A stretch of 64,000 bases of DNA from Ramlibacter paludis. Its GTDB lineage: Bacteria; Pseudomonadota; Gammaproteobacteria; Burkholderiales; Burkholderiaceae_C. The stretch spans positions 558,001 through 622,000 of the forward strand of contig NZ_JAKLTM010000004.1 in the NCBI RefSeq assembly GCF_022012305.1. Direction: 5' to 3'. The position numbers and the translations under genes are program-made. This document shows positions 1 through 64,000 of this stretch, piece by piece. The notes under the pieces were generated by a model that did not search any database, was not told where the DNA came from, and saw nothing but the letters and a program-made list of their open reading frames with translations. The first letter of the stretch is position 1; the number at the start of each line of letters is the position of its first letter.

Positions 1-329
1 TTCGGCTCGGGTTTCGATTCAGTCTTCGCAGGGTGTGCAGCTTCGCTGCGCACCGGCGCCACCGGCGCTTCCTTGACGTTGCCCGCGCCTTCGACTTCCA
101 GCCGGATCAGCTCCGCGCCGACCGGCATCAACTCGCCTGGCTTGCCGCCCAGGCTCACCACGGTGCCCGCCCGCGGCGACGGAATCTCCACCGTCGCCTT
201 GTCCGTCATCACGTCGGCCAGCACCTGGTCCTCGGTCACCGTGTCGCCGGGCTTCACGCGCCATTCGACGAGTTCGACTTCCGCGATGCCCTCGCCGATG
301 TCCGGCATCTTGATCGTGTAGTGCCCCAT
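1..329 (-). CDS. bkdB: Branched-chain 2-oxoacid dehydrogenase E2 (lipoyl acyltransferase), N-terminal part
   Basis: This is the acyltransferase core subunit of the branched-chain 2-oxoacid dehydrogenase complex. It carries acyl groups on a swinging lipoyl arm. The start codon is inside the window and the gene runs off the left edge, so only about 109 residues are seen: a complete biotinyl/lipoyl domain (residues 2-76) with the lipoylated lysine in the DKA motif, followed by the start of an Ala/Pro-rich linker. The peripheral-subunit-binding and catalytic domains are not visible. The gene lies 9 bp downstream of the E1 beta gene, so it is the third gene of the operon. The assignment as E2 of a branched-chain rather than pyruvate complex rests on the neighbouring E1 alpha/beta pair. 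Confidence 0.93.
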   Translation of the reverse strand, partial: MGHYTIKMPDIGEGIAEVELVEWRVKPGDTVTEDQVLADVMTDKATVEIPSPRAGTVVSLGGKPGELMPVGAELIRLEVEGAGNVKEAPVAPVRSEAAHPAKTESKPEP

Positions 330-338
330 ATGTGTTCC

Positions 339-1397
339 TTAGGCCGCCATCGCGCGCTTGAACGCGGCGCCAACCCGGTCCGGACCGGGGAAGTAGGCCC
401 ATTCCTGGGCGTGCGGATACGGCGTGTCCCAGCCGGTGACGCGCTCGATCGGCGCTTCGAGGTGGTAGAAGCAGTGCTCCTGCACCAGCGAAGTGAGCTC
501 GCCGCCGAAGCCGCCGGTGCGCGTGGCCTCGTGCACGATCACGCAGCGGCCGGTCTTCTTCACCGACTCGAGGATGGTGTCCAGGTCCAGCGGCCAGAGC
601 GAGCGCAGGTCGATGATCTCGGCGTCGATGCCGGTCTCCTCCGCCGCCTGCTGCGCCACCCAGGTCATCGTTCCGTAGGCGATCACGGTCAGCTGCGAGC
701 CGGGACGGAACACCGCCGCCGACTCCAGCGGCACCGTGTAGTAGCCCTCGGGCACGTTGCCCATGGGATGCTTCGACCAGGGCACCACCGGCCGGTCGTG
801 GCGGCCGTCGAAGGGGCCGTTGTACAGGCGCTTGGGCTCCAGGAAGATCACCGGGTCGTTGCACTCGATCGCCGAGATCAGCAGGCCCTTGGCGTCGTAG
901 GGGTTGCTGGGCATCACGGTGCGCAGGCCGCAGACGTGCGTGAACAGCGCCTCCGGGCTCTGGCTGTGGGTCTGGCCGCCGTAGATGCCGCCGCCGCAGG
1001 GCATGCGCAGCGTCAGCGGGCAGGTGAAGTCGGCGGCCGAGCGGTAGCGCAGGCGCGCCGCCTCCGACACGATCTGGTCGGAGGCCGGATAGAAGTAGTC
1101 GGCGAACTGGATTTCCGCTACCGGCCGCAGGCCGTAGGCCGCCATGCCGACGGCCACGCCGACGATGCCGCCTTCGCTGATCGGCGTGTCGAAGCAGCGC
1201 GGCTTGCCGTACTTGGCCTGCAGGCCTTCGGTCACGCGGAACACGCCGCCGAAGTAGCCCACGTCCTGGCCGAAGACGACCACGTTGGGGTCGCGTTCCA
1301 TCATCACGTCCATGGCGCTGCGCAGCGCCTGGATCATGGTCATGGGCTTGGTCGCCTGGTCGGCGGCGAGATGCTTGTCCTGGGTTTTCGTCAGCAT
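339..1397 (-). CDS. bkdA2: Branched-chain 2-oxoacid dehydrogenase E1 beta subunit
   Basis: This 352-residue protein is the beta chain of the thiamine-diphosphate-dependent E1 component, which decarboxylates the 2-oxoacids made from Val, Leu and Ile. It has the transketolase pyrimidine-binding domain (about 20-195, with VVFGQDVG and the PISEGGIVG stretch) and the transketolase C-terminal domain (about 215-335, ending in a GGFGGEL segment and FPGPDRV). The ATG at 1397 begins MLTKTQ. The open frame continues upstream, but that part overlaps the E1 alpha gene and does not resemble the family. Length is close to Pseudomonas BkdA2. Only 5 bp separate it from the end of bkdA1, which implies co-translation. 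Confidence 0.96.
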   Translation of the reverse strand: MLTKTQDKHLAADQATKPMTMIQALRSAMDVMMERDPNVVVFGQDVGYFGGVFRVTEGLQAKYGKPRCFDTPISEGGIVGVAVGMAAYGLRPVAEIQFADYFYPASDQIVSEAARLRYRSAADFTCPLTLRMPCGGGIYGGQTHSQSPEALFTHVCGLRTVMPSNPYDAKGLLISAIECNDPVIFLEPKRLYNGPFDGRHDRPVVPWSKHPMGNVPEGYYTVPLESAAVFRPGSQLTVIAYGTMTWVAQQAAEETGIDAEIIDLRSLWPLDLDTILESVKKTGRCVIVHEATRTGGFGGELTSLVQEHCFYHLEAPIERVTGWDTPYPHAQEWAYFPGPDRVGAAFKRAMAA

Positions 1398-1402
1398 GTT
1401 CT

Positions 1403-2752
<1,350 letters not shown>

Positions 2753-2817
2753 TTAGGCGAAGGAGCGGGGCTTACGGATGAGTGAGGACCCGAGCTTGGT
2801 CATCCCCGAATGACGAA

Positions 2818-3822
2818 CTAGCGCCGCGGCGCCATGGGATAAGCCGGATCCGTATACCCCGGCGTCGACGGATGGCCCGGCCGCACCAGCGAGTCCACCA
2901 GCGCTTCGTCCTCGTCGTTCAGCGCGAACTCCAGCGCCGGCAGGTAGTCCTGCCACTGCTGCAAGGTCCGCGGCCCGGCAATGATGGCGCTCACCGCGCG
3001 GTTGGCGAGCACCCACGCGCAGGCAAAGGCGGCCAGCGTCGTGCCGCGCGCTTGCGCATGCATCATCAGGCGCTGCGCGATCTGCAGCGACTCCTGGCGG
3101 AACTCGGTTTCGTTGATGCGCTTGTCGCCGCGGCCCGCGCGCGTGTCGGCGCCGGGGGCCTGCCCGGGCGCGTACTTGCCGGTGAGCACGCCGCGCGCGA
3201 TCGGGCTGTACGAGGTGACGCCGATGCCGTAGTGCGCGCAGGCCGGCAGGATCTCCACTTCCGGCATGCGATTGAGCAGGTTGTAGTAAGGCTGGCAGAC
3301 CACCGGCTGCGGCATTCCGATCTCGCGCGCGGTGCGCACGGCCTCGGCAATGCGCCAGCCGCGGAAGTTGGAGATGCCCCAGTAGCGGATCTTGCCGTCG
3401 CGGAGCAACTGGTCCATCGCCCGCAGCGGCTCCTCGAGGTCCGCGCCCGCGTTGTCGCGGTGCATGTAGAGGATGTCGACGTGGTCGGTGCGCAGGCGCT
3501 TGAGGCTGGCCTCGGCCTCGCGCAGCATCCAGCTGCGCGAGAAGCCGGTCTCGTTGGGCCGCCCGGACATCTTGTTGCCCAGCTTGGTGGCCAGCACCCA
3601 TTCGTGGCGCTGGCCCTGCAGCAGTTCGCCCACCATAGCTTCCGAAGCACCGGTGGTGTAGACGTCGGCCGTGTCGAGGTAGTTGACGCCATGCGCGCGC
3701 GCGTCCGCGACGATGGAGCGTGCCTCTTCCAGCGGCGTCTGGTCGCCGAACATCATGGCGCCCAGGCAGAGGGCGGAGACTTGCAGGGGGCTCTTGCCCA
3801 GCGAACGGTATTGCATGCGCAT
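2818..3822 (-). CDS. Aldo/keto reductase
   Basis: This 334-residue cytosolic NADPH-dependent oxidoreductase has the (beta/alpha)8 AKR fold. Visible marks are the catalytic DTADVY region with Asp and Tyr near residues 50-55, the Lys in LATKLG near 80, the His in YMHRDN near 115, the substrate-barrel stretch WGISNFRGW, and the C-terminal cofactor segment AIIAGPRTLQQ. It resembles the YajO/YhdN-like (AKR11/12) group. The substrate cannot be told from sequence. The open frame runs far upstream as a shadow of the divergent kinase. The start MRMQYRS matches family N-termini, and a second ATG lies two codons in. It is divergently arranged with the kinase at 3890 across 67 bp. Confidence 0.93.
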   Translation of the reverse strand: MRMQYRSLGKSPLQVSALCLGAMMFGDQTPLEEARSIVADARAHGVNYLDTADVYTTGASEAMVGELLQGQRHEWVLATKLGNKMSGRPNETGFSRSWMLREAEASLKRLRTDHVDILYMHRDNAGADLEEPLRAMDQLLRDGKIRYWGISNFRGWRIAEAVRTAREIGMPQPVVCQPYYNLLNRMPEVEILPACAHYGIGVTSYSPIARGVLTGKYAPGQAPGADTRAGRGDKRINETEFRQESLQIAQRLMMHAQARGTTLAAFACAWVLANRAVSAIIAGPRTLQQWQDYLPALEFALNDEDEALVDSLVRPGHPSTPGYTDPAYPMAPRR

Positions 3823-3889
3823 GATCCTACGCCAGCACAGCCGTACCTGTGCGCGGCCCGGCCGTGTTGGTGCTACGCTGTCCGGACCC

Positions 3890-5179
<1,290 letters not shown>

Positions 5180-5201
5180 CGCGGGCGGGAGCGGACGAAG
5201 C

Positions 5202-5885
5202 GTGGCTTTGCGCTCCCTGGCCTCCCTCCTGCCCACCCTGCTGCTGGCCACCGCCTGCGCGGCGCAGCCCGCGGCGGCCGTGCAGCGCGAGGGCGACGCG
5301 ATCGTGTTCGACGGCCGCATCGACCTCGCCTCGGCCGCGCGCTTCCTGCAGCTGCTCGGCGCGCCCGGTGTGACGCGCATCGTGATCACCTCGCCCGGTG
5401 GCCTGGTCGCCCCGGCGCTCGACATGGCGCAGGCCATCCACGCGCGCGGCCTCGCGGTCGAAGTGCCGGCCACCTGCCTCTCCTCCTGCGCCAACTACGT
5501 GTTCCCGGCGGGACGCCGCAAGCTGCTGGGGCGGCCCGATGCGGTCGGCTGGCACGGCAACATGGCGCACGTGCTGTGGCTGCAGCAAAGCGGCCAGGCC
5601 AGCTGGTCGGACGCGGAACTGGCCCAGGCCCGGCTGCTCGCCCGGCGCGAAGCGGACTTCTACCGAGCCATCGGCGTCGACGGTTACGTGGCCTGGTTCG
5701 GCAAGCTGCCGCCCCATGCGGTCGACGAGTTCTATTACCTGGCGCCCGAGGACCTGGTGCGCTTCGGCATCGGCGACGTGACGGTGCGCGCCGGCGCCGC
5801 CTCGGGCGACCCCGCCCTGCGGCTCCTCGCGGTGGACTGGCCGGTGCTGCAGGCGCAGCGTCCCGCCGTGCGGCTGGACGACTGA
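5202..5885 (+). CDS. Predicted periplasmic ClpP/crotonase-fold protein (COG3904-like)
   Basis: This 227-residue secreted protein starts at GTG 5202. A signal peptide (residues 1-27, Leu/Ala-rich ending near AQPAAA) precedes a domain with the ClpP-like pattern: ITSPGGLVAPALDMAQAI (oxyanion-loop style Gly-Gly) followed by CLSSCANYVFPAG, where a nucleophilic Ser would sit, and a downstream GWHGNMAH histidine. These features resemble periplasmic ClpP-fold proteins of unknown function. Whether it is an active peptidase is uncertain. It sits 22 bp after the kinase at 3890 and 2 bp before the membrane kinase at 5888, so all three may be co-transcribed and it may modulate envelope signalling. Confidence 0.75.
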   Translation: MALRSLASLLPTLLLATACAAQPAAAVQREGDAIVFDGRIDLASAARFLQLLGAPGVTRIVITSPGGLVAPALDMAQAIHARGLAVEVPATCLSSCANYVFPAGRRKLLGRPDAVGWHGNMAHVLWLQQSGQASWSDAELAQARLLARREADFYRAIGVDGYVAWFGKLPPHAVDEFYYLAPEDLVRFGIGDVTVRAGAASGDPALRLLAVDWPVLQAQRPAVRLDD

Positions 5886-5887
5886 GC

Positions 5888-7621
5888 ATGGACTTCCCCC
5901 AGCGCGAACCCGAGCAGCAGATCGCGCAACTGCGCCAGGGCGCGCGCCGCACGCGGCGCATGCTGCGCACGCTGATCGTGCTGCTGCTCCTGCTGCTGTG
6001 GATGACCTTCGTGGAGAACGCCAACTACGAATACCGCCAGACCCTGGCGTCGGTGGCGCAGCGCGACGCCAACCTGGCCACCGCGGTGGAACACTACGTG
6101 GTGCGCGTCATGCGCACCACGCGCGCGGTGCACCAGTTCCTCAACGGCCAGGTGCGCGACGGCGTGTCGGAGATCGGCCTGAACGACATCCTGCGCGACC
6201 GGCTGCGCGCCAACGACGCCTTTGCCGACCTCGGCCTGTGCTTTCCCGACGGCCGCGCGCTCGCGGCCACCACCAATGGCGCGAGCGCCATCGACCGCGC
6301 CCTGTGCGACGGGGTGATGGCGCGCCTGCCCCGCGACGACGAAATCACGGTGTTCGCGCCGCGCGCCACCGCGCACGGGCCGCAGGTGCCGCTGGCCATG
6401 CGCCTGCGCGGCGACGGCGGCGGCAACTACGCCGTCGCGGTCGCGATGGTCTCGGCCCCGACGCTGCTGGGCATCATGCGTTCGGTGCGGCTGCACGACG
6501 CGACCACGGTGGCCCTGTCGGCGCCGGACGGCACCGTGCTGGCCGGCTGGGACTCGCGCATCGGCGCGCTGGCCGTGCCCGCGCAAACCGGCGGTCTGGG
6601 CGAGCTGGTCGGCAGCACCGGCGGCAGCGCGCGCATCGCGGGCCAGGCGGTCCTGGTGAGCTACCGCGTGCTGCCGGACTGGGGCATGCGCGTGTCCATC
6701 GCCTCCGCCCGGGAGGACGCGCTGGCCTCGTTCGCCGGGCGGCGCTTCTTCTACTTCGTGTTCTGCGCGGTGTGCACCTTCGGCCTGGTGGTCGTCTATT
6801 TCTCCCTGATGCGCCTGCACGGCCAGAGCAGCCGGCGCGCGGAATCGCTGATCCATGCGCAGGCCGAACTGCGGGCACTGAACAAGGACCTGGATGCGCA
6901 GGTGCGCGAACGCACCGGGCAGCTGGAACGCGCCGTGCACGACCTCGAAGTGTTTTCCTTCGCCATCGCCCACGACGTCCGGGCGCCGCTGGCGGCCATC
7001 GACGGCTTCGCCGAGGCGCTGGAGCCCGCGCTCGCCGCCGGCGGCAACGAGAAGCACCAGCACTACCTGCGCCGCATCCGCTCCAACGTCCTGCACATGG
7101 CCGACCTCACGCGCCAGCTGCTGGAACTGGGCAAGCTGACGCATGCGCCGCTGCAGCTGGCCGACGTCGACGTGGGCGCGCTGGCGCACGAGGTGCTGGC
7201 CGGGCTGCGCGAGCGCGATCCGCAGCGCGTGGTGGAGACCCGCATCGAGCCAGGCATGCAGGCGCGCGCGGACCGCGCGCTGCTGCTGCAGGTGTTGGAA
7301 AACCTGGTGGGCAACGCCTGGAAGTTCAGCGCCCGCACGGCGCACGCCCGCATCGAGGTCGGCTGCCTCGCGGAGGACGCGGGCGCGGAGGGCCGCACCT
7401 TCTTCGTCCGCGACAACGGCGCGGGCTTCGATGCCGAGGCGGCTGGCCAGTTGTTCCAGCCGTTCCGCCGGCTGCATGGCGCCGATGAATTTCCGGGCAC
7501 GGGCATCGGGCTGGCGATGGTGCAGCGGATCGTCGCGCTGCACGGGGGGAAGATCTGGTTCGAGGCGAAGCCGGGCGCGGGAGCGACCTTCTTCTTCACG
7601 CTGCCGCGTGCCGGCGGCTGA
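5888..7621 (+). CDS. Membrane sensor histidine kinase with periplasmic PDC-like domain
   Basis: This 577-residue kinase has a first membrane helix (about 25-45), a large periplasmic sensor region (about 48-285) with double-Cache/PDC-like layout, and a second helix near 295-315 (FFYFVFCAVCTF onward). A coiled coil follows, then HisKA with the phosphorylated His in AIAHDVRAPL (about 362), and a HATPase_c domain with N box ENLVGNAWKFS, G1 RDNGAGF and a GTGIGLAMVQRI G2 box. This is the phytochrome/bacteriophytochrome-like kinase subfamily. The start is 2 bp after the preceding stop, which suggests translational coupling. No response regulator is adjacent on this strand. The 3' end converges with the hybrid kinase, leaving 3 bp. 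Confidence 0.9.
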   Translation: MDFPQREPEQQIAQLRQGARRTRRMLRTLIVLLLLLLWMTFVENANYEYRQTLASVAQRDANLATAVEHYVVRVMRTTRAVHQFLNGQVRDGVSEIGLNDILRDRLRANDAFADLGLCFPDGRALAATTNGASAIDRALCDGVMARLPRDDEITVFAPRATAHGPQVPLAMRLRGDGGGNYAVAVAMVSAPTLLGIMRSVRLHDATTVALSAPDGTVLAGWDSRIGALAVPAQTGGLGELVGSTGGSARIAGQAVLVSYRVLPDWGMRVSIASAREDALASFAGRRFFYFVFCAVCTFGLVVVYFSLMRLHGQSSRRAESLIHAQAELRALNKDLDAQVRERTGQLERAVHDLEVFSFAIAHDVRAPLAAIDGFAEALEPALAAGGNEKHQHYLRRIRSNVLHMADLTRQLLELGKLTHAPLQLADVDVGALAHEVLAGLRERDPQRVVETRIEPGMQARADRALLLQVLENLVGNAWKFSARTAHARIEVGCLAEDAGAEGRTFFVRDNGAGFDAEAAGQLFQPFRRLHGADEFPGTGIGLAMVQRIVALHGGKIWFEAKPGAGATFFFTLPRAGG

Positions 7622-7624
7622 GGC

Positions 7625-9589
7625 TCACGCGCTTCCCACGCGCTTCTGCGCGGTGACGATGGCCGTCGCCAGCCCGCGCAAGGAGATCGGCTTCGCGGCA
7701 TAGGCATGGAAGCCCGCCTCCAGCCCCGCCGCCACATCGCCCGCCAGCGCGAACGCACTCAAGGCCACCGCCGGCACCTGCCCGTGCGGCTGTCCGAGGC
7801 CGCGCACCTTGCGGATCAATTCCAGGCCGTCCATGCCGGGCATGCCGATGTCGGAGACCAGGAAGTCGAAGCGCTGCCGCTGCACCGCCTCCAGCGCCTC
7901 GGCGCCGCTGGTGGCCAGTTGCACGTGCGCGCCCATGCTGGTGAGGGCGACCTTCGCGACCTCGCGCGCATCGGCTTCGTCGTCGACCAGCAGCACCTTG
8001 GCGCCCAGCAGGTCGAAGCCGGGATCCAGCGCCGCCATGCTGGCGCGATGGGCGCCCTCTTCGCTGGTTGCCGCCGACAGCGGCAGCGCGATCGTGACGG
8101 TCGTGCCCTTGCCGGGCCCCTCGCTCGCGATGGCGATGGCGCCGCCATGCAGTTCGACGATGCCGCGCGCGATGGCAAGCCCGAGGCCCAGGCCGCCGGT
8201 GCGGGCCGCGGCCATGCCGTCCTCCTGACGGAGGCGATCGAACACGTGCGGCAGGAAGGCTGCGGAGATGCCGCGGCCGCTGTCCGCCACGCGCAGCACC
8301 GCCCGCCCGTCCTCCACGGCCGAAGACAGGTCCACGCGGCCGCCGGCGGGCGTGAACTTGATCGCGTTGGTCAGCACGTTGGCCACGACCTGCGCGAGCC
8401 GGCGCTCGTCGCCTTCGACGAACACCGCTTCGCAGCGCCGCCAGTCCAGCGCCAGGCCTTTCGCCTGGGCCGCGGCCAGGTGCGAGGTGACGACTTCGCG
8501 GGCGACGCGCGCCAGGTCCAGCACCTCGTGGGCCACTTCCAGCCGGCCCGCGGTCATGGTGGTCAGGTCCAGCAGGTCGTCGATGAGGCCGGTCTGGATC
8601 TGCGCATTGCGCCGGATCACCTCACCCGCCTTCGCCACCATCGGGTCGACGTGGCCCTTGCGGGCCAGGATCTCCGCCCAGCCGTTGATGGCGCTGAGCG
8701 GCGAGCGCAGTTCGTGCGACACCGCGCCCAGGAAGTCGTCGCGCGTGCGCGCCAGCTGCTCCGCATCGGCGCGCGCGCGGCGTTCCTCCTCCAGCGCGCG
8801 CTCCTGCATCTGCGCCAGCATCACGCTCTCGTCCACGTCGACCAGGCTGCCCACCCAGCGCAGGACCGACGCGCCCTCGCCCGGGATCGGCGCAGCCTGC
8901 ACGTCGGTCCAGCGCTGCTTGTGCGCGCCCGGCGCCAGCAGGCGGCAGCGCAGGCGCAGCGGCTCGCCGCTTTCCAGGCTCTGCTGCCAGGCCTGCGTGA
9001 TGCGGCCGCGGTCGGTCGGGTCGGCAAAGCGCGCGAGGTCGGCCACGTTCAGCGGCACGTCGCTCAGCCACGGGCGGTTGACGTATTCGAGCCGCCCTTG
9101 CGCATCGGCCACCCAGATCACGTGCGGCAGCGACTCGGCCAGCGCGGCGAACTGGCGCTCGTTGCGCGCGAGCTGCTGCTGGTTCTCCTGCGCGCTGCGC
9201 GCCAGGCGCCGCAGCGCGCGCTCCACCGCGCCTGCGTCGCTTTCCAGCGGCAGCGGCGCCGAGGGCGGCGGCAGCGAGACGGAAGCCTCGGCCGCGGCGG
9301 CCTGCTGCGCGAGGCGGGTCATGGGGCGCGCCATGCGGCCGCTGGCGATCCAGGCGGCGGCCACCACGACCAGCGCCAGCACCAGCGCGATCAACCAGAA
9401 GCGGCCTGGGGAACCGCCCGCTTGCAGGGCTTGCCCGGCCAGCAGGCCGGCGCCCAGGCAGGCCAGCACCAGCACCAGCGCAGCGGCGACCACCAGGACG
9501 CGGCTGCGCAGTCGCAGCTTCTGGGGACTGCGGGCGGTGGGCCACTCGGAGCGGCTGGGGGCAAAGGGCAGGCTGGGAGGGGACGACAC
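7625..9589 (-). CDS. Hybrid PAS sensor histidine kinase with C-terminal receiver
   Basis: This 654-residue inner-membrane kinase has two hydrophobic helices at about 29-52 and 62-84 separated by a very short loop, a HAMP-like stretch to about 110, and a PAS domain (about 145-260, LPHVIWVADAQG). HisKA has its His in AVSHELRSPL (about 292). HATPase_c follows with ADSGRGI and a GLGLGLAIARGI G2 box. A receiver domain (about 530-645) has VDDE acidic residues, phospho-Asp in VSDIGMPGMDG, Thr/Ser in VALSAF and the Lys in AAKPIS. The minimal periplasmic loop points to cytosolic or membrane sensing. Receiver-to-HPt transfer would need a partner not encoded nearby. Confidence 0.92.
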   Translation of the reverse strand: MSSPPSLPFAPSRSEWPTARSPQKLRLRSRVLVVAAALVLVLACLGAGLLAGQALQAGGSPGRFWLIALVLALVVVAAAWIASGRMARPMTRLAQQAAAAEASVSLPPPSAPLPLESDAGAVERALRRLARSAQENQQQLARNERQFAALAESLPHVIWVADAQGRLEYVNRPWLSDVPLNVADLARFADPTDRGRITQAWQQSLESGEPLRLRCRLLAPGAHKQRWTDVQAAPIPGEGASVLRWVGSLVDVDESVMLAQMQERALEEERRARADAEQLARTRDDFLGAVSHELRSPLSAINGWAEILARKGHVDPMVAKAGEVIRRNAQIQTGLIDDLLDLTTMTAGRLEVAHEVLDLARVAREVVTSHLAAAQAKGLALDWRRCEAVFVEGDERRLAQVVANVLTNAIKFTPAGGRVDLSSAVEDGRAVLRVADSGRGISAAFLPHVFDRLRQEDGMAAARTGGLGLGLAIARGIVELHGGAIAIASEGPGKGTTVTIALPLSAATSEEGAHRASMAALDPGFDLLGAKVLLVDDEADAREVAKVALTSMGAHVQLATSGAEALEAVQRQRFDFLVSDIGMPGMDGLELIRKVRGLGQPHGQVPAVALSAFALAGDVAAGLEAGFHAYAAKPISLRGLATAIVTAQKRVGSA

Positions 9590-9654
9590 CGGGCGGAGTC
9601 TAGCCGCGCTTAAGCTCGGCCTTGCGTAACGGCCCGGAAGTAGACTGGGCTGCC

Positions 9655-10500
9655 ATGAAACTCGTCACCTGGAACACCCAGTGGTGCTGCGGCATCGACG
9701 GCGTGGTCAGCCCCGCGCGCATCGCCGAAGGCGCCCGCGCGCTGGCCGACTTCGACGTGCTGTGCCTGCAGGAGATCGCTGTCAACCATCCGCAGCTGCG
9801 CGGGAATTCGGGCCAGGACCAGCCGGCCGCGCTGGCTGCCCTCCTGCCCGGTTTCCAGGTCTTCTTCGGCGCCGCGGTCGACGACTGCGACGAGCGCGCG
9901 GGCCGGCAGCGCTTCGGCAACCTGATTGCCACGCGGCTGCCGGTGCTGCGCGTGCAGCACCACCCCCTGCCCTGGCCGGCCGACGCCGGCGTGCGCAGCA
10001 TGCCGCGCATGGCCACGGTGGTGACGCTGCGCGACCCGCAGCTGGGGCCGGTGCGCGTCATGACCACGCACCTGGAGTTCTATTCGAAGCCGCAGCGCAT
10101 GGCGCAGGCGCGGGCCTTGCGCGCGCTGCACGCGGAATATTCGGCGCAGGCCGCGGCGCCGCCGGAACGCAGCAGCGACGGCTCGCCTTTCCAGTCCAAG
10201 GTGCACACCGCGCACGCCGTCGTCTGCGGCGACTTCAACCTGCAGGCGCAAGAGCCGGAGTACGCCGAGCTCACCGCCGCGGGCGCGCCGGGCCGGCTGT
10301 GGGATGGCTGGCGCCTGCTGCACGCCGGCGCGCCGCAGCCGCCGACCTTCATGGTGCATGACCGCACCTACGGGCCGGAGCCGGTCGCCTGCGACTTCGT
10401 GTTCGTCAGCGACAGCCTGAAGGACAGCGTGCGGCGCATCGCCATCGACGGCGACACGCAGGTGTCGGACCACCAGCCGGTGCTGCTGGAACTGGGCTGA
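9655..10500 (+). CDS. Endonuclease/exonuclease/phosphatase family protein
   Basis: This 281-residue metal-dependent phosphoesterase of the EEP (DNase I-like) fold has the expected ordered motifs: KLVTWNTQW at the start, the metal-binding Glu in CLQEI, MTTHLEFYS with the catalytic His, CGDFNLQA with the Asp/Asn pair, and SDHQPVL at the C-terminus. There is no signal peptide. The substrate could be nucleic acid, a phospholipid head group or a small phosphate ester; family members vary and I see no specificity mark. The ATG at 9655 places the first beta strand directly at the N-terminus, as usual. It is convergent with the epimerase gene, 1 bp apart. Confidence 0.9.
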   Translation: MKLVTWNTQWCCGIDGVVSPARIAEGARALADFDVLCLQEIAVNHPQLRGNSGQDQPAALAALLPGFQVFFGAAVDDCDERAGRQRFGNLIATRLPVLRVQHHPLPWPADAGVRSMPRMATVVTLRDPQLGPVRVMTTHLEFYSKPQRMAQARALRALHAEYSAQAAAPPERSSDGSPFQSKVHTAHAVVCGDFNLQAQEPEYAELTAAGAPGRLWDGWRLLHAGAPQPPTFMVHDRTYGPEPVACDFVFVSDSLKDSVRRIAIDGDTQVSDHQPVLLELG

Positions 10501-10501
10501 C

Positions 10502-11413
10502 CTAGCGCTGCAGCCAGGCCAGCGTGTCGCGCGCCGTTTCGGCCAGCGGCCGTCCCTTCAATCCCTGCGCGCGCGCAGCCGCGGACGTGACGGCCACGAT
10601 GCCGAGGTCCAGGCCCTGGTGCCACAGCGGCCAGGCCGTCTGCGAGGCCTTGGCATCCTCCACACCGATCCAGCGCAGCTGCGTGCCGGCGGGCGCGACG
10701 CCCGCGACGATGGCATCCAGCATGTCGCCGAAGCCGAAGGGCGGCTGCACGGCCGAGACGTTGTAGGTTCCGGCCAGGCGCCGCCCCACCGCATCGATGG
10801 TGAAGCTGGCAAGGTCGCGCGCATCGACGTACTGGATCGCCGCCTCGCGCGGCCCCGGCGCTTCCACCACGCCGCCGGCCGCGATGCGCTTGACCCATTC
10901 CGGAAAACGCATCGTGTAGTCGTCGGGGCCGATGATGTAAGGCGGCCGCAGGATCAGCGGCTGCTCGAAGCGCTCGCGCACCGCCTGCTCGCACAGCACC
11001 TTGAGCGGACCGTAGTTGTCGGCGTTGATGGGGACGGTGGCCAGCGTCGCCGGGGCCAGGCCGTCCGTGGGCGCCAGTGGCGCGCTCTCGTCGCTGCCGG
11101 CGGGGATGTCCTCGGCATACACCGACCCCGTCGACACGAAGCAGTAATGCCCGCCGCGGCCGCCCAGCGCGTCGGCCACCGCGTGGATGTCGCCCGGCCG
11201 GTAGCCGCAGGTGTCGATGGTCGCGTCCCAGTCGCCTTGCGCCAGCGCCGCCAGGTCCTTGGCGCGATCGCCGTGCAGGTGGCGCGCGCCTTCGAGGCCG
11301 CTGAAGGGCTTGCCGCCCCGGTGGAACAGGTCGACCTGGTGGCCGCGGCGCAGCGCCTCGCGCGCCATGGCGAGACCGGCGAAACGCGTGCCGCCGATGA
11401 AGAGGAGGTTCAT
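10502..11413 (-). CDS. NAD-dependent epimerase/dehydratase (extended/atypical SDR)
   Basis: This 303-residue Rossmann-fold protein begins LLFIGGTRFAG, a variant of the GxxGxxG dinucleotide motif, followed by FHRGG, which suggests NADP(H) binding by Arg. The D-T-C-G-Y stretch, VSTGSVYAE and the NADNYGPLK segment supply the Ser/Tyr/Lys region of SDRs, with Tyr-X3-Lys as YGPLK. The overall pattern resembles the CSP41-like/isoflavone-reductase-like atypical SDR group, some of which bind RNA or act on nucleotide sugars. No substrate is implied by context. Neighbours are an EEP phosphoesterase (convergent) and a lone receiver protein upstream (25 bp, same strand). Confidence 0.87.
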   Translation of the reverse strand: MNLLFIGGTRFAGLAMAREALRRGHQVDLFHRGGKPFSGLEGARHLHGDRAKDLAALAQGDWDATIDTCGYRPGDIHAVADALGGRGGHYCFVSTGSVYAEDIPAGSDESAPLAPTDGLAPATLATVPINADNYGPLKVLCEQAVRERFEQPLILRPPYIIGPDDYTMRFPEWVKRIAAGGVVEAPGPREAAIQYVDARDLASFTIDAVGRRLAGTYNVSAVQPPFGFGDMLDAIVAGVAPAGTQLRWIGVEDAKASQTAWPLWHQGLDLGIVAVTSAAARAQGLKGRPLAETARDTLAWLQR

Positions 11414-11438
11414 GGCGCGCAGTTTAAGCGCGCGCCTG

Positions 11439-11900
11439 CTACTGCAGCTTGCGCTCCGGACGCTGCAGCAGCGCGTCGAGCGTGCCCACCAGTTCGGCCA
11501 GGTCCGGCTCGGTCAGGTAGGCGTCGGCCCCGGCGGCGCGGCCCGCCTTGCGGTACGGCTCCTCCACCAGCACGGACGACACCTGCACGATCGGCAACGC
11601 CGGGTGGGCCCGCCGCATGCGCTCGCACAAGGCGAAGCCGTCCATGTCGGGCAGGTACACGTCCAGCACCGCGGCGGAGCAGGCGGGCGTGGCGAGCGCA
11701 TCGGCCGCATGCGCGGCCTCCACCACCAGGAAGCCGGCCGCCTGCAGCCCGCGGCTGATGGCATAGCGCTTGGACGCGTTGTCGTCCACCACCAGCACGG
11801 TGAAGTTGCGCCTTTGCGCCGAGAACAAGGGATGGTCGCCGGCGCCCGCGGGCGGGTCGGCGGCGGAAGCGCGATCGGGCAACAGGTACAACAAAGGCAT
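11439..11900 (-). CDS. Single-domain response regulator (receiver only)
   Basis: This 153-residue protein has a 32-residue N-terminal tail and one CheY-like receiver: acidic pair in VLVVDDN, phospho-Asp in AVLDVYLPDMDG and hydroxyl residue in QVSSV. The position of the near-invariant Lys reads ADAYLTEPDL, so Glu replaces the usual Lys of the K-P motif. That should alter phosphorylation-driven switching. There is no output domain, so it must act by protein contact or as a phosphate sink. It may take phosphate from one of the kinases at 3890, 5888 or 7625, which have no other receiver partner close by; that pairing is an inference. Confidence 0.88.
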   Translation of the reverse strand: MPLLYLLPDRASAADPPAGAGDHPLFSAQRRNFTVLVVDDNASKRYAISRGLQAAGFLVVEAAHAADALATPACSAAVLDVYLPDMDGFALCERMRRAHPALPIVQVSSVLVEEPYRKAGRAAGADAYLTEPDLAELVGTLDALLQRPERKLQ

Positions 11901-11964
11901 GGCGTCAGTGTCCCACGCTCGACAGCCAAGGTTCAGGCGCGGATGGCCCAGGACCCTGTAGGCC

Positions 11965-12687
11965 TCAACGCACAGCGGCCCACAGCAGGGACACGCCCGA
12001 CACCGCCATCAAGCCATCGATAAGGTGCCGATAAGCAGGCGCGGAAAGGCGCAGCACGACGAACCGGCCGACGAAGGATCCCGCCATCAGCGTGGCGCCC
12101 ACGCCGAGCCCGCGCGCCGCGACCTCCAGCGACAGCGCGCCGAAAGCCTGGAAGGTCGCGACCTTGGCCGCGTACATGCCGATCGAGGAAGCCGCCTCGG
12201 TGCCCAGGAAGGCGCCGCGCTCGAGGCCGTAGAACGTGAACAGCGGCACCGTCAGCGGACCGGTCGAAGCGACGATCCCCGTCAGCACGCCCAGCGGCGC
12301 GCCGAGCAGCATGAGGTGCGTGGCGGAGATCCGGAACTCGCGCCGCGCCAGCCAGCGCCGCACCGGGATCAGGGACAGGAAGAACGTTCCGAGCGCGGTC
12401 TCGGCGACCCCCGGCGGAATCGTGAGCAGCAGGCGCGCGCCGATCATCGCGCCCGGCACCGCCGTCACGCAGAAGGCGGCGCAGGCGCGCCAGTCGATCT
12501 CGCGCCGCCAGGCCAGCACGCGGCCCAGGTTGCCCATGATCGCCGCGATCGCCATGATCGGGATCGCCTGCCGCGGGCCGAACATCACGACCAGGACGGG
12601 CATCATCACCAGCGAGGAGCCGGTGCCGACAATGCCCCCGAGCGTGCCCGCGAACAAACCGCAGACGAGCAGGAGGAGGAAATCCAT
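11965..12687 (-). CDS. TauE/SafE-type anion exporter
   Basis: This 240-residue polytopic inner-membrane protein of the sulfite exporter TauE/SafE family has about seven to eight hydrophobic helices in two homologous halves. The first half carries GGIVGTGSSLVMMPVL and the second carries GVLTGIVASTGPLTVPLF, the paired Gly-rich re-entrant motifs of this family. Members move sulfite, sulfoacetate or other organosulfur anions; the substrate here is unknown. It begins at ATG 12687, with 66 bp to the upstream OmpA-family stop. No sulfur-metabolism gene is adjacent. Confidence 0.9.
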   Translation of the reverse strand: MDFLLLLVCGLFAGTLGGIVGTGSSLVMMPVLVVMFGPRQAIPIMAIAAIMGNLGRVLAWRREIDWRACAAFCVTAVPGAMIGARLLLTIPPGVAETALGTFFLSLIPVRRWLARREFRISATHLMLLGAPLGVLTGIVASTGPLTVPLFTFYGLERGAFLGTEAASSIGMYAAKVATFQAFGALSLEVAARGLGVGATLMAGSFVGRFVVLRLSAPAYRHLIDGLMAVSGVSLLWAAVR

Positions 12688-12753
12688 CGAGGCAGTCTAG
12701 CAGCGGCACCGCTGCTGGATCTGCCACGAGTGGCCGACGATGATGGTGGTAGC

Positions 12754-13917
12754 TCAGGGCGAGCGCGAGCCCTCGACCTGCACATCGACGCGCCGATCCG
12801 GCTGCAGGCAGGCGACCAGCGCCGGGGTCGGCTGGTTGCCGCGGCAGTGCGCGGTGGACGGCAGGGGCTGGGTCTCGCCGGCGCCGCTGGTGACGATCTT
12901 GGCGGCGTTCAGGCCGGCGCGCGCCAGGTAGGCCGCCACGGCGGCGGCGCGGCGGCGCGACAGGTCGCCGTTGTACGCACTGGGGCCGAGGCGGTCGGTA
13001 TGGCCGATGACCCGGATGCTGTCGTAGGCGACACCGCGCATTTCACTCGCGAACGCGTCGAGCTCGCGGGTTCCCTGCGCACGGAGTTCCGAGCGATTGA
13101 AGTCGAACAGGGCGTCGGCGGAGAAGTGCACCGTGACCACGGGTGTCCGCGCGGCGGCAACCGGGGGCGGCGGCGGAGTCGGCGCAGGCGGCGGAGGCGG
13201 CGGCGGGGGCGGGCTGGGTGGCGCGACGTAAGCCGGCCGGGGCGCTGGCGCAGGCGCAGGTGCCGCGCCGAAACGGTAGACCACCCCCAGCGTCATGAGG
13301 TCGATGTCGCCGCGGTTGCCGACGCTGTCATGCACGCGGATGCGCTCGGCTTCGGCCCGCAGTTCCCAGGCTTCGGAGAGCCGCCAGGCCAGGCCCAGCC
13401 CGTACTCGAAGGCGGACTTGCGCTCGCTGGTGCTGGCGCCCGGATAAGGCATCACCACCGCCCCGGTGGAACTGAACGCTCCGCGTGCCCGCACGTAGGC
13501 GCCGCCGACGCGCCCCAGCAGCGAGAAGCGATCGGTGACCGGCAGGGTCCCGACCAGGTCGAGGTTGAGGCCCTGGAAGCGGACATCCCCGACCAGCGTC
13601 CCGGCCGGCGTGGTGGACGCGGTGAAACCCATCCGGCCCAGGTCGAAGTAGCCGCCCTCGACCGCGAAGTAGCGGTTCATCTGGTAGCCGCCGAACAGCT
13701 TGTAGCCGGTCTTGCGATCGCGCTCGTCGATGTTGTTGGTCAACAGGCTTTCATTGGCCAGGCCCTGGATGATGCGGTCCCGGTCGATGGTGGACGCGGC
13801 CTGCCCGATGCCGGCCCCCGCATACCAGCCCGTTCCCTGCGCCAGGCTGGGCGTGGCCAGCAATGCGCTGCCGGCCATGCAACCGAACGCGACGACGTTT
13901 CTGGAAATGATCGTCAT
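12754..13917 (-). CDS. OmpA family outer-membrane protein
   Basis: This 387-residue protein has a signal peptide (residues 1-26, ending SLAQ), an N-terminal eight-strand beta-barrel region (about 30-210, with GYKLFGGYQMNRYFAVE typical of OmpA/Ail-like barrels), a strongly proline-rich linker (about 215-255) and a C-terminal OmpA peptidoglycan-binding domain. That domain has FDFNRSEL, IRVIGHTDRLG and the SRRRAAAVAAYL helix. A Cys pair in the last 30 residues is common in betaproteobacterial OmpA proteins. The ATG at 13917 follows a GAAAG..AAAAG ribosome site. An in-frame codon 16 codons upstream would cut into the preceding gene end. It is 31 bp downstream of the ice-binding-like gene, so probably co-transcribed. 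Confidence 0.93.
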   Translation of the reverse strand: MTIISRNVVAFGCMAGSALLATPSLAQGTGWYAGAGIGQAASTIDRDRIIQGLANESLLTNNIDERDRKTGYKLFGGYQMNRYFAVEGGYFDLGRMGFTASTTPAGTLVGDVRFQGLNLDLVGTLPVTDRFSLLGRVGGAYVRARGAFSSTGAVVMPYPGASTSERKSAFEYGLGLAWRLSEAWELRAEAERIRVHDSVGNRGDIDLMTLGVVYRFGAAPAPAPAPRPAYVAPPSPPPPPPPPPAPTPPPPPVAAARTPVVTVHFSADALFDFNRSELRAQGTRELDAFASEMRGVAYDSIRVIGHTDRLGPSAYNGDLSRRRAAAVAAYLARAGLNAAKIVTSGAGETQPLPSTAHCRGNQPTPALVACLQPDRRVDVQVEGSRSP

Positions 13918-13948
13918 GACTTTTCTTTCATGGATGGAAGGCTGCGCA

Positions 13949-15898
13949 TCACGGCGCCGGCACATTGATCACGGTGTTCACGAGCGTCACCGAAGGACCG
14001 AGCGACAGCAGCCGGCCGTTGATCGTGGTCACCCCCAGCGCGCCTGCGGTCGAGACGGCCTGCCCCGCCTGGGAAATGATCGTGCCGACCATCGTCCCGC
14101 CGCCGCCTGCGTTGATGGTGGCGGCCGAGCCCACCTGCCAGAACACGTTCCTGGCCTGCGCGCCGTTGGTCAGGATCACGCTGCTCGGGAATGCCGCACC
14201 GGGGCCACCGACTGTCAGCGAGGTGGCCATCTGGAACACCCAGGTCGCATTCGCATTGCCGCCGGCGTCGAGCGTCAGGTCGCCGCCCTGGATGCGGAAC
14301 GTGCCCGCCGCGGCGGTGTACACGCCGGGCGCCAGCGTCAGGTTCGCCAGGTTGCCCGCTCCCGGATCGGGTCCGCCCGGGAGGGCCGTGAGCTGGTTGT
14401 AGGCGACCAGGGCGTCGGCGCGCGCCAGGGTGGCGACCGCCAGCGTCGCCGCCGTGCCCTCGCTCGGGCAGCTCGGCGTCGGCGACGGCGGCGCGGTATA
14501 GATCAGCCCGTTGACGGCGCCGATGTTCAGCGGCGTCTCCGTGTACGTGCAGCCCGGCCCGGCATCATGGAAGCCGGTTGCCGTGGTGGACACGCCCGTG
14601 GTGCCGATGTCACCGTTGATGACGGTGAGGATGCCCTGGTTGGTCATGCCGGCGGAGCCGCCGAACACGCCGAAGGGGGCCGCCGCGCCGAGCGGGAACG
14701 GCTGGATCACCGCGCAGCTCACGGCGTTGAAGGTCCAGGCGAAGTCGTTCACCAGGGTGTTGCCGGGCACCGCCAGGTCCTTCACGCCCGTGCTGCCGCC
14801 GCGCAGGGTCGCGGTGTGGAGGCCGGCCACGAGCGGGGTCAGCGGCGTGAAGGTCGCGATTCGCCCGGTGGCGGCATCCAGCGCCACGGACGCCGGCACC
14901 ACGCTGACGTTGCCCGGGCCGGTGACGGTGAAGTTCGCGGCCTGGATGGTGGACGGGTCCATGCGCAGGCCGGATGGCACTGCGAAAGTGGCGTTGATCG
15001 CGGCATTCAGGCAGACGTTGGCTGCGCCCGCCGCCGGATTGGTGCTCTGGACGGACACGTTGGCCGGCGGCAGCGCCGCCGCGGTGGTGAACGTCCACAC
15101 GTAGTTGCTCGCCGCGGGCAGCGGCGCCTGGTTGCCCGCAAGCGCGTTGCCGGCGAGGTCCTGGGCCCCCGTGGTGATGGTGGCCGTGTAGGTCGCCCCT
15201 GCCTGCAGCGGCGCCGCCGGGACAAAGGCCGCGGTGCGGCTGGCGGTGGCGTAGGTGACGCTGCCGGCCGGGGCCGTGCAGGGGGCGGCACAAGCCAGCG
15301 TGAACGTGCCGGCGCTCATGCTGGCGGGCGCCATGTCCTCGGAGAACGTGGCGGTCACGGCGGTGTTCGTCGGCACTCCCGGAGTCGGGCCCGGGACGGT
15401 GGTGGCGGGGGCGGTGAGCGTCACGCGCGGCCGGGTCGTGTCGGGGGCGGCGCCGGTCGTGAAGCGCCACACGTAAGGGCTGACGAGTGCCAGTCCGGTG
15501 GCGCTGCTGCGCGCGCCGGTGACGGTGGCGGTGTAGGTCGTCAGCGGAGCCAGCGTGGCACCGGCGGGCAGCACGTAGGTGGCGATGCGGCCCGAGGCAT
15601 CCAGGCTTGCCGAGCCGCCGGGGCTCACGCAGGGCGCTGCGCACGTCACCACGAAGGTGGCCGTGCCGCCCAGAGCTGCCATGGGCTCGCTGAACTGGGC
15701 GCTGATCACGGCGTTGTTGATGGCAACCCCCGTCGCGCCGTCCAGGGGAGCCGCCGCAATGACGGTGGGAGGTGCCGGCGGGGGACGGTCGAAGCCGAGG
15801 ATGGGGTCACGCCCACCTCCGCCGCCGCAGCCCGCGATCGTGGCCGCCAGCAGCAAGGCTGCCAACCGTGCGCCGAGGTACTTGGATCCGGTTTCCAT
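13949..15898 (-). CDS. Lipoprotein with three Ig-like domains and an ice-binding-like (DUF3494) domain
   Basis: This 649-residue surface lipoprotein has a signal peptide with lipobox ATIAGC (Cys near residue 25) followed by a poly-Gly stretch. Three bacterial Ig-like (Big_5/SbsA type) repeats occupy about 40-390, each opening with a P-A-x-G-A/T-x-V-type motif and ending in YVWRFTT, YVWTFTT or FAWTFNA. The C-terminal about 240 residues match the ice-binding/adhesin-like DUF3494 beta-helix: GNITV-like starts, LTLAPGVYTA, WVFQMATSL, ARNVFWQVGSAATI and GTIISQAG. Many such proteins act as adhesins rather than antifreeze proteins. The ATG at 15898 follows GGAAGGA. The following gene encodes an OmpA protein, so a surface-anchored pair is likely. 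Confidence 0.88.
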   Translation of the reverse strand: METGSKYLGARLAALLLAATIAGCGGGGGRDPILGFDRPPPAPPTVIAAAPLDGATGVAINNAVISAQFSEPMAALGGTATFVVTCAAPCVSPGGSASLDASGRIATYVLPAGATLAPLTTYTATVTGARSSATGLALVSPYVWRFTTGAAPDTTRPRVTLTAPATTVPGPTPGVPTNTAVTATFSEDMAPASMSAGTFTLACAAPCTAPAGSVTYATASRTAAFVPAAPLQAGATYTATITTGAQDLAGNALAGNQAPLPAASNYVWTFTTAAALPPANVSVQSTNPAAGAANVCLNAAINATFAVPSGLRMDPSTIQAANFTVTGPGNVSVVPASVALDAATGRIATFTPLTPLVAGLHTATLRGGSTGVKDLAVPGNTLVNDFAWTFNAVSCAVIQPFPLGAAAPFGVFGGSAGMTNQGILTVINGDIGTTGVSTTATGFHDAGPGCTYTETPLNIGAVNGLIYTAPPSPTPSCPSEGTAATLAVATLARADALVAYNQLTALPGGPDPGAGNLANLTLAPGVYTAAAGTFRIQGGDLTLDAGGNANATWVFQMATSLTVGGPGAAFPSSVILTNGAQARNVFWQVGSAATINAGGGGTMVGTIISQAGQAVSTAGALGVTTINGRLLSLGPSVTLVNTVINVPAP

Positions 15899-16170
15899 GT
15901 TGGTCCTTCCGAAACTTGCCTGCATCATTCCCAGGCGCGGCAGGACCGTCTGTACGCTAGGGTACATAGCGGCTTGTGCGGACCAACACGCGGACCCGGT
16001 GGCGAATCGCGGGCAGGCTGCCGCCGAGCATTCCTTTCACCATGAGCGCCGAGCGCATCCGCGCCGAAGTCGGCGCCTGCCCGGCCGTGGCTACCTGTCG
16101 CTTCTCGGTGGTGAACTCCAGCAGGGGAACTGCGTCAAGGAAGCAGCAGCCGCTCTGCTGGCCGGCCGGT

Positions 16171-16455
16171 CTACGGCGCTGGGCGGCGCCTCGCTGACCG
16201 TTCCTGGAGTTGCCGCAGCCACGGCGAAGCGGCCAGCGCTTCGAATACCGGCTTGAATTCGCGCGCGAGCTCGCCTCGGGCCAGCGGGGAAGCCACCGGC
16301 AACACCACGGTCAGGCCGAAGAGGGCCAGGCAGGACAAGTGCAGCACCATCGCCATGCCCTTGCGCGTGCGGCCGGCCGGCGGCGGCGCGGCCTTCCAGC
16401 GCGGGACCGGGGAATCGAGGGAATCAGCGGGAAGTGGACGGCGGCGCGGCTGCAT
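16171..16455 (-). CDS. Small hypothetical membrane protein
   Basis: This is a 94-residue frame with third-position GC bias consistent with coding. A basic, Pro-rich N-terminal part (about 1-34) precedes one hydrophobic segment (VLHLSCLALFGLTVVLPVA) and a short charged tail ending in RRRPAP. I do not recognise a family. The ATG at 16455 was preferred over a TTG eight codons upstream. The flanks are the promoter side of the ice-binding-like gene and the bactofilin gene. It could be a chance frame; the interval 15899-16170 shows nothing else I can name. Confidence 0.38.
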   Translation of the reverse strand: MQPRRRPLPADSLDSPVPRWKAAPPPAGRTRKGMAMVLHLSCLALFGLTVVLPVASPLARGELAREFKPVFEALAASPWLRQLQERSARRRPAP

Positions 16456-16560
16456 GGCGGCCGCGATTGTGCATGGCAAATGGTCGAGGTCGCCGGGGAA
16501 TGAGCGACAGGATGTATCCCGGCCCCGAGGTCCGGGCCGCCGCCGTCGGGCAAGTCGTGG

Positions 16561-16926
16561 CTAGGCCGGGATGGCGGCCGGCGCGAGAGGCCGCAGCTGG
16601 CCCGAAATCGTCGCGCCCTGGTGCATCTCCAGCGCGGCGTAATGGACGTCGCCCTGGATGCGGGCCTGCGGCTGCAATTCCAGCGATTCGCGGGCGTCGA
16701 CGGTCCCCTTGACCGTCCCGGCGATGATCACGCGATCGGCCACGATGCCGCCTTCGACCACGGCGCCCTCCGAGATGACCAGCAGGCTGCCTTCGGAATC
16801 CGCCTGGATGGGTCCGTACACCTCACCGTCGACCCGCATGCCTTGCCCGAACTTCAGCCCGCCGTCGATGCGCGTGCCCTGCGCGATAAGGGTCCTGATT
16901 TCCGCCTGGTCTTTCTTGCCGAACAT
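16561..16926 (-). CDS. Bactofilin
   Basis: This 121-residue bactofilin (DUF583) is a polymerising cytoskeletal protein that forms a right-handed triangular beta-helix at the inner membrane. A short N-terminal tail (MFGKK) is followed by regular hydrophobic repeats of about six residues per turn: TRIDGGLKF, MRVDGEVYGPI, LLVISEGAVVEGGI, VIIAGTVKGTVDA, LELQPQARIQGDV, LEMHQGATISGQL. The ATG at 16926 follows GAGGAG with a good spacing. The frame continues upstream without family likeness. Bactofilins often pair with M23 peptidases; none is present here. It probably helps position envelope or cell-shape proteins. Confidence 0.95.
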   Translation of the reverse strand: MFGKKDQAEIRTLIAQGTRIDGGLKFGQGMRVDGEVYGPIQADSEGSLLVISEGAVVEGGIVADRVIIAGTVKGTVDARESLELQPQARIQGDVHYAALEMHQGATISGQLRPLAPAAIPA

Positions 16927-17096
16927 GGTGCTCCTCGATCCTCGGTGAATGTGCATGAGAGGAGCGAGAGCATGCTGGCGAAGCGCAAGCCTGCGGGCGC
17001 GACAGAGGTGCGACTTCGTGTCGGACACCTGCCCGCCCGCGTAGGTCCAGGCGCCCTGTCCTGCGCCGTCGTCCCGGCTTCCCGCCCGGACGGTCG

Positions 17097-18767
17097 CTAC
17101 AGGATCTCGTCCGGCGCGAACGGCGCGATCACACGGGCGAGGATCTTCTGCAGCGTCGTCGCGCCAGGCTCGTCCGCCGCGTCGCCGAAGCCCGCCCCCG
17201 GGGGCGCCTGCCAGGCGAGCCGCTGGCCGCGCAGGACCACGCGGTACGAAGTCCGGTCCATCAGGCGCTGCACGGTTTCGGTGCCGGCCAGGGTGAACGA
17301 CGCGCTGCGGATGACGAGCGCGACTTCGCTGTTCTTCGCCTGCGAGCGCAGGTCCAGGTTCATCGACCCGATCACCGCGATGCGGCCGTCGATCATCACC
17401 GCCTTCGAGTGCAGGCTGGCGCGCGAGGCGCCGCTCGACGAGCCGGCGCCTATCGACCCCATGCCGCCGTGCGCGCCGATTCCCGTCGCCGGCACCGCTT
17501 CGCCCGCGCGCAATTCGTGCAGTTCGACCCCGGCTGCCAGCAGTTCCCTGCGATACCGCGCGTACCCCGCATGCGCAGCGGGCGCGTCGTTGGACGCGAG
17601 CGAATTCGTCAGGACCCGCACGCGCACGCCCCGCGCCGCGAGTTTCCGCAAGCGATCGGTGATCAGCGCGCCCGGAACGAAGTAGGGCGACACGATCAGG
17701 ACCTCGCGGCGCGCGCCGTCCACGAGATTCAGCAGGCCGTCGACGACGGTATCGCCGGCGTCCGCTTCGTCATCGTCGGGCGCGATCTTGCCCGGCTCGT
17801 CCGCCAGCAGGACGGAGGGCGACCACGTGAGCCGCACGGAGGGCAGGTCGAACGCGGGGCGTCCTTGCCGCGTGACGTCGACGCGCTCGATGCCGGGGAG
17901 AACCATGCCTGCGCCGATGGGCGCGGCAATGGGGGGCGGCGCGCCGGCTGGCTCCGCTTCGACGGGTGCTAGGCCCGGCTGCCGTGTCCGCCCGCGCTCC
18001 AGCCGGTCGAGTTCGTCCGGTCCGACGAGCGCCTGCATCGGATAGGCGAGTTCATCGTTCCAGAAGCGGTCGAAGCTCGCGGACATGTCGCGCACGATGC
18101 GGCCCGCCGCCAGCACGTCGAGGTCGATGAAGTTGCTGGTGGCATCGGCGCCGAAGTACGCGTCGCCCAGGTTGCGCCCGCCGGCGATCCCCATGGAGCC
18201 GTCCGCGAGGAACAGCTTGTTGTGCATGCGCTTGCCGATGCTGCCCTCGTCGAACAGGGAGCCGGCGAGATGGCCCAGCATGGACCCGCGCGTGCCCGTC
18301 ATCGGGTTGAACAGCCGGATCTCGACCCGCGGCTCGAGCGCCAGCCGCAGGACCTGCGCGTCCTTGCCGACCGTGTTGAAGTCGTCGAGCAGGATGCGCA
18401 CGCGCACGCCCCGGCGGGCGGCTCGCCCGAGCTCCTCGAGCAGGAGCTCGGTGCTGTGGTCGGCATGGATCGCGTAGTACTGCAGGTCCAGCGTGTGGCG
18501 GGCGGCACGGATCAGCGCGACGCGCGCGGCGTAGGCGGAGTCCACGTCGGCCAGCCACAGGAAGCCCGAATCGCTACGCGCATGCTCCGGTCGCAGCCGT
18601 TGCGCGACAAACTGCCCCATTTCCGTCTGCTCCGGCGCGGCCAGCGTGAAGGACGATGCGCGGTCGACGTTCGGCGGCAGGCTGGAACAGGCGGCCAGCA
18701 CGCCGGCGGCCACGATCGCGAGGATGCGGTGCAACAGCCGGCAAGGGCGCGGTGGCGGGAAATGCAT
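17097..18767 (-). CDS. Phospholipase D-family lipoprotein (cardiolipin synthase ClsC-like)
   Basis: This 556-residue protein has a lipoprotein signal (lipobox VLAACS, Cys near 27) and two HKD/PLD half-domains. The first motif is HNKLFLADGSMGIAGGRN, and the second is LHSKAVMIDG followed by AVIGSMNLDLRS. The LQYYAIHAD segment at the start of the first half fits the ClsC/YmdC-like cardiolipin synthase subgroup, which uses phosphatidylethanolamine as phosphatidyl donor with a partner protein in E. coli. Location outside the cytoplasm with a lipid anchor suits phospholipid transfer. No ymdB-like partner is adjacent. The gene begins at ATG 18767, close to a second transcription unit (Crp/Fnr) upstream on the same strand. 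Confidence 0.9.
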   Translation of the reverse strand: MHFPPPRPCRLLHRILAIVAAGVLAACSSLPPNVDRASSFTLAAPEQTEMGQFVAQRLRPEHARSDSGFLWLADVDSAYAARVALIRAARHTLDLQYYAIHADHSTELLLEELGRAARRGVRVRILLDDFNTVGKDAQVLRLALEPRVEIRLFNPMTGTRGSMLGHLAGSLFDEGSIGKRMHNKLFLADGSMGIAGGRNLGDAYFGADATSNFIDLDVLAAGRIVRDMSASFDRFWNDELAYPMQALVGPDELDRLERGRTRQPGLAPVEAEPAGAPPPIAAPIGAGMVLPGIERVDVTRQGRPAFDLPSVRLTWSPSVLLADEPGKIAPDDDEADAGDTVVDGLLNLVDGARREVLIVSPYFVPGALITDRLRKLAARGVRVRVLTNSLASNDAPAAHAGYARYRRELLAAGVELHELRAGEAVPATGIGAHGGMGSIGAGSSSGASRASLHSKAVMIDGRIAVIGSMNLDLRSQAKNSEVALVIRSASFTLAGTETVQRLMDRTSYRVVLRGQRLAWQAPPGAGFGDAADEPGATTLQKILARVIAPFAPDEIL

Positions 18768-18864
18768 GGGCCGCCGACTGTAGCGCCGGATTCGCGGCGC
18801 GACTGCCCGGTAGCGTACAGTCCCGCGCGCGCCGGCTACAGCGCCGGAGGGCCCCCGGTGAATT

Positions 18865-19653
18865 TCACCGGCACGGCAGGACGACCGTCGGGATGTCCTC
18901 GACGTACTTCATCACCTGCCTTTGCGGCAGGTAGTGCAGCAGGAGGTCGGTTTCCTTCTTCACCACGGCGTAGCACTCGCAGCTCATGGCTTCGAGCCGC
19001 CCGCGGTCGAGCACGGTGATCAGGCCGCGGTCGTAGGAGATCACGCCCAGCTGCTCGAGCTTGGAAGCGGAACTGCTCACGCCGGAGCGTCGCACGCCGA
19101 GCATGTTGCTGATGAACTCCTGCGTCATGGTGAGCCGGTTTCCGGACAGCCGGTCCATCGACAGCAGCAGCCAGCGGCACAGCTGCTGGTCGATGGTGTG
19201 GTGGCGGTTGCAGACGGCCGTCTGCGCGACCTGCGTGATGAGTGCCTGGGTGTAGCGCAGCATGAGCTGGAGCAACTCGCCGTGGCGGTTGAATTCCTCG
19301 CGCACGCGCGCCTGCGGGAGTCGGTAGGCGTGGCCCGCGCTTTGCACGATGGAGCGGGACGGCGTGCTCTCGCCGCCCATGTAGAGCGTGATTCCCAGCA
19401 AACCCTCGTTGCCGACCACCGAGATCGCGGTGGACGCACCGTTCTCCATCAGGTACTGCATGGAGATGATCGAGTCGGTGGGGAAGTAGACGTGCCGCAT
19501 GGGCCGCCCGCCCTCGTACATCAGGGCCCGCAAGGGCAGTTCCGCCAGTTCGAGATGGGGAAACAGGCGGCTTTGGACAGCAGGCGACAGGGCCGCGAGG
19601 AGGTGGTTGGCCGTGGGCCCGGGGTCGTGCCCGTGTGCGGATGGATTCGTGAT
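18865..19653 (-). CDS. Crp/Fnr-family transcriptional regulator (probable non-ATG start)
   Basis: This regulator has an N-terminal cyclic-nucleotide-binding-like beta roll (GGRPMRHVYFPTDSIIS, GNEGLLGITLYMGG) and a C-terminal winged helix (MTQEFISNMLGVRRSGVSSSASKL). It lacks the N-terminal cysteine cluster of oxygen-sensing FNR and clear cAMP contacts, so its signal is unknown. The first ATG/GTG/TTG in frame is a TTG at 19533, but family-like sequence continues upstream (LLAALSPAVQSRLFPHLELAELP) to a stop just beyond 19660. The best match to family N-termini begins at ATC 19653 (reading x-TNPSAH), with AGGA 10 bp before it. The start is therefore either a rare ATC or a base change or sequence error. 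Confidence 0.85.
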   Translation of the reverse strand: MTNPSAHGHDPGPTANHLLAALSPAVQSRLFPHLELAELPLRALMYEGGRPMRHVYFPTDSIISMQYLMENGASTAISVVGNEGLLGITLYMGGESTPSRSIVQSAGHAYRLPQARVREEFNRHGELLQLMLRYTQALITQVAQTAVCNRHHTIDQQLCRWLLLSMDRLSGNRLTMTQEFISNMLGVRRSGVSSSASKLEQLGVISYDRGLITVLDRGRLEAMSCECYAVVKKETDLLLHYLPQRQVMKYVEDIPTVVLPCR

Positions 19654-19730
19654 GGTGGATCGATCCTATGCCTCTCCCCATTGCTGAGCTGTAGGAGAGC
19701 ACCGGGTTCGGATCCCGGGGCGGCCTTCGC

Positions 19731-20015
19731 TCACTCCCCGGTTGCGTCCCCGCCGCCGAACAGGTCGCCGAGCTTCTTCGCCGCGCCGGGATCGGCGCTC
19801 GACGTCATCGGCCGGCCCTTGGGATATTCCTCCGCGATGCGGTCTTCCCAGTAGGTCGCGGGATTGGGCGCGGCGCACAGGCGGCGGAACACTTCCTGCG
19901 GCACGTGCTTGTACGCCAGCACCGACTTGTTCTCCCAATGCAGGTCGAGCTGGCGCGAGGCCGGGTCGTAGTCGGCCTTGCGGATGCGGCCGCTGGTGAA
20001 GGTCTTGGTGGGCAT
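19731..20015 (-). CDS. KTSC domain-containing protein
   Basis: This 94-residue protein carries a KTSC-type domain (residues about 10-60), which normally follows lysyl-tRNA synthetase or stands alone and is of unknown role. Visible core: a short strand with DYDPASRQLDLHW, the YKHVPQEVFRRL helix and an APNPATYWEDRI segment close to the family pattern. In this copy the eponymous K-T-S-C residues are not preserved as such. A C-terminal acidic/Gly tail follows (about 70-94). It is divergent from the beta-lactamase gene across 26 bp, so the two promoters must overlap. Confidence 0.82.
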   Translation of the reverse strand: MPTKTFTSGRIRKADYDPASRQLDLHWENKSVLAYKHVPQEVFRRLCAAPNPATYWEDRIAEEYPKGRPMTSSADPGAAKKLGDLFGGGDATGE

Positions 20016-20041
20016 GGGGACAGTCTAGTATCGTCGGGGCC

Positions 20042-20893
20042 GTGATCAACCGCCGCCACTTCCACCTCCAGCTCGCCGCCCTCGCCGCCGCTGCCGCCCT
20101 GCCCAGCCATGCGGAGGACAGCGCCTGGGAGGCCCTGGAGCGCGAAGCCAAGGGACGCCTGGGCGTCGCCGTGCTGCGCGCCGGCGGCGGCCTCGAAGGC
20201 CACCGCCTGGAAGAGCGCTTTCCCATGTGCAGCACCTTCAAGTGGCTGGCCGCCGCGTACGTCCTGCACCGGGTGGAGATGAACCAGGAGCGGCTGGAGC
20301 GGCGCATCCGCTTCACGCGCGACCAGCTGAAGGCCTACTCGCCGGTCACCTCGCGGCACGTGGGCGGCGACGGGATGACGGTGCGAGACCTCTGCCACGC
20401 GGCCATCACCGAAAGCGACAACACGGCGGCCAACCTGCTGCTGGCCAGCTTCGGCGGTCCGCAGGCGCTGACGCGCTATGCGCGCTCGGCCGGCGACGAC
20501 GCCACGCGCCTGGACCGCTGGGAGCCGGCGCTGAACGAAGCGAAGCCCGGCGATCCGCGCGACACCACGACGCCGCGCGCCATGGCCGGCGTGCTGCATG
20601 CGCACCTGATCGGCAACGCGCTGGCGCCGCCCGGCCGCGAGCAGCTGGCCAAATGGCTGCGCGCGTCCGAGACCAACCACCTGCGGCTGCGCGCGGACCT
20701 GCCGGATGGCTGGACCATGGGCAGCAAGACCGGCACCGGCGCGCACGGCACGACCAACGACGTGGGCATCTTCTGGCCGCCGAACCGGCCGCCCATCATC
20801 GTGGCGGCCTTCCTCACGCAGACCAAGGCGCCGGAGGCGGTGCGCAACCGGACGATCGCGCAGGTGGCGAAGCGCGTCACCTCGGCGCGCTAG
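20042..20893 (+). CDS. Class A beta-lactamase
   Basis: This 283-residue periplasmic serine beta-lactamase starts at GTG 20042. The signal peptide has a twin-arginine look (NRRHFHLQLA), so Tat export is likely. All class A elements are present: S-T-F-K (Ser70-Lys73) preceded by Cys69, the S-D-N loop (Ser130), the omega loop EPALN (Glu166, Asn170) and K-T-G-T-G (Lys234). Cys69 is typical of class A carbapenemases, but the position equivalent to 238 is Gly, so their Cys69-Cys238 disulfide is absent. No AmpR/PenR-type LysR regulator is adjacent. This is a chromosomal enzyme; the spectrum cannot be told from sequence. Confidence 0.95.
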   Translation: MINRRHFHLQLAALAAAAALPSHAEDSAWEALEREAKGRLGVAVLRAGGGLEGHRLEERFPMCSTFKWLAAAYVLHRVEMNQERLERRIRFTRDQLKAYSPVTSRHVGGDGMTVRDLCHAAITESDNTAANLLLASFGGPQALTRYARSAGDDATRLDRWEPALNEAKPGDPRDTTTPRAMAGVLHAHLIGNALAPPGREQLAKWLRASETNHLRLRADLPDGWTMGSKTGTGAHGTTNDVGIFWPPNRPPIIVAAFLTQTKAPEAVRNRTIAQVAKRVTSAR

Positions 20894-21270
20894 CATTCGG
20901 TGCTGCGCACCGGCTGCTCCTGCCCCAGCCACTTGAGCGCCGCGACGCGGTCGTTGTAGAAGATGCGGTAGTTCCCTTCGCCGAAGGCCAGGCGGGCGAA
21001 GTAGGCCAGGCGGCTGTCGGGCACCACGATCGCGCGGCGCAGGCCCATGGCGCGCCGGTCCTCATCGAGCTTGCGCTGCAGGGCCGCCAGTTCCACGGCC
21101 GGCGGATTCAGCGCCAGCACGTCGAGCAGGACGCGCGGACGCCGCGCTTGCGCGGTGAGTTGCAGCACCTGCTCCTGCAGCTGGCGTAACAGGGCTTCGG
21201 AGGCATCGCCCCACAGTCGGGCGGCGATCACGTCGCCTGCCTGCTCGACCCAATGACCGGATTCGGACAC
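20890..21270 (-). CDS. STAS/SEC14 (SpoIIAA-like) domain protein
   Basis: This 126-residue protein with a SpoIIAA-like alpha/beta fold shows VIAARLWGDAS at the first strand, VLLDVLAL in the middle, AIVVPDSRLAYFARLAFGE and the C-terminal RIFYNDRVAALKWL, a hallmark of the STAS/SEC14-like family whose members bind lipids or act in stress signalling. No Ser phospho-acceptor of classical SpoIIAA is obvious. Its stop codon shares the CTAG at 20890-20893 with the beta-lactamase stop on the other strand, so the genes overlap tail to tail by 4 bp. It is the second gene after the small secreted protein at 21645, 3 bp apart. Confidence 0.8.
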   Translation of the reverse strand: MSESGHWVEQAGDVIAARLWGDASEALLRQLQEQVLQLTAQARRPRVLLDVLALNPPAVELAALQRKLDEDRRAMGLRRAIVVPDSRLAYFARLAFGEGNYRIFYNDRVAALKWLGQEQPVRSTEC

Positions 21271-21273
21271 GGC

Positions 21274-21645
21274 TCACTCCGCCTGCGCCGCCATCTTGAT
21301 GGCACCTCGCGTGCCGGTGGCCTGCTCCCAGCCGGCGACCTGCGTGGGCGTGGCCGCCCAGTCCGTACCGTAGACCCGCGGGCCGTTGCGTAGCATGGCG
21401 AGCGCGGCGCGCGCGGCGGGCACGTGGCCTTCGTCGGCCAGCTCGGCGAAGCGGCCGTAGGCGGCGGACCAGCGGCCGAACTTGTGCAGCCGCACCGCTT
21501 CGCGGAAGCGCGCGTCCTGCGCCTCGCGCGAGGTCGGCGCGACGCCCGTTTGCAGCGCCGGCTCGATCCATTGGGCCTGGGCAGCAGCGCAGCAGGCAAG
21601 CAGGGCGGCGGCGAGGACGGTGCGCAGGGAAGCGATGCGGTGCAT
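21274..21645 (-). CDS. Small secreted protein with a Sel1/TPR-like helix pair
   Basis: This 123-residue protein has a cleavable signal peptide (residues 1-24, ending AAAQA). The mature part contains two amphipathic helices resembling a single Sel1-like repeat (FREAVRLHKFGRWSAAYGRF then LADEGHVPAARAALAML), followed by a conserved-looking tail with YGTDW. I do not know a function. The ATG at 21645 (MHRIAS) follows GGAG; an ATG five codons upstream is in frame but lies over the ribosome site. It is tightly followed by the STAS/SEC14 gene (3 bp), which implies an operon. Confidence 0.72.
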   Translation of the reverse strand: MHRIASLRTVLAAALLACCAAAQAQWIEPALQTGVAPTSREAQDARFREAVRLHKFGRWSAAYGRFAELADEGHVPAARAALAMLRNGPRVYGTDWAATPTQVAGWEQATGTRGAIKMAAQAE

Positions 21646-21749
21646 GGCGGTCTCCTTCAATGAGTGGAAGCAAGGTTAGGCAGGCACGCGCGCGGGCGAA
21701 GTGCGATTTCGTACGGGAAAGCGCAGGGAGTCGGGCCGCGTGCGCAACA

Positions 21750-21837
21750 AGCCGCGGTTCGGCTGCGCGCTCACCACGGCCTACCAACGGCCGCAGGCGC
21801 TGCCCTCGTAGGCCGTGGTGAGGAACGAACCGCGGCT
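21750..21837. repeat. REP-like double inverted repeat, copy 1
   Basis: Outer arms agccgcggttc (21750-21760) and gaaccgcggct (21827-21837) are perfect complements. Inner arms ctcaccacggcctac (21770-21784) and gtaggccgtggtgag (21808-21822) form a perfect 15-bp stem. The element is intergenic, between the small secreted gene's upstream side and the terminator of the DUF4148 gene. The same layout recurs at 46785-46868, so it is a dispersed element rather than a local hairpin. Confidence 0.85.
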
Positions 21838-21850
21838 GCCCCGGATCGCG

Positions 21851-21877
21851 AAAAAAAAAGCGCCGCAATCGCGGCGC
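21851..21877 (-). terminator. Rho-independent terminator of the DUF4148 gene
   Basis: Read on the minus strand, a perfect 7-bp GC stem (gcgccgc / gcggcgc) with a 4-base loop is followed by nine T residues. It lies about 44 bp past the stop codon of the DUF4148 gene and is a textbook intrinsic terminator. Confidence 0.92.
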
Positions 21878-21920
21878 CTGGGAAACGCCCGCGGGTGCGG
21901 GCGAGGAGACAACGGGTGCT

Positions 21921-22265
21921 TCAGCGGGCGGCGGCCACGCGGATCGGTTGCGGCATGTCGCTGCGGGCCAGGTACACCGAGCCGCTGTCTTCGCCGTTCA
22001 GCGCGGCGACGTGGTCGCGCTCGGCGGTGTAGTCGGCCGTGACGTCGGCGCGGCTGCGTTCGCTGCGGAAGCCGGCGAGCTGGTCATAGTCCGGCGCCCA
22101 GGCGCCGGTGCCCGCGGCGCGGGCCTGCTGCATCTCGGCCCGCACTTCGGCGCGGGTGAGCGTCGAGACGAACTGCGTCGGCTCCAGCGTGATGTCGTCG
22201 GCGAAGGCAGTGCCGGCGGCGGCAGCGGTGGCGAGGACGAAGGCGAAAGCGATGTTGCGGTTCAT
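21921..22265 (-). CDS. DUF4148 domain-containing secreted protein
   Basis: This 114-residue protein has a signal peptide (1-22, ending AFA). The mature domain has the pattern of Burkholderiales DUF4148 proteins: LTRAEVRAEMQQARAAG, followed by a Tyr/Asp-rich segment and a basic C-terminus. Its function is unknown; members are usually small periplasmic proteins that are abundant in this order and often stress-induced. The ATG at 22265 follows AAGGA, and a strong terminator lies 3' of the gene, so it is a single-gene unit. Confidence 0.85.
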   Translation of the reverse strand: MNRNIAFAFVLATAAAAGTAFADDITLEPTQFVSTLTRAEVRAEMQQARAAGTGAWAPDYDQLAGFRSERSRADVTADYTAERDHVAALNGEDSGSVYLARSDMPQPIRVAAAR

Positions 22266-22457
22266 GGTGATTCCTTGGAAGGTGAATCGTTTGCTGGATC
22301 GTCGGCTGCGCATCCGACGCCATGAACTCTAGGCAAGGCCTTGCGCCATGCATGTGCGGGAACGCACCGCGACCTTCAAGTCGCGGCGCGGAATGCAACG
22401 GATTGGGTAGGGGCGCGGATGCGCGCCGCCTAAGGGAGTTTCCTAGCGCGTGTCGGC

Positions 22458-22673
22458 TTATTCGGCAGCGACGAGGTCGCCCATGGCAAACACGGAGACG
22501 GGGATGCGGCCGGCGAGTTGCTCGGCGCTGTGGGTCATCCAGCTGAGTTTCTTCAGTTCTTCCACCTTGGCCAGGCGCTCCTGTTCGAGCTCCTTGGGGG
22601 TGAGGTCAGCGGCGTCCTCGATCAGGGTCACGATGGTGTCGAGGTCGGCGGCCGGGGTCAGGTTCTTGGGCAT
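22458..22673 (-). CDS. Small hypothetical protein (71 aa)
   Basis: This is a short acidic and largely helical protein: residues 5-50 are rich in Glu/Lys/Leu (DLTPKELEQERLAKVEELKKL, shown in part), followed by a C-terminal segment ending DLVAAE. I recognise no family. The ATG at 22673 gives a natural soluble protein. The ribosome site is weak (GAGGG directly before the ATG). The frame stays open far upstream only as a shadow of the methyltransferase gene. It sits 110 bp downstream of that gene, beyond a stem-loop. Confidence 0.6.
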   Translation of the reverse strand: MPKNLTPAADLDTIVTLIEDAADLTPKELEQERLAKVEELKKLSWMTHSAEQLAGRIPVSVFAMGDLVAAE

Positions 22674-22758
22674 CCCTCGAGTGTCGCCGTTTCCGAGTGA
22701 AAACGCACGCAGAGACCCGGAGAGACCGCAGGAATGAGTCGGCGGACTTGACAAGCGC

Positions 22759-22783
22759 GGTGGGGTCGCTCCGCGAACCCACC
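22759..22783 (-). terminator. Stem-loop directly after the PRMT-like gene
   Basis: Arms ggtggg (22759-22764) and cccacc (22778-22783), with an inner cgc/gcg pair, form a GC-rich hairpin touching the stop codon of the methyltransferase gene. No T tract follows on either strand, so it may slow transcription or protect the mRNA end rather than act as a full intrinsic terminator. It could also be a REP-type unit. Confidence 0.35.
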
Positions 22784-24304
22784 CTACGAGGAAGCGAGGT
22801 CGAACCAGGGCCGCGTACGGTCGTGCCAGGCGTCGACCGCAAGCACCTGGCCCGGCTGCAACTGCACCGGGTCGCCGAAGCCGTACACCGTGTGCTGCCA
22901 GTTCGACACGCGGCGCTGGCGCGCCGGATGGTTCTCGAACACCACGCCTTCGCCCAGCTCGATGCGGATCCACTGGATCACGCCGTAGCACGCGCCGGCC
23001 TGCGTCGCCGCCAGTTGCAGTCGCTTGCGCTCCGCCGGATAGCTGGAGCGGCCCTGGAAGTCGAAGCGGAAGGCCTCCACGGGCTGGCTCAGCAGGAGCG
23101 GTGACAGGTCTTCGCGGTACAGCGGCCGCTTGCGCGGGTGGATCGCATTGAACTCGCGCAGGTCGAAGCCGAAGGACTGGTCGACGTGCAGGTGCTTGCC
23201 CAGGTCCTCGCCGCCCACCAGCGCCACCATGATGCTGGCCGCCGAGGGCAGGATGCGCCCGCCGGGCTTCAAGAGGCGCGCCTTGGCGTCCTCGATGGCC
23301 GGCAGCACGAACTCGCCGATCAGTTCGCTGGAGAAGATCTCGTGCACCAGCAAGTCGGCTTTCGCCGGCAGGTCCGCGCCCACGCGTACCTCGGTCGAAG
23401 GCTTGGACAAGACGGTGACCCGGTCCTGCAGGCCGTTGCGCGCCACGATCTTCGCGGCCGTCTCGGCGACCAGGGGAACGGCTTCGCAAGTGACGACCTT
23501 TTCCGCCCCGAGCCGCGCCGCCATCATCGCCAGCAGGCCGGAGCCCGCTCCGATCTCGAACACCAGCTGGCCGGGCACGACGGCGGCGCGCAGGCCGTCG
23601 TGGAAGGCCTGGTTGCGCTCCTGCTCGTTCATCATCGGCACGTGCCACAGCGGCACCTGCTGCGACAGCACCCATTCGGCGCCCAGGCGCGCCGTGAGGT
23701 TGCCGGGATCGGCCCGCAGCACTTCGCGGCACAGCGCGATCGCGTCCTGGCCGCGGCCGATCTCCAGCAGGCGCACGGTCGCCTTCTTCAGCGTGGCGTC
23801 GTCGCGCGGATCGAGCGCCAGCGCGGCGCGGTCGTGCACCGCGCCCTGCGCGCCTTGCGCGGCGTCACCGCGCGCAGCCTGCCGGCGCGCCAGTTCGCTC
23901 GCCAGCGACGGATCGAGCGCGATGGCGCGGCGGGCGGAGGCCATGCCTTCCTCGAAGGCCTGCAGCTCGAACTGGCATTCCGCCAGGCTCGCCCAGCCGC
24001 CCGCGTCCCCCGCGAAGGATTCGGTGTAGGCCCCGAATGTCGTCGCAGCCTCGGTGAAGCGGCCCAGTTCCTTCTCGCACATGCCGATGTTGAACAGCAG
24101 GTCCGCATCCGGCTTCCGTGGATCGCGCAGCGCCTGCAGCAGTTCGAGCGCGCGCGCGAACGAGCGCGTCATCACGTGCATCATCGCCAGCGTGCGGCGC
24201 GCATCCGCGCGGCCCGGCTCGCGCGTGGCCAGCGCTTCGAGTTCGGCGATCGCCTCGGCCTGGCGGCCGTCGCGGAACCGGCGCTTGATGGCGTCGAGGC
24301 TCAT
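22784..24304 (-). CDS. TPR protein with PRMT7-like protein arginine methyltransferase domain
   Basis: This 506-residue fusion has four or five tetratricopeptide-like helix pairs at residues 1-200 (for example FNIGMCEKELGRFTEAATTF). Residues 215-500 form an S-adenosylmethionine methyltransferase: motif I VFEIGAGSGLLAMMAARLGA, post-I Glu in VVTCEAV, and a double-Glu loop HEIFSSELIGEF, very close to that of PRMT7-type arginine methyltransferases. A C-terminal beta-barrel-like part has WQHTVYGFGD where PRMTs have their THW loop. Known PRMTs methylate arginine in proteins; the target here is unknown. The ATG overlaps the stop of the upstream amidohydrolase (ATGA), so the two are translationally coupled. 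Confidence 0.85.
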   Translation of the reverse strand: MSLDAIKRRFRDGRQAEAIAELEALATREPGRADARRTLAMMHVMTRSFARALELLQALRDPRKPDADLLFNIGMCEKELGRFTEAATTFGAYTESFAGDAGGWASLAECQFELQAFEEGMASARRAIALDPSLASELARRQAARGDAAQGAQGAVHDRAALALDPRDDATLKKATVRLLEIGRGQDAIALCREVLRADPGNLTARLGAEWVLSQQVPLWHVPMMNEQERNQAFHDGLRAAVVPGQLVFEIGAGSGLLAMMAARLGAEKVVTCEAVPLVAETAAKIVARNGLQDRVTVLSKPSTEVRVGADLPAKADLLVHEIFSSELIGEFVLPAIEDAKARLLKPGGRILPSAASIMVALVGGEDLGKHLHVDQSFGFDLREFNAIHPRKRPLYREDLSPLLLSQPVEAFRFDFQGRSSYPAERKRLQLAATQAGACYGVIQWIRIELGEGVVFENHPARQRRVSNWQHTVYGFGDPVQLQPGQVLAVDAWHDRTRPWFDLASS

Positions 24305-25494
24305 GCGCGCGCTTGCGCGAACCACTCGCGCGCCAGCCGGTCCCAGAAGGTGGCGCCGCGGCCCAGGTTGTCGTCGTTGAAATCGTAGGCGGCGTTGTGC
24401 AGGTTGATGCCCGGCTTGCCGTCGGGCCCATTGCCGATGAAGCCGTAGGCGCCCGGCACCTGCTCCAGCATGAAGCCGAAGTCCTCCGCGGTCATGGCGG
24501 GCAGCACGTCGAAGTGTGCGTTGCCTGCGCCCACGACCTCGCCCATCACCCGGTTCATGAAGCGCGCTTCCTCGGGATGGTTCACCGTGGTCGGGTAGCC
24601 CGGCTTGATGATCACTTCGGCGCTCGCGCGGTGCGCCTGCGCCACGTGCGTGCTGATGCGCTCCATGCCCTCGACCAGCAGGTCGAGCGTGGCCTGCCCC
24701 AGCGTGCGGCAGGTGCCGTAGATCACGGCTTCGTTCGGGATGATGTTCTCCACCGTGCCGGATTCGATCTTGCCGACGGTCAGCACCGCGCTGTCGAGCG
24801 GATCGACGCTGCGCGAGACCAGCGTCTGCAGCTGGCCGACGATGCTGCAGGCCACCGGGATCGGGTCGACCGTGGTGTGAGGCTGCGCCGCATGGCCGCC
24901 CTTGCCGCGCACGCGGATCTCGAAGCGAATGGCGGACGCCATGATCGGCCCGATGCGCACGCCCATCTGGCCGGCCGGCAGCGCCGGCCAGTTGTGCAGC
25001 GCGAACACCGCCTGCACCGGGAAGCGTTCGAAGAGGCCGTCGTCCATCATCTTGCGCGCGCCGGCGCCGCCCTCTTCCCCAGGCTGGAAGATGAAGTGCA
25101 CCGTGCCGTTGAAGTCGGGCTTCTGCGCGAGCAGCGTCGCGCCGCCCAGCAGCATGGTGGTGTGGCCATCGTGGCCGCAGGCATGCATCAGGCCCGGGCT
25201 GGCGCTGGCGTAGCCGAACTGGTTGAGCTCCTGCACCGGCAGTGCGTCCATGTCGGCCCGCAGGCCGATCGCGCGCTTGGGGTCGCCGGCATCGGGACCG
25301 GTGCCGCGCAGCGTGGCCACCACGCCGGTGCCGCCCATGCCGCGGTGGACGGGCAGGCCCAGCGCCTGCAGCCAGGCGGCCACCTGGCCCGCGGTGCGGG
25401 TCTCTTCGAACTTCAGCTCGGGATGGGTGTGGAGGTCGCGGCGAAACTGGATGAGCTTGCCGATGTAGGGGGTGACGTCTGGGGAGGCTTGCAT
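24301..25494 (-). CDS. M20 family amidohydrolase (hippurate hydrolase-like)
   Basis: This 397-residue cytosolic dimetal amidohydrolase has metal ligands in LRADMDALP (Asp), HACGHDGHT (His pair) and the catalytic Glu pair in FQPGEEGGAGA, then a dimerisation lid domain (about 185-295, RGKGGHAAQPH) and a C-terminal His in INLHNAAYDFND. This is the M20D subfamily that cleaves N-acyl amino acids such as hippurate or indole-acetyl amino acids. Its overlap with the PRMT-like gene is by 4 bp. A functional tie (for example an N-acyl-arginine substrate) is possible but unproven. Confidence 0.93.
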   Translation of the reverse strand: MQASPDVTPYIGKLIQFRRDLHTHPELKFEETRTAGQVAAWLQALGLPVHRGMGGTGVVATLRGTGPDAGDPKRAIGLRADMDALPVQELNQFGYASASPGLMHACGHDGHTTMLLGGATLLAQKPDFNGTVHFIFQPGEEGGAGARKMMDDGLFERFPVQAVFALHNWPALPAGQMGVRIGPIMASAIRFEIRVRGKGGHAAQPHTTVDPIPVACSIVGQLQTLVSRSVDPLDSAVLTVGKIESGTVENIIPNEAVIYGTCRTLGQATLDLLVEGMERISTHVAQAHRASAEVIIKPGYPTTVNHPEEARFMNRVMGEVVGAGNAHFDVLPAMTAEDFGFMLEQVPGAYGFIGNGPDGKPGINLHNAAYDFNDDNLGRGATFWDRLAREWFAQARA

Positions 25495-25547
25495 GCACGC
25501 ACCCGGCGGCGCGTGGAGTGCTCGCCGGGGACGACGATCTTAGCCGC

Positions 25548-28205
25548 TCAGGCCAGGCGCAAGCGCAGCCGCACCGTGCCTTCGGTCTCCGGAGAGGTCT
25601 CGAAGCCCTCGCTGCGGGCCAGCGCCAGCATGCCGGCGTTCTCCTGCAGGCATTGCCCCACCACCTCGGCGGTGCCGCGCGCGCGCAGGTAGGCGAGCAG
25701 CTTGCGCAGCAGCGCGCGGCCGAGGCCGCGCCGCTGCCAATCCGAAGCGACCTGGATCGCGAACTCCGCCACCACGTTGTCGGGGTCGCAGACGGCGCGC
25801 ACTTCGCCGGCGATGCGCTCGCCGTCCAGCGCCACGAAGGTCATCTCGCGTTCGTAGTCGATCTGGCAATAGCGCGCGAGTTCGCTGGACGGCACCGAGC
25901 GGCGCGACAGGAAGAAGCGCAGGCGCAGGTCGGCGGGCTCGGCGCCGGCATAGAAAGCGGCAAGCCGTTCGCCGTCCTCGGGCCGGATCGGCCGCACCGG
26001 CAGCTTGCGGCCGCCCGCGTCGATGCTCCCCTCCAGCTCGGAGGGATAGGGCCGCAGCGCCAGCCGGTCCTGCGCGTCGGCGGCGGCATCCCGCAGGCGG
26101 ATGCGCGCATCGATCGCCAGCACGCCGTCGGCATCCGCGAGCAAGGGGTTGATGTCCAGTTCGGCGATCCAGGGCAGGTCGACGGCCATCTGCGCCACGC
26201 GCAGCAGCGTGTCCACCACCGCCGCCTGGTTGGCCCCGGGCTGGCCGCGGTACCCGCCCAGCAGCCGGCCCGCCTGCGTGCGCGCCACCAGCTCGCGCGC
26301 GAGCGTCGCATTGAGCGGCGGCAGTTCCATGGCGGTGTCCTTGCGCACTTCCACCGCGGTGCCGCCGGCGCCAAACAGCACCAGCGGGCCGAACACCGGG
26401 TCGCTGGCGATGCCCACGATCAGTTCGCGCGCGTGCTTGCGCGTGGCCATGGGCTGCACCGTGAAGCCCGCGAAGCGCGCGGGCGGGCGGCAGCGGGCAA
26501 TCGCCTGGCGCATCAGCATCGCCGCCTTGCGCAATGCGTCGCCCGACGCCAGGTTCAGCGCAACGCCGCCGACGTCGGACTTGTGCACGATGTCCGGCGA
26601 CACGATCTTCAGCGCCACCGGGTAGCCGAGGTCGGCCGCCGCGTCCAGCGCCTCCTCCAGGTCGCAGGCCTTGCGCGTGCGCAGCACCGGGATGCCGTAG
26701 GCCGCCAGCAGCGCCATGGCCTGGTGCGCGTCCAGCCATTCCTGTCCGCCCGCCAGCGCGTCCTCCAGCACGTCGCGCACGGCCGCCCGGTCGGGCCGGA
26801 TGGCGCCGGGATGCGCGTCGGGCAGCTGCAGCAAGGCGGCCTGGTTGCGGTGGTAGTGCACCAGCTGCAGCCAGGCCTCGACCGCTCGCTCCGGCGTCGC
26901 GTAGCAGGGCTGGCCGCCGCGGGCGAAGGCCTCGCGCGCGGCCTGCACCGCCGGCCCGCCCAGCCAGCACGCCAGCACCGGCTTGCGCGCTTCGCGCAGC
27001 AGCGGCAGGCAGGCTTCGGCGATCTCGGCTGCCGGAACGATCGCGGTCGGCGCATGCAGGAACAGCACGCCGTCCACTTCCGGCGCGGCCAGCAGCAGGC
27101 GCAGTGCATCGCCATAGCGGGCGACCGGCGCGTCGCCGATGATGTCCACCGGGTCGCCATGGGACCACCCCGGCGGCAGGCAAGCGTCGAGGGCTTGCAG
27201 CGTCGCGTCCGACAGCTCGGCCAGCGTGCCCTGGCGCAGCGCCAGCGCATCGGCAGCCAGCACGCCGGCACCGCCGCCGTTGGTGAGGATCGCCAGCCGC
27301 TCGCCCACCCAGGGCCGCGGATGCGACAGCGTCTGCGCCGCATCGAAGAGCGCATCCAGGCTGTCCACCCGCAGCATGCCGGCGCGCCGCACCGCGGCCT
27401 CGAAGACCGCGTCGGAGCCGGCCAGCGCGCCGGTGTGCGAGGCCGCGGCGCGCGCCCCCTCGGGCGCCCGGCCCGCCTTGACCAGGATCACGGGCTTGTT
27501 GCGCGCGGCCGCGCGGGCCGCCGACATGAACTTGCGCGCGTGCCGGGCCGATTCCATGTACATCAGGATGGCGCGCGTGCCGGCGTCGCTCGCCAGGTAG
27601 TCGAGTACGTCGCCGAAGTCCACGTCGGCGCTGTCGCCCAGCGAGATGAAGTGCGAGAAGCCGATGCCCTGGCCCTGCGCCCAGTCGAGCATCGCGGTGG
27701 CGAGCGCGCCGGATTGCGTCACGAAGGCGATCTCGCCAGGGGCGGCGCTGCACGGCGCGAAGCTGGCGTTCAGGCCCACCCCCGGGACCAGCGCGCCGAT
27801 GCAATTGGGACCCAGGATGCGCAGCAGGAAGGGCTTCGCCGCGTCCAGCATCGCCTGCTCCAGCGTCGTGGCGCCGTCGGCGGTCTTCTCCTTCATGCCG
27901 GCACTGAGCACGATGGCGGCCCGCGTGCCCTTGCGGCCCAGCTCCGCGATGAGCCCGGGCACCGTGGCCGCGGGCGTGCAGATCACCGCCAGGTCGGGGG
28001 CGGCCGGCAGCGCCGCCACGCCGGGCAGCACCTCCATGCCGTCGACCTCGCCGCGATGCCGGTTGACGGCCCACAGCGGCCCCGCGAATCCGCCGGCGCG
28101 CAGGTTGCGCAACACGATGGCGCCCAGATTGCCCGGCCGCGCGGACACGCCGACGACGGCGACCGAACGGGGAGTGAAGAGGCGGTCGAGGTTGCGGATG
28201 CTCAT
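25548..28205 (-). CDS. ADP-forming acyl-CoA synthetase fused to GNAT acetyltransferase (PatZ/Pat-like)
   Basis: This 885-residue protein has a CoA-binding Rossmann domain (about 1-130, SVAVVGVSARPGNLG), succinyl-CoA-ligase-like domains with ILGPNCIG and the catalytic His region ASHTGALAGSD (about 260), an ATP-grasp domain (about 490-700, with YPVALKIVSPDIVHKSD) and a C-terminal GNAT domain (about 725-880, acetyl-CoA loop RRGLGRALL). Related proteins (E. coli PatZ, Rhodopseudomonas Pat) acetylate lysines of enzymes such as acetyl-CoA synthetase. Whether the ligase half is active is not certain. It is divergent from the phasin gene across 131 bp that hold one FNR-like box. The ATG at 28205 begins MSIRNLDRLF. 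Confidence 0.93.
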   Translation of the reverse strand: MSIRNLDRLFTPRSVAVVGVSARPGNLGAIVLRNLRAGGFAGPLWAVNRHRGEVDGMEVLPGVAALPAAPDLAVICTPAATVPGLIAELGRKGTRAAIVLSAGMKEKTADGATTLEQAMLDAAKPFLLRILGPNCIGALVPGVGLNASFAPCSAAPGEIAFVTQSGALATAMLDWAQGQGIGFSHFISLGDSADVDFGDVLDYLASDAGTRAILMYMESARHARKFMSAARAAARNKPVILVKAGRAPEGARAAASHTGALAGSDAVFEAAVRRAGMLRVDSLDALFDAAQTLSHPRPWVGERLAILTNGGGAGVLAADALALRQGTLAELSDATLQALDACLPPGWSHGDPVDIIGDAPVARYGDALRLLLAAPEVDGVLFLHAPTAIVPAAEIAEACLPLLREARKPVLACWLGGPAVQAAREAFARGGQPCYATPERAVEAWLQLVHYHRNQAALLQLPDAHPGAIRPDRAAVRDVLEDALAGGQEWLDAHQAMALLAAYGIPVLRTRKACDLEEALDAAADLGYPVALKIVSPDIVHKSDVGGVALNLASGDALRKAAMLMRQAIARCRPPARFAGFTVQPMATRKHARELIVGIASDPVFGPLVLFGAGGTAVEVRKDTAMELPPLNATLARELVARTQAGRLLGGYRGQPGANQAAVVDTLLRVAQMAVDLPWIAELDINPLLADADGVLAIDARIRLRDAAADAQDRLALRPYPSELEGSIDAGGRKLPVRPIRPEDGERLAAFYAGAEPADLRLRFFLSRRSVPSSELARYCQIDYEREMTFVALDGERIAGEVRAVCDPDNVVAEFAIQVASDWQRRGLGRALLRKLLAYLRARGTAEVVGQCLQENAGMLALARSEGFETSPETEGTVRLRLRLA

Positions 28206-28263
28206 GGCGGTTCCTGCGCGGAGACGGGATGGCCTGAGCGTAGGCCTCGCAAGTCCGGGGCGG

Positions 28264-28277
28264 TTGCGGCAGATCAA
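28264..28277. promoter_or_regulatory. FNR/Anr-like box between the patZ-like gene and phasin
   Basis: TTGCGGCAGATCAA (reverse TTGATCTGCCGCAA) matches the FNR consensus TTGAT-N4-ATCAA at 8 of 10 positions. For the phasin gene, CAGAAT at 28299-28304 is a possible -10, which puts the box centre near -41 (class II activation). For the opposite gene, TACGCT (28242-28237) gives the same spacing. Confidence 0.7.
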
Positions 28278-28336
28278 TGCGCCCGCGCGCGGGCTGCCCA
28301 GAATCGAAGCTCCACAAAGCGCGAAGGGAAAGAACC

Positions 28337-28744
28337 ATGGCCTCCAGGAATGCCACCGCAACCCGCACGCCCGCCGGCACGGCCACGCCGACGCCCGTCA
28401 ACCGGCTCGCCGAGCTCGGGCAGCAGCAGATGGCCGTCTTCACCGACAGCAGCGCGGCACTGCTGCGCGGCTTCGAGGCGATGCGCAAGATCCAGGACCA
28501 AACCAGCCAGCAGATCCTGCGCCGGCATGCAGCCACGCCGCAGGCAGGCAAGGGCGCCACGCCGGGCTTCGACGTGATGGCGGCGCAGGCCGCGCTGCTG
28601 CAGCAGGATCTCGCCGACACTGTGCGCTGCTGGCAGGACCTGGTGGGAGAGGCGATCGAGATCCACACCGAATTGCTCGGCTGCAGCGCCCGCCTGGTGA
28701 ACACCGAAGACGTGTTCGCCGCGGCGCGGTTCGTTCACGCCTGA
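28337..28744 (+). CDS. Phasin-like protein
   Basis: This 135-residue, mostly alpha-helical protein has a Thr/Ala-rich N-terminus (1-25) and an amphipathic region (RLAELGQQQMAVFTDSSAAL, then MRKIQDQTSQQ) like the phasin_2 family. Those proteins coat polyhydroxyalkanoate granules and influence their size. Length is slightly shorter than typical PhaP (about 180). The ATG at 28337 follows GAAGGGAAAG. The upstream FNR-like box suggests induction when oxygen is low, when PHB serves as an electron sink. No PHA synthase lies in the window. Confidence 0.72.
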   Translation: MASRNATATRTPAGTATPTPVNRLAELGQQQMAVFTDSSAALLRGFEAMRKIQDQTSQQILRRHAATPQAGKGATPGFDVMAAQAALLQQDLADTVRCWQDLVGEAIEIHTELLGCSARLVNTEDVFAAARFVHA

Positions 28745-28771
28745 AAGACCGCGGTTCCCGAGGCGGCCCGC

Positions 28772-29605
28772 TTACGCGGGCTCCAGCGCCATCATCCCGG
28801 CGGCCGTGTTCGAGATCGGGATGTGGTAGTTGCCGTGCACCTTGCGCACCGGCCCGGGCACGGCCGCGCGCGCAGCCAGCCACATCAGCAGTTCGATGCC
28901 TTGCGTGCCGGCCTTCTCCACCAGCTCGGGAATGCTGAACTGCGCGGCCCATTCGGGATCGTCCACCAGGCTGTCCATGAACTGCAGGTCGAACGGCTTG
29001 TTGATGAAGCCCGCGCGCGCGCCATCGAGCTGGTGGCTCAGGCCGCCGGTGCCGATCACGACCACCCGCTGGTCGCTGTCCCAGGAAGCGATCGCCTCGC
29101 CCACCGCCTTGCCGAGCGCGATGCAGCGGCGCGCGCTCGGCAGCGGGAACTGCACCGTGTTGATCGCGACCGGCACGGTGGCGACCGGGCAGCCCTGCGG
29201 CCAGAACAGCTTGAGCGGCAACGTGAAGGCATGGTCGACCAGCATCTCCTGGCAGCTGGTGATGTCGAATTCGCGCTCCACCAGGTGCTCGATGAGGTGC
29301 CAGGACAGCCCGGGCTCGCCGCGGAAGGGCGGCAGCGTCGGGATGCCCCAGCCCTCGTCGGCGTTGCGGTACTCGGCGGCCGCGCCCACGGCGAAGGTGG
29401 GCATCTTGTCCAGGAAGAAGTTCAGGCCGTGGTCGTTGTAGAAGACCACCGCCACGTCCGGCCGCACCGCATCGAGCCAGCGGTGCACCGGCGCGAAGCC
29501 GTCGAAGAAGGGCTTCCAGTAGGGCTCGCCCTGCACGCCGCGCGCCATCGCGCCGCCGAGGGCCGGCACGTGGGAGGTGGTCAAGCCGCCGACGATCGTT
29601 GCCAT
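28772..29605 (-). CDS. ligB: Class III extradiol dioxygenase beta (catalytic) subunit, LigB family
   Basis: This 277-residue protein is the catalytic Fe(II) subunit of a protocatechuate 4,5-dioxygenase-type ring-cleavage enzyme. Ligand and active-site candidates are His in LTTSHVPALG (near 12), His in NDHGLNFF (near 60) and the later GTGGLSHQLDG histidine (near 190), with a Glu ligand in between. It lies 10 bp after the alpha subunit gene and is read with it. Neither gene has the rest of a protocatechuate/gallate meta pathway nearby, so the true substrate may differ (gallate, a methylated catechol or another dihydroxy-aromatic). Confidence 0.9.
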   Translation of the reverse strand: MATIVGGLTTSHVPALGGAMARGVQGEPYWKPFFDGFAPVHRWLDAVRPDVAVVFYNDHGLNFFLDKMPTFAVGAAAEYRNADEGWGIPTLPPFRGEPGLSWHLIEHLVEREFDITSCQEMLVDHAFTLPLKLFWPQGCPVATVPVAINTVQFPLPSARRCIALGKAVGEAIASWDSDQRVVVIGTGGLSHQLDGARAGFINKPFDLQFMDSLVDDPEWAAQFSIPELVEKAGTQGIELLMWLAARAAVPGPVRKVHGNYHIPISNTAAGMMALEPA

Positions 29606-29615
29606 GTGCGTCTCC

Positions 29616-29981
29616 TCAGGCTTGCGGCCGCGCGGGCTGCTGGTTGTGGCGCACGAGCATCGCCTTGAATTCCTCCTTGGCCATGCCGGTCTGGGCCGCG
29701 CCGAGGTCCTGCACGTCGAGGCCGAAGATGCCCGCGAGCTTCGCCAGATAGTAGACGTTGCCGCCGGCCGCCAGCAGGCCGGCCACGTCGCGCTCGCGGA
29801 CGGCGCGGGCCTGCGGCTCGTCGAGGCCATAGCGGCGCATGTAGCCATCCTCGTCCCGGCGGAAGGCTTCGCGGTTCTCCGCGCTGTTGAAGGAGAAGCA
29901 CATCTTGTTGAGCGCGTAGCCCTTGCGGGCCTGCACGCCGTCGAACAAGGTGGTGCCGGGGATGGCCGCCGCGTCGCTCAT
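29616..29981 (-). CDS. ligA: Class III extradiol dioxygenase alpha subunit, LigA family
   Basis: This 121-residue small subunit caps the LigB active site. The family signature is an N-terminal helical region with LNKMCFSFNSAENREAF, then YMRRYGL and a second helical part AGGNVYYLAKLAGIFG that ends in a conserved GM..EEF stretch. Sphingobium LigA is slightly longer. The ATG at 29981 is preceded by GAGGA. The frame extends upstream without likeness. An FNR-like box lies about 64 bp upstream, unusual for an oxygen-consuming enzyme. Confidence 0.9.
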   Translation of the reverse strand: MSDAAAIPGTTLFDGVQARKGYALNKMCFSFNSAENREAFRRDEDGYMRRYGLDEPQARAVRERDVAGLLAAGGNVYYLAKLAGIFGLDVQDLGAAQTGMAKEEFKAMLVRHNQQPARPQA

Positions 29982-30038
29982 GGTTCGTCCTCTGCAAAAA
30001 ACCTGCGGCCAGTCTGCGGCGCACGCGGCACGCGCCGA

Positions 30039-30052
30039 CTGACGCAGGTCAA
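30039..30052 (-). promoter_or_regulatory. FNR/Anr-like box upstream of ligAB
   Basis: On the minus strand the site reads TTGACCTGCGTCAG, 7 of 10 against TTGAT-N4-ATCAA. It shares the TTGA(C/T)CTG half with the other three boxes in this region. A -10 candidate CAGACT (30016-30011) places the box centre near -41. The rest of the 180-bp gap (29982-30162) shows no gene. Confidence 0.55.
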
Positions 30053-30162
30053 ACACCGGCGCGATCGGCGCTCCTGCATTCGACCACCACTCCAGCGAGG
30101 AATCTCCCGTGAGCAACAGAGGGCCGGCGCCCGTGGCACCGGCAGGACCGGGCACGCCGGCC

Positions 30163-30474
30163 TCACGGTTGCACCGCACGGGCCACCGGCGCGGTGGGGC
30201 GGGGAAAACCGTAGATGGTGTCGTTGAGGTGCCGCGCCACCGCGTCGATGTCTTCCGCGCTCCACGGCAGGCGGGCCTCGCCCTGCCAGCGCCGCACCTG
30301 CGCCCGCAACGAATCCCAGTCGCGCGCCTGGTGCAAGGTGCGCCAGTGCATCTGCTCCGTGTGGCATTCGATGCAATGGTTGGAATACAGCAGCCGTCCG
30401 CGCTCGGCGTCGGGCTCCTGCGCGACTGCGGCCCCTGCCAGCAGGAGGAGGCAGGACATGAGCAGCGGTTTCAT
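30163..30474 (-). CDS. Small secreted c-type cytochrome
   Basis: This 103-residue protein has a signal peptide (1-18, ending AAVAQ) and one haem-attachment motif, CIECH (near residue 34). There is no clear distal Met in the usual place, although the helix WSAEDIDAVARHLNDTIYGFP resembles the C-terminal helix of class I monohaem cytochromes. It could be a cytochrome c of the cbb3/nitrate-reduction type or an electron shuttle. The ATG overlaps the stop of the DUF2892 gene (ATGA), making a three-gene operon with the P-type ATPase. Confidence 0.82.
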   Translation of the reverse strand: MKPLLMSCLLLLAGAAVAQEPDAERGRLLYSNHCIECHTEQMHWRTLHQARDWDSLRAQVRRWQGEARLPWSAEDIDAVARHLNDTIYGFPRPTAPVARAVQP

Positions 30475-30671
30475 CCCCGCCTGCAGGTGTGGATGCCGAG
30501 CACCTGGTAGGCCGGGCAGTAGCGGAACATCGCCGTCGCCAGCGGCACCACGCCCAAGTAGCCCCAGGCGCCGATCACCCCGGTGCCGGCCAGGAAGATC
30601 AGCACGAAGCCGAGCGCAAAGCGCAGCCACTGGTCGAGGCTGCCGACGTTTTCCTGGAAGACGGATTTCAT
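30471..30671 (-). CDS. DUF2892 (YgaP-like transmembrane) protein
   Basis: This 66-residue inner-membrane protein starts MKSVFQENVGSLDQWLRF, the typical opening of DUF2892, then has two short hydrophobic helices (FVLIFLAGTGVIG and VVPLATAMFRYCPAYQVLG) and ends in a CR-rich tail. The family matches the membrane part of YgaP rhodanese proteins, and free-standing copies cluster with oxygen-limitation genes. It overlaps both neighbours by 4 bp, and its role is probably linked to the ATPase or cytochrome. Confidence 0.85.
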   Translation of the reverse strand: MKSVFQENVGSLDQWLRFALGFVLIFLAGTGVIGAWGYLGVVPLATAMFRYCPAYQVLGIHTCRRG

Positions 30672-33142
30672 GGCCTGCTCCTTGCGGGATCCTCGTGATG
30701 CTTTCCAGTATCGGCCGCCGCCGCCGGCGCGGGCGGCACGCCGAACTGCAGCAGCGAACGCAGCGGCGGCCAGGCGATCGCGGCGCCGAGGGCGAGCGCC
30801 GCCCCGCCTGTGATCCAGAAGAGCGCGCGCTGCGCCGGCTGGCGGCGGCCGTGCGGGCCGGTGTTCACCCATACCAACATCAGGTTGCCCGCAGTCAGCC
30901 CCACCACCGCCAGCGTGCGCGCCTGCTCGGCGTCGAGCGCCTGCAGCGCGCCGGCGTAGACGGCCAGCACCACGGCCAGCAGCAGGCCGCCTTCCAGTAC
31001 GCCCTGCCGCAGCATGGTCCTTCCGAGCAAGGCCTCGCGCGCCGGCCGCGGCGGCCGCCGCATCAGGCCGTCCTGTTCGGCGACCCCCTCGAAGGCGAAG
31101 GAGCACATCGGGTCGATCACCATCTCGGTCAGCACCACGTGCGCCGGCAGCAGGATGGGCGGCAGCCCGAACAGCAGCGGCAGCAGCGCCAGCCCCGCGA
31201 TCGGGACATGGACGGCAACGATGTAGGTCATCGCATGGCGCAGGTTGTCGAAGGTGCGCCGACCCGCGCGCACGCCGGCCACGATGCGCGCGAAGTCCTC
31301 GTCCAGCAGCACCAGCCCGGCGGCTTCGCGTGCGACGTCGGTGCCGCGCCGTCCCATCGCGATGCCGATGTGCGCGGCCTTCAGCGCCGGCGCATCGTTG
31401 ACGCCGTCGCCCGTCATCACCACGGTCTCGCCGTTGGCCTGCAGTGCCTGCACCAGCGCCAGCTTCTGCTGCGGCAGCACGCGGGCGAAGACGCGCACGT
31501 CGCGCACCGCGGCACGCAGCGCCTGCGCATCCATGCGCGCGAGCTCGGCGCCCGTCAGCGCGCCGGCGCCGACGGGGATGCCGGCCTGCGCGGCGATGGC
31601 CAGCGCCGTCGCCACGTGGTCCCCGGTGATCATGACCACCGCGATGCCGGCTGCGCGCGCCTCGGCCACCGCGGCCGGCACGCCCGCGCGCAAGGGATCC
31701 TCGAAGGCAACCAGCCCCAGCAAGTCCAGCGGCAGGTCCTGCTGCTGCGCGGCGAGGCCGGCGGCCACCGCGCTGCCACGCGCCACGGCCAGCACCCGCA
31801 GGCCCTGGCCGGCCAGTGCTTCGGCCTCGCGCAGCAGCGCCGCCCGCGGCGCGGGCGCCAGGCGGCAGAGGTCGGCGATCGCTTCCACGGCGCCCTTGGC
31901 TGCCAGTTCGATGGAACCCTCCGGACGCCGCCAGGCATGCGACATGGCCGGCAGTTCCGGCGTCAGCGCGTACTCGCGGCACAGCTCCCAGTCCGCATGC
32001 AGCTGCGGGGCGGCGAGGCGCGCATCGCCTTCGGCCAGGAGCGCCTGGTCGAGCGGGTCCGCACTGCCGCGGCGCGATGCGAGCACTGCGTATTCGAGCA
32101 GGCTGCGCGCGGACGGCGGCAACGCATCCCCCGCGGTGAGATCCAAGTCGGCGCCGCCGCTCGCCAGCCGCCGCAGGCGCTGCCGGTTCTCCGTGAGCGT
32201 GCCGGTCTTGTCGACGCACAGCACCGTGGCTGCGCCCAGGGCCTCGATCACCGCGGGCCGGCGCGCCAGCACCTGCAGCCGCGCCATGCGCCAGCCGGCC
32301 AGGCCGATGAAGATCGCGAGCACCATCGGGATCTCTTCCGGCAGCATGGCCATCGCGAAGGCCAGCGCTGCCAGCACGCCTTGCAGCCAGTCGCCGCTGC
32401 GCAGGCCGTACCACAGCACCAGCGCGGCGCTGAGCGCGAGCGCCAGCACGCCGAACCAGCGCACCAGCCGGCCCACCTGGCGCTGCAGCGGCGTGGCCTG
32501 CGTCTCGATGCCGGCCAGCGAGCCGCCGATGCGGCCCATCTGCGTTCGCGCGCCGGTGCCGGTGACTTCCGCCACGCCATGGCCGCCGACCACCAGCGTG
32601 CCGGCAAAGACGTGCGGGGAATCGTCGCCACCGGGCACCGGCTCGCCCGCCGCCGGGCCCGTGCGCTTGCGCACCGGCGCCGACTCGCCGGTGAGCAGGG
32701 ATTCGTCGACCTGCAGGGCGCTGGCTTCGCGCAGCAGCGCATCGGCGCCTATGCGCTCACCCTCGCCCACCAGCATCCAGTCGCCCGGGACCAGCTCCGT
32801 GGCCGGCATGCGCACCGTGGCGCCGTCGCGCAGCACGCGCACGTGCCGCACGGCCAGTTCGCGCAGGGCCTGCAGCGCGCGCTCGCCACGGTACTGCTGC
32901 AGCATCACCAGGCCGACCGAGACGACCGCGAAGAAGGAGAGCAGCAGGCCCTCGCCGAGGTCGCCGATCGCGAGGTAGAGCGCCGCGGCTGCCAGCAGCA
33001 GCAGGAACATCGGCTCGCCGGCCACTGCGGCCAGCACGTGGCGCAGGCTGTGGTCGCGCGCTTCCGCCGACTCGTTGCGGCCGAAGCGGGCGAGCCGCTC
33101 GCGGGCTTCATCCGTGGTCAATCCCTGCGCGGCGCTGTTCAT
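30668..33142 (-). CDS. P-type cation-translocating ATPase (P2-like)
   Basis: This 824-residue ATPase begins with the N-terminal cation-ATPase helix pair (GLTTDEARERLARFGRNE) and has actuator motif LTGES (near 150), transmembrane M4 with MLPEEIPM (near 280), phosphorylation site DKTGTLTEN (near 310) and hinge motif MTGDGVNDAPALKAAHIGIAMG. The M4 PEEIP motif differs from the PEGLP of Ca2+ pumps and from heavy-metal CPx types, so the ion is unclear (Ca2+, Mn2+, K+ or H+). It is first of three overlapping genes (ATPase-DUF2892-cytochrome c) and is driven by a promoter with an FNR-like box. The predicted start site is at the ATG itself. Confidence 0.93.
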   Translation of the reverse strand: MNSAAQGLTTDEARERLARFGRNESAEARDHSLRHVLAAVAGEPMFLLLLAAAALYLAIGDLGEGLLLSFFAVVSVGLVMLQQYRGERALQALRELAVRHVRVLRDGATVRMPATELVPGDWMLVGEGERIGADALLREASALQVDESLLTGESAPVRKRTGPAAGEPVPGGDDSPHVFAGTLVVGGHGVAEVTGTGARTQMGRIGGSLAGIETQATPLQRQVGRLVRWFGVLALALSAALVLWYGLRSGDWLQGVLAALAFAMAMLPEEIPMVLAIFIGLAGWRMARLQVLARRPAVIEALGAATVLCVDKTGTLTENRQRLRRLASGGADLDLTAGDALPPSARSLLEYAVLASRRGSADPLDQALLAEGDARLAAPQLHADWELCREYALTPELPAMSHAWRRPEGSIELAAKGAVEAIADLCRLAPAPRAALLREAEALAGQGLRVLAVARGSAVAAGLAAQQQDLPLDLLGLVAFEDPLRAGVPAAVAEARAAGIAVVMITGDHVATALAIAAQAGIPVGAGALTGAELARMDAQALRAAVRDVRVFARVLPQQKLALVQALQANGETVVMTGDGVNDAPALKAAHIGIAMGRRGTDVAREAAGLVLLDEDFARIVAGVRAGRRTFDNLRHAMTYIVAVHVPIAGLALLPLLFGLPPILLPAHVVLTEMVIDPMCSFAFEGVAEQDGLMRRPPRPAREALLGRTMLRQGVLEGGLLLAVVLAVYAGALQALDAEQARTLAVVGLTAGNLMLVWVNTGPHGRRQPAQRALFWITGGAALALGAAIAWPPLRSLLQFGVPPAPAAAADTGKHHEDPARSRP

Positions 33143-33149
33143 CGACCCG

Positions 33150-33217
33150 ACTGTAGGCAGGCCGCCGGGCCGCCGCTTGACCTGCATCAAGACCCGGACC
33201 GCGGCGGGGTCTAGAGT
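33150..33217. promoter_or_regulatory. Divergent FNR-box promoter pair (ATPase operon / AMP phosphorylase operon)
   Basis: The box TTGACCTGCATCAA (33177-33190) matches TTGAT-N4-ATCAA at 9 of 10 positions and is centred between the ATGs at 33142 and 33227. Plus-strand -10 TAGAGT (33212-33217) and minus-strand -10 TACAGT (33155-33150) both put the box near -41. Predicted transcripts start 0-3 bases from the ATG, so both may be leaderless. Confidence 0.75.
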
Positions 33218-33226
33218 GGGCTGGCA

Positions 33227-34753
33227 ATGGATTTCCCACCGCCCGCGACCGTCTCCAGCCAGCTGCGCCTGCGGCGGCTGGGCATCGACACCTACCAGGA
33301 GCCGGTGCTCTACATGCACCGCGACGACCCCGTTTGCCGCTCGGAAGGCTTCGAGGCCCAGTCGCGGGTGGAGATCAGCCTGGGCGAACGCAGCGTCATC
33401 GCGACGCTGAACGTCGTCCACGGCGGCTTCGTCGCGCTCGGCGAGGCCGCCGTGTCCGAAGCCGCCTGGCGCTCCTTGCGCGGCGAGGAAGGCACGCCCG
33501 TGCGGCTGCGCCATCCGCCGCCGCTGGAGTCGCTGGGCCACGTGCGGGCCAAGGTCTACGGCCGCAAGCTGACCGAAGGCGCACTGCGCGCGGTGATCGG
33601 CGACGTCGCCGCCGGCCGCTATTCGGAACTGCAGCTTGCCGCCTTCGTGACGGCCTGCGCCGGCGACCGGCTCGACCTGGAGGAGACCGCCTCCCTCACG
33701 CGCGCGATGGTCGATGCGGGCGAGCGCATCACCTGGGAGCCGGGCGTGGTGATGGACAAGCACTGCGTGGGCGGCCTGCCCGGCAACCGCACGACCATGG
33801 TGGTGGTGCCCATCGTCGCGGCCTGCGGGCTGCGCATGCCCAAGACTTCGTCGCGCGCGATCACTTCACCGGCCGGCACGGCCGACACCATGGAGACGCT
33901 TGCGCCCGTGGACCTCGACGTGGCCGCCATCCGTCGCACGGTGGAGCGCACCGGCGGCTGCATCGCCTGGGGCGGCTCGGTGCGCCTGAGCCCGGCCGAC
34001 GACGTCCTGATCCGCGTGGAGCGGCCCCTGGACCTGGACAGCCAGGGGCAGCTGGTCGCCTCGATCCTGTCGAAGAAGGCGGCAGCCGGCGCCACCCACG
34101 TCCTCATCGACATGCCGGTGGGCACCACGGCCAAGGTGCGCAGCCCGCATGCCGCGCACGTGCTCACCCACCAGCTGAAGGAAACCGCGCGCGCGATCGG
34201 TCTCCAGCTGCACGTGGTGCACACCGACGGCTCGGCGCCCATAGGCCGCGGCATCGGCCCGGCGCTGGAGGCACGCGACGTGCTGGCGGTGCTGCGCCGC
34301 GAGCCGGGGGCGCCCCACGACCTCGCGCAGCGCGCGCTGCTGCTGGCCGGGCAGCTGCTGGAATTCGGCGGCGCCGCCGTGGCCGGCGCCGGCGGCGCGC
34401 TGGCCGCGCAGGTGCTGGCCGACGGCCGCGCCTGGCGCAAGTTCCAGGACATCTGCGAAGCCCAGGGCGGAATGCGCGAACTGCCCGTCGCGGCCTACCG
34501 GCATGTGGTGACCGCGCCGCGCAGCGGCTCCGTGCAGGCGATCGACAACCGCCGGCTTTCGCGCATCGCCAAGCTCGCGGGCGCGCCGCAGGCGCAGGCC
34601 GCCGGCATCGACCTGCACGTGCGCAACGGCGACTTCGTCGAACGCGGCCAGCCGCTGTTCACGCTGCATGCCGTCTCGCCCGGCGAACTCGCCTATACGC
34701 TCGCCTACGCGCAGGCTCAGATGGAAACCGTGCACATCATGGAGGACGCGTGA
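33227..34753 (+). CDS. AMP-phosphorylase-type nucleoside phosphorylase (annotated often as thymidine phosphorylase)
   Basis: This 508-residue protein has an N-terminal extension (1-95, like the archaeal AMP phosphorylase domain that mediates oligomerisation), a helical dimerisation part, the phosphate/substrate domain (DKHCVGGLPGNRTT with PKTSSRAITSPAGTADTME) and a C-terminal barrel-sandwich domain. The K-T-S-S-R-A-I-T-S pattern is that of AMP phosphorylases, not of thymidine phosphorylase. It may therefore convert AMP (or GMP, UMP, CMP) plus phosphate to ribose 1,5-bisphosphate and base. No RuBisCO or ribose-bisphosphate isomerase is present, but the overlapping downstream gene (GTGA) encodes a PRPP-synthase-like protein. 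Confidence 0.87.
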   Translation: MDFPPPATVSSQLRLRRLGIDTYQEPVLYMHRDDPVCRSEGFEAQSRVEISLGERSVIATLNVVHGGFVALGEAAVSEAAWRSLRGEEGTPVRLRHPPPLESLGHVRAKVYGRKLTEGALRAVIGDVAAGRYSELQLAAFVTACAGDRLDLEETASLTRAMVDAGERITWEPGVVMDKHCVGGLPGNRTTMVVVPIVAACGLRMPKTSSRAITSPAGTADTMETLAPVDLDVAAIRRTVERTGGCIAWGGSVRLSPADDVLIRVERPLDLDSQGQLVASILSKKAAAGATHVLIDMPVGTTAKVRSPHAAHVLTHQLKETARAIGLQLHVVHTDGSAPIGRGIGPALEARDVLAVLRREPGAPHDLAQRALLLAGQLLEFGGAAVAGAGGALAAQVLADGRAWRKFQDICEAQGGMRELPVAAYRHVVTAPRSGSVQAIDNRRLSRIAKLAGAPQAQAAGIDLHVRNGDFVERGQPLFTLHAVSPGELAYTLAYAQAQMETVHIMEDA

Positions 34754-35637
34754 ACCCGCTGGTGCTGAGCCTGCCGGGCGCCGCCCCGCTGGGCGCCGCA
34801 CTGGCCGAACGCCTGCGCTGTCCCGCGGTCGGGATCGAGGTCCACCGCTTCCCCGACGGCGAGAGCGGCGTGCGCCTGCCCGTGCCGGTCGAAGGCATGC
34901 GCGTCGTGCTCGCGGCGCAGCTGGAACAACCGGACGGCGCGACCTGGCCCCTGCTCTTCGCCGCCGATGCGGCGCGCGAGCTCGGCGCGGTGCAGGTGGG
35001 CCTGGTCGTGCCCTACCTGCCTTACATGCGGCAGGACATGCGCTTTTGCGCCGGCGAAGCGATCACCTCGCGCAGCTACGCGAAGCTGCTGTCGCGGGCC
35101 GTCGACTTCCTGGTCACCGTCGACCCGCACCTGCACCGCTGGCGGCGCCTGGAAGACATCTACGACGTGCCCGCGCGCGTGGTCCCGGCGGCGCCCGCCA
35201 TCGCCGGCTGGCTGGCGCGCGAGGCGCCCGGCTGCATCCTGGTGGGGCCCGATGCCGAGAGCGAGCAATGGGTCGCCGACGTTGCGGCACGGGCCGGCGT
35301 GCCCTTCGCCGTGCTGCGCAAGGAGCGCCTGGGCGACCACGACGTGCGCATCCAGCTGCCGTCCGGTGTGTCGCCCGCAGGCCGCCTTCCGGTGCTGCTC
35401 GACGACATCGTCTCCAGCGGCGGCACGCTGGTGGCCGCGGCCGCCGTGCTGCGCGAGTCCGGCTGGCGCGCGCCGCTGGCGGTGGCGACGCACGCGCTGA
35501 TCGGGCCGGAGGGCGTGGAGGCGTTATGCCGGGCCGGCATCCGCCGCCTGGTCAGCTGCGACACCGTGCCGCATCCGAGCAATGCGATCGGCGTGCGCGG
35601 GCTGCTGGCCGAGGCCGTGGAGGAATTGCTCGCCTGA
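34750..35637 (+). CDS. Ribose-phosphate pyrophosphokinase-like protein
   Basis: This 295-residue protein is of the PRPP synthetase family. The N-terminal half has FPDGESGVRLP and PYLPYMRQD. The VDPHLHRW metal-binding stretch and a C-terminal PRPP loop LLDDIVSSGGTL follow. It is about 20 residues shorter than housekeeping Prs and more divergent, so it is probably an accessory paralogue. It starts at GTG 34750, which overlaps the phosphorylase stop (GTGA), so the two should be made together. A plausible role is to rebuild PRPP from a ribose phosphate released by the phosphorylase; this is an inference. Confidence 0.87.
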   Translation: MNPLVLSLPGAAPLGAALAERLRCPAVGIEVHRFPDGESGVRLPVPVEGMRVVLAAQLEQPDGATWPLLFAADAARELGAVQVGLVVPYLPYMRQDMRFCAGEAITSRSYAKLLSRAVDFLVTVDPHLHRWRRLEDIYDVPARVVPAAPAIAGWLAREAPGCILVGPDAESEQWVADVAARAGVPFAVLRKERLGDHDVRIQLPSGVSPAGRLPVLLDDIVSSGGTLVAAAAVLRESGWRAPLAVATHALIGPEGVEALCRAGIRRLVSCDTVPHPSNAIGVRGLLAEAVEELLA

Positions 35638-35647
35638 AGGCCGCGGC

Positions 35648-36490
35648 CTAGTGCGCCATCAGCACCGGCAAGGTCATCGCGTCCAGCACGCTGCGGCTGG
35701 CGCCGCCCAGCACCCACTCCCGCGCGCGGCTGTGGCCGTAACAGCCCATGACCAGCAGGTCGGCGCCGAGATCGAAGGTGCGCGAAAGCAGTGCCTCGCC
35801 GAACGACGCGGGTGCCGGTCCGCCGTGTTGCCAGTCGACCTCCACGCCGTGCCGGTGCAGGTAGCCGCGCAGGTCGAGCCCGGCGCCCTCCACCGCTGCC
35901 GCCGGCTCCTCGGACCAGCACAGCACGTGGACCTTCTTCGCCCGCTGCAGGAGGGGCAGCGCCGCCGCCACGGCCCGCGCCGCTTCGCGTGTTTCCTTCC
36001 ACGCGATCGCCACCGTCTCGCCCAGGCGGCCGGTGCCGCCGACGTAAGGGACGACGATCGCCGGGCGGCCGCTGGCGATGATCACCGCCTCGGCGAAGTC
36101 GGGCGGCACCGAGGCCGCCAGCGGGTCGCCAGGATGGCGCTGGCCCAGCACCAGCAGGTCGGCGAACAAGGCCTGCTGCGCGACCACCGCCTCGATCGGG
36201 AACTCGATGGCTTCGCTCCAGGCCACCGGCGCGCCCGGCGTGCGCAAGGTCTCGTCGAACATCTTGTGGGTGCGCTCCCGGCGTTCGTCTTCGATCGCGG
36301 CCAGGGCCTCGGCCATCGAAGGCACCATCTCGGGCGCGTAGGGCAAGCCGACGAAGACGGGCGTGGTCGCATACAGCGCGGCCAGTGCCGCGCCCTGCTG
36401 CTCGGCAAGTTTGCGCGCAAAGGCCAGGCGGGCCGGCGCAGCGACGCCCGGGTCGAGATGCACGAGGATCTGCTGGTAGCTTGCGGTCAT
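35648..36490 (-). CDS. Universal stress protein, tandem UspA domains
   Basis: This 280-residue protein has two UspA folds. The first (1-145) opens QQILVHLDPG, and the second (150-280) opens ETVAIAWKET and ends VMGCYGHSRAREWVLGGASRSVL, with the G-2x-G-9x-G-S ATP-binding signature. The first half lacks that signature. Tandem Usp proteins are commonly induced by oxygen limitation and stationary phase. The ATG at 36490 (MTASYQQ) is 23 bp after the flavodoxin-like stop, so the two are likely one transcript. Convergent with the PRPP-synthase-like gene, 10 bp apart. Confidence 0.93.
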   Translation of the reverse strand: MTASYQQILVHLDPGVAAPARLAFARKLAEQQGAALAALYATTPVFVGLPYAPEMVPSMAEALAAIEDERRERTHKMFDETLRTPGAPVAWSEAIEFPIEAVVAQQALFADLLVLGQRHPGDPLAASVPPDFAEAVIIASGRPAIVVPYVGGTGRLGETVAIAWKETREAARAVAAALPLLQRAKKVHVLCWSEEPAAAVEGAGLDLRGYLHRHGVEVDWQHGGPAPASFGEALLSRTFDLGADLLVMGCYGHSRAREWVLGGASRSVLDAMTLPVLMAH

Positions 36491-36513
36491 GGTCTTGCTC
36501 CGGAAGGGAAAGC

Positions 36514-37029
36514 TCAATCCATCGGCAGCACCGACGGGAAGTGATGGACGGTCGGCTGCGGCACCGGCCTTTCGTCCAGCCGGCTGCCGAAGTCGACCAG
36601 GTCCGCCGTCGCCGTGCCGTCCTCGATCCCGCCCGCCGTGAAGGCCCCGGCGCGGATCAGGCCATGCCCGAGGATGTGGGACAGCTCGCGGAACACGTTG
36701 GGGGCGCCGCCCGAATTCATCGTGCAGATCACGCCGGCCCGGGGCAGCTTCTCCCGGTACTGCGTGGCAAAGGTGCGCATCGGGCCGGCCAGCCGGTACG
36801 CCCAGACGGGCGTCATCAGGACGACGTTGCGGAACCGGCCCGGATCCGGGCCTTCATAGCGGATGGGCGGATGCCTGCGCAGCAGGGAGTCGAACACGCA
36901 GCGCCAGGTGGCGCGGGGCTCCACATCGGTGACCTCGCCCAGGGCGAAGTCGTGCTGGGACGCCAGCAGGCGCGCCGCGCGCCGGGTGACGCCGGTGTAC
37001 GAATAGAAGACGACCAGGGTGCTGTCCAT
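36514..37029 (-). CDS. Flavodoxin-family protein
   Basis: This 171-residue protein has a flavodoxin-like alpha/beta fold: the FMN-phosphate loop FYSYTGVTRR at the N-terminus, VVLMTPVWAYRLAGPM in the middle, then VICTMNSGGAP at the flavin-ring loop. It could donate electrons in low-potential chemistry or act as an NAD(P)H-dependent quinone reductase; the partner is unknown. It precedes the universal stress protein gene. An FNR-like box lies 54-67 bp upstream of the ATG. Confidence 0.88.
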   Translation of the reverse strand: MDSTLVVFYSYTGVTRRAARLLASQHDFALGEVTDVEPRATWRCVFDSLLRRHPPIRYEGPDPGRFRNVVLMTPVWAYRLAGPMRTFATQYREKLPRAGVICTMNSGGAPNVFRELSHILGHGLIRAGAFTAGGIEDGTATADLVDFGSRLDERPVPQPTVHHFPSVLPMD

Positions 37030-37082
37030 GTGCGTTCTCCTCAGCCTGTCGATGCAGTCTGGAGGAAAACGCCGGCGCCGGT

Positions 37083-37096
37083 TTGCGCCAGGTCAA
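37083..37096 (-). promoter_or_regulatory. FNR/Anr-like box upstream of flavodoxin/universal stress operon
   Basis: On the minus strand the site reads TTGACCTGGCGCAA, 7 of 10 against the consensus and sharing TTGACCTG with the 30039 and 33177 sites. The -10 candidate CAGACT (37061-37056) is identical to that of ligA and gives a box centre near -41. Confidence 0.6.
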
Positions 37097-37109
37097 GGAC
37101 AGCGTGCGG

Positions 37110-37880
37110 TCAGCCGATGGGGACGTCGAACGAGCCGAACTGCTGCTGCGGCGTGCGCGTCTCGGGCAGCACGTAGACGTAGGCGCCGTACTTGCGCACG
37201 GTCGGCCAGACGACGCTGCTGTAGAACTTGGGCGGCACGTTGATGCAGCCGTTGGAGATCTTGTTGTCCTCGGGATCGGGCGTGGCCATGCGGTCGCCGC
37301 GGCGTTCGGCGGCCGACACGCTGTGCATGCTGTGCATGGACAGGGAATTCTTGTAGTCGATCCAGATGATGTTGGCGCCGTGGTTGTTCTTGCCCGGCTG
37401 CGCCAGGAACTTGCCGGCGGGCGTGTTCTTCTCTTCTTCCTTCAGCTTGGAGATCGGCTTGTTGCCCACGGGGTGGACGGCATCGCCGGGCGCCAGGCCG
37501 AGCAAGACCGGCGAGGTGCTGTTCGAGACCAGCTTGCCCTTGGGGTCGAACACGTAGACCTGCGCGGACTTCTTGTCGACGAGCACGAAGGCCCGGTTGC
37601 CGGCGTTGTGCGTGTACGAAACCCAGTTGGCCACGTGCTTCACGTCGGCCGACGGGGTGACGGCGCCGAAGTCGGCCAGCGGGCCGGGTTTCTGGGGCTT
37701 GGCGGCGGCCTTGGCCGCCGGCTGGGGCTTCTTCGCGGAGGTCTTCTTGGCGCTGGCCTTGGCGGCCTTGGCAGGCGCGGCGGGCTTGTCCGCCTTGGCT
37801 GCGGCTTCGGGGGTGGCGGCGAAGGACGGCGCCGCCAGGGCGGCCGCCAGCAAGGCCGGAACGAGGAAAGTCGTCTTCAT
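37110..37880 (-). CDS. L,D-transpeptidase (YkuD family)
   Basis: This 256-residue secreted enzyme forms 3-3 peptidoglycan cross-links or attaches outer-membrane proteins to murein. It has a signal peptide (1-21), an Ala/Lys-rich linker (about 22-65) likely to lie along the cell wall, and a YkuD catalytic domain (about 85-245) with His in SMHSMHSV and the nucleophile Cys in SNGCINVPP. The Lys-rich linker is of the histone-like type (AKKTSAKK). A single-gene unit on the minus strand, divergent from a small membrane gene across about 200 bp. Confidence 0.93.
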   Translation of the reverse strand: MKTTFLVPALLAAALAAPSFAATPEAAAKADKPAAPAKAAKASAKKTSAKKPQPAAKAAAKPQKPGPLADFGAVTPSADVKHVANWVSYTHNAGNRAFVLVDKKSAQVYVFDPKGKLVSNSTSPVLLGLAPGDAVHPVGNKPISKLKEEEKNTPAGKFLAQPGKNNHGANIIWIDYKNSLSMHSMHSVSAAERRGDRMATPDPEDNKISNGCINVPPKFYSSVVWPTVRKYGAYVYVLPETRTPQQQFGSFDVPIG

Positions 37881-37976
37881 GCACCGACCTTAAGGGCCCG
37901 GCCGGCCGCCCGGGTGCGACCACGGCGGCAGCGCTTGTAGGAGGGCCGCGTCCCGCTTCCCCCGCGATTTTCGACG

Positions 37977-38005
37977 GTTCGTCGCGCCGCCCTGCAGTTC
38001 GTCGC
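37977..38005. promoter_or_regulatory. Two 9-bp direct repeats in the divergent intergenic gap
   Basis: GTTCGTCGC occurs at 37977-37985 and 37997-38005, 20 bp start to start, in the approximately 200-bp gap between the L,D-transpeptidase and the small membrane gene at 38083. Same-face 9-bp direct repeats of this spacing are typical of dimeric response regulators such as LytTR proteins (one is encoded at 55268). No gene lies in the gap. Confidence 0.4.
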
Positions 38006-38082
38006 ACTCCGCTCGCGGCCCGGCGGCCCCGTCCCTAAAGTCCACCCCATCGCGCCACGACCGGCGCAACAGGAGAGAGAAG

Positions 38083-38340
38083 ATGACCACCACGACCGCC
38101 GCCACCACCCGCCAACCCGCCCTGCAGCCGCAGTTGTCCGCCATCGCCCGTTTCGGCACCGCCGTCACCGTGGCCGCCCTCCTGGCGAGCGCCTGGGTGC
38201 TTGCGGAGAGCGCCAGCCACCAGGCCGTGCGCAGCGCCGCGGCCGCCTTCTCGGGCGAGTCGCAGCAAGCCGGCGCCGCGCCGGTCCTACGCGCCGCCGC
38301 CGCCCAGGCCCACATCCAGCGCGGCCGCACCGGCGCATAA
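38083..38340 (+). CDS. Small membrane/secreted hypothetical protein (85 aa)
   Basis: This 85-residue protein has a Thr-rich N-terminus, one hydrophobic segment (FGTAVTVAALLASAWVLA, about 24-41) and an Ala-rich helical tail. It follows an excellent ribosome site (GGAGAGAGAAG before ATG). I recognise no family. It is 7 bp upstream of the gene at 38348, so the two are probably one operon. Confidence 0.7.
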   Translation: MTTTTAATTRQPALQPQLSAIARFGTAVTVAALLASAWVLAESASHQAVRSAAAAFSGESQQAGAAPVLRAAAAQAHIQRGRTGA

Positions 38341-38347
38341 AGGCCGG

Positions 38348-39004
38348 ATGCGCTCCGCGCTCGATTTCAGTTCCTGGCACTCGCTGCTCACCACCCTGCT
38401 CGGCCTGGCGGTCGTGACGCTGATCATGGTCGGCGTCCGGCTGCTGGTGATGCAGACGGTGCAGCGCCGGCGCGAACGCGAGAACCGGCAGATCAACGAG
38501 CGCCTGCGCACGCTCATCGCCGCCTACAAGACGCTCGGCGGCTCCTTCACCGGCAACCTGTCGGTCGACCCCAGCCACCTGAAGGACCTGGCCACGCCCG
38601 CGGCCGGCTCCGAGCGGCGCCGCCGCATCCGCGACGCGGTCGAAGCCGCCCTCTCCGACATCATCCTGCTGGGCACCGCGGACCAGGTGCGGCTGGCGGT
38701 TGCGGCGGCCAACGACCTAGTCGCCGGGCGCCACGTGGAAACCGGTGAGCTGGTGGTGGCCTTGCGCGAGTTCATCCGTGAAGCGCTGGACCTCGAACCG
38801 GTGGCCGGACTGGCCGTGCCGCGGCAGGGCCCTGCGCGCATCGCAGCGGGCGGCGCGCGCGGCGGCGTCCGCGCTTCAGGCGCGGAAGGCCGCAACGGCG
38901 GCGGTGGACGCGCCGGAGGTGGCGGAGGCGGCAGTTCCGGGCTGGGCGGCGGGATGGCGGTCGGCGGCCTCGGCATGGCCGCCCACCACGACGCCGATCA
39001 ATAA
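38348..39004 (+). CDS. Single-pass membrane protein of unknown function with Gly-rich tail
   Basis: This 218-residue protein has one membrane helix (about 10-35, LLTTLLGLAVVTLIMVGVRL in part), a long basic/coiled helix (QRRRERENRQINERL), a middle domain (about 50-155) predicted helical with DAVEAALSDIILLGTADQV, and a 60-residue Gly/Ala-rich low-complexity tail. Topology suggests N-terminus outside and a cytoplasmic domain. No family recognised. The convergent gene at 39009 ends 4 bp away. Confidence 0.72.
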   Translation: MRSALDFSSWHSLLTTLLGLAVVTLIMVGVRLLVMQTVQRRRERENRQINERLRTLIAAYKTLGGSFTGNLSVDPSHLKDLATPAAGSERRRRIRDAVEAALSDIILLGTADQVRLAVAAANDLVAGRHVETGELVVALREFIREALDLEPVAGLAVPRQGPARIAAGGARGGVRASGAEGRNGGGGRAGGGGGGSSGLGGGMAVGGLGMAAHHDADQ

Positions 39005-39008
39005 GCGC

Positions 39009-39185
39009 CTACTCTTTCGGCGTCTTCGGTTCCTTGGGATCGGCCGCCAGTTCCTTGCGGCCCTCGCGCGCCAGCCGCGCCGTTTCCTCCAGCACCTTGT
39101 CTTCGGAAGCCGCGGGGATCGGTTCGTCCTCGCGCAACTTGGGGTCGTTCTCCGCTTCCTGGCTGCGCTGGTTTTCGGTCGGCAT
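39009..39185 (-). CDS. Small acidic, disordered hypothetical protein (58 aa)
   Basis: This 58-residue very hydrophilic protein is rich in Glu, Lys, Asp and Pro with no hydrophobic core, probably intrinsically disordered. The ATG at 39185 follows AGGAGA with good spacing. I recognise no family; similar stress-type or hydrophilin-like short proteins exist. It is alone on the minus strand between two plus-strand genes. Confidence 0.65.
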   Translation of the reverse strand: MPTENQRSQEAENDPKLREDEPIPAASEDKVLEETARLAREGRKELAADPKEPKTPKE

Positions 39186-39322
39186 GACTCTTCTCCTGGA
39201 GTGGAGCCCCGATTGTTGGGGTCGCCTGCGCGACGCGCGTAGTCGGGGCCCCTTGCTCGGCGTCGGAGACGGACTACCGCGCGGGTTCACAATGCGGCCA
39301 TCGCCACGGTCGAGGAGAGTCC

Positions 39323-40534
39323 ATGCAGGCCAGGAAGATCGCATTGGGGTTCGTTGCCGTCGTCGCCGTTGCGGCGGCCGCCGGCTGGTTCAGCCTGGAC
39401 AAGGAGACGCGCGGGGTGCTGGCCACGCTGCCGACCAACAAGGACCTGCTGTTCTGGAATCAGGACCAGCGCGACGCCGCCTTCCGCGCGCTCGACCACT
39501 TGACCCTGGTCGCCAAGAACCACGTCGTGCCGGCCGGCCCCGCGCCCTCGCCGCTGCCGCCCGGCCCGCCGCTGGCGCTGCCGGTCGACGTCGACGCCTT
39601 CATGGCCGGCCAGCGCAGCGCCGCCGTGCTGGTCGTGCACGACGGCAAGTTGCGGCTGGAACGCTACGGCCTCGGCTTCGATGCGAGCGGACGCTGGACC
39701 AGCTTCTCGGTGGCCAAGTCCGTCACGTCGATGCTGGTCGGTGCCGCGTTGAAGGACGGCTACATCCGGAGCATGGACGACAAGCTCACCGACTACATCC
39801 CCGAGATGAAGGGATCTGCGTATGAGGTCGTGACCGTTCGCCAGCTGCTGACGATGACCTCCGGCGTGCGCTGGATCGAGAACTACAGCGACCCCACCTC
39901 CGACGTGGCGCGCTTCAACAACCACAAGCCCGAAGACGGCGTGGACGCGCTCGTGAGTTACCTGCGCCAGCTGCCCCGCGCCGCGCCACCGGGCACCCGC
40001 TGGAACTACAGCACCGGCGAAACCAACCTGGTCGGCATCCTCGTCGCGCAGGCCACGAAGAAGCCGCTGGCCACCTACCTCTCGGAAAAGATCTGGGTGC
40101 CCGCGGGCATGGAGCAGCAGGCCACCTGGATCCTGAGCCGCACCGGCAAGGAGATCAGCGGCTGCTGCCTGCAGGCGACGCCGCGCGATTACGCCCGCTT
40201 CGGCCAGTTCGTGCTGGATGGCGCCAAGGTGAACGGGCAGAGCATCGTCCCCGACGGCTGGCTCACCGAGGCGACGACCTCGCGCGTCTCCATCGACCAG
40301 CCGGGCCGCGGCTACGGCTACCAGTGGTGGACCTGGGACGACGGCACCTTCCGCGCCATCGGCATCTTCGGCCAGGGCATCTTCCTCGACCCGAAGCGGC
40401 GCCTGGTGATCGTCACCAACGCCAACTGGGCCGGCGGCGCCCGCGACAGCGAAGCCGCGCGCAAGCGCGACGCGTTCTACAAGGCCGTGCAGAAGGCGGT
40501 GGACGACGAGGCGACGAAAGCGAAGTCCCCGTAG
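39323..40534 (+). CDS. Serine hydrolase, beta-lactamase class C/EstB-like family
   Basis: This 403-residue secreted or membrane-anchored serine hydrolase has an N-terminal hydrophobic segment (5-22). The catalytic domain shows the S-x-x-K motif SVAKS (Ser about 134), the Tyr motif WNYSTGE (about 230) and a late GIFGQGIFL region in the place of the K-T-G triad. The family includes esterases, D-aminopeptidases and class C beta-lactamases, so the substrate is open. The stop codon lies inside a half copy of the REP-like element. The start at 39323 follows GAGGAGAG. Confidence 0.88.
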
Positions 40535-40544
40535 GCCGTGGTGA
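40531..40544. repeat. Half copy of the REP-like element
   Basis: Gtaggccgtggtga matches 14 bases of the right inner arm of the repeats at 21750 and 46785. It includes the stop codon of the serine hydrolase and is not paired with a left arm here, so it looks like an eroded or partial copy. Confidence 0.6.
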
Positions 40545-40594
40545 CGCAGGAAGCGCGGCGCCCATGAAAAGGGCAATCGGGCCAGAATCGGCCG

Positions 40595-41572
40595 ATGATT
40601 CCGTTGTCCGTCCTCGACCTCGCCCCCATTGCCGAAGGGCAAGACGCTTCCCAATCCTTTCGCAACACCCTTGCACTCGCCCAGCATGCCGAGCGGCTGG
40701 GCTATCGCCGTTACTGGCTGGCCGAACACCACGGCATGCCGGGGATCGCGAGCGCGGCGACCTCGGTGCTGATCGGCCACGTGGCCGGCGGCACGAAGAC
40801 GATTCGCGTGGGCGCGGGCGGCATCATGCTGCCGAACCACTCGCCGCTGGTGATCGCCGAGCAGTTCGGCACGCTCGAGGCCCTGTACCCCGGCCGCATC
40901 GACCTGGGCCTGGGCCGCGCGCCGGGTTCCGACCAGGTGACCGCGCGCGCCTTGCGCCGCACGCTGCAGACCGATCCCGACGAATTCCCGCGCGACGTGG
41001 TGGAGCTGATGGACTTCCTGTCCGACGAGCCGCGCCAGTCCGTGCGCGCCGTGCCGGGCCGCGGCGCCAAGGTGCCGATCTGGATCCTGGGCTCCAGCCT
41101 GTTCGGCGCGCAGCTGGCGGCGATGCTGGGCCTGCCTTATGCCTTTGCTTCGCACTTCGCGCCGCAGCAGATGCTGGAGGCGATCGAGGTCTACCGCGCC
41201 AACTTCAAGCCCTCGGCGCAGCTGGCCAGGCCGTACGTGATGCTGGGCTTCAACGTGATCGCCGCGGACAGCGATGAAGAAGCGGCATTGCTGGCGACGT
41301 CGCTACAGCAGGCCTTCGTCAACCTGCGCAGCGGGCGGCCGGGCAAGCTGCCGCTGCCCAAGCCGGGTTACCTCGAGTCACTGGGGCCGCAGGAGCACGC
41401 GCTGCTGGCGAGCGTGTTGTCGTGTTCGGCGATCGGTTCGCCCGACACCGTGCGGCGCGGGCTGCAGGCTTTCGTGGAGAAGACCGGCGCGGACGAATTG
41501 ATGGTCACGTCGCAGATCCACGACCACGCGGCGCGGATGCGGTCGTACGAGATCGCGGCGTCGGTCGCGTGA
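40595..41572 (+). CDS. LLM-class flavin-dependent oxidoreductase (luciferase-like, YhbW type)
   Basis: This 325-residue TIM-barrel flavin monooxygenase opens [12 protein letters not shown] and carries [41 protein letters not shown] and GLGRAPGSD, the signature set of the YhbW/MsnO8-like alkanal-monooxygenase group using reduced FMN or F420. The substrate is unknown. It sits 60 bp after the serine hydrolase and converges with the enoyl-CoA hydratase operon, 10 bp apart. Confidence 0.92.
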
Positions 41573-41582
41573 GGTTTCCCGT

Positions 41583-42410
41583 TCAGAACGGGGAATCGGT
41601 CTCGAAGTTCGGCGGCCGCCGGCCGCGCAGCGAGGCAATCCCCTCCTTCACGTCCGGCCCCGCGAACCCCATGAACTCCAGCGCCAGCGAGCTGTCGAAG
41701 CTCGGGCCGGCCATCCGCAGCCAGTTGTTCAGCGCGTACTTGGTCCAGCGGATCGCGGTCTGCGAACCTTTCGCCAGCTTCTCCGCCACCTCGAAGGCGC
41801 GCGGCAAAAGGTCGGCCTCGTCGACCGCCAGCGACACCAGGCCGATGCGCTCGGCCTCCTCGCCCGACACCGCTTCGCACAGCAGCAGGTAGTACTTGGC
41901 CTTGGCCATGCCGCACAGCAGCGGCCAGACGATGGCGGCGTGGTCGCCGGCGGCGACGCCCAGGCGCGTGTGGCCGTCGATGATGCGCGCCGTCTTCGCG
42001 GCGATCGAGACGTCGGCCAGCAAGCCGGCGACCAGTCCGGCGCCGACCGCCGGCCCGTGCATCGCGGACACCACCGGCTTGTTGCAGTTGATGACGCCGT
42101 AGACCAGGTCGCGCGCCTCGCGCCAGACGCGGGCGCGCACGTGGAAGTCGTTCGCCATTTCCTCCACCAGGCCCAGGTCGCCGCCGGCGGAGAAACCCTT
42201 GCCTTCGCCGCGGATGATGGCGACGCGCACCTCCGGGTCCTTGTCGATGTCGGCCCAGATCGTCGACAGCTCGGCGTGCATGCGATGGTCGGCCGTGGAC
42301 AGCTTCTGGTTGGCGCTCTGCGCCGCGCCCATGACGATCTCGAGGATGCCGTGGTCGTGGCGCCGGAGGCTCAGGGCCCGGTAGTTGGCGTAGCGTGCTT
42401 CGTTGCTCAT
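41583..42410 (-). CDS. Enoyl-CoA hydratase/isomerase family protein
   Basis: This 275-residue crotonase-fold protein has the first oxyanion-hole segment [11 protein letters not shown] (near 72) and the second [28 protein letters not shown] (near 110-137, shown in part here as key positions GPAVGAG). The canonical catalytic Glu at the second position is not clearly seen, so it may isomerise or hydrolyse rather than hydrate. The ATG at 42410 overlaps the stop of the upstream serine hydrolase (ATGA). It is the last gene of a four-gene run that starts with the SPFH protein. Confidence 0.88.
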
Positions 42411-43423
42411 GGTGTCGTCCGGTTGTTGGAGGCCGTCGCCGATTCTCGGGCACGCGCGGACGCGGCGGCAAACAGGCCGTTGCGCAGCAGCGCGATGGCG
42501 TGGCCGCGCTGCTGGCTGCCTTCGGTGGCCGCTGACGTGATGGCCACGACGAGGTCCAGCGGCGGATACACCCAGGACAGCTGCCCGCCCCAGCCGCTGG
42601 CCATGAAGGTGCGGCGCGGCGCCTCGGTGGGCAGCACCCACCACATGTAGCCATAAGGCATGGAGACGGGCGGGCCGCCGGCGTTCTGCGGGCGCGTCGC
42701 GGCCGCCACGTAGTCGGCCGGCACCAGCTGTTGCCCATCCCACTCGCCGTTGCGCAGGAACAGCTGGCCGAGCTTGGCCAGGTCGATGGTGCGCAGCATC
42801 AAGGTCCGGCCGTAGCCCGGCTCCGCCATCGCCAGCGGCTGCACCAGCTTGCGGCGCGCGTAGTCGGCGATCGGCATGCCGGTGGCCTTCTCGATGACCG
42901 CGGCCAGCACCGGGATGGTGGGGTTGTCGTACGCGAACTGCGCGCCGGGATCGGCCGCGAAGGGACGCGCCCAGGCAAGCGGCGGCTGCATCGGCATCGT
43001 GCGCGGGTCGAAGCCGGACGTCATGGTCAAGAGATGCCGCACGGTGACGGCCGCCGCGCGCGGATCGGCATTGGCGGCGCGCCATTCGGGCACCAGGTCC
43101 AGCACCGGCTGGTCGAGGCTCGCGATGCGGCCCTCGGCCAGCGCGGCGCCCGTCAGCGCCGACAAGGCACTCTTCTGCACCGACTGCACGTCGCGCAGCC
43201 GCTCGCGCTGGCCGTCGCGGTAGTACTCGTAGGCCACGCGGCCGCGCAGCAGCACGACCACGCTTTCGACGTCGGTGAAGCGCTGCGCGAGCTGCGCGTC
43301 GACGGCCGTGAACGCTGCGGCGTCCAGCGCCTTTTCCTCCGCGCTCGACTCGCGCAGCTGCGCATGCGCCTGGGACGCAGCGAGCACGCAGGCCAGGACC
43401 GTGGACAGGCAACGATGCTTCAC
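42407..43423 (-). CDS. Serine hydrolase, class C beta-lactamase-like
   Basis: This 338-residue secreted protein starts at GTG 43423. The signal peptide (1-22) ends SQAHAQ. Catalytic motifs are SVQKS (S-x-x-K, near 80) and FAYDNPT (Y-x-N, near 165), with SGWGGQ near 270 as the C-terminal K-T-G counterpart. Likely periplasmic esterase or peptidase; a true beta-lactamase role is not shown. GTGA overlap with the upstream ribbon-helix-helix gene and ATGA overlap with the hydratase tie all into one operon. Confidence 0.87.
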
Positions 43424-43623
43424 TTGCGGTTCTCCTTCTTCGCTTGCGCCGCCGCGGACGGCAGGCGCCCGCGCTTGACCAGCGCCTCGCGCAGCAGGAA
43501 CTCCACCTGCGCATTCACGCTGCGCAGTTCCTGCGCAGCGAGCCGCTCGACCTCCTCCCACAGGACCGGGTCGATCCGCAGGGGAAAGGCCTTCTTGCCG
43601 GGACTCGCCATCGGACTCGCCAC
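43420..43623 (-). CDS. Arc/MetJ-type ribbon-helix-helix DNA-binding protein
   Basis: This 67-residue protein has the Arc-like core: a beta strand AFPLRID, helix [11 protein letters not shown] and helix [18 protein letters not shown], ending in a Lys-rich tail. Such proteins bind palindromic operators as dimers. The palindrome AGTGATATCACT over the -10 region of this operon is an obvious candidate site. It may be a stand-alone autoregulator, as no toxin partner is present. It lies 7 bp after the SPFH gene. Confidence 0.85.
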
Positions 43624-43630
43624 CCGCGCT

Positions 43631-44527
43631 TCAGGTGTAGAGCGTTCCGGTGTTGATGACCGGCTGGGTCTCGTTCTCCGAGCACAGCACCACGAGCAGG
43701 TTGGACACCATCGCGGCCTTGCGCTCGTCGTCCAGCGTGACGAGGTTGCGTTCCGACAAGCCGTTCAGCGCCGCCTCCACCATGCCGACCGCGCCGGCCA
43801 CGATCTGGTGGCGCGCGCTGACGATGGCCGTGGCCTGTTGCCGGCGCAGCATCACCTGCGCGATCTCGGGCGCGTAGGCCAGGTGCGTGAGCTTGGCGTC
43901 CAGCACCTCGACGCCGGCGCTGGCAAAGCGCTGGTTCAGCTCGGAGCGCAGCGCTTCGGCGACGGCGTCGAGGCCGGCGCGCAGCGTGGTCTCGTCGGGC
44001 GCGAGGTCCTCGCCCGTGTCGTAGGCATAGAGCGTGGCGAGGTGGCGGATGGCCGCTTCGGCCTGGATGCTGACGAAGGCGGTGTAGTCGTCGATCTCGA
44101 AGACGGCCTGCGCGGTGTCGTGCACGCGCCAGACGACGGCGGCACCGATCTCCACCGGGTTGCCGCGCTTGTCGTTCACCTTCAGCCGCGCGGTGTTCAG
44201 GTTGCGCGCGCGCAGCGAGATCTTCTTGCCGGACTGGAAGGGATTGGTCCAGCGCAGGCCCTCGCTGCGGTCGGTGCCCATGTAGCGGCCGAACAGCGTG
44301 AGCACGATGCCTTCGTTGGGCTGCAGCATGTAGAGCCCCGGAATGGCCGCGACGCCGAGGACGATCATCGCGAGGCCCAGCAAGGGCGGGCCCGCGCGGC
44401 CCACCAGGACCAGCAGGCCGAGTCCCAGCAGCACGAGCGAAAGAATGGCGATGCCATAGCCGTTCAGCGAGCGGTAGCGGACCTCCGTGCGCACGGGGCG
44501 GGGCGGGGAAACAGCGTCGTTGGACAT
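43631..44527 (-). CDS. SPFH/Band 7 (stomatin-like) membrane protein
   Basis: This 298-residue protein has two membrane segments (about 25-65, ILSLVLLGLGLLVLVG and LLGLAMIVLGVAAIPGLYM), then an SPFH domain (about 68-245; LQPNEGIVLTLFGRY, KVNDKRGNPVEIGAAVVWRVHD) and a coiled-coil-like helical part with ARHQIVAGAVGMVE. These proteins organise membrane microdomains. It is first in a four-gene operon (SPFH, RHH, serine hydrolase, enoyl-CoA hydratase). The start ATG 44527 is 17 bp from the operator palindrome. Confidence 0.9.
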   Translation of the reverse strand: MSNDAVSPPRPVRTEVRYRSLNGYGIAILSLVLLGLGLLVLVGRAGPPLLGLAMIVLGVAAIPGLYMLQPNEGIVLTLFGRYMGTDRSEGLRWTNPFQSGKKISLRARNLNTARLKVNDKRGNPVEIGAAVVWRVHDTAQAVFEIDDYTAFVSIQAEAAIRHLATLYAYDTGEDLAPDETTLRAGLDAVAEALRSELNQRFASAGVEVLDAKLTHLAYAPEIAQVMLRRQQATAIVSARHQIVAGAVGMVEAALNGLSERNLVTLDDERKAAMVSNLLVVLCSENETQPVINTGTLYT

Positions 44528-44543
44528 GGTCGGCTCCGGTAAA

Positions 44544-44581
44544 AGTGATATCACTCTAATATCGGAATCGCGGCCTGTCAA
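44544..44581 (-). promoter_or_regulatory. Promoter of the SPFH-RHH operon with palindromic operator
   Basis: On the minus strand, -35 TTGACA (44581-44576), a 17-bp spacer and -10 TAGAGT (44558-44553) form a good sigma-70 promoter. The perfect 12-bp palindrome AGTGATATCACT (44544-44555) overlaps the -10 and probable start site, so a dimer bound there would block transcription. The ribbon-helix-helix protein in the operon is the natural candidate. Confidence 0.75.
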
Positions 44582-44616
44582 ACGGCATCGCGGCGGCTGC
44601 GCGGTACAGTGCGGGC

Positions 44617-46101
44617 ATGCGGCGCGACACCCGAGAGGCCTTGCACTGGCTGGCGGCGCCGGTCGCCGTGGCTGCGGCCACCGGCCTGTGCGCCTGGCTG
44701 GACGCGCGCATGTCGGTCGCCGGCCTGGCCCTGGTCTACCTGGTGGCCTGCATGCTGGCGGCGGCGCTGCTCGCACGCGGCCCGGCCGTGGTGGTGTCGG
44801 TGCTGGCGGTGTCCGCCCTCAACTATTTCTTCGTTCCACCGCGCTACAGCTTCGCCATCGACGACGCGGAGTACTGGTGGACGCTGGCCGTGCTGCTCGC
44901 CGCGTCGCTGGGCCTCAATGCCTTGCTGGCGGCCGTGCGAGCGGGCCGCGCCCGGGCCGAACTGGGCGAAGCGCGCGCGGCCGAACTGCATGCGCTGGGC
45001 GAAGCGCTCGCCGATTGCCGCGGCTACGAAGCCGTGGCCGAACGCGCGGCGCACTGGCTGCATGCAAGTCTCGGTCATGCGTGCGCGGTGTTCCTGCGCG
45101 AAGACGCGGGCCTGCGCCACTGGGGCGCGCCGGCGGACGGCGACTTCCACGCGGGCTCGGTCACCTGGGCGCTGGAGCACGGCCGGCCCCTGGGACGCGG
45201 CTGCGACGACTGGCCCGACCTGCCCTTGTGGTGCGCGCCTTTCGCGCCCCATGGCGCGGCCGGCGCCGTCCAGGTCCTGCTGCCCTTGCGACCGCGCCCG
45301 CCGCACGACGTGCAGCAGCACTGGCTGGCGCTGACCCGCCAGGTGGGCCTGTGCCTGGAACGCGAACGCGCCACCGCGAGCGCGCGCGCCGCGCAGGACA
45401 GCGCACAGGCCGAGGCGGCGCGCAACACCTTGCTCGCCTCGCTGTCGCACGACCTGCGCACGCCGCTGGCCGGCATCGTCGGCAGCGCGAGCGCGCTGCG
45501 CACGCAAGGCGATGCGCTGGCGCCGGCGCAGCGCCAGGCCCTGCTGGCCAACCTGGAGAACGAGGCCCGCGACATGACCCTGCTGGCCGACAACATCCTG
45601 CAGCTCGCGCGCCTGTCGCAGCCGCAGGTGCAGCTGCGCACCGAATGGGAATCGCTCGAGGAGATCCTGGGCACCGCGGTCGCGCGCATGCGGCGGCGCT
45701 GGGACGGCGCCCGGCTGCAATTGCGCGTGGCGCCGGGCCTGCCGCCGGTGCGCGCCGAAGCCTGCCTGTTCGCGCAGGTGATCGCCAACCTGCTGGACAA
45801 CGCCCTGCGCCACGCCGGCGGCAGCGAGCCCGTCGTCGTCACGGCGGGCCGCAGCCGCGAAGGGCTGTTCGTCGCCGTGCGCGACCACGGGCCGGGCCTG
45901 GGCGACGCCGATGCGCAGCTGCTGTTCACGCGCTACCGGCAAGGGGACGGTGACGGCGGCGCGGCAGGCATCGGCCTGGCGATCTGCAAGCTGGTGGTGG
46001 AGGCGCACGGCGGCACGATCGCGGCGCGGCGCTGCGAGCCGGGCACCGAGTTCCGCATCGGCCTGCCGCTGGCGGCGCTGGAGGAAGAAGCGCATGGATA
46101 A
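44617..46101 (+). CDS. kdpD: KdpD-like sensor histidine kinase (DUF4118), lacking the KdpD/Usp N-terminus
   Basis: This 494-residue kinase has four closely spaced membrane helices (about 10-110; DUF4118 with SALNYFFVPPRYSFAI), a GAF-like region (about 125-260), HisKA with His in SLSHDLRTPLAGIVG and HATPase_c with NLLDNALRHA, RDHGPGL and GIGLAICKLV. It lacks the N-terminal KdpD and universal-stress domains of E. coli KdpD, so it is a shortened form. It overlaps kdpE by 8 bp. The nearby potassium transporter gene (kup) suggests control of K+ uptake. Confidence 0.9.
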   Translation: MRRDTREALHWLAAPVAVAAATGLCAWLDARMSVAGLALVYLVACMLAAALLARGPAVVVSVLAVSALNYFFVPPRYSFAIDDAEYWWTLAVLLAASLGLNALLAAVRAGRARAELGEARAAELHALGEALADCRGYEAVAERAAHWLHASLGHACAVFLREDAGLRHWGAPADGDFHAGSVTWALEHGRPLGRGCDDWPDLPLWCAPFAPHGAAGAVQVLLPLRPRPPHDVQQHWLALTRQVGLCLERERATASARAAQDSAQAEAARNTLLASLSHDLRTPLAGIVGSASALRTQGDALAPAQRQALLANLENEARDMTLLADNILQLARLSQPQVQLRTEWESLEEILGTAVARMRRRWDGARLQLRVAPGLPPVRAEACLFAQVIANLLDNALRHAGGSEPVVVTAGRSREGLFVAVRDHGPGLGDADAQLLFTRYRQGDGDGGAAGIGLAICKLVVEAHGGTIAARRCEPGTEFRIGLPLAALEEEAHG

Positions 46102-46780
46102 GCCCGCCGTCCTGGTGGTGGAGGACGAGAGCGGCATCGCCAGCTTCGTGGCGGCCAGCCTGAGCGCCGCTGGCCTGCGGCCTCGCGTCGCGGCCACTGC
46201 GGCCCAGGCGCGGCAGGAAATCGCGTCTGCGGCCTGCGACCTCGTGATCGTCGACCTCGGCTTGCCGGACGAGGACGGCGTGGCGCTGATTGCCGACTGG
46301 CGCCGCAGCCGCAGCCTGCCGATCCTGGTGCTGTCGGCGCGCACGCAGGAGGAGCAGAAGATCGCGGCGCTGGATGCCGGCGCCGACGACTACCTCACCA
46401 AACCCTTCGGCGTCGGCGAACTGCTGGCGCGCGTGCGCGCCATGATGCGGCGCGCGGCACTGGCGCCGCAGCCTGCGCCGGCGTACCGGGTGGGCGAACT
46501 GGAATTCGACCGCGAAGCGCGCGCGCTGCGGCTGCGCGGCGCCGACGTGCATCTCACGCCGCGCGAATTCGCGCTGTTCGAGCGGCTCGCGCAGTCGCCC
46601 GGCAAGGTGGTCACGCACCGGAAGCTGCTGGCCGACGTGTGGGGGCCCGGGCAGGAAGACCAGTTGCACTACCTGCGGATCTACATGGGGCACCTGCGCG
46701 GGAAGCTGGAGGACGATCCGGCCGAGCCGCGCTACCTGCTGACGGAGCTCGGCGTCGGGTACCGGCTCGCCGACGAGTAG
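46094..46780 (+). CDS. kdpE: KdpE-like response regulator (OmpR family)
   Basis: This 228-residue response regulator has a receiver (1-115) with VVEDES, phospho-Asp in VIVDLGLPDEDG, VLSART and the Lys in YLTKPFG, and a winged-helix output domain (130-225; HLTPREFALFERLAQSPGKVVTHRKLL). It is the cognate partner of the overlapping kinase. A REP-like repeat and an intrinsic terminator follow, so the pair forms one transcript separate from kup. Confidence 0.93.
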   Translation: MDKPAVLVVEDESGIASFVAASLSAAGLRPRVAATAAQARQEIASAACDLVIVDLGLPDEDGVALIADWRRSRSLPILVLSARTQEEQKIAALDAGADDYLTKPFGVGELLARVRAMMRRAALAPQPAPAYRVGELEFDREARALRLRGADVHLTPREFALFERLAQSPGKVVTHRKLLADVWGPGQEDQLHYLRIYMGHLRGKLEDDPAEPRYLLTELGVGYRLADE

Positions 46781-46784
46781 GGGC

Positions 46785-46868
46785 AGCCGCGGTTCGCCTG
46801 CGGGCTCACCACGGCCTACGGGAGCAAGAGAGGGTTTCGTAGGCCATGGTGAGGAACGAACCGCGGCT
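46785..46868. repeat. REP-like double inverted repeat, copy 2
   Basis: Same layout as at 21750-21837: outer arms agccgcggttc (46785-46795) / gaaccgcggct (46858-46868), and inner arms ctcaccacggcctac (46805-46819) / gtaggccatggtgag (46839-46853, one mismatch). The loop differs in sequence between copies while the arms are conserved, as expected when the structure is what is kept. Confidence 0.85.
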
Positions 46869-46870
46869 CC

Positions 46871-46889
46871 CCGCATTTATGCGGTTTTT
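46871..46889 (+). terminator. Rho-independent terminator after kdpDE
   Basis: Stem ccgcat/atgcgg with a 2-base loop is followed by five T residues. It is placed 90 bp after the kdpE stop and directly after the REP-like element. Confidence 0.8.
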
Positions 46890-46935
46890 ATGGGCGACGG
46901 CGCACAACCGGGCCATCGCAACTTCCGGATCTCCC

Positions 46936-48834
46936 ATGGACACCGCCCTGCCGGCCGCCGCCCAGCCCCGGCACCCACGCACCGCCGCCCTCACCCTCGC
47001 CGCGCTCGGCGTGGTGTTCGGCGACATCGGCACCAGCCCGCTCTACACCGTCAAGCAGATCTTCGCGCCCGAGACCGGCGTGCCGCTGGACGCCGCCACC
47101 ATCGTCGGCGCGGTGTCGGTGGTGTTCTGGGCACTGATGCTCGTCGTGACCCTCAAGTACGTGGTGCTGATCCTGCGCGCCGGCAACCACGGCGAGGGCG
47201 GCATCATGGCCTTGCTGGCGCTGGCCTCGCAGACCGCGGCCGGCCGGCCGCGCCTTCGCTCGCGGCTGCTCTGGCTGGGCGCCTTCGGCGCCTGCCTCTT
47301 CTACGGCGACAGCGTGCTGACGCCGGCCATCTCCGTGATGAGCGCGGTCGAAGGCCTGGAGCTGGTGGCGCCTTCGCTGACGCCCTGGGTGCTGCCGCTC
47401 TCGCTCGCGGTGCTGGTGGGCCTGTTCGTCGCGCAAAGCCGCGGCACCGCTGCCGTCGGCCGCTGGTTCGGGCCGGTGATCGTCGCCTGGTTCCTCGCAC
47501 TGGGCGTGGTCGGCGTCTTCCAGGTCGCGCAGGCGCCGCAGGTGCTGCAGGCGCTCGACCCGCGCCACGCCTGGCACTTCCTGGCCGCGCGCGGCGCCGG
47601 CGTGTTCCTGGCCGTGGGCGCGGTGGTGCTCGCGCTCACGGGCGCGGAAGCGCTCTATGCCGACATGGGCCACTTCGGCCGCCGCCCGATCCGGCTCGCC
47701 TGGAGCTTCCTCGTGCTGCCGGCACTGGCCTTGAACTACGCCGGCCAGGGCGCGCTGCTGCTGCGCGACCCCGCGGCACTGCAGAACCCGTTCTACCTGA
47801 GCTTCCCGCCGGCGCTGCTGCTGCCGGCCGTCGTGCTCGCCACCGCGGCGACCATCATCGCCTCGCAGGCCGTGATCTCCGGCGCCTTCTCGCTCACGCA
47901 GCAGGCGATCCAGCTCGGCTTCCTGCCGCGGCTGCGCATCATCCACACCTCGGTGCGCGAGCGCGGCCAGATCTACGTGCCGGCGGTCAACTGGCTGTTG
48001 CTGCTGGCGGTGGCGCTCGCCTGCGTCGGATTCGGTTCGTCGTCGGCGATGGCCTCGGCCTACGGCATCGCGGTGACCGGCACCATGCTGATCACCACCG
48101 TGCTCACCTGGTTCGTGGTGCGGCGCGCCTGGGGCTACCCGTGGTGGGTCGCGGCGGGCGCGACGGCGTTCTTCGTGGCGCTCGACACCTTGCTGTTCGT
48201 CTCCTGTTCGCTCAAGGTGCTGGAGGGCGGCTGGTTCCCGCTGGCGCTGGCCGCGGCGCTGCTGGTGGTGATGACCGCCTGGAAACGCGGGCGCGAGCTG
48301 CTGGGCGAAACGCTGCGCGCCGACCAGATGCCGCTGCGCGACTTCGTCGCCGGCCTCGCGGCCGACGCCGCGCTGGTGCGCGTGGACCGCACGGCGGTCT
48401 TCCTCTCGGCCGCGCGCGGCCCGGTGCCGCTCGCGCTGCTGCACAACATGAAGCACAACCTGGTCCTGCACCAACGCAACGTGGTGGTGACCGTTCGCTT
48501 CCAGGAAGAGCCGACGGTGGCGCCCTCGCAACGCGCCCGGGTCGAAGAGATCGGCGAAGGCTTCTGGCAGGTGGACTTGGCCTTCGGCTTCGCCGAGCAG
48601 CCGGACATCCCGGCCGCGCTGGCCCTGTGCGCGGCCCAGGGCCTGGCGCTGGATCCGTTCGCCACCTCGTTCTTCCTCAGCCGGGAGACCATCGTGCCGC
48701 GGCCGCGCGCGGCGATGGCGCGCTGGCGCCAGAACCTGTTCGAGACCCTGTCGCGCAACGCCGGGCGCGCGGTCGACTACTTCGGCATTCCGTACAACGG
48801 GGTGATCGAGCTGGGAACGCGGGTTCAGCTCTGA
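46936..48834 (+). CDS. kup: Low-affinity potassium transport protein Kup
   Basis: This 632-residue K+/H+ symporter of the KUP/HAK/KT family has about 12 membrane helices (1-445), starting [21 protein letters not shown] (signature GDIGTSPLY in helix 1) and with GNHGEGGI in helix 3, and a cytoplasmic C-terminal domain (about 450-632) as in E. coli Kup (622). The ATG at 46936 gives the usual short hydrophilic N-terminus. A longer in-frame start at 46846 lies within the terminator and repeat. Its 3' end overlaps the convergent gene at 48825 by 10 bp. Confidence 0.95.
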
Positions 48835-49271
48835 GCCAGCCGCGCGAGCTCCGCCACCTGCCAGCGAAACTCACCCTGGAAGGCGGAAGGATCCATCACG
48901 GCGGATCCGGAGTACGCATAGACGGCCGCATAGGCCGCGTAGCTCGCCGCTTCCAGCGCGCGTCCGGCCAGCGCATGGGCGACCGCGTTGGTGGCCGACA
49001 CCGCGGCATGCGCGGCGCCGTCGATCGAACGCGAGCCCGGGTGGCTGCGCGCGACGGCTGACGCCGCATCGCGCGCAGCGGCGAGCGCTGCGTCGTCGCT
49101 GCGCCCTTCGACATACGCCTGCAGCGTGTCGACGGCGGCGATCGCGCGCTCGTCTTCCAGCAGGTGGCGCACGCGTTGCACGCAGCCCGAGCCGAACGCG
49201 AGGCGCAGCCGGGCCTGCGACGGGTCCGAGAGCTGCAGCGTTCGCGCCAGCGCTTCCAGTTCCTCGTTCAC
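48825..49271 (-). CDS. Imm5-like putative immunity protein (orphan)
   Basis: This 148-residue, highly Ala-rich all-helical protein resembles the Imm-5-type immunity family: a [26 protein letters not shown] segment (residues cited in part), then [31 protein letters not shown] and [10 protein letters not shown]. Such proteins protect against polymorphic toxins, but no toxin is encoded next to it. It lies 10 bp downstream of the aconitase direction start region and overlaps the kup 3' end. The family call is by pattern and could be wrong. Confidence 0.55.
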
Positions 49272-49281
49272 GCCCTCTCCT

Positions 49282-51966
49282 TCAACCCAGCATCGCGCCC
49301 TGGGTGGCGGCCGGAACCGTTCCGTTCACGTATTCTCGCCACACCCGCGGCATGATGCCGCCGTGCCGCCAGTAGGCGACGTCCTCCTCCGTATCCAGCC
49401 GCACGCCCAGGGGCACGGCCAGCATTTCCCCGCTGGCGCGCGTGAAGCGGGCCACGACCTCCCCGCCGACTCGCGCGTGCTGGGCGAGCCCGGAAATGTC
49501 GATGCGCTCCGTGCCGTCGAGTCCCAGCACTTCGGCGTTGACCCCGGGCCGGAACTGCAACGGCAACACGCCCATGCCGACCAGGTTGGTGCGATGGATG
49601 CGCTCGAAACTCTCCGCGATGACCACTTTCACCCCGAGCAGCGCCACGCCCTTGGCCGCCCAGTCGCGCGAGGAGCCGCAGCCGTAGTTCTTGCCGGCGA
49701 TCACCGCCAGCGGCACGCCCCGCCGCAGGTACTGCACGGCCGCTTCGAACACGCGCATCTGCGTGCCTTCGGGCAGCAGCCGGGTGACGCCGCCTTCCAC
49801 GCCCGGCACCATGCGGTTGCGCAGCCGGATGTTGGCGAAGGTCGCGCGCACCGCCACGTCGTGGTTGCCGCGCCGCGTCGTGTAGTTGTTGAAGTCCGGC
49901 TTCTGCACGCCCTTGGCGAGCAGGAAGTCCGCGGCCGGCGTTCCCAGGCTGATCGCGCCGGAGGGCGAGATGTGGTCGGTGGTCACCGAGTCGCCCAGGA
50001 TCACCAGCGGCCGCATGCCGCGCAGGTCCGTCACGGGATCCGGCGCGCGCTTCAGGCCGTCGAAGTAAGGCGGGCGGCGGATGTAGGTGCTGGCGGGCTG
50101 CCAGCCGAAGCGCTGGCTGCTCTCGCCCGCCAGTCCGTCCCAGGCCGGACCGCCATCGAACAGGTCGGCGTACTTGCGGCGAAAGAGTTCCGGCTCATAG
50201 GCGCCGGCCACCGCGGCGGCGATTTCGTCGGAGGTCGGCCAGACGTCGCGCAGGTAGACCGGGCGGCCGTCGTCGGTGTGGGCGATCGGCTCGGTGGTGA
50301 CGTCGATCGTGAGGGAACCGGCCAGCGCGTACGCCACGACCAGCGCCGGCGAGCCCAGGTACGACGCGCGCACATTGGGATGGATGCGCCCTTCGAAGTT
50401 CCGGTTGCCCGAGAGGACGGCCGTCACCACGAGCTTCTCGCGCTCGATCGCTTCCACGATGTTGTCCGGCAGCGGGCCGGAGCCGCCGTTGCAAGTGGTG
50501 CAGCCGAAACCTGCCACGTGGAAGCCCAGCGCATCCAGCGCGGGCTGCAGCCCGGCCTTCTCCAGCACGGCCGCCGTCACCTGGCTGCCCGGAACGAGCG
50601 AGGTCTTCACCCACGGCTTGGTCTTCAGGCCGAGGGCCACGGCCTTCTTCGCCACCAGGCCGGCGGCCATCATGTTGACCGGATTGGCGGTGTTGGTGCA
50701 GCTCGTGATCGCGGCAATGGCGACGGCGCCGTCGTGCAGCGCGAACTCCTCGCCCTTGACGGCGACGCGGCGCGCCGGATCGAGCGGGCGGCCCGCGATC
50801 TCCAGGTGGTGCTGGTGGAACGCCTGCGCCACCTGCGCCAGGTCCAGGTGGTCTTCGGGGTTGCGCGGCCCGGCGAGGCAGGGACGGATGGTGTCGAGGT
50901 CCAGCGCAACGACGGCGTCGAATCGCGGCGCCGGCGTGGACGCGTCGCGCCAGAGCTTCTGCGCGCGCGCGTAGGCCTCGACCAGGGCGACCTGCTCCGG
51001 CTCGCGGCCGGTGCGATGCAGGTACTCGGTGGTGGTGCGGTCGATCGGGAAGTAGACCGCCGTCGCGCCGTACTCCGGCGCCATGTTGGCGATCATGCCG
51101 CGGTCGCCCAGCGAAAGCGCCTCCAGGCCGGCGCCGAAGAATTCGACGAACTTGGCCACCACGCCCAGTTCGCGCAATTGCCGCGTGATGGCCAGCACCA
51201 GGTCGGTGGGCAGCACGCCCTCGCGCAGCCGGCCCCGCACCTCGAAGCCGATCACCTCCGGCAGTGCGAGCGCCACCGGTTTGCCGACCATCACGGCCTC
51301 GGCCTCGATGCCGCCCACGCCCCAGCCCAGCACGCCCAGGCCGTTGACCATGGGCGTGTGGCTGTCGGTGCCGACGCAGGTGTCGGGGATCGCGAGTTCG
51401 CCGCCTTCGACAGGCTCGGTCCACACCACCTTCGCGATGTGCTCCAGGTGGATCTGGTGCATGATGCCCTTGCCCGGCGGCACGATGCGCACGCCCTCGA
51501 AGCTGCTGCTGCACCAGCGCAGGAACGCGAAACGTTCGCCGTTGCGTTCGTACTCTTCTTCCAGGTTGATGCGGCGCGCGTCCGGGCTGGCCCAGCGGTC
51601 GACCTGCAGCGAGTGGTCGATGATGACGTCGACCGGAACCTTCGGCCGCACCTGGGCCGGGTCGCCGCCCGCATCGGCGACGGCGTCGCGGATGCCGGCC
51701 AGGTCGACGAGCATCACCTGCGCCAGGATGTCCTGGCCGTAGACGCGCACCGGATAGAAATTCAGGCCGCGGCCGGTGCGGCGCTGCAGCAGCGCATCCA
51801 CCTCCGCCTGCGTGTCGATGCCGCGGGTGGCCTGCCGCAGCAGGTTCTCCAGCATGATGCGCAGCGAGAACGGCAGCTGGTCGACGCCGGGAACTTCGGC
51901 GATGGGGACGTAGTGGACGGTGCGGCCCGGCAGGGGCAGGCGCGCGAGTTGGGGTGAAAGCTTCAT
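49282..51966 (-). CDS. acnA: Aconitate hydratase (AcnA type)
   Basis: This 894-residue [4Fe-4S] enzyme interconverts citrate, cis-aconitate and isocitrate. AcnA-like marks are LPFSLRIMLENLLRQ, VGTDSHTPMVNGLGVLGWGVGGIEAEA, the cluster ligands in ITSCTNTANP and the paired Cys in GFGCTTCNGG, and the C-terminal swivel domain with SSRDWAAKG. AcnD-type 2-methylcitrate dehydratases differ in the DSHTP region (DALGVIAIGVGG), so this is AcnA rather than AcnD. It lies 9 bp after prpF, an unusual pairing with an AcnA. Confidence 0.93.
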   Translation of the reverse strand: MKLSPQLARLPLPGRTVHYVPIAEVPGVDQLPFSLRIMLENLLRQATRGIDTQAEVDALLQRRTGRGLNFYPVRVYGQDILAQVMLVDLAGIRDAVADAGGDPAQVRPKVPVDVIIDHSLQVDRWASPDARRINLEEEYERNGERFAFLRWCSSSFEGVRIVPPGKGIMHQIHLEHIAKVVWTEPVEGGELAIPDTCVGTDSHTPMVNGLGVLGWGVGGIEAEAVMVGKPVALALPEVIGFEVRGRLREGVLPTDLVLAITRQLRELGVVAKFVEFFGAGLEALSLGDRGMIANMAPEYGATAVYFPIDRTTTEYLHRTGREPEQVALVEAYARAQKLWRDASTPAPRFDAVVALDLDTIRPCLAGPRNPEDHLDLAQVAQAFHQHHLEIAGRPLDPARRVAVKGEEFALHDGAVAIAAITSCTNTANPVNMMAAGLVAKKAVALGLKTKPWVKTSLVPGSQVTAAVLEKAGLQPALDALGFHVAGFGCTTCNGGSGPLPDNIVEAIEREKLVVTAVLSGNRNFEGRIHPNVRASYLGSPALVVAYALAGSLTIDVTTEPIAHTDDGRPVYLRDVWPTSDEIAAAVAGAYEPELFRRKYADLFDGGPAWDGLAGESSQRFGWQPASTYIRRPPYFDGLKRAPDPVTDLRGMRPLVILGDSVTTDHISPSGAISLGTPAADFLLAKGVQKPDFNNYTTRRGNHDVAVRATFANIRLRNRMVPGVEGGVTRLLPEGTQMRVFEAAVQYLRRGVPLAVIAGKNYGCGSSRDWAAKGVALLGVKVVIAESFERIHRTNLVGMGVLPLQFRPGVNAEVLGLDGTERIDISGLAQHARVGGEVVARFTRASGEMLAVPLGVRLDTEEDVAYWRHGGIMPRVWREYVNGTVPAATQGAMLG

Positions 51967-51975
51967 GGGGCGGGA

Positions 51976-53163
51976 TCAGCTGGCGTAGTTGGAAGGAACG
52001 AAGACCACGCCATCCATCAGGCGGCGCGCGCTGCGGCTCATGGTGGCTTTCGCGACTTGCCACTCCCCGTCGATCTCCGAGGCCGAAGCCCCGACCGTGA
52101 GCGCGCCCGAGGGATGGCCGAAGCGCACCTCTTCCCGCGCGCCGGCGCCGCCCAGGACGCGCGCCACCACGGTGCCGGGGATCGCCGCCGCCACCGCGAT
52201 CGCCACCGCGCCGGTGCCGGTCATCGCGTGGTGCAGCTTGCCCATCGAGAAGATGCGGGCGCACAGGTCGATGTCGTCCACAGCGACCCGCTTGCCGCTG
52301 GCAGCGACATAGGCCGCCGGCGAGGCGACGAAAGCCAGCTTGGGTGTGTGCGGGCGCTTCTCGGTGGCTTCCTCCGCCGTCTTCGCCAGGCCCATGGCGA
52401 CGGTGGCGTGGGCGCGGATGGTTTCGCAGCGCGCCAGCACGGTGGCGTCGCCGTTGACGTCCGCCTGCAGTTCGGTGCCGCGGAAGCCCAGCGCGGCCGC
52501 GTCGACGAAGATCGTCGGGTTGCCCGCGTTGATGAGGGTGGCCTCGATGGCGCCCACGTCCGGCACCTGCAGCTGGTCGACCTTGCGACCGGTCGGGAAC
52601 ATCGCGCCGCCGTCGCCATCGTCCTCCGCACCCGGGTCCAGGAATTCCAGCCTGATCTCCGCCGCCGGGAAGGTCACCCCATCGAGCTCGAAGCTGCCGG
52701 TCTCCTGCACTTCGCCGCCGGCCATCGGAACGTAGGCAACGATCTTCTTGCCGATGTTGGCCTGCCAGATGCGGACCGTGGCCACGCCGTCGCGCGGCGC
52801 GTCGACCAGTCCGCGCGCGATGGCGAAGGGGCCGACCGCCGACGTGAGGTTGCCGCAGTTGCCGCTCCAGTCGATCACGGGCTTCTCGACCGACACCGCG
52901 CCGAACAGGTAATCGACGTCGCTGTCGCCGCGGCTGCTGCGGCTGGCCAGCACCACCTTGCTGGTGCTGGACGTCGCGCCGCCCATGCCGTCGATGTGCT
53001 GCCGGTAGCGGTCGGGGCTGCCGACGACGCGCAGCAGGAAGGCGTCGCGCAGGGCGGGGTTGTCGCGGGCTTCGGCCGGCAGGTCGGCCGGTTCGAAAAA
53101 GACGCCTTTGCTGGTGCCGCCGCGCATGTAGGTCGCGCGGACACCGATCTGCCTGGATGTCAT
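51976..53163 (-). CDS. prpF: PrpF-family isomerase (putative aconitate isomerase)
   Basis: This 395-residue protein has a DAP-epimerase-like double hotdog fold: opening RATYMRGGTSKGVFF, GMGGATSSTSKVV, DWSGNCGNLTSAVGPFA (shown in part) and GNPTIFVDAAALGF. PrpF helps AcnD in the 2-methylcitrate cycle, and family members isomerise trans-aconitate in vitro. The pairing with AcnA, a Bug binding protein and a regulator favours use of an external tricarboxylate. First gene of the operon, with a strong promoter at 53220-53249. Confidence 0.9.
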   Translation of the reverse strand: MTSRQIGVRATYMRGGTSKGVFFEPADLPAEARDNPALRDAFLLRVVGSPDRYRQHIDGMGGATSSTSKVVLASRSSRGDSDVDYLFGAVSVEKPVIDWSGNCGNLTSAVGPFAIARGLVDAPRDGVATVRIWQANIGKKIVAYVPMAGGEVQETGSFELDGVTFPAAEIRLEFLDPGAEDDGDGGAMFPTGRKVDQLQVPDVGAIEATLINAGNPTIFVDAAALGFRGTELQADVNGDATVLARCETIRAHATVAMGLAKTAEEATEKRPHTPKLAFVASPAAYVAASGKRVAVDDIDLCARIFSMGKLHHAMTGTGAVAIAVAAAIPGTVVARVLGGAGAREEVRFGHPSGALTVGASASEIDGEWQVAKATMSRSARRLMDGVVFVPSNYAS

Positions 53164-53217
53164 GGGAGTTCGCTTCTTTCCTTCGGGTTTCCACCGGGCT
53201 TGCCGGTTGGCTTGAAT

Positions 53218-53249
53218 GTATTTTAAGATCACATACGACAAACAGTCAA
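53218..53249 (-). promoter_or_regulatory. Promoter of prpF-acnA with GTAT/ATAC operator
   Basis: On the minus strand, -35 TTGACT (53249-53244), an 18-bp spacer and -10 TAAAAT (53225-53220) give a near-consensus promoter. GTAT (53218-53221) and ATAC (53233-53236) are inverted half-sites 11 bp apart over the -10 and spacer, a plausible operator for the divergent GntR regulator. This is one of the few AT-rich stretches in the window. Confidence 0.65.
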
Positions 53250-53306
53250 ACCATTCGCGTTCCCACCCATGGCCTGCCCGAAGCCCGCCGACCCGCGACC
53301 TACACT

Positions 53307-54215
53307 ATGTTGATGCGTGTGTCCCCCCCCGCCTCCGAGCTCACTCCGCTGCAGCAGCGCGTCGCGCGCGAGATCGTTTCCCTGGTGCGGCGCGAAAGCC
53401 GCAAGGCGGGAGACCACCTGCGTGAAGTGGAGCTGGCCGAGCGCATCGGCACCTCGCGCTCGCCGGTGCAGGTGGCGTTGCGCCACCTGGCCGCGCACGG
53501 GGTCGTGCAGCAGGACGTCAACCGCGGCTACTTCATGGTGCGCGACGCCAAGGACTGGGGCCCGGTGTCCGCGGACCTGGACTCGACACCCGACGACCCG
53601 CTGTACCTCGCCATCGTGGAAGCCAGGCGCACCGGCGCGCTGCCGCAGGAAGTGAGCGAGGCGGAGCTGATGCGGCGCTTCGGCGTCGTCCGCGGCACCC
53701 TGCGCAAGGTGCTGGCCCGGATTTCCGAGGAAGGCTGGGTGGAGCAGAACGTCGGGCAGGGCTGGACCTTCATGGCCATGATCGACACGCCCGACGCGTA
53801 CGAGGAGAGCTACCTGTTCCGCCAGGCGATCGAGCCCACCGGGATGATGAGCCCCTCCTTCCGGATCGATCCGCCGGGCCTCGCCGAATTGCGGCGCGAG
53901 CAGCAGCGCATCGTCGACGGCGGCTACCGCACCATGACGGCCATCGAGCTGTTCGAGGCGAACAGCCGCTTCCATGAAACGCTGGCGCACTGGTCCGGCA
54001 ATCGCTTCATCGAGCAGGCGGTGCGCCGCGTGAACCAGCAGCGGCGGCTGGTCGAATACCACCAGGCCTCGCAGCGCAAGCCGCGCCAGACCCAGGCGCA
54101 GGAGCACCTGCAGATCCTGGACGCGCTCGCCGCGCACGACGTGCTGCAGGCCGCCAGCCTGATGCGCGCCCACCTCGAAGGCGCGCGCCGGGCCAAGGTC
54201 CACCCCAAGTCCTAG
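53307..54215 (+). CDS. GntR-family regulator with two winged-helix domains and FCD domain
   Basis: This 302-residue regulator has a first winged helix (about 8-75; LREVELAERIGTSRSPVQVALRHLAAHGVV, cited in part) and a second (about 90-150; EAELMRRFGVVRGTLRKVLARISEEGWV), then an FCD-type helical ligand domain (about 165-290; LFEANSRFHETLAHWSGN). FadR-type proteins normally have one winged helix. It is divergent from prpF-acnA across 143 bp and followed by a Bug binding protein. It likely senses a carboxylate and controls this locus. There is no clear ribosome site before the ATG at 53307; ATG 53313 is an alternative. Confidence 0.88.
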   Translation: MLMRVSPPASELTPLQQRVAREIVSLVRRESRKAGDHLREVELAERIGTSRSPVQVALRHLAAHGVVQQDVNRGYFMVRDAKDWGPVSADLDSTPDDPLYLAIVEARRTGALPQEVSEAELMRRFGVVRGTLRKVLARISEEGWVEQNVGQGWTFMAMIDTPDAYEESYLFRQAIEPTGMMSPSFRIDPPGLAELRREQQRIVDGGYRTMTAIELFEANSRFHETLAHWSGNRFIEQAVRRVNQQRRLVEYHQASQRKPRQTQAQEHLQILDALAAHDVLQAASLMRAHLEGARRAKVHPKS

Positions 54216-54271
54216 ACACTCCGCGGGCCTCCGCTCGCGGCCTTTCCACGTCCATCAATGGCGAAAGTGAT

Positions 54272-55258
54272 ATGAAAATGCAATCCATGAATTCGAGCCG
54301 GCGCCGCCTGCTGCTTGCCGCGGGCGCCTTCGGCCTGTGCGCGGCACCCGCATTCGCGCAAGGCACTTATCCCAGCAAGCCGGTGAAGATCACCGTGGCC
54401 TTCGCTCCCGGCGGCGGTTCCGACCTGATCGCGCGCCTGCTCGCATCGAAACTCGGCGACAAGCTGGGCCAGCCGGTGATCGTGGAGAACCGCCCCGGCG
54501 CCGGCGGCATGCTGGGCGCCGACGCGGTGCTGAAGCAGCCGGCCGATGGCTACAACCTGCTGCTCGCCGCGGCGAGCTACACCGTGAACCCCAGCGTGTA
54601 CAAGCAGCCCTTCGACGCCATCAAGGACATGACGCCGATCGCCCAGCTGGCGCGCGGCCCCTTCGTGGTGGCCGTCAATCCGAACGTGCCGGTGAAGACG
54701 GTGCAGGAACTGGTCGAGTTCGCGAAGAAGAACCCGGGCAAGCTCAGTTACGCATCCGCCGGCAGCGGCAGCATCGTGCACATGGTGACCGAGTACTTCC
54801 TCGACGTGACCGGCGCGCAGATCACGCACATCCCGTACAAGGGCACCTCGCCCGCCCTCACCGACACCGTGGGCGGCCAGACGCAGCTGATCTTCGGCAC
54901 CGTCGGCTCGACGCTGCCCTTCGTGAAGGCCGGCAAGCTGCGCGCGATCGCGGTGACCACGCCCGCGCGCCTGCCCGCGCTGCCCGACGTGCCCACCGTC
55001 GCCGAGTCCGGCTATCCCGCCTACCAGGTGACCAACTGGCACGGCATCATTGCCCCGAAGGGCCTGCCGCGCGACATCCAGCTGAAACTGAACAAGGCGA
55101 TCCAGGAAGCGATGTTCGATCCCAAGATGGAAACGACCCTGGGCGACGACGGCCTGGTGCCGGCGAAAGGCACGCCGGAGGATTTCGGCACGCTGATGGC
55201 TTCCGAGGTCGCGCGCTGGGGCGCCGTGGCGAAGAAGCGCAACGTCAGGGCCGACTGA
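54272..55258 (+). CDS. Tripartite tricarboxylate transporter substrate-binding protein (Bug/TctC family)
   Basis: This 328-residue periplasmic binding protein has a Tat-like signal (SSRRRLLLAAGAFG, cleavage near AFAQG) followed by the Bug fold: YPSKPVKITVAFAPGGGSD, VIVENRPGAGG and IPYKGTSPALTD are family signatures. It should deliver a carboxylate to a TctAB permease, but no TctA/B is here. It lies 56 bp after the GntR gene. Candidate cargo is a tricarboxylate such as citrate or trans-aconitate, from the neighbouring aconitase/PrpF genes (inference). Confidence 0.93.
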   Translation: MKMQSMNSSRRRLLLAAGAFGLCAAPAFAQGTYPSKPVKITVAFAPGGGSDLIARLLASKLGDKLGQPVIVENRPGAGGMLGADAVLKQPADGYNLLLAAASYTVNPSVYKQPFDAIKDMTPIAQLARGPFVVAVNPNVPVKTVQELVEFAKKNPGKLSYASAGSGSIVHMVTEYFLDVTGAQITHIPYKGTSPALTDTVGGQTQLIFGTVGSTLPFVKAGKLRAIAVTTPARLPALPDVPTVAESGYPAYQVTNWHGIIAPKGLPRDIQLKLNKAIQEAMFDPKMETTLGDDGLVPAKGTPEDFGTLMASEVARWGAVAKKRNVRAD

Positions 55259-55267
55259 GCGCCCGGC

Positions 55268-56053
55268 TCACATCTGACGGAACAGGTGCAGGTAGCTCCG
55301 GCTCACCGGCAGCACCTCTTTCCGCCCCTTCAGGTGCACGCCGGCCGTCTCGTTCTCGCTGCGCGTGACGTGGCTGATCGCGCGCAGGTTCACCACCACC
55401 GAGCGGTGGACCTGCGCGAACTGCGCGGGGTCCAGCTGCGGCACCAGTGTCTTCAGCGGCACGCTGATCAGGGCTTCGGCCGGCTTGCCGTCCTCGCCGC
55501 GCCAGGCCACCAGCGTGTACTTCTCGTCCGAGCGCAGGAAGTCGATCTCGTCGACGTGGATCAGGCGCACGGTGCCGGCGGTGCTGGCGCGCAGCCAGCG
55601 CAGCGGCGCGGGGGCACTGCCGGCCTTGAGTTGCGCGGCCAGCTGCTGCAGCAGGTCCTCGGTCAGCGACGGCGGCTGCGCCTCGCGCAGGCGCGCCTGC
55701 AAGCGCGCCACCGTGGTCGCGAGCCGCGCCGCGTCGACCGGCTTCACCAGGTAGTCGAGCGCGCCCTGCTCGAAGGCCTGCAGCGCGTACTGCTCGAAGG
55801 CGGTGACGAAGACGACGTGGGCGCGGCCACCGATCTGGCGTGCCGCATCCACGCCCGACACGCCGGGCATGTGCACGTCGAGGAAGCAGATCGCCGGCCG
55901 CAAAGCTTCCACCTGTTCGACGGCCTCGCGGCCGTTGCGGGCCTGGGCGACGATCTCCAGTTCCGGCCAGGCCTGCGCAAGCATCTGCGCAAGCTCCTCG
56001 CGCAGCAGGGGTTCGTCGTCGGCGATCAATGCGGTCGCCCGTGCGGTCGTCAT
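55268..56053 (-). CDS. LytTR-family response regulator
   Basis: This 261-residue protein has a receiver (1-120; IADDEP, FLDVHMPGVSG, VTAF, LVKPVD) and a LytTR DNA-binding domain (about 160-260; HVDEIDFLRSDEKYTLV, VHRSVVVNL). LytTR proteins bind 9-bp direct repeats. The start overlaps the stop of the sensor gene (ATGA), so it is the cognate of the 5TM-type kinase upstream. Ribosome site AAAGGAG precedes the ATG. Confidence 0.93.
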   Translation of the reverse strand: MTTARATALIADDEPLLREELAQMLAQAWPELEIVAQARNGREAVEQVEALRPAICFLDVHMPGVSGVDAARQIGGRAHVVFVTAFEQYALQAFEQGALDYLVKPVDAARLATTVARLQARLREAQPPSLTEDLLQQLAAQLKAGSAPAPLRWLRASTAGTVRLIHVDEIDFLRSDEKYTLVAWRGEDGKPAEALISVPLKTLVPQLDPAQFAQVHRSVVVNLRAISHVTRSENETAGVHLKGRKEVLPVSRSYLHLFRQM

Positions 56054-57111
56054 GCCTGGCTCCTTTGCGCGGGAATCTCGAATTCGGCGACGGCGCCGTG
56101 CGGCGAATTGGCGGCCAGGCGCACCTGCGCGTCGCCGAACGACAGCCGCAGCCGCTCGCGCAGGTTGGCGAGGCCGGTGCCCGTCCCGCTGCCGCCTTGC
56201 TCCAGGCCGACGCCCGTGTCGACCACGCGGGCGATGCAGCGCCCCTCGCGCACGGTCACGCTGACGTCGATGCGGCCGCCCTCTTCGCCCGGGTCGATGC
56301 CATGGCGCACCGCGTTTTCCACCAGCGTCAGCAGCGCCATCGGCGGGCAGCGCAGGTCCTGCGCTTCCTCGTCGGCGTGCACCGAGAACTGCAGGCGGTC
56401 CGGCATGCGCAAGTGCATCAGGTCGAGATAGGCCCGCACCAGGGCGATTTCGCGCGCCACCGTGCCGTCGGCGTCGCCGAGCCCCGGCATGGCGGCGCGC
56501 AGGTAGGCGATCAGGCTGTCCAGCACCGCCGGCGCCCGCGGCGAACCGGCCTTGACCAGCGCCCGCACGTTGGCGAGCGTGTTGAACAGGAAGTGCGGCT
56601 GCACCTGCGCCTGCAGCAGCCGCATGCGCGCGTCCACGGCCTGCCGCTCGAGCTCGCTGCGTTCCAGCTGGAAGGCCAGGGCCTGGTGCCGCGCCTGCGC
56701 CTCGCGCTGCCGCACCAGCGCGGCGAAGGCGATCCACGGGCCGAACAGCAGGCCGGGGCCCAGCAGGCCGTAGAAGCCGGCGCGCTGCGCCGGGTCGCCC
56801 ATGATCTCGTGGACGCGGGCGCCGCTGTGGACGCCGAACGCCATCAGCACGCCGATCGGGATCGCGACCAGCACGCCCAGCAACTGCAGCACCCAGCGCG
56901 CCAGCCAGCGCGGCGGGTTGCGCGGCCACTGCTCGAAGACCGAGAACGCCAGCAAGGCGACCAGGGCGACCGTGGCCGTGCGCATCGTCCACACCGCGAA
57001 GGGCGTGCGCGAGCGGTCGAACACCAGCGCGAAGCCCAGCGCCACGAGCAGCGTGAATCCCAGGCGCGGCCACAAGGTCTTGCGCCAGCCTGGCAGAGAA
57101 AGGGTTTCCAT
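56050..57111 (-). CDS. LytS/YehU-type sensor histidine kinase
   Basis: This 353-residue membrane kinase has four hydrophobic helices (about 12-135), then a coiled coil and the His_kinase domain with the Phospho-His in QVQPHFLFNTLANV (family signature) and HATPase_c with VENAVRHGI and VVDTGVGL. It lacks a large periplasmic sensor. It pairs with the overlapping LytTR regulator and would control envelope or autolysis-like functions. Gap to the next gene downstream of the operon start is small. Confidence 0.92.
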   Translation of the reverse strand: METLSLPGWRKTLWPRLGFTLLVALGFALVFDRSRTPFAVWTMRTATVALVALLAFSVFEQWPRNPPRWLARWVLQLLGVLVAIPIGVLMAFGVHSGARVHEIMGDPAQRAGFYGLLGPGLLFGPWIAFAALVRQREAQARHQALAFQLERSELERQAVDARMRLLQAQVQPHFLFNTLANVRALVKAGSPRAPAVLDSLIAYLRAAMPGLGDADGTVAREIALVRAYLDLMHLRMPDRLQFSVHADEEAQDLRCPPMALLTLVENAVRHGIDPGEEGGRIDVSVTVREGRCIARVVDTGVGLEQGGSGTGTGLANLRERLRLSFGDAQVRLAANSPHGAVAEFEIPAQRSQA

Positions 57112-57197
57112 GCCCGGCAGTGTGGCAGCCGGGCGCGGGCGCGCAAGCGCGGCCCGATGAAGGACGGATGGGCCGGACGAGTTGCGTCCGGCGCGGG

Positions 57198-57440
57198 CTA
57201 TTTCGCGCCCATCTTCCCTTCCATCACCATGACCAGGTGCCGCTTGGCTTCTTCCAGCTGCGCCTTGTCGGCATCGTGCACCTTGCGGAAGAAGGCCGCG
57301 CACTCGGGCGAGTTGGCCGCTTCGGCATCCTTGATGTACTGGTCGTAGGCCAGCAGGGCCTGCGCCTTGTTCTGCATCAGCGTGATCCAGTCGTAGGCGA
57401 GGTCGCTCAGCGGATGGGGATCGGTGGGTTTCTCTTTCAT
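57198..57440 (-). CDS. Small all-helical hypothetical protein (80 aa)
   Basis: This 80-residue protein is mostly helical and rich in Lys, Glu, Asp and Ala: LSDLAYDWITLMQNKAQALL, FFRKVHDADKAQLEEAKRHL. It looks like a ferritin-like or four-helix unit; no metal motif is obvious. It lies divergent from the hemerythrin gene (148 bp). The ATG at 57440 gives this protein; the upstream frame is a shadow. Confidence 0.7.
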   Translation of the reverse strand: MKEKPTDPHPLSDLAYDWITLMQNKAQALLAYDQYIKDAEAANSPECAAFFRKVHDADKAQLEEAKRHLVMVMEGKMGAK

Positions 57441-57587
57441 GGCGGTGCCTTTCCTGGGGGCTTTCAGGATACGGCGCAGCCGCCGCGGCGGACGTAGGCG
57501 CGCAACTACAGGAAGCGTCGCGGCACGCCGCGGCACGGGGATGCATGCGCGCGCTAGCGTAGTTCCAACCAACGAAGGAATCCACCC

Positions 57588-58028
57588 ATGGCCCAACAAG
57601 ACGCAACCGTCCTCCTCGACGAAGACCACAACGCAGTGATGCGCCTGTTCGAGCAGTACAAGGCCGCGCACGATGGCAACCGCCAGGAAGTGCTGGCCTC
57701 CCAGATCTGCCAGGAACTGCTGGTGCACATGCAGATCGAGGAAGAGATCTTCTACCCGGCCTTCCAGGCGGCGACCGGCGACATGGCGCTGCTGAAGGAC
57801 GCGCAGAAGGAGCACGCGGAGGCGCGCGAGATGATCGCGAAGATCCAGGCCGACCGCAAGAACGCCAAGCTGATGCTGGAGCTGGAAGACGCGATCCTGC
57901 ACCACGTGAACGACGAGCGCGAAAAGATGTTCCCCGAGGCGCGCAAGGCGCAGGGCATGGACCTGATGGCGCTGGCCGACCAGCTCGAAGCGCGCAAGAG
58001 CGAGCTGATGGAAGACCACCCCGCCTGA
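57588..58028 (+). CDS. Hemerythrin-like domain protein
   Basis: This 146-residue four-helix protein can bind a di-iron centre: His in DEDHNAVMRLF (residue about 14), HMQIEEEIFYP (His and Glu), KEHAEAREMI (His) and HHVNDEREKMFP (His and Glu). These proteins sense or store oxygen or carry nitric oxide. The start ATG follows GAAGGAATCC. It is isolated from the candidate toxin cassette by 4 bp on the opposite strand. Confidence 0.93.
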   Translation: MAQQDATVLLDEDHNAVMRLFEQYKAAHDGNRQEVLASQICQELLVHMQIEEEIFYPAFQAATGDMALLKDAQKEHAEAREMIAKIQADRKNAKLMLELEDAILHHVNDEREKMFPEARKAQGMDLMALADQLEARKSELMEDHPA

Positions 58029-58032
58029 TCGT

Positions 58033-58440
58033 TCAGGCGGGCACGTCCTTCTCCAGCAGCGTGGCCTGCAGCTTGCCGGCCGCGTCGAAGGAGAACACGC
58101 GCCAGCGCGCCTTCTGCGCCGTCGAGCCGCTTTCCTGCGCGACCCGGAAGCCGGCGCGCAGCAGTTCCACCGCGGCCAGCTGCCCCACCTCGTCCGGCGG
58201 GGTGGCCAGGTTGGCCGGCGGCCGGATCGACACCAGCGCCTGGAACTCGCCGTAGAAAGCGTCGTCCGGGCTCTCGCGGCTCACGCGCACCTCGAAGACA
58301 CCATTGCGGCCACGGAAGTAAGTGCCGCCCGGGTAGTTGTCGCTGTCCCGCTCCTCGCCGTCGGCCACCCCCAGCGCGCCGAACACGCGGCGCGCCACGT
58401 CCGGCAGCGGGTCGGGGGTCGAGAGGTAGAGCAAGGGCAT
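58033..58440 (-). CDS. Candidate immunity protein of a toxin cassette
   Basis: This 135-residue acidic soluble protein has an alpha/beta pattern and no known signature: VARRVFGALGVADG, NYPGGTYFRGRNGVFEVRV, then ARWRVFSFD. It lies 15 bp after the nucleotidyltransferase-like gene and last in a three-gene unit. Position, size and acidity fit an immunity factor for the upstream product. The function is not shown; it could also be an unrelated cytosolic protein. Confidence 0.6.
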   Translation of the reverse strand: MPLLYLSTPDPLPDVARRVFGALGVADGEERDSDNYPGGTYFRGRNGVFEVRVSRESPDDAFYGEFQALVSIRPPANLATPPDEVGQLAAVELLRAGFRVAQESGSTAQKARWRVFSFDAAGKLQATLLEKDVPA

Positions 58441-58455
58441 GGGCGGCTTCTCCGG

Positions 58456-59070
58456 TCAGCAGTCGCAAGCGTAAGCGATGTAGGGCTCGTCGAGCGCGGG
58501 GGAGGTCGACTTGTGGACGGCGGGCGTGATCTCGCGCCCCAGCTCCTCGCTCCAGGCTTCGCCCCATTCGGCCAGCTTGGGATAGGCGTCGGCCACCTTG
58601 TCGGGATGGAAGAAGCCCGTCTTGTTGGGCCGGCATTCCAGGCGCGAGTCGCTCACGATGAAGGCATCGATGTCGCTCTTGCCCTTGCCGCGGCTGTCGA
58701 AGTGCTGGCCCTTCTTGTTCGGGTTGCTGGAGGTGTAGGTGGCCGCCGAGCCGCGCACGCCGACGGTCTTGCAGGCGATGCCCTGCTTCTGCGCCGTCTG
58801 GCACAACTCCTCCATGCAGGTCTCGAACTGGTCGCGGTTTTCGAAGCCCAGGGGATAGCCGCGCTCGTCCAGCGAAGAGAAGCAGGGCTGCACCGGCTTG
58901 GAGCTGGCAGCGGGCAGCGGCTTGTCCGCCGGTTTCGGCTGCGTCTTGGCCTGGCCCGCGCCGGCCTTGTCCGGCGGGGCGAAGCTCTTGCCGGCGGGCT
59001 TGGACGGCGGCTTGTCCGCCGCAGCGGCCGCGAGTTCGGCCCAGGTTTTCTTGGGAGGCGGGCTGGACAT
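58456..59070 (-). CDS. Nucleotidyltransferase-fold candidate toxin/effector
   Basis: This 204-residue protein has a Pro/Ala/Lys-rich N-terminal region (1-72, disordered) and a C-terminal domain with RGSAATY followed about 25 residues later by KSDIDAFIV, the G-S and D-x-D pattern of nucleotidyltransferase folds with a longer insert than usual. Several Cys residues (Cys near 75, 96, 101, 112) may form disulfides, which would suit secretion. There is no signal peptide, so a type VI or other export route is possible. It is flanked by small genes that could be a loader and an immunity protein. Confidence 0.62.
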   Translation of the reverse strand: MSSPPPKKTWAELAAAAADKPPSKPAGKSFAPPDKAGAGQAKTQPKPADKPLPAASSKPVQPCFSSLDERGYPLGFENRDQFETCMEELCQTAQKQGIACKTVGVRGSAATYTSSNPNKKGQHFDSRGKGKSDIDAFIVSDSRLECRPNKTGFFHPDKVADAYPKLAEWGEAWSEELGREITPAVHKSTSPALDEPYIAYACDC

Positions 59071-59076
59071 GGCGCC

Positions 59077-59421
59077 TCAGGGCGTGCCGCCGGCGGCGCG
59101 CACGCGGCGCTCCAGCGTGCGGATCTTTTCCTGCGGACTCAGCAGGCTGTTGGCCAGCACGGGAGCGGCCCACTCCTGCTTCTCGAAGCCCGGTCCGTAC
59201 ATCAGGTGAAGCACGATGTAGCTGCCCAGGTGGTCGTCGCGCTCCAGCCCGAAGGCCGCGGCGGACTCGCGCATGCGTTCGACGGCGGCGCAGCGCTGGG
59301 CGTCGTCGCGGCCGGCGAAGACCTGCGGAAAGCGCGCGTCCACATAGGCGGCCACCCGGCGGTTGCCGGCTTCGCGCGCGTGCTCGCTGAGCACCTGCAT
59401 CTGCTGGACGCTGAGTCGCAT
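59077..59421 (-). CDS. Small adaptor-like protein of toxin loci
   Basis: This 114-residue protein begins MRLSVQQMQVLSEHAR, then YVDARFPQVFAG, and has a Tyr/Phe-rich helical centre HLGSYIVLHLMYGPGFE. This pattern resembles short proteins found beside type VI effector genes in Burkholderiales, where they may act as loaders; I rely on recall here. Its ATG at 59421 follows GGAGG, and a -10 TATACT lies upstream. It is first in the unit with the NTase-like gene 6 bp after it. Confidence 0.55.
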   Translation of the reverse strand: MRLSVQQMQVLSEHAREAGNRRVAAYVDARFPQVFAGRDDAQRCAAVERMRESAAAFGLERDDHLGSYIVLHLMYGPGFEKQEWAAPVLANSLLSPQEKIRTLERRVRAAGGTP

Positions 59422-59445
59422 GGACGGCACCTCCGCTGCGGGGCC

Positions 59446-59451
59446 AGTATA
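59446..59451 (-). promoter_or_regulatory. -10 element of the toxin-cassette operon
   Basis: The minus-strand hexamer TATACT, 5 of 6 to the sigma-70 consensus, lies 25 bp before the first gene of the three-gene unit. It marks the divergent gap with the VanX-like gene. No strong -35 is seen. Confidence 0.4.
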
Positions 59452-59479
59452 GTCAGGCGATCCCATCTTGCCCATACCG

Positions 59480-60079
59480 ATGCGCTGCGAAGACATCGCC
59501 ACCCATCCCGACTTCCGCCAGCTGTGCACCCTGGAGCGCATTGCGGTCGACCTGCGCTACGCGACCCTGGACAACTTCGTCGGGCGCAACCTCTATGGCG
59601 CCCTCGATTGCGGCTGGGTGCACCACCTGGCCGCCACCGGCCTGGAGCAGGCTGCCGCGCTGCTGGAACAGGAAGCGCCGGGACACCGGCTGCTCGTGCT
59701 CGATGCCGTGCGGCCGCACCGCGTGCAGATCCAGCTCTGGGACCACCTCGATGGCACCGACCTGCGCCAGTACGTGGCCGATCCGGCGCGCGGCTCCATC
59801 CATTCCTTCGGCATGGCCCTCGACGCCACCCTCATCGATCCGCAGGGCCGCGAGCTCGACATGGGGACCGGCTACGACGAGATGACCGAGCTGTCGCATC
59901 CGAAACTGGAGGCGGCGCACCTGGCCAGCGGCCAGCTGACCGCGCAGCAGGTGCGCAACCGCGAACTGCTGCGCAGGGTGATGACCCAAAGCGGCTTCAA
60001 CGCGATCGACAACGAATGGTGGCACTTCGACATGGGTGACCGCCAGCACGTGCGCAGCACCTTCACCCGCGTCGACTGA
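59480..60079 (+). CDS. D-alanyl-D-alanine dipeptidase (VanX/DdpX family, M15D)
   Basis: This 199-residue zinc dipeptidase has ligands in SIHSFGMALDATL (S-x-H-x-x-G-x-A-x-D) and EWWHFD, exactly as in VanX/DdpX. It degrades free D-Ala-D-Ala, normally to recycle peptidoglycan fragments; there is no VanHA partner, so a vancomycin-resistance role is not suggested. The start ATG 59480 was preferred over an in-frame TTG at 59468 with no ribosome site. It is divergent from the candidate toxin operon. Confidence 0.9.
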   Translation: MRCEDIATHPDFRQLCTLERIAVDLRYATLDNFVGRNLYGALDCGWVHHLAATGLEQAAALLEQEAPGHRLLVLDAVRPHRVQIQLWDHLDGTDLRQYVADPARGSIHSFGMALDATLIDPQGRELDMGTGYDEMTELSHPKLEAAHLASGQLTAQQVRNRELLRRVMTQSGFNAIDNEWWHFDMGDRQHVRSTFTRVD

Positions 60080-60152
60080 TCGCGGCGCGCCGGCGGTTGC
60101 CAAGCCGCCGCTTCGCAGGCACGATGGCAGCGCTGCCCTGCGCGAGACCGCG

Positions 60153-61196
60153 ATGTCCTTCCTGTGGCCCCACTACTTCTGGCTGATGCCGGCGCTGCTG
60201 CTGTTGCCAGCGGCGTACGTGTGGCTCCTGCGCCGGCGCCACAAGCAGGCCGTGCGCTTCAGCAACCTGGGGATCGCGCGTGCCGCCAATGCCGGCCGCA
60301 GCTGGCGCCGCCACCTGCCCCCGGCCCTGCTCTTCCTCGCCTGTTCGGTGCTGGTGTTCGCCGCGGCGCGCCCGGTGGCGCGCGTGACGCTGCCCTGGTC
60401 GCGCAGTTCGGTCATCCTGGCCATCGACGTGTCGCTCAGCATGCGCGTGAACGACGTCAAGCCGACCCGGCTCGAGGCGGCGCAGCAGGCGGCCAAGGCC
60501 TTCCTGAAGGACCTGCCCAAGGGTGTCGAGGTCGGCTTGGTCACCTTCGCGGGCAGCAGCCAGGTGGCGCAGCGCCTCACGCTGGAGCGCGAGCCGCTGG
60601 TCGCCGCCATCGATGCCTTCCAGATGCAGATCGGCACCGCCGTGGGCAGCGCCATCGTGGTATCGCTGGCGGAGCTCTTCCCCGACCACGGCCTCGACGT
60701 CGGCGACATGACCTTCGGCAGCCGCAAGCAGTCGCGCAGCATCGACAACGCCGGCAAGCCGCCGCCCAAGCCGATCACGCCAGTTGCGCCGGGTTCGTAC
60801 AAGTCGGCCGCCATCATCCTGCTGACCGACGGCCGGCGCACGACCGGCGTCGACACCTTGACGGCGGCGAAGCTCGCGGCCGATCGCGGCGTGCGGATCG
60901 ACGTCGTCGGGCTCGGCACGGTGGATGGCGCGGCCGCCACGCCCGAAGGCCTGCCGATCTACATGCAGCTGGACGAGCCGACGCTGCGCGAAGTGGCGCG
61001 CATGACGGCGGGCGAATACCACCAGGCCGGCAGCGCCGAGAAGCTGCGCAGCGTCTACGAGCACCTCGGCTCGCGGCTGCAGGTGCAGACGCGCGAGCAG
61101 GAGGTGACGGGCTTGTTCGCGCTGGCTGCGCTGCTGCTGGCCGTCGCGGCCGGCACCCTGTCGGTGCTCTGGTTCGGGCGCTCGATCGGGGCCTGA
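60153..61196 (+). CDS. VWA-domain membrane protein (BatA-like)
   Basis: This 347-residue inner-membrane protein has N-terminal hydrophobic helices (about 6-25 and 52-70), then a von Willebrand factor A domain (about 85-300) with MIDAS motif DVSLSM (near 93) and a late TDGRRTTG, and one C-terminal helix (about 320-340). Such BatA/B-type proteins work with MoxR ATPases and solute-binding partners; no moxR is nearby. An insert around 195-230 rich in Pro/Lys is unusual for the family. It converges with the YedK gene, 6 bp apart. Confidence 0.88.
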   Translation: MSFLWPHYFWLMPALLLLPAAYVWLLRRRHKQAVRFSNLGIARAANAGRSWRRHLPPALLFLACSVLVFAAARPVARVTLPWSRSSVILAIDVSLSMRVNDVKPTRLEAAQQAAKAFLKDLPKGVEVGLVTFAGSSQVAQRLTLEREPLVAAIDAFQMQIGTAVGSAIVVSLAELFPDHGLDVGDMTFGSRKQSRSIDNAGKPPPKPITPVAPGSYKSAAIILLTDGRRTTGVDTLTAAKLAADRGVRIDVVGLGTVDGAAATPEGLPIYMQLDEPTLREVARMTAGEYHQAGSAEKLRSVYEHLGSRLQVQTREQEVTGLFALAALLLAVAAGTLSVLWFGRSIGA

Positions 61197-61202
61197 GCCC
61201 CG

Positions 61203-61892
61203 TCAGAACAGCATGGGCTCCTGCGGCGGCGGTGCCGGGGGCGTGCGCGGCGGCAGCGGCGCCGGCGTGGCATCGAGCGCGCCCTCGTACATCTGGAAGA
61301 AGCCGGATGCGGCCGCCACGTCGCAATCGAGCCAGGCGTCGTAGTCCGACTCGTCCAGGACGATGGGCATGCGTTTCTCTTCGCCGGGCTTGTGGAAGCG
61401 CGAGTACAGGGGATGCGCGTCGCAGTTCATCGTGAGCATCGCGAAGGTCCACGACTTGCGGCCGTCGGGCGCGGTCCATTCGCGGTAGATGCCGGCAACG
61501 CCCATGGGCACCATTCCGGGCCGCGTCACGCCCCAGCGCACCGGCCGCCCGCCTTCGGGCGGGTAGTAGGGCTCGAACAGGACTTCGGCCGGCACGATGC
61601 AGCGCCAACCCCTCCTCCAGCTTTCACGGAAGCTCGCGAGCTGGTGCACCGTCTCGCTGCGCGCGTTGTAGGTGCGGCGGCCGTATGCCACCTCCTTGGC
61701 GAAGCCGGGGACCAGCCCGTAGTGCCCGGTCTCCACCACGCGCTGGTGGCCCGAGCCCGGATCGGCCTTGCGGATGAAGGGCGCCAGGCCCGTCGGCCAG
61801 ATCTCGGGCGGCAGCTTCGGGTCCTCGCGGAAGACACCGAAGAAGTGGAGCAGGCGCTCCTGCGAGCTGACGGCGACGTAGTTGCTGCACAC
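61203..61892 (-). CDS. yedK: SOS response-associated peptidase YedK (HMCES/SRAP family)
   Basis: This 229-residue SRAP protein covalently protects abasic sites in single-stranded DNA. The start must be the GTG at 61892, because it places the essential Cys directly after Met (MCSNYV; Cys2 becomes the N-terminus). Other family residues are YNARSET (Asn), VPAEVLFEP (Glu) and HPLYSRFHKP (His). The C-terminal 25 residues are Pro-rich. It is divergent from the YgjP-like gene by 39 bp. Confidence 0.95.
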   Translation of the reverse strand: MCSNYVAVSSQERLLHFFGVFREDPKLPPEIWPTGLAPFIRKADPGSGHQRVVETGHYGLVPGFAKEVAYGRRTYNARSETVHQLASFRESWRRGWRCIVPAEVLFEPYYPPEGGRPVRWGVTRPGMVPMGVAGIYREWTAPDGRKSWTFAMLTMNCDAHPLYSRFHKPGEEKRMPIVLDESDYDAWLDCDVAAASGFFQMYEGALDATPAPLPPRTPPAPPPQEPMLF

Positions 61893-61931
61893 GGCCCGAT
61901 TCTGCCTTGCCCCGCATGGGAAAATCCCGGC

Positions 61932-62435
61932 GTGCCCGAGAACGACTTCCGCCTGCCCTACCTGCAGGGCTATCCGCCCGAACTGCTGGAGCAGGTGCGC
62001 AAGCTCGTCACCGAAGGCCGCCTGGCCGAAGTCGTCGCCAAGCGGCACCCGGAGCCGCACGACATCCGCAGCGAGCGGGCGCTCTACGACTACGTCAACG
62101 ACTTCAAGACGCGCTACCTGCGCAGCGCGCCGCCGCTGGCGAAAGTGGCCTACGACCCCAAGCTGCACATCCTGAAGAACGTGCTGGGCACCCACAGCAC
62201 GGTGTCGCGCGTACAGGGCAACAAACTCAAGGCCAAGCGCGAGATCCGCATCGCCACGCTGTTCAAGGAGGCGCCGGCCGACTTCCTGCGCATGATCGTC
62301 GTGCACGAGCTCGCGCACCTCAAGGAGCGCGAGCACGACAAGGCCTTCTACGCCTTGTGCGCGCACATGGAGCCGGAGTACCACCAGCTGGAGTTCGACC
62401 TGCGCCTGTGGCTGACGGCGCAGGACCTGGCCTAG
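61932..62435 (+). CDS. YgjP-type M48/SprT-like metallopeptidase
   Basis: This 167-residue protein has the HELAH zinc motif (VVHELAHLKEREHD) and then a second acidic/His region (AFYALCAHMEP) typical of the YgjP/DUF45 family; some related SprT-like proteases act on DNA-protein crosslinks. It starts at GTG 61932. Its close divergence from yedK, another DNA-crosslink protein, suggests a shared role, which is an inference. It converges with the PAS kinase, 4 bp apart. Confidence 0.88.
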   Translation: MPENDFRLPYLQGYPPELLEQVRKLVTEGRLAEVVAKRHPEPHDIRSERALYDYVNDFKTRYLRSAPPLAKVAYDPKLHILKNVLGTHSTVSRVQGNKLKAKREIRIATLFKEAPADFLRMIVVHELAHLKEREHDKAFYALCAHMEPEYHQLEFDLRLWLTAQDLA

Positions 62436-62439
62436 TCGC

Positions 62440-63552
62440 CTAGGCGGCCGTGTGCCGCGGCAGCACCAGCCGGAAGATGGTGGCGCCCTGCGCGGAGTCC
62501 ACCTCGAGGTCGCCGCCGTGCGCCTGCGCGATGGCCTTGGCGATGAAGAGCCCCAGGCCCAGTCCCTGGCCGCGGCCGCCGTGGTGGCGGCCCGAACGGA
62601 ACGGCTCGAAGAGCTGCGGCAGCACCTCGAGCGCAATGGCGCCTTCGTTGCGCACCTCCACGGACACGCGCTCGGCGTCGCCGGTCAGGCGCAGGTTCAC
62701 CGGCGAGCCGGGCGTGCCGTGCTGCACGGCATTGGAGGCGAGGTTGGAAATCGCCTGCAGGATGCGCTGCTCGTCCCACGCACCCTCGCCGTCGACCTGG
62801 CATTCGAACGTGACCAGGCGGTCGGTCGCGATGCCCCGCACCTCCTCGATGATGTGCTGGCAGACCTTGCGCATGTCGGTGGGGGCGGGGTGGACGGAGA
62901 TGCCTTGCCCTTCGCGCTCGCGCGACAGGTCCAGCAGGTCGCCGACGATGTGGCGGATGCGGCTCACGGCCCGCGTGACGTTCTCCGCCTGCTTCCTCAC
63001 GGCCGGCGTCGCATCCGGCACGCGGCCCAGCATGTGCGCGGCCAGCTGGATGGTGTTGAGCGGGTCGCGGATGTCGTGGCCGACGATGGCGAGGATCCAC
63101 TTCTCGAAATCGCGCGCCAGCTCCAGCTGCTCGCGGTCGTGCTGCTGCTGCGCGTCCTGCGCCTTGCGGCGCTGGTCCACGTCGACGCAGCTGCCGATGA
63201 AGCCCGCGAACGCACCGCTGTCGTCGGTGTAGGGCACGCCGCGGTCGAGGATCCAGCGGTGGCTGCCGTCCCGGCAGCGCAGGCGGTACTCCATCTCGAA
63301 GGCCTGGCGCCGCTCGAAGTGGTCCAGGTAGAGGGCCAGGCAGCGCTGGAAGTCCTCGGGATGCACGCCCTCGGCCCAGCCGTCACCCAGCTCCTGCGCC
63401 ATGGTGCGGCCGGTGTAATCGAGCCAGGTCTGGTTGAAGTAGTCGCACTTGGCGTCCAGCCCCGCGCGCCAGACCATCACCGGCGCATGCTCGACGAGCA
63501 GGCGGTATTCGGTGGCGCCGAGTGCGCGGTCCATCGGACGACTATGCGCCAT
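62440..63552 (-). CDS. PAS-domain sensor histidine kinase
   Basis: This 370-residue soluble kinase has a PAS domain (about 10-125; WRAGLDAKCDYFNQTWLDYTG, ending in a PAC motif), then HisKA with His in AIVGHDIRDPLNTI and HATPase_c with ISNLASNAVQHG and GLGLGLFIAKAI. There is no membrane segment and no receiver. The first ATG (63552) is used; an alternative lies at 63534. The partner regulator is not adjacent. Confidence 0.9.
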   Translation of the reverse strand: MAHSRPMDRALGATEYRLLVEHAPVMVWRAGLDAKCDYFNQTWLDYTGRTMAQELGDGWAEGVHPEDFQRCLALYLDHFERRQAFEMEYRLRCRDGSHRWILDRGVPYTDDSGAFAGFIGSCVDVDQRRKAQDAQQQHDREQLELARDFEKWILAIVGHDIRDPLNTIQLAAHMLGRVPDATPAVRKQAENVTRAVSRIRHIVGDLLDLSREREGQGISVHPAPTDMRKVCQHIIEEVRGIATDRLVTFECQVDGEGAWDEQRILQAISNLASNAVQHGTPGSPVNLRLTGDAERVSVEVRNEGAIALEVLPQLFEPFRSGRHHGGRGQGLGLGLFIAKAIAQAHGGDLEVDSAQGATIFRLVLPRHTAA

Positions 63553-63744
63553 CGTGCTCGTCTTTGGCAAGCCGTTATGCAGCCGCAGCCGGCCGAGCGC
63601 TCCGCGCCCAGCGCCGCGCGAACCGCGCCGCCGGGCCGGGCGGGCGCAACGCATTCGTCACCGGTCCGCAGGTGGTCGACCGCTCGTTCCAGGTCATGGG
63701 CGAATGCGCCCGCGCGCAGTGGGACCGCTTCCGGCTGTGATCCG
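63553..63744. other. Intergenic gap without a supported gene
   Basis: This 190-bp stretch separates the PAS kinase from the threonine-dehydratase gene. A 72-residue plus-strand frame (63522-63740) lies over it but has no ribosome site and overlaps the kinase start, so I do not call it. It must hold the kinase promoter. Confidence 0.6.
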
Positions 63745-64000
63745 CTAGCCGGCCGCGGCCAGCAGGCTCGCGAAGCGGGCCATGTCGACGTTGCCGCCAC
63801 TGAGCAGCACGCCGACCTTCCTGCCCTTCAGCTCGCCCTTCATGCGGCGCGCCGCGGCGAAGCCGAGGCAGCCCGTGGGCTCCACCACCAGCTTCATGCG
63901 CGAAGCCAGGAAGCCCATGCAGTCCACCAGCTCCGCGTCGCTGGCGGTGAGGATGTCCGTCACGTCGCGCTGGATGAGGGGAAAGGTGATCGCGCCCAGG
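63745..64000 (-). CDS. Threonine/serine dehydratase (C-terminal part)
   Basis: The gene is cut by the right edge. About 84 C-terminal residues remain: FPLIQRDVTDILTASDAELVDCMGFLASRMKLVVEPTGC (cited in part) and LLSGGNVD near the end, the C-terminal sequence of the PLP-dependent catabolic threonine/serine dehydratase. The PLP lysine lies outside the window. The downstream gap and PAS kinase show no shared pathway. Confidence 0.85.
   Translation of the reverse strand, partial: LGAITFPLIQRDVTDILTASDAELVDCMGFLASRMKLVVEPTGCLGFAAARRMKGELKGRKVGVLLSGGNVDMARFASLLAAAG

Follow-up and report, generated by a model that had tools for sequence, protein, structure and literature searches.

The window, that is, the whole stretch of 64,000 nucleotides of Ramlibacter paludis DNA that was analysed, contains a gene cluster with four FNR-type boxes. 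Its features are as follows.

25548..28205, minus strand: NDP-forming-type acyl-CoA ligase with a fused GNAT domain, SHTGAL motif kept (Pfam; PDB alignments)
28264..28277, divergent: hybrid FNR box TTGATCTGCCGCAA (on the minus strand), for the ligase/GNAT and phasin genes (window scan, -10 spacing)
28337..28744, plus strand: phasin-like protein (Phasin_2 just below cut-off, 24.0 vs 24.9 bits)
28772..29605, minus strand: LigB, class III extradiol dioxygenase beta subunit (profile matches; alignment with 1b4u)
29616..29981, minus strand: LigA, protocatechuate 4,5-dioxygenase alpha subunit family (profile matches)
30039..30052, minus strand: FNR box TTGACCTGCGTCAG, ligAB promoter; -10 CAGACT starts 29.5 nt from the centre
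30163..30474, minus strand: small protein resembling c-type cytochromes (CxxCH present; DUF6525 scores 23.9, just over its cut-off of 23.5, and Cytochrome_CBB3 23.8, short of 27)
30471..30671, minus strand: YgaP-like transmembrane protein, earlier termed DUF2892 (Pfam)
30668..33142, minus strand: cation-transporting P-type (E1-E2) ATPase, below every specific transporter equivalog cut-off
33177..33190, divergent: perfect FNR palindrome TTGACCTGCATCAA (plus strand), for the P-type ATPase operon and the phosphorylase/PRPP-synthase operon; -10s TACAGT and TAGAGT
33227..34753, plus strand: AMP/thymidine phosphorylase, TIGR02645 family (profile match)
34750..35637, plus strand: PRPP synthase-like protein (PRK07199), active-site motifs kept
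35648..36490, minus strand: universal stress protein (Pfam)
36514..37029, minus strand: flavodoxin-like protein (matched by no Pfam or NCBIfam model; 2mwm is a weak PDB match, E=0.014)
37083..37096, minus strand: hybrid FNR box TTGACCTGGCGCAA, flavodoxin-like/usp operon; -10 CAGACT starts 28.5 nt from the centre

The first-pass annotation had placed FNR-like boxes at 28264, 30039, 33177 and 37083, and boxes are indeed found there, all of them intergenic and ahead of the named genes. Two are divergent, and the four serve six promoters. Judged against the palindrome TTGAYN4RTCAA of FNR class II sites, box 33177 is perfect (10/10), box 30039 matches at 9/10, and boxes 28264 and 37083 match at 8/10. 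The last two have one degenerate half, and both are of a recurrent hybrid type. The other 9/10 dyads of the window are two in number (14019 and 27478) and both lie within called genes.

At all six promoters the best -10 hexamer starts 28.5–29.5 nt from the box centre. This corresponds to FNR class II spacing, with the box centred ~41.5 nt upstream of the start and the -10 ~29 nt from the centre, as judged by predicted -10 elements of modest match (3/6 for the ligase, ligA and flavodoxin-like genes, 4/6 for the phasin, ATPase and phosphorylase genes). The distance of ~41 bp assigned earlier does not apply to the -10, but is that expected between box centre and transcription start; the sharing of an identical -10, CAGACT, by two promoters is borne out for ligA and the flavodoxin-like gene. 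The genome's own ccoI, ccoN and usp boxes display the same -10 spacing. When boxed orthologous promoters of ligA, ampP, the flavodoxin-like gene and the ATPase gene are aligned, restricted to those whose box is 30 nt or more from the start, the mean TATAAT match peaks at offsets of 28.5/29.5. The -10 peak of the ligase orthologues is broad (26.5–29.5).

Degenerate boxes might arise by chance in GC-rich intergenic DNA, and both the 8/10 matches at two of the four boxes and the loose scans leave room for this. A two-mismatch scan of the window yields 128 matches vs 74 ± 10 in shuffles and is too permissive to be decisive, and a one-mismatch genome scan gives 223 sites vs 113 for the reversed pattern. 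The 4.99 Mb genome has seven copies of the motif TTGAYCTGNNNCAA (control 0), of which three fall within this 8.8 kb, an enrichment that is partly circular because the motif was derived from these very sites. The evidence for the putative boxes that is independent of this motif is their conservation. Boxes are kept at orthologous promoters with a fixed -10 spacing, at control rates below 1%, which contradicts a chance origin and makes it extremely improbable. Perfect palindromes number eight genome-wide, box 33177 among them. Genes read as nirK and norB flank a perfect box. On C12, two perfect dyads of identical sequence were discounted, since they probably serve as operators for the Crp-family gene next to one of them.

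The first-pass annotation had made its proposal depend on conservation of the boxes ahead of orthologous genes. Within the genus, own copy included, this holds for LigAB (20/21), the ligase (23/30) and the flavodoxin-like gene (10/17), and is weaker for the phosphorylase (11/29) and the ATPase (11/28), where 18/29 ampP and 17/28 ATPase promoters are boxless. The ligAB count is for a 9/10 box (controls 0.6%), the others for a palindrome of at least 9/10 or an exact hybrid (permuted-dyad controls 0.2–0.8%). Matches not beginning near the N terminus or, in one set, with less than 150 nt upstream were dropped; the ampP set is without L219, which has no true upstream DNA, and the ligA set without L114, where upstream DNA is missing. 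In a wider named set of more distant relatives, from which matches not beginning near the N terminus or below 35% identity were dropped, a 9/10 box precedes the ligase gene in 5/8, usp in 2/3 and the flavodoxin-like gene in 4/7, ygaP in 2/5, the phasin gene in 1/4, the ATPase gene in 1/5, ligA in 0/1 and ampP in 7/66; the link between phosphorylase and box thus appears weak at this distance. Gene calls outside the window come from a script based on codon usage that had been trained on the window's own genes; in distant genomes some of its calls may be misplaced.

Around the phosphorylase gene, 32 related loci have 97 intergenic boxes vs a median of 4.5 over 59 permuted dyads. These loci were picked by label and identity from 70 (Comamonadaceae and some labelled only Burkholderiales, Burkholderiaceae or Proteobacteria); 20 more, mostly Rhodobacterales, were scanned and 18 were left out, including a short Ramlibacter match (L102). 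Two of the permuted dyads, YTGAT and TYGAT, nearly copy the FNR dyad. Their inclusion raises the control maximum in the related loci (71 vs 97) and the first genus-set control rates (1.4–1.9%), and they were omitted from the controls for the final genus counts of ligAB, ligase, flavodoxin-like, phosphorylase and ATPase genes. To speak of an island is fair given the density of boxes, but not for LigAB, which in the relatives examined is not an island gene; it sits elsewhere (e.g. a few genes from a sigma-70 gene), usually with its box.

The hybrid box has the form TTGAY-N4-CGCAA. Exact sites in related islands comprise 41 hybrid and 47 palindromic boxes, or 30 and 43 with near-copies removed, and within these loci the two types do not differ in their -10 spacing. 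Orthologous ligase promoters mostly read TTGATCTGG[CA][GA]CAA. That a hybrid form should be nearly as frequent as the palindrome in related islands looks new; a literature search, which mostly did not reach subscription papers, revealed nothing on a TTGCG-type FNR box. Six TTGCG sites outside the island were not counted as FNR promoters. Three of these (L263, L264 and L267) overlap called genes, and L265 has no -10 near the expected position. L266, near genes read as a benzoyl-CoA pathway, is a few nucleotides from a called start codon with its best hexamer at 30.5 nt, and L268 has no called gene adjoining, though a 3/6 hexamer lies at 29.5 nt; these two may still prove to be FNR promoters.

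The genome encodes a canonical [4Fe-4S] FNR with an E-x-x-S-R recognition helix. Among the Crp-family genes (21 PF13545 matches, 16 above cut-off, 12 inspected), one of the 12 proteins inspected (L009) unites CxxCx5C, a central cysteine and the helix LETVSR, residues that we take to be the marks of a [4Fe-4S] FNR, and its gene adjoins cco genes. Perhaps another Crp/FNR-family regulator reads the boxes, such as a Dnr/NnrR-like NO sensor, in which case the signal would not be oxygen itself. The family has 21 matches and 12 inspected members, three cysteine-free members also carry the E-x-x-S-R helix (SREMVSR or SREMISR), and a second FNR-like protein (at C18) has the cysteines with a changed recognition helix that could suit a changed half-site such as TTGCG; the perfect box between nirK and norB would also fit. 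Yet among the 12 only the canonical FNR combines cysteines and helix, and hybrid boxes, palindromic boxes and the genome's own cco boxes share one -10 spacing, such that another reader is distinctly unlikely. FNR control of these operons, as first proposed, is well supported at the sequence level by box, spacing, conservation and the canonical FNR gene, and it is highly probable that the four boxes are genuine class II activator sites of the FNR type and that six low-oxygen promoters are driven from them.

The box ahead of ligA precedes genes for an oxygen-consuming enzyme. LigAB is predicted to be a class III extradiol dioxygenase, with family cut-offs exceeded (PRK13364, 506 vs 290; PRK13378, 187 vs 161). 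In alignment with 1b4u, LigB has His12, His59, the His of GGLSHQL and the Glu of GIELLMW at those positions that are presumably the iron ligands and catalytic His of 1b4u. In family and in these residues LigAB is like that of Sphingobium SYK-6 (1b4u/1bou), from which it differs in carrying an FNR box. Its identity to the paralogue that this genome has in an operon of protocatechuate type is ~47%.

Switching on an oxygen consumer at low oxygen would be odd, and this raises the question of whether FNR instead represses LigAB, the box shutting off an oxygen-wasting enzyme as oxygen falls. In four of 20 boxed genus ligAB promoters, box and start codon are 11–39 nt apart, which leaves too little room for class II activation, unless the start codon has been misplaced or these are repressor sites. 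However, when the best box and then a -10 of at least 3/6 are taken, 13 of 21 genus promoters have the -10 at the class II activator position, like the genome's own cco genes, and catabolic paralogues, which would gain most from repression, are mostly boxless: a box is directly upstream of ligA in 1/6 and in upstream stretches near the operon head in 0/6, a scan that did not cover L241. Repression is therefore considered unlikely. The presence across the genus of an FNR box on LigAB, unlike on catabolic paralogues, looks to be a new point, and the same literature search found nothing on FNR control of LigAB. It is tentatively suggested, as a possibility falling short of an even chance, that the asymmetric TTGAY-N4-CGCAA box is a regular second FNR recognition form in the genus and its relatives, and that FNR switches on an oxygen-consuming, ring-cleaving dioxygenase which serves the cells as an isozyme for protocatechuate-type cleavage at low oxygen, just as cbb3 oxidase takes the place of low-affinity oxidases.

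Two other gene names need revision. The phosphorylase, earlier called an AMP phosphorylase, is above the TIGR02645 and PRK04350 cut-offs but under that of the TIGR03327 equivalog (480.6 vs 535); it would be named most safely as a TIGR02645 phosphorylase. The ligase–GNAT fusion had been described as PatZ-like and assigned to protein acetylation, which is now doubtful. Its domain order and length are like those of 9it0 ('Protein acetyltransferase'), which we take to be a PatZ/Pat-type protein lysine acetyltransferase, with end-to-end alignment over 885 aa. The acyl-CoA ligase part of PatZ is taken to lack its catalytic His, whereas the window protein keeps the catalytic-His motif SHTGAL, which 8wzu, an ADP-forming 4-hydroxybutyrate-CoA ligase, also has and which falls in a gap of the 9it0 sequence. 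Of the 30 genus orthologues, 29 have SHTGAL or SHTGAM and in one the motif was not located (21 in a stricter search). Given the motif and the gap, acyl-CoA-linked ATP formation by the predicted ligase seems at least as likely as protein acetylation.

The boxes, spacing, conservation and presence of FNR are seen in the sequences; from these we infer that FNR binds and activates, which way the promoters respond to oxygen, and all of the physiological roles. As oxygen falls, FNR would keep its cluster and dimerise, and the dimer would bind boxes centred ~41 nt upstream of the transcription start and recruit RNA polymerase. The products could fit low-oxygen survival and energy saving: the acyl-CoA ligase may form ATP from acyl-CoA, nucleotide phosphorolysis may be linked to PRPP, and phasin, cation pump, flavodoxin-like and stress proteins may contribute. 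LigAB would most likely be a ring-cleaving isozyme made when oxygen is scarce.

Judged by product names, the predicted island appears to resemble the lxa (low-oxygen-activated) locus of Burkholderia cenocepacia, BCAM0275A–BCAM0323. In the lxa gene table, universal stress protein genes stand alongside others for a cation-transporting ATPase, a cytochrome and PHA-related functions, and CRP-family genes are the predicted regulators (PMC4981469). By product name these four categories seem common to both and other genes do not: the lxa product names, many of them hypothetical, include no thymidine/AMP phosphorylase with PRPP synthase, LigAB or ligase–GNAT fusion, and there are instead acetate kinase and phosphate acetyl/butyryltransferase (PMC4981469). 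The R. paludis pta-ackA-type operon, whose counterparts sit in lxa, had no box. In Herbaspirillum seropedicae, ChIP-seq and RNA-seq data are reported to show direct activation of a phasin gene, uspA genes and cytochromes by FNR proteins (Fnr1/Fnr3) (PMC5934665). Positions 1 and 14 of the Fnr3 motif are described as weak, and positions 6 and 7 as C/G and C/T (PMC5934665); the four window boxes similarly read C-T at positions 6–7. Hybrid sites of Fnr1-type and Fnr3-type halves are described there, with no TTGCG half-site in the text examined (PMC5934665). In contrast to Fnr1/Fnr3, one canonical FNR is present among the 12 R. paludis proteins inspected, and because of this a heterodimer-type reading of the hybrid boxes was not adopted, although it may yet apply. 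The cluster can be regarded as a variant of known low-oxygen gene clusters, and the predicted island as an extension of known FNR-controlled clusters.

The surprises of the cluster are the half-changed form of the FNR box and the oxygen-using enzyme. Searches with exact or one-mismatch TTGAYN4RTCAA would miss many sites in these islands, and therefore FNR regulons so predicted in such bacteria may be incomplete. The genus-wide FNR box on LigAB makes the question of dedicated low-oxygen ring cleavage directly testable, a question of relevance to the breakdown of aromatics in soil and aquifers where aeration is poor.

The first-pass annotation had placed FNR boxes at four positions of the window, and all four were found as it described them. 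They are listed here with their match to the ten scored positions of the palindrome TTGAYN4RTCAA, the promoters served and the best -10 hexamers.

28264: 8 of 10, one half CGCAA instead of RTCAA (TTGCG on the other strand); divergent promoters of the acyl-CoA ligase/GNAT fusion (TACGCT) and phasin (CAGAAT)
30039: 9 of 10; ligA (CAGACT)
33177: perfect palindrome; divergent promoters of the ATPase (TACAGT) and phosphorylase (TAGAGT)
37083: 8 of 10, one half CGCAA; flavodoxin-like gene (CAGACT)

The hexamers match TATAAT at 3-4 of 6 positions. Within the range scanned, the best one begins 28.5 nt from the centre of the box at five promoters and 29.5 nt from it at ligA. When TATAAT matches are averaged over aligned orthologous promoters carrying a box, ligA peaks at 29.5 (2.68 of 6 vs a mean of 0.96), the phosphorylase, flavodoxin-like and ATPase genes at 28.5, and the ligase more broadly at 26.5-29.5. 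At the ccoI and ccoN boxes and two usp boxes elsewhere in the genome, the best hexamer (3-4 of 6) starts at 28.5 or 29.5; at the nirK/norB box and a third usp box, hexamers at these distances exist but are outscored by others. The spacing of box and predicted -10 is the class II arrangement well established for FNR, which PMC5934665 also describes.

Perfect palindromes number only eight genome-wide (reversed-pattern control five). In addition to 33177, they include one flanked by nirK- and norB-type genes, two at ccoI and ccoN, one at a usp gene and one in front of a small-protein gene; the names of the nirK, norB, ccoI, ccoN and usp genes outside the window come from reading flanking open reading frames, not from family searches. 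The last two, at G000:C12:255849 and 260639, are identical dyads, TTGACYGCRGTCAA, near genes read as transporter and thiamine-PP-enzyme-like; one adjoins a Crp-family gene, and they are likely operators of this local regulator. With one mismatch allowed, 223 sites are found vs 113 for the reversed pattern, and therefore such a match alone is weak evidence. The motif TTGAYCTGNNNCAA of the first-pass annotation has seven copies genome-wide and none in the control. Three belong to the island; the other four lie, one each, between the nirK/norB-type genes, at a usp gene, inside a called gene and in a gene called only weakly.

The window is G000:C16:558001-622000, and its genome (4.99 Mb, 21 contigs) is called Ramlibacter-like on the basis of a single gene, because among named relatives its phosphorylase is closest to those of a Comamonadaceae MAG and Ramlibacter montanisoli (81% each), followed by a Burkholderiales MAG (79%), a Polaromonas fragment (79%) and R. 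cellulosilyticus (78%). In relatives, the phosphorylase is surrounded by usp, flavodoxin-like, ATPase, YgaP/cytochrome, ligase and phasin genes; which of these are present, and in what order, varies, and several neighbourhoods have the phosphorylase and PRPP synthase alone. Thirty-two related loci carry 97 intergenic boxes, the median over all 60 dyads being 4.5; two of the 60 closely resemble the FNR dyad and give 71 and 64. Intergenic boxes are absent from four of the 32. Twenty mostly Rhodobacterales loci show a small excess (27 vs a mean of 9.0), with equally many boxes in coding sequence. In the Rhodobacterales loci the phosphorylase reaches 8 of 10 at best.

Orthologous upstream regions were scanned with the FNR dyad, two hybrid patterns and permuted half-site dyads, the genus-level counts including the genome's own copy. 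The proposal that boxes are kept at orthologous genes holds clearly for the ligase, with 12 of 30 at 9/10 or better and 23 of 30 with exact hybrids added (22 of 29 minus the own copy; commonest forms TTGATCTGGCGCAA, TTGATCTGGAACAA and TTGATCTGGAGCAA), and for LigAB (20 of 21). It holds moderately for the flavodoxin-like gene (7 of 17 at 9/10 or better, 10 of 17 with exact hybrids) and only partly for the phosphorylase (11 of 29), the ATPase (11 of 28, in a search that also took in other families of the order) and phasin. For the ligase, flavodoxin-like gene, phosphorylase and ATPase, controls of 57 permuted dyads with their own hybrids gave 0.2-0.8%. Among wider named genomes, 9/10 boxes occur at ligase 5/8, usp 2/3, flavodoxin-like 4/7, ygaP 2/5, phasin 1/4, ATPase 1/5 and ligA 0/1; the phosphorylase has 7/66 at 9/10 and 30/66 at 8/10, many Polaromonas carrying the hybrid TTGCGTTTTATCAA.

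Close LigB orthologues (82-100% identity) are present in 22 of 48 genus genomes, own included. Upstream DNA was usable for 21 of these, own included, and a box at 9/10 or better precedes 20 of the 21 (permuted dyads at 9/10, 0.6%); a -10 of 3/6 or better is at the expected place in 13 of the 21, and four of the 20 boxed promoters have a distance of 11-39 nt between box and start codon. Paralogues of 45-49% identity have a box at one of six, and six stretches upstream of genes that head the paralogue operon or lie close to its head, from five regions, reach 7 of 10 at most. Outside the genus, five of 23 orthologues (62-79%) have a 9/10 box, seven with exact hybrids added, and five of these seven have a matching -10 (controls 2%). 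A Caenimonas sedimenti copy near other island genes has no box. In relatives only a few genes separate LigAB from a sigma-70 gene (identified by Pfam) or, in nine genus genomes, it lies about 5-19 kb from the catabolic paralogue. Thus in this genus the box follows the gene, not the place. The residues assigned as metal ligands and catalytic His are intact. Two relatives (L106 and L108) have tandem sites at ligA: a second FNR-like box, TTGACCTGSGTCAG, begins 28 nt further downstream than the first and occupies the single-box position of other relatives.

The hybrid form was counted over the 32 related phosphorylase loci (603 kb) as TTGxx-N4-RTCAA sorted by xx. Intergenic/coding sites are AC 56/3 and AT 42/3 (both counted on two strands), CG 42/4 and AG 23/0, every other xx being at most 4; many of the loci are from Polaromonas, and therefore the counts are not fully independent. 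With near-identical flanks removed, the palindromic class keeps 43 sites, the CG-hybrid class 30 and the AG class 19, and in each the -10 match is highest at 28.5-29.5 nt from the box centre. The genome itself has eight copies of TTGCGN4RTCAA (control eight), and thus the hybrid is meaningful here by position and conservation, not number. Two are the island boxes; among the other six, a 3/6 hexamer stands at 28.5 or 29.5 for two, of which one lies within a called gene and the other has no called gene adjoining it. At G000:C15:88651, TTGATCTAGCGCAA, which may be no more than a -35 element, is flanked by a flavodoxin-like gene on one side and, on the other, by genes read as encoding a BoxR-type regulator and BoxC.

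A PF13545 profile search gave 21 matches, 16 above cut-off, of which 12 were inspected. One, at G000:C20:117395, adjoins the cco genes and combines CSTCHLRDLC with another central Cys and the helix LETVSRTFSAFQ. A second FNR-like protein (G000:C18:80705-80920) has CxxCx5C and a central Cys; its recognition helix, SDTVRR, differs from the canonical FNR helix, and it may sense oxygen or NO and differ in DNA specificity. The cysteine motif is absent from the remaining ten, of which three have an SREMVSR/SREMISR helix. A Crp-family-like protein without iron-sulphur cysteines is encoded in the window (18865-19521, minus strand), with similar ones elsewhere in the genome (L012, L014).

In the PRPP synthase-like protein the active-site motifs DDIVSSGGT and a KxR loop are conserved. 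The phosphorylase aligns best to the putative thymidine phosphorylase structures 4ga5/4ga4 and scores below the AMP phosphorylase equivalog cut-off. ADP-forming ligases can form ATP from acyl-CoA. When the window ligase is aligned to the protein acetyltransferase 9it0, a gap in 9it0 lies opposite its SHTGAL, a motif common to the window ligase and the ADP-forming ligase 8wzu; the motif, as SHTGAL or SHTGAM, was located in 29 of the 30 orthologues from the genus but not in the thirtieth. ATP formation from acyl-CoA is a plausible aim of the ligase at low oxygen, and would parallel the acetate kinase/phosphotransacetylase genes of the low-oxygen-activated (lxa) locus of Burkholderia cenocepacia, as tabulated in PMC4981469. 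About 110 kb from the island, at G000:C16:472000-486000, a DUF3141/PhaC-like, phosphate acyltransferase, acetate kinase and FabI-type operon (labels in part from reading the sequence, not from searches) resembles lxa genes and has no FNR box.

The literature consulted included PMC3759415, PMC6127331, PMC9104464, PMC9733578 and PMC6446978. Among the papers listed by the literature searches, no description was found of FNR control of LigAB or of a TTGCG-type box. The predicted FNR-type promoter set is real as judged from sequence, with conservation strong at two operons and partial at the others. The island is a putative low-oxygen cluster, a variant on a known kind, in which the hybrid box and the boxed LigAB are the surprises and the rest is expected.
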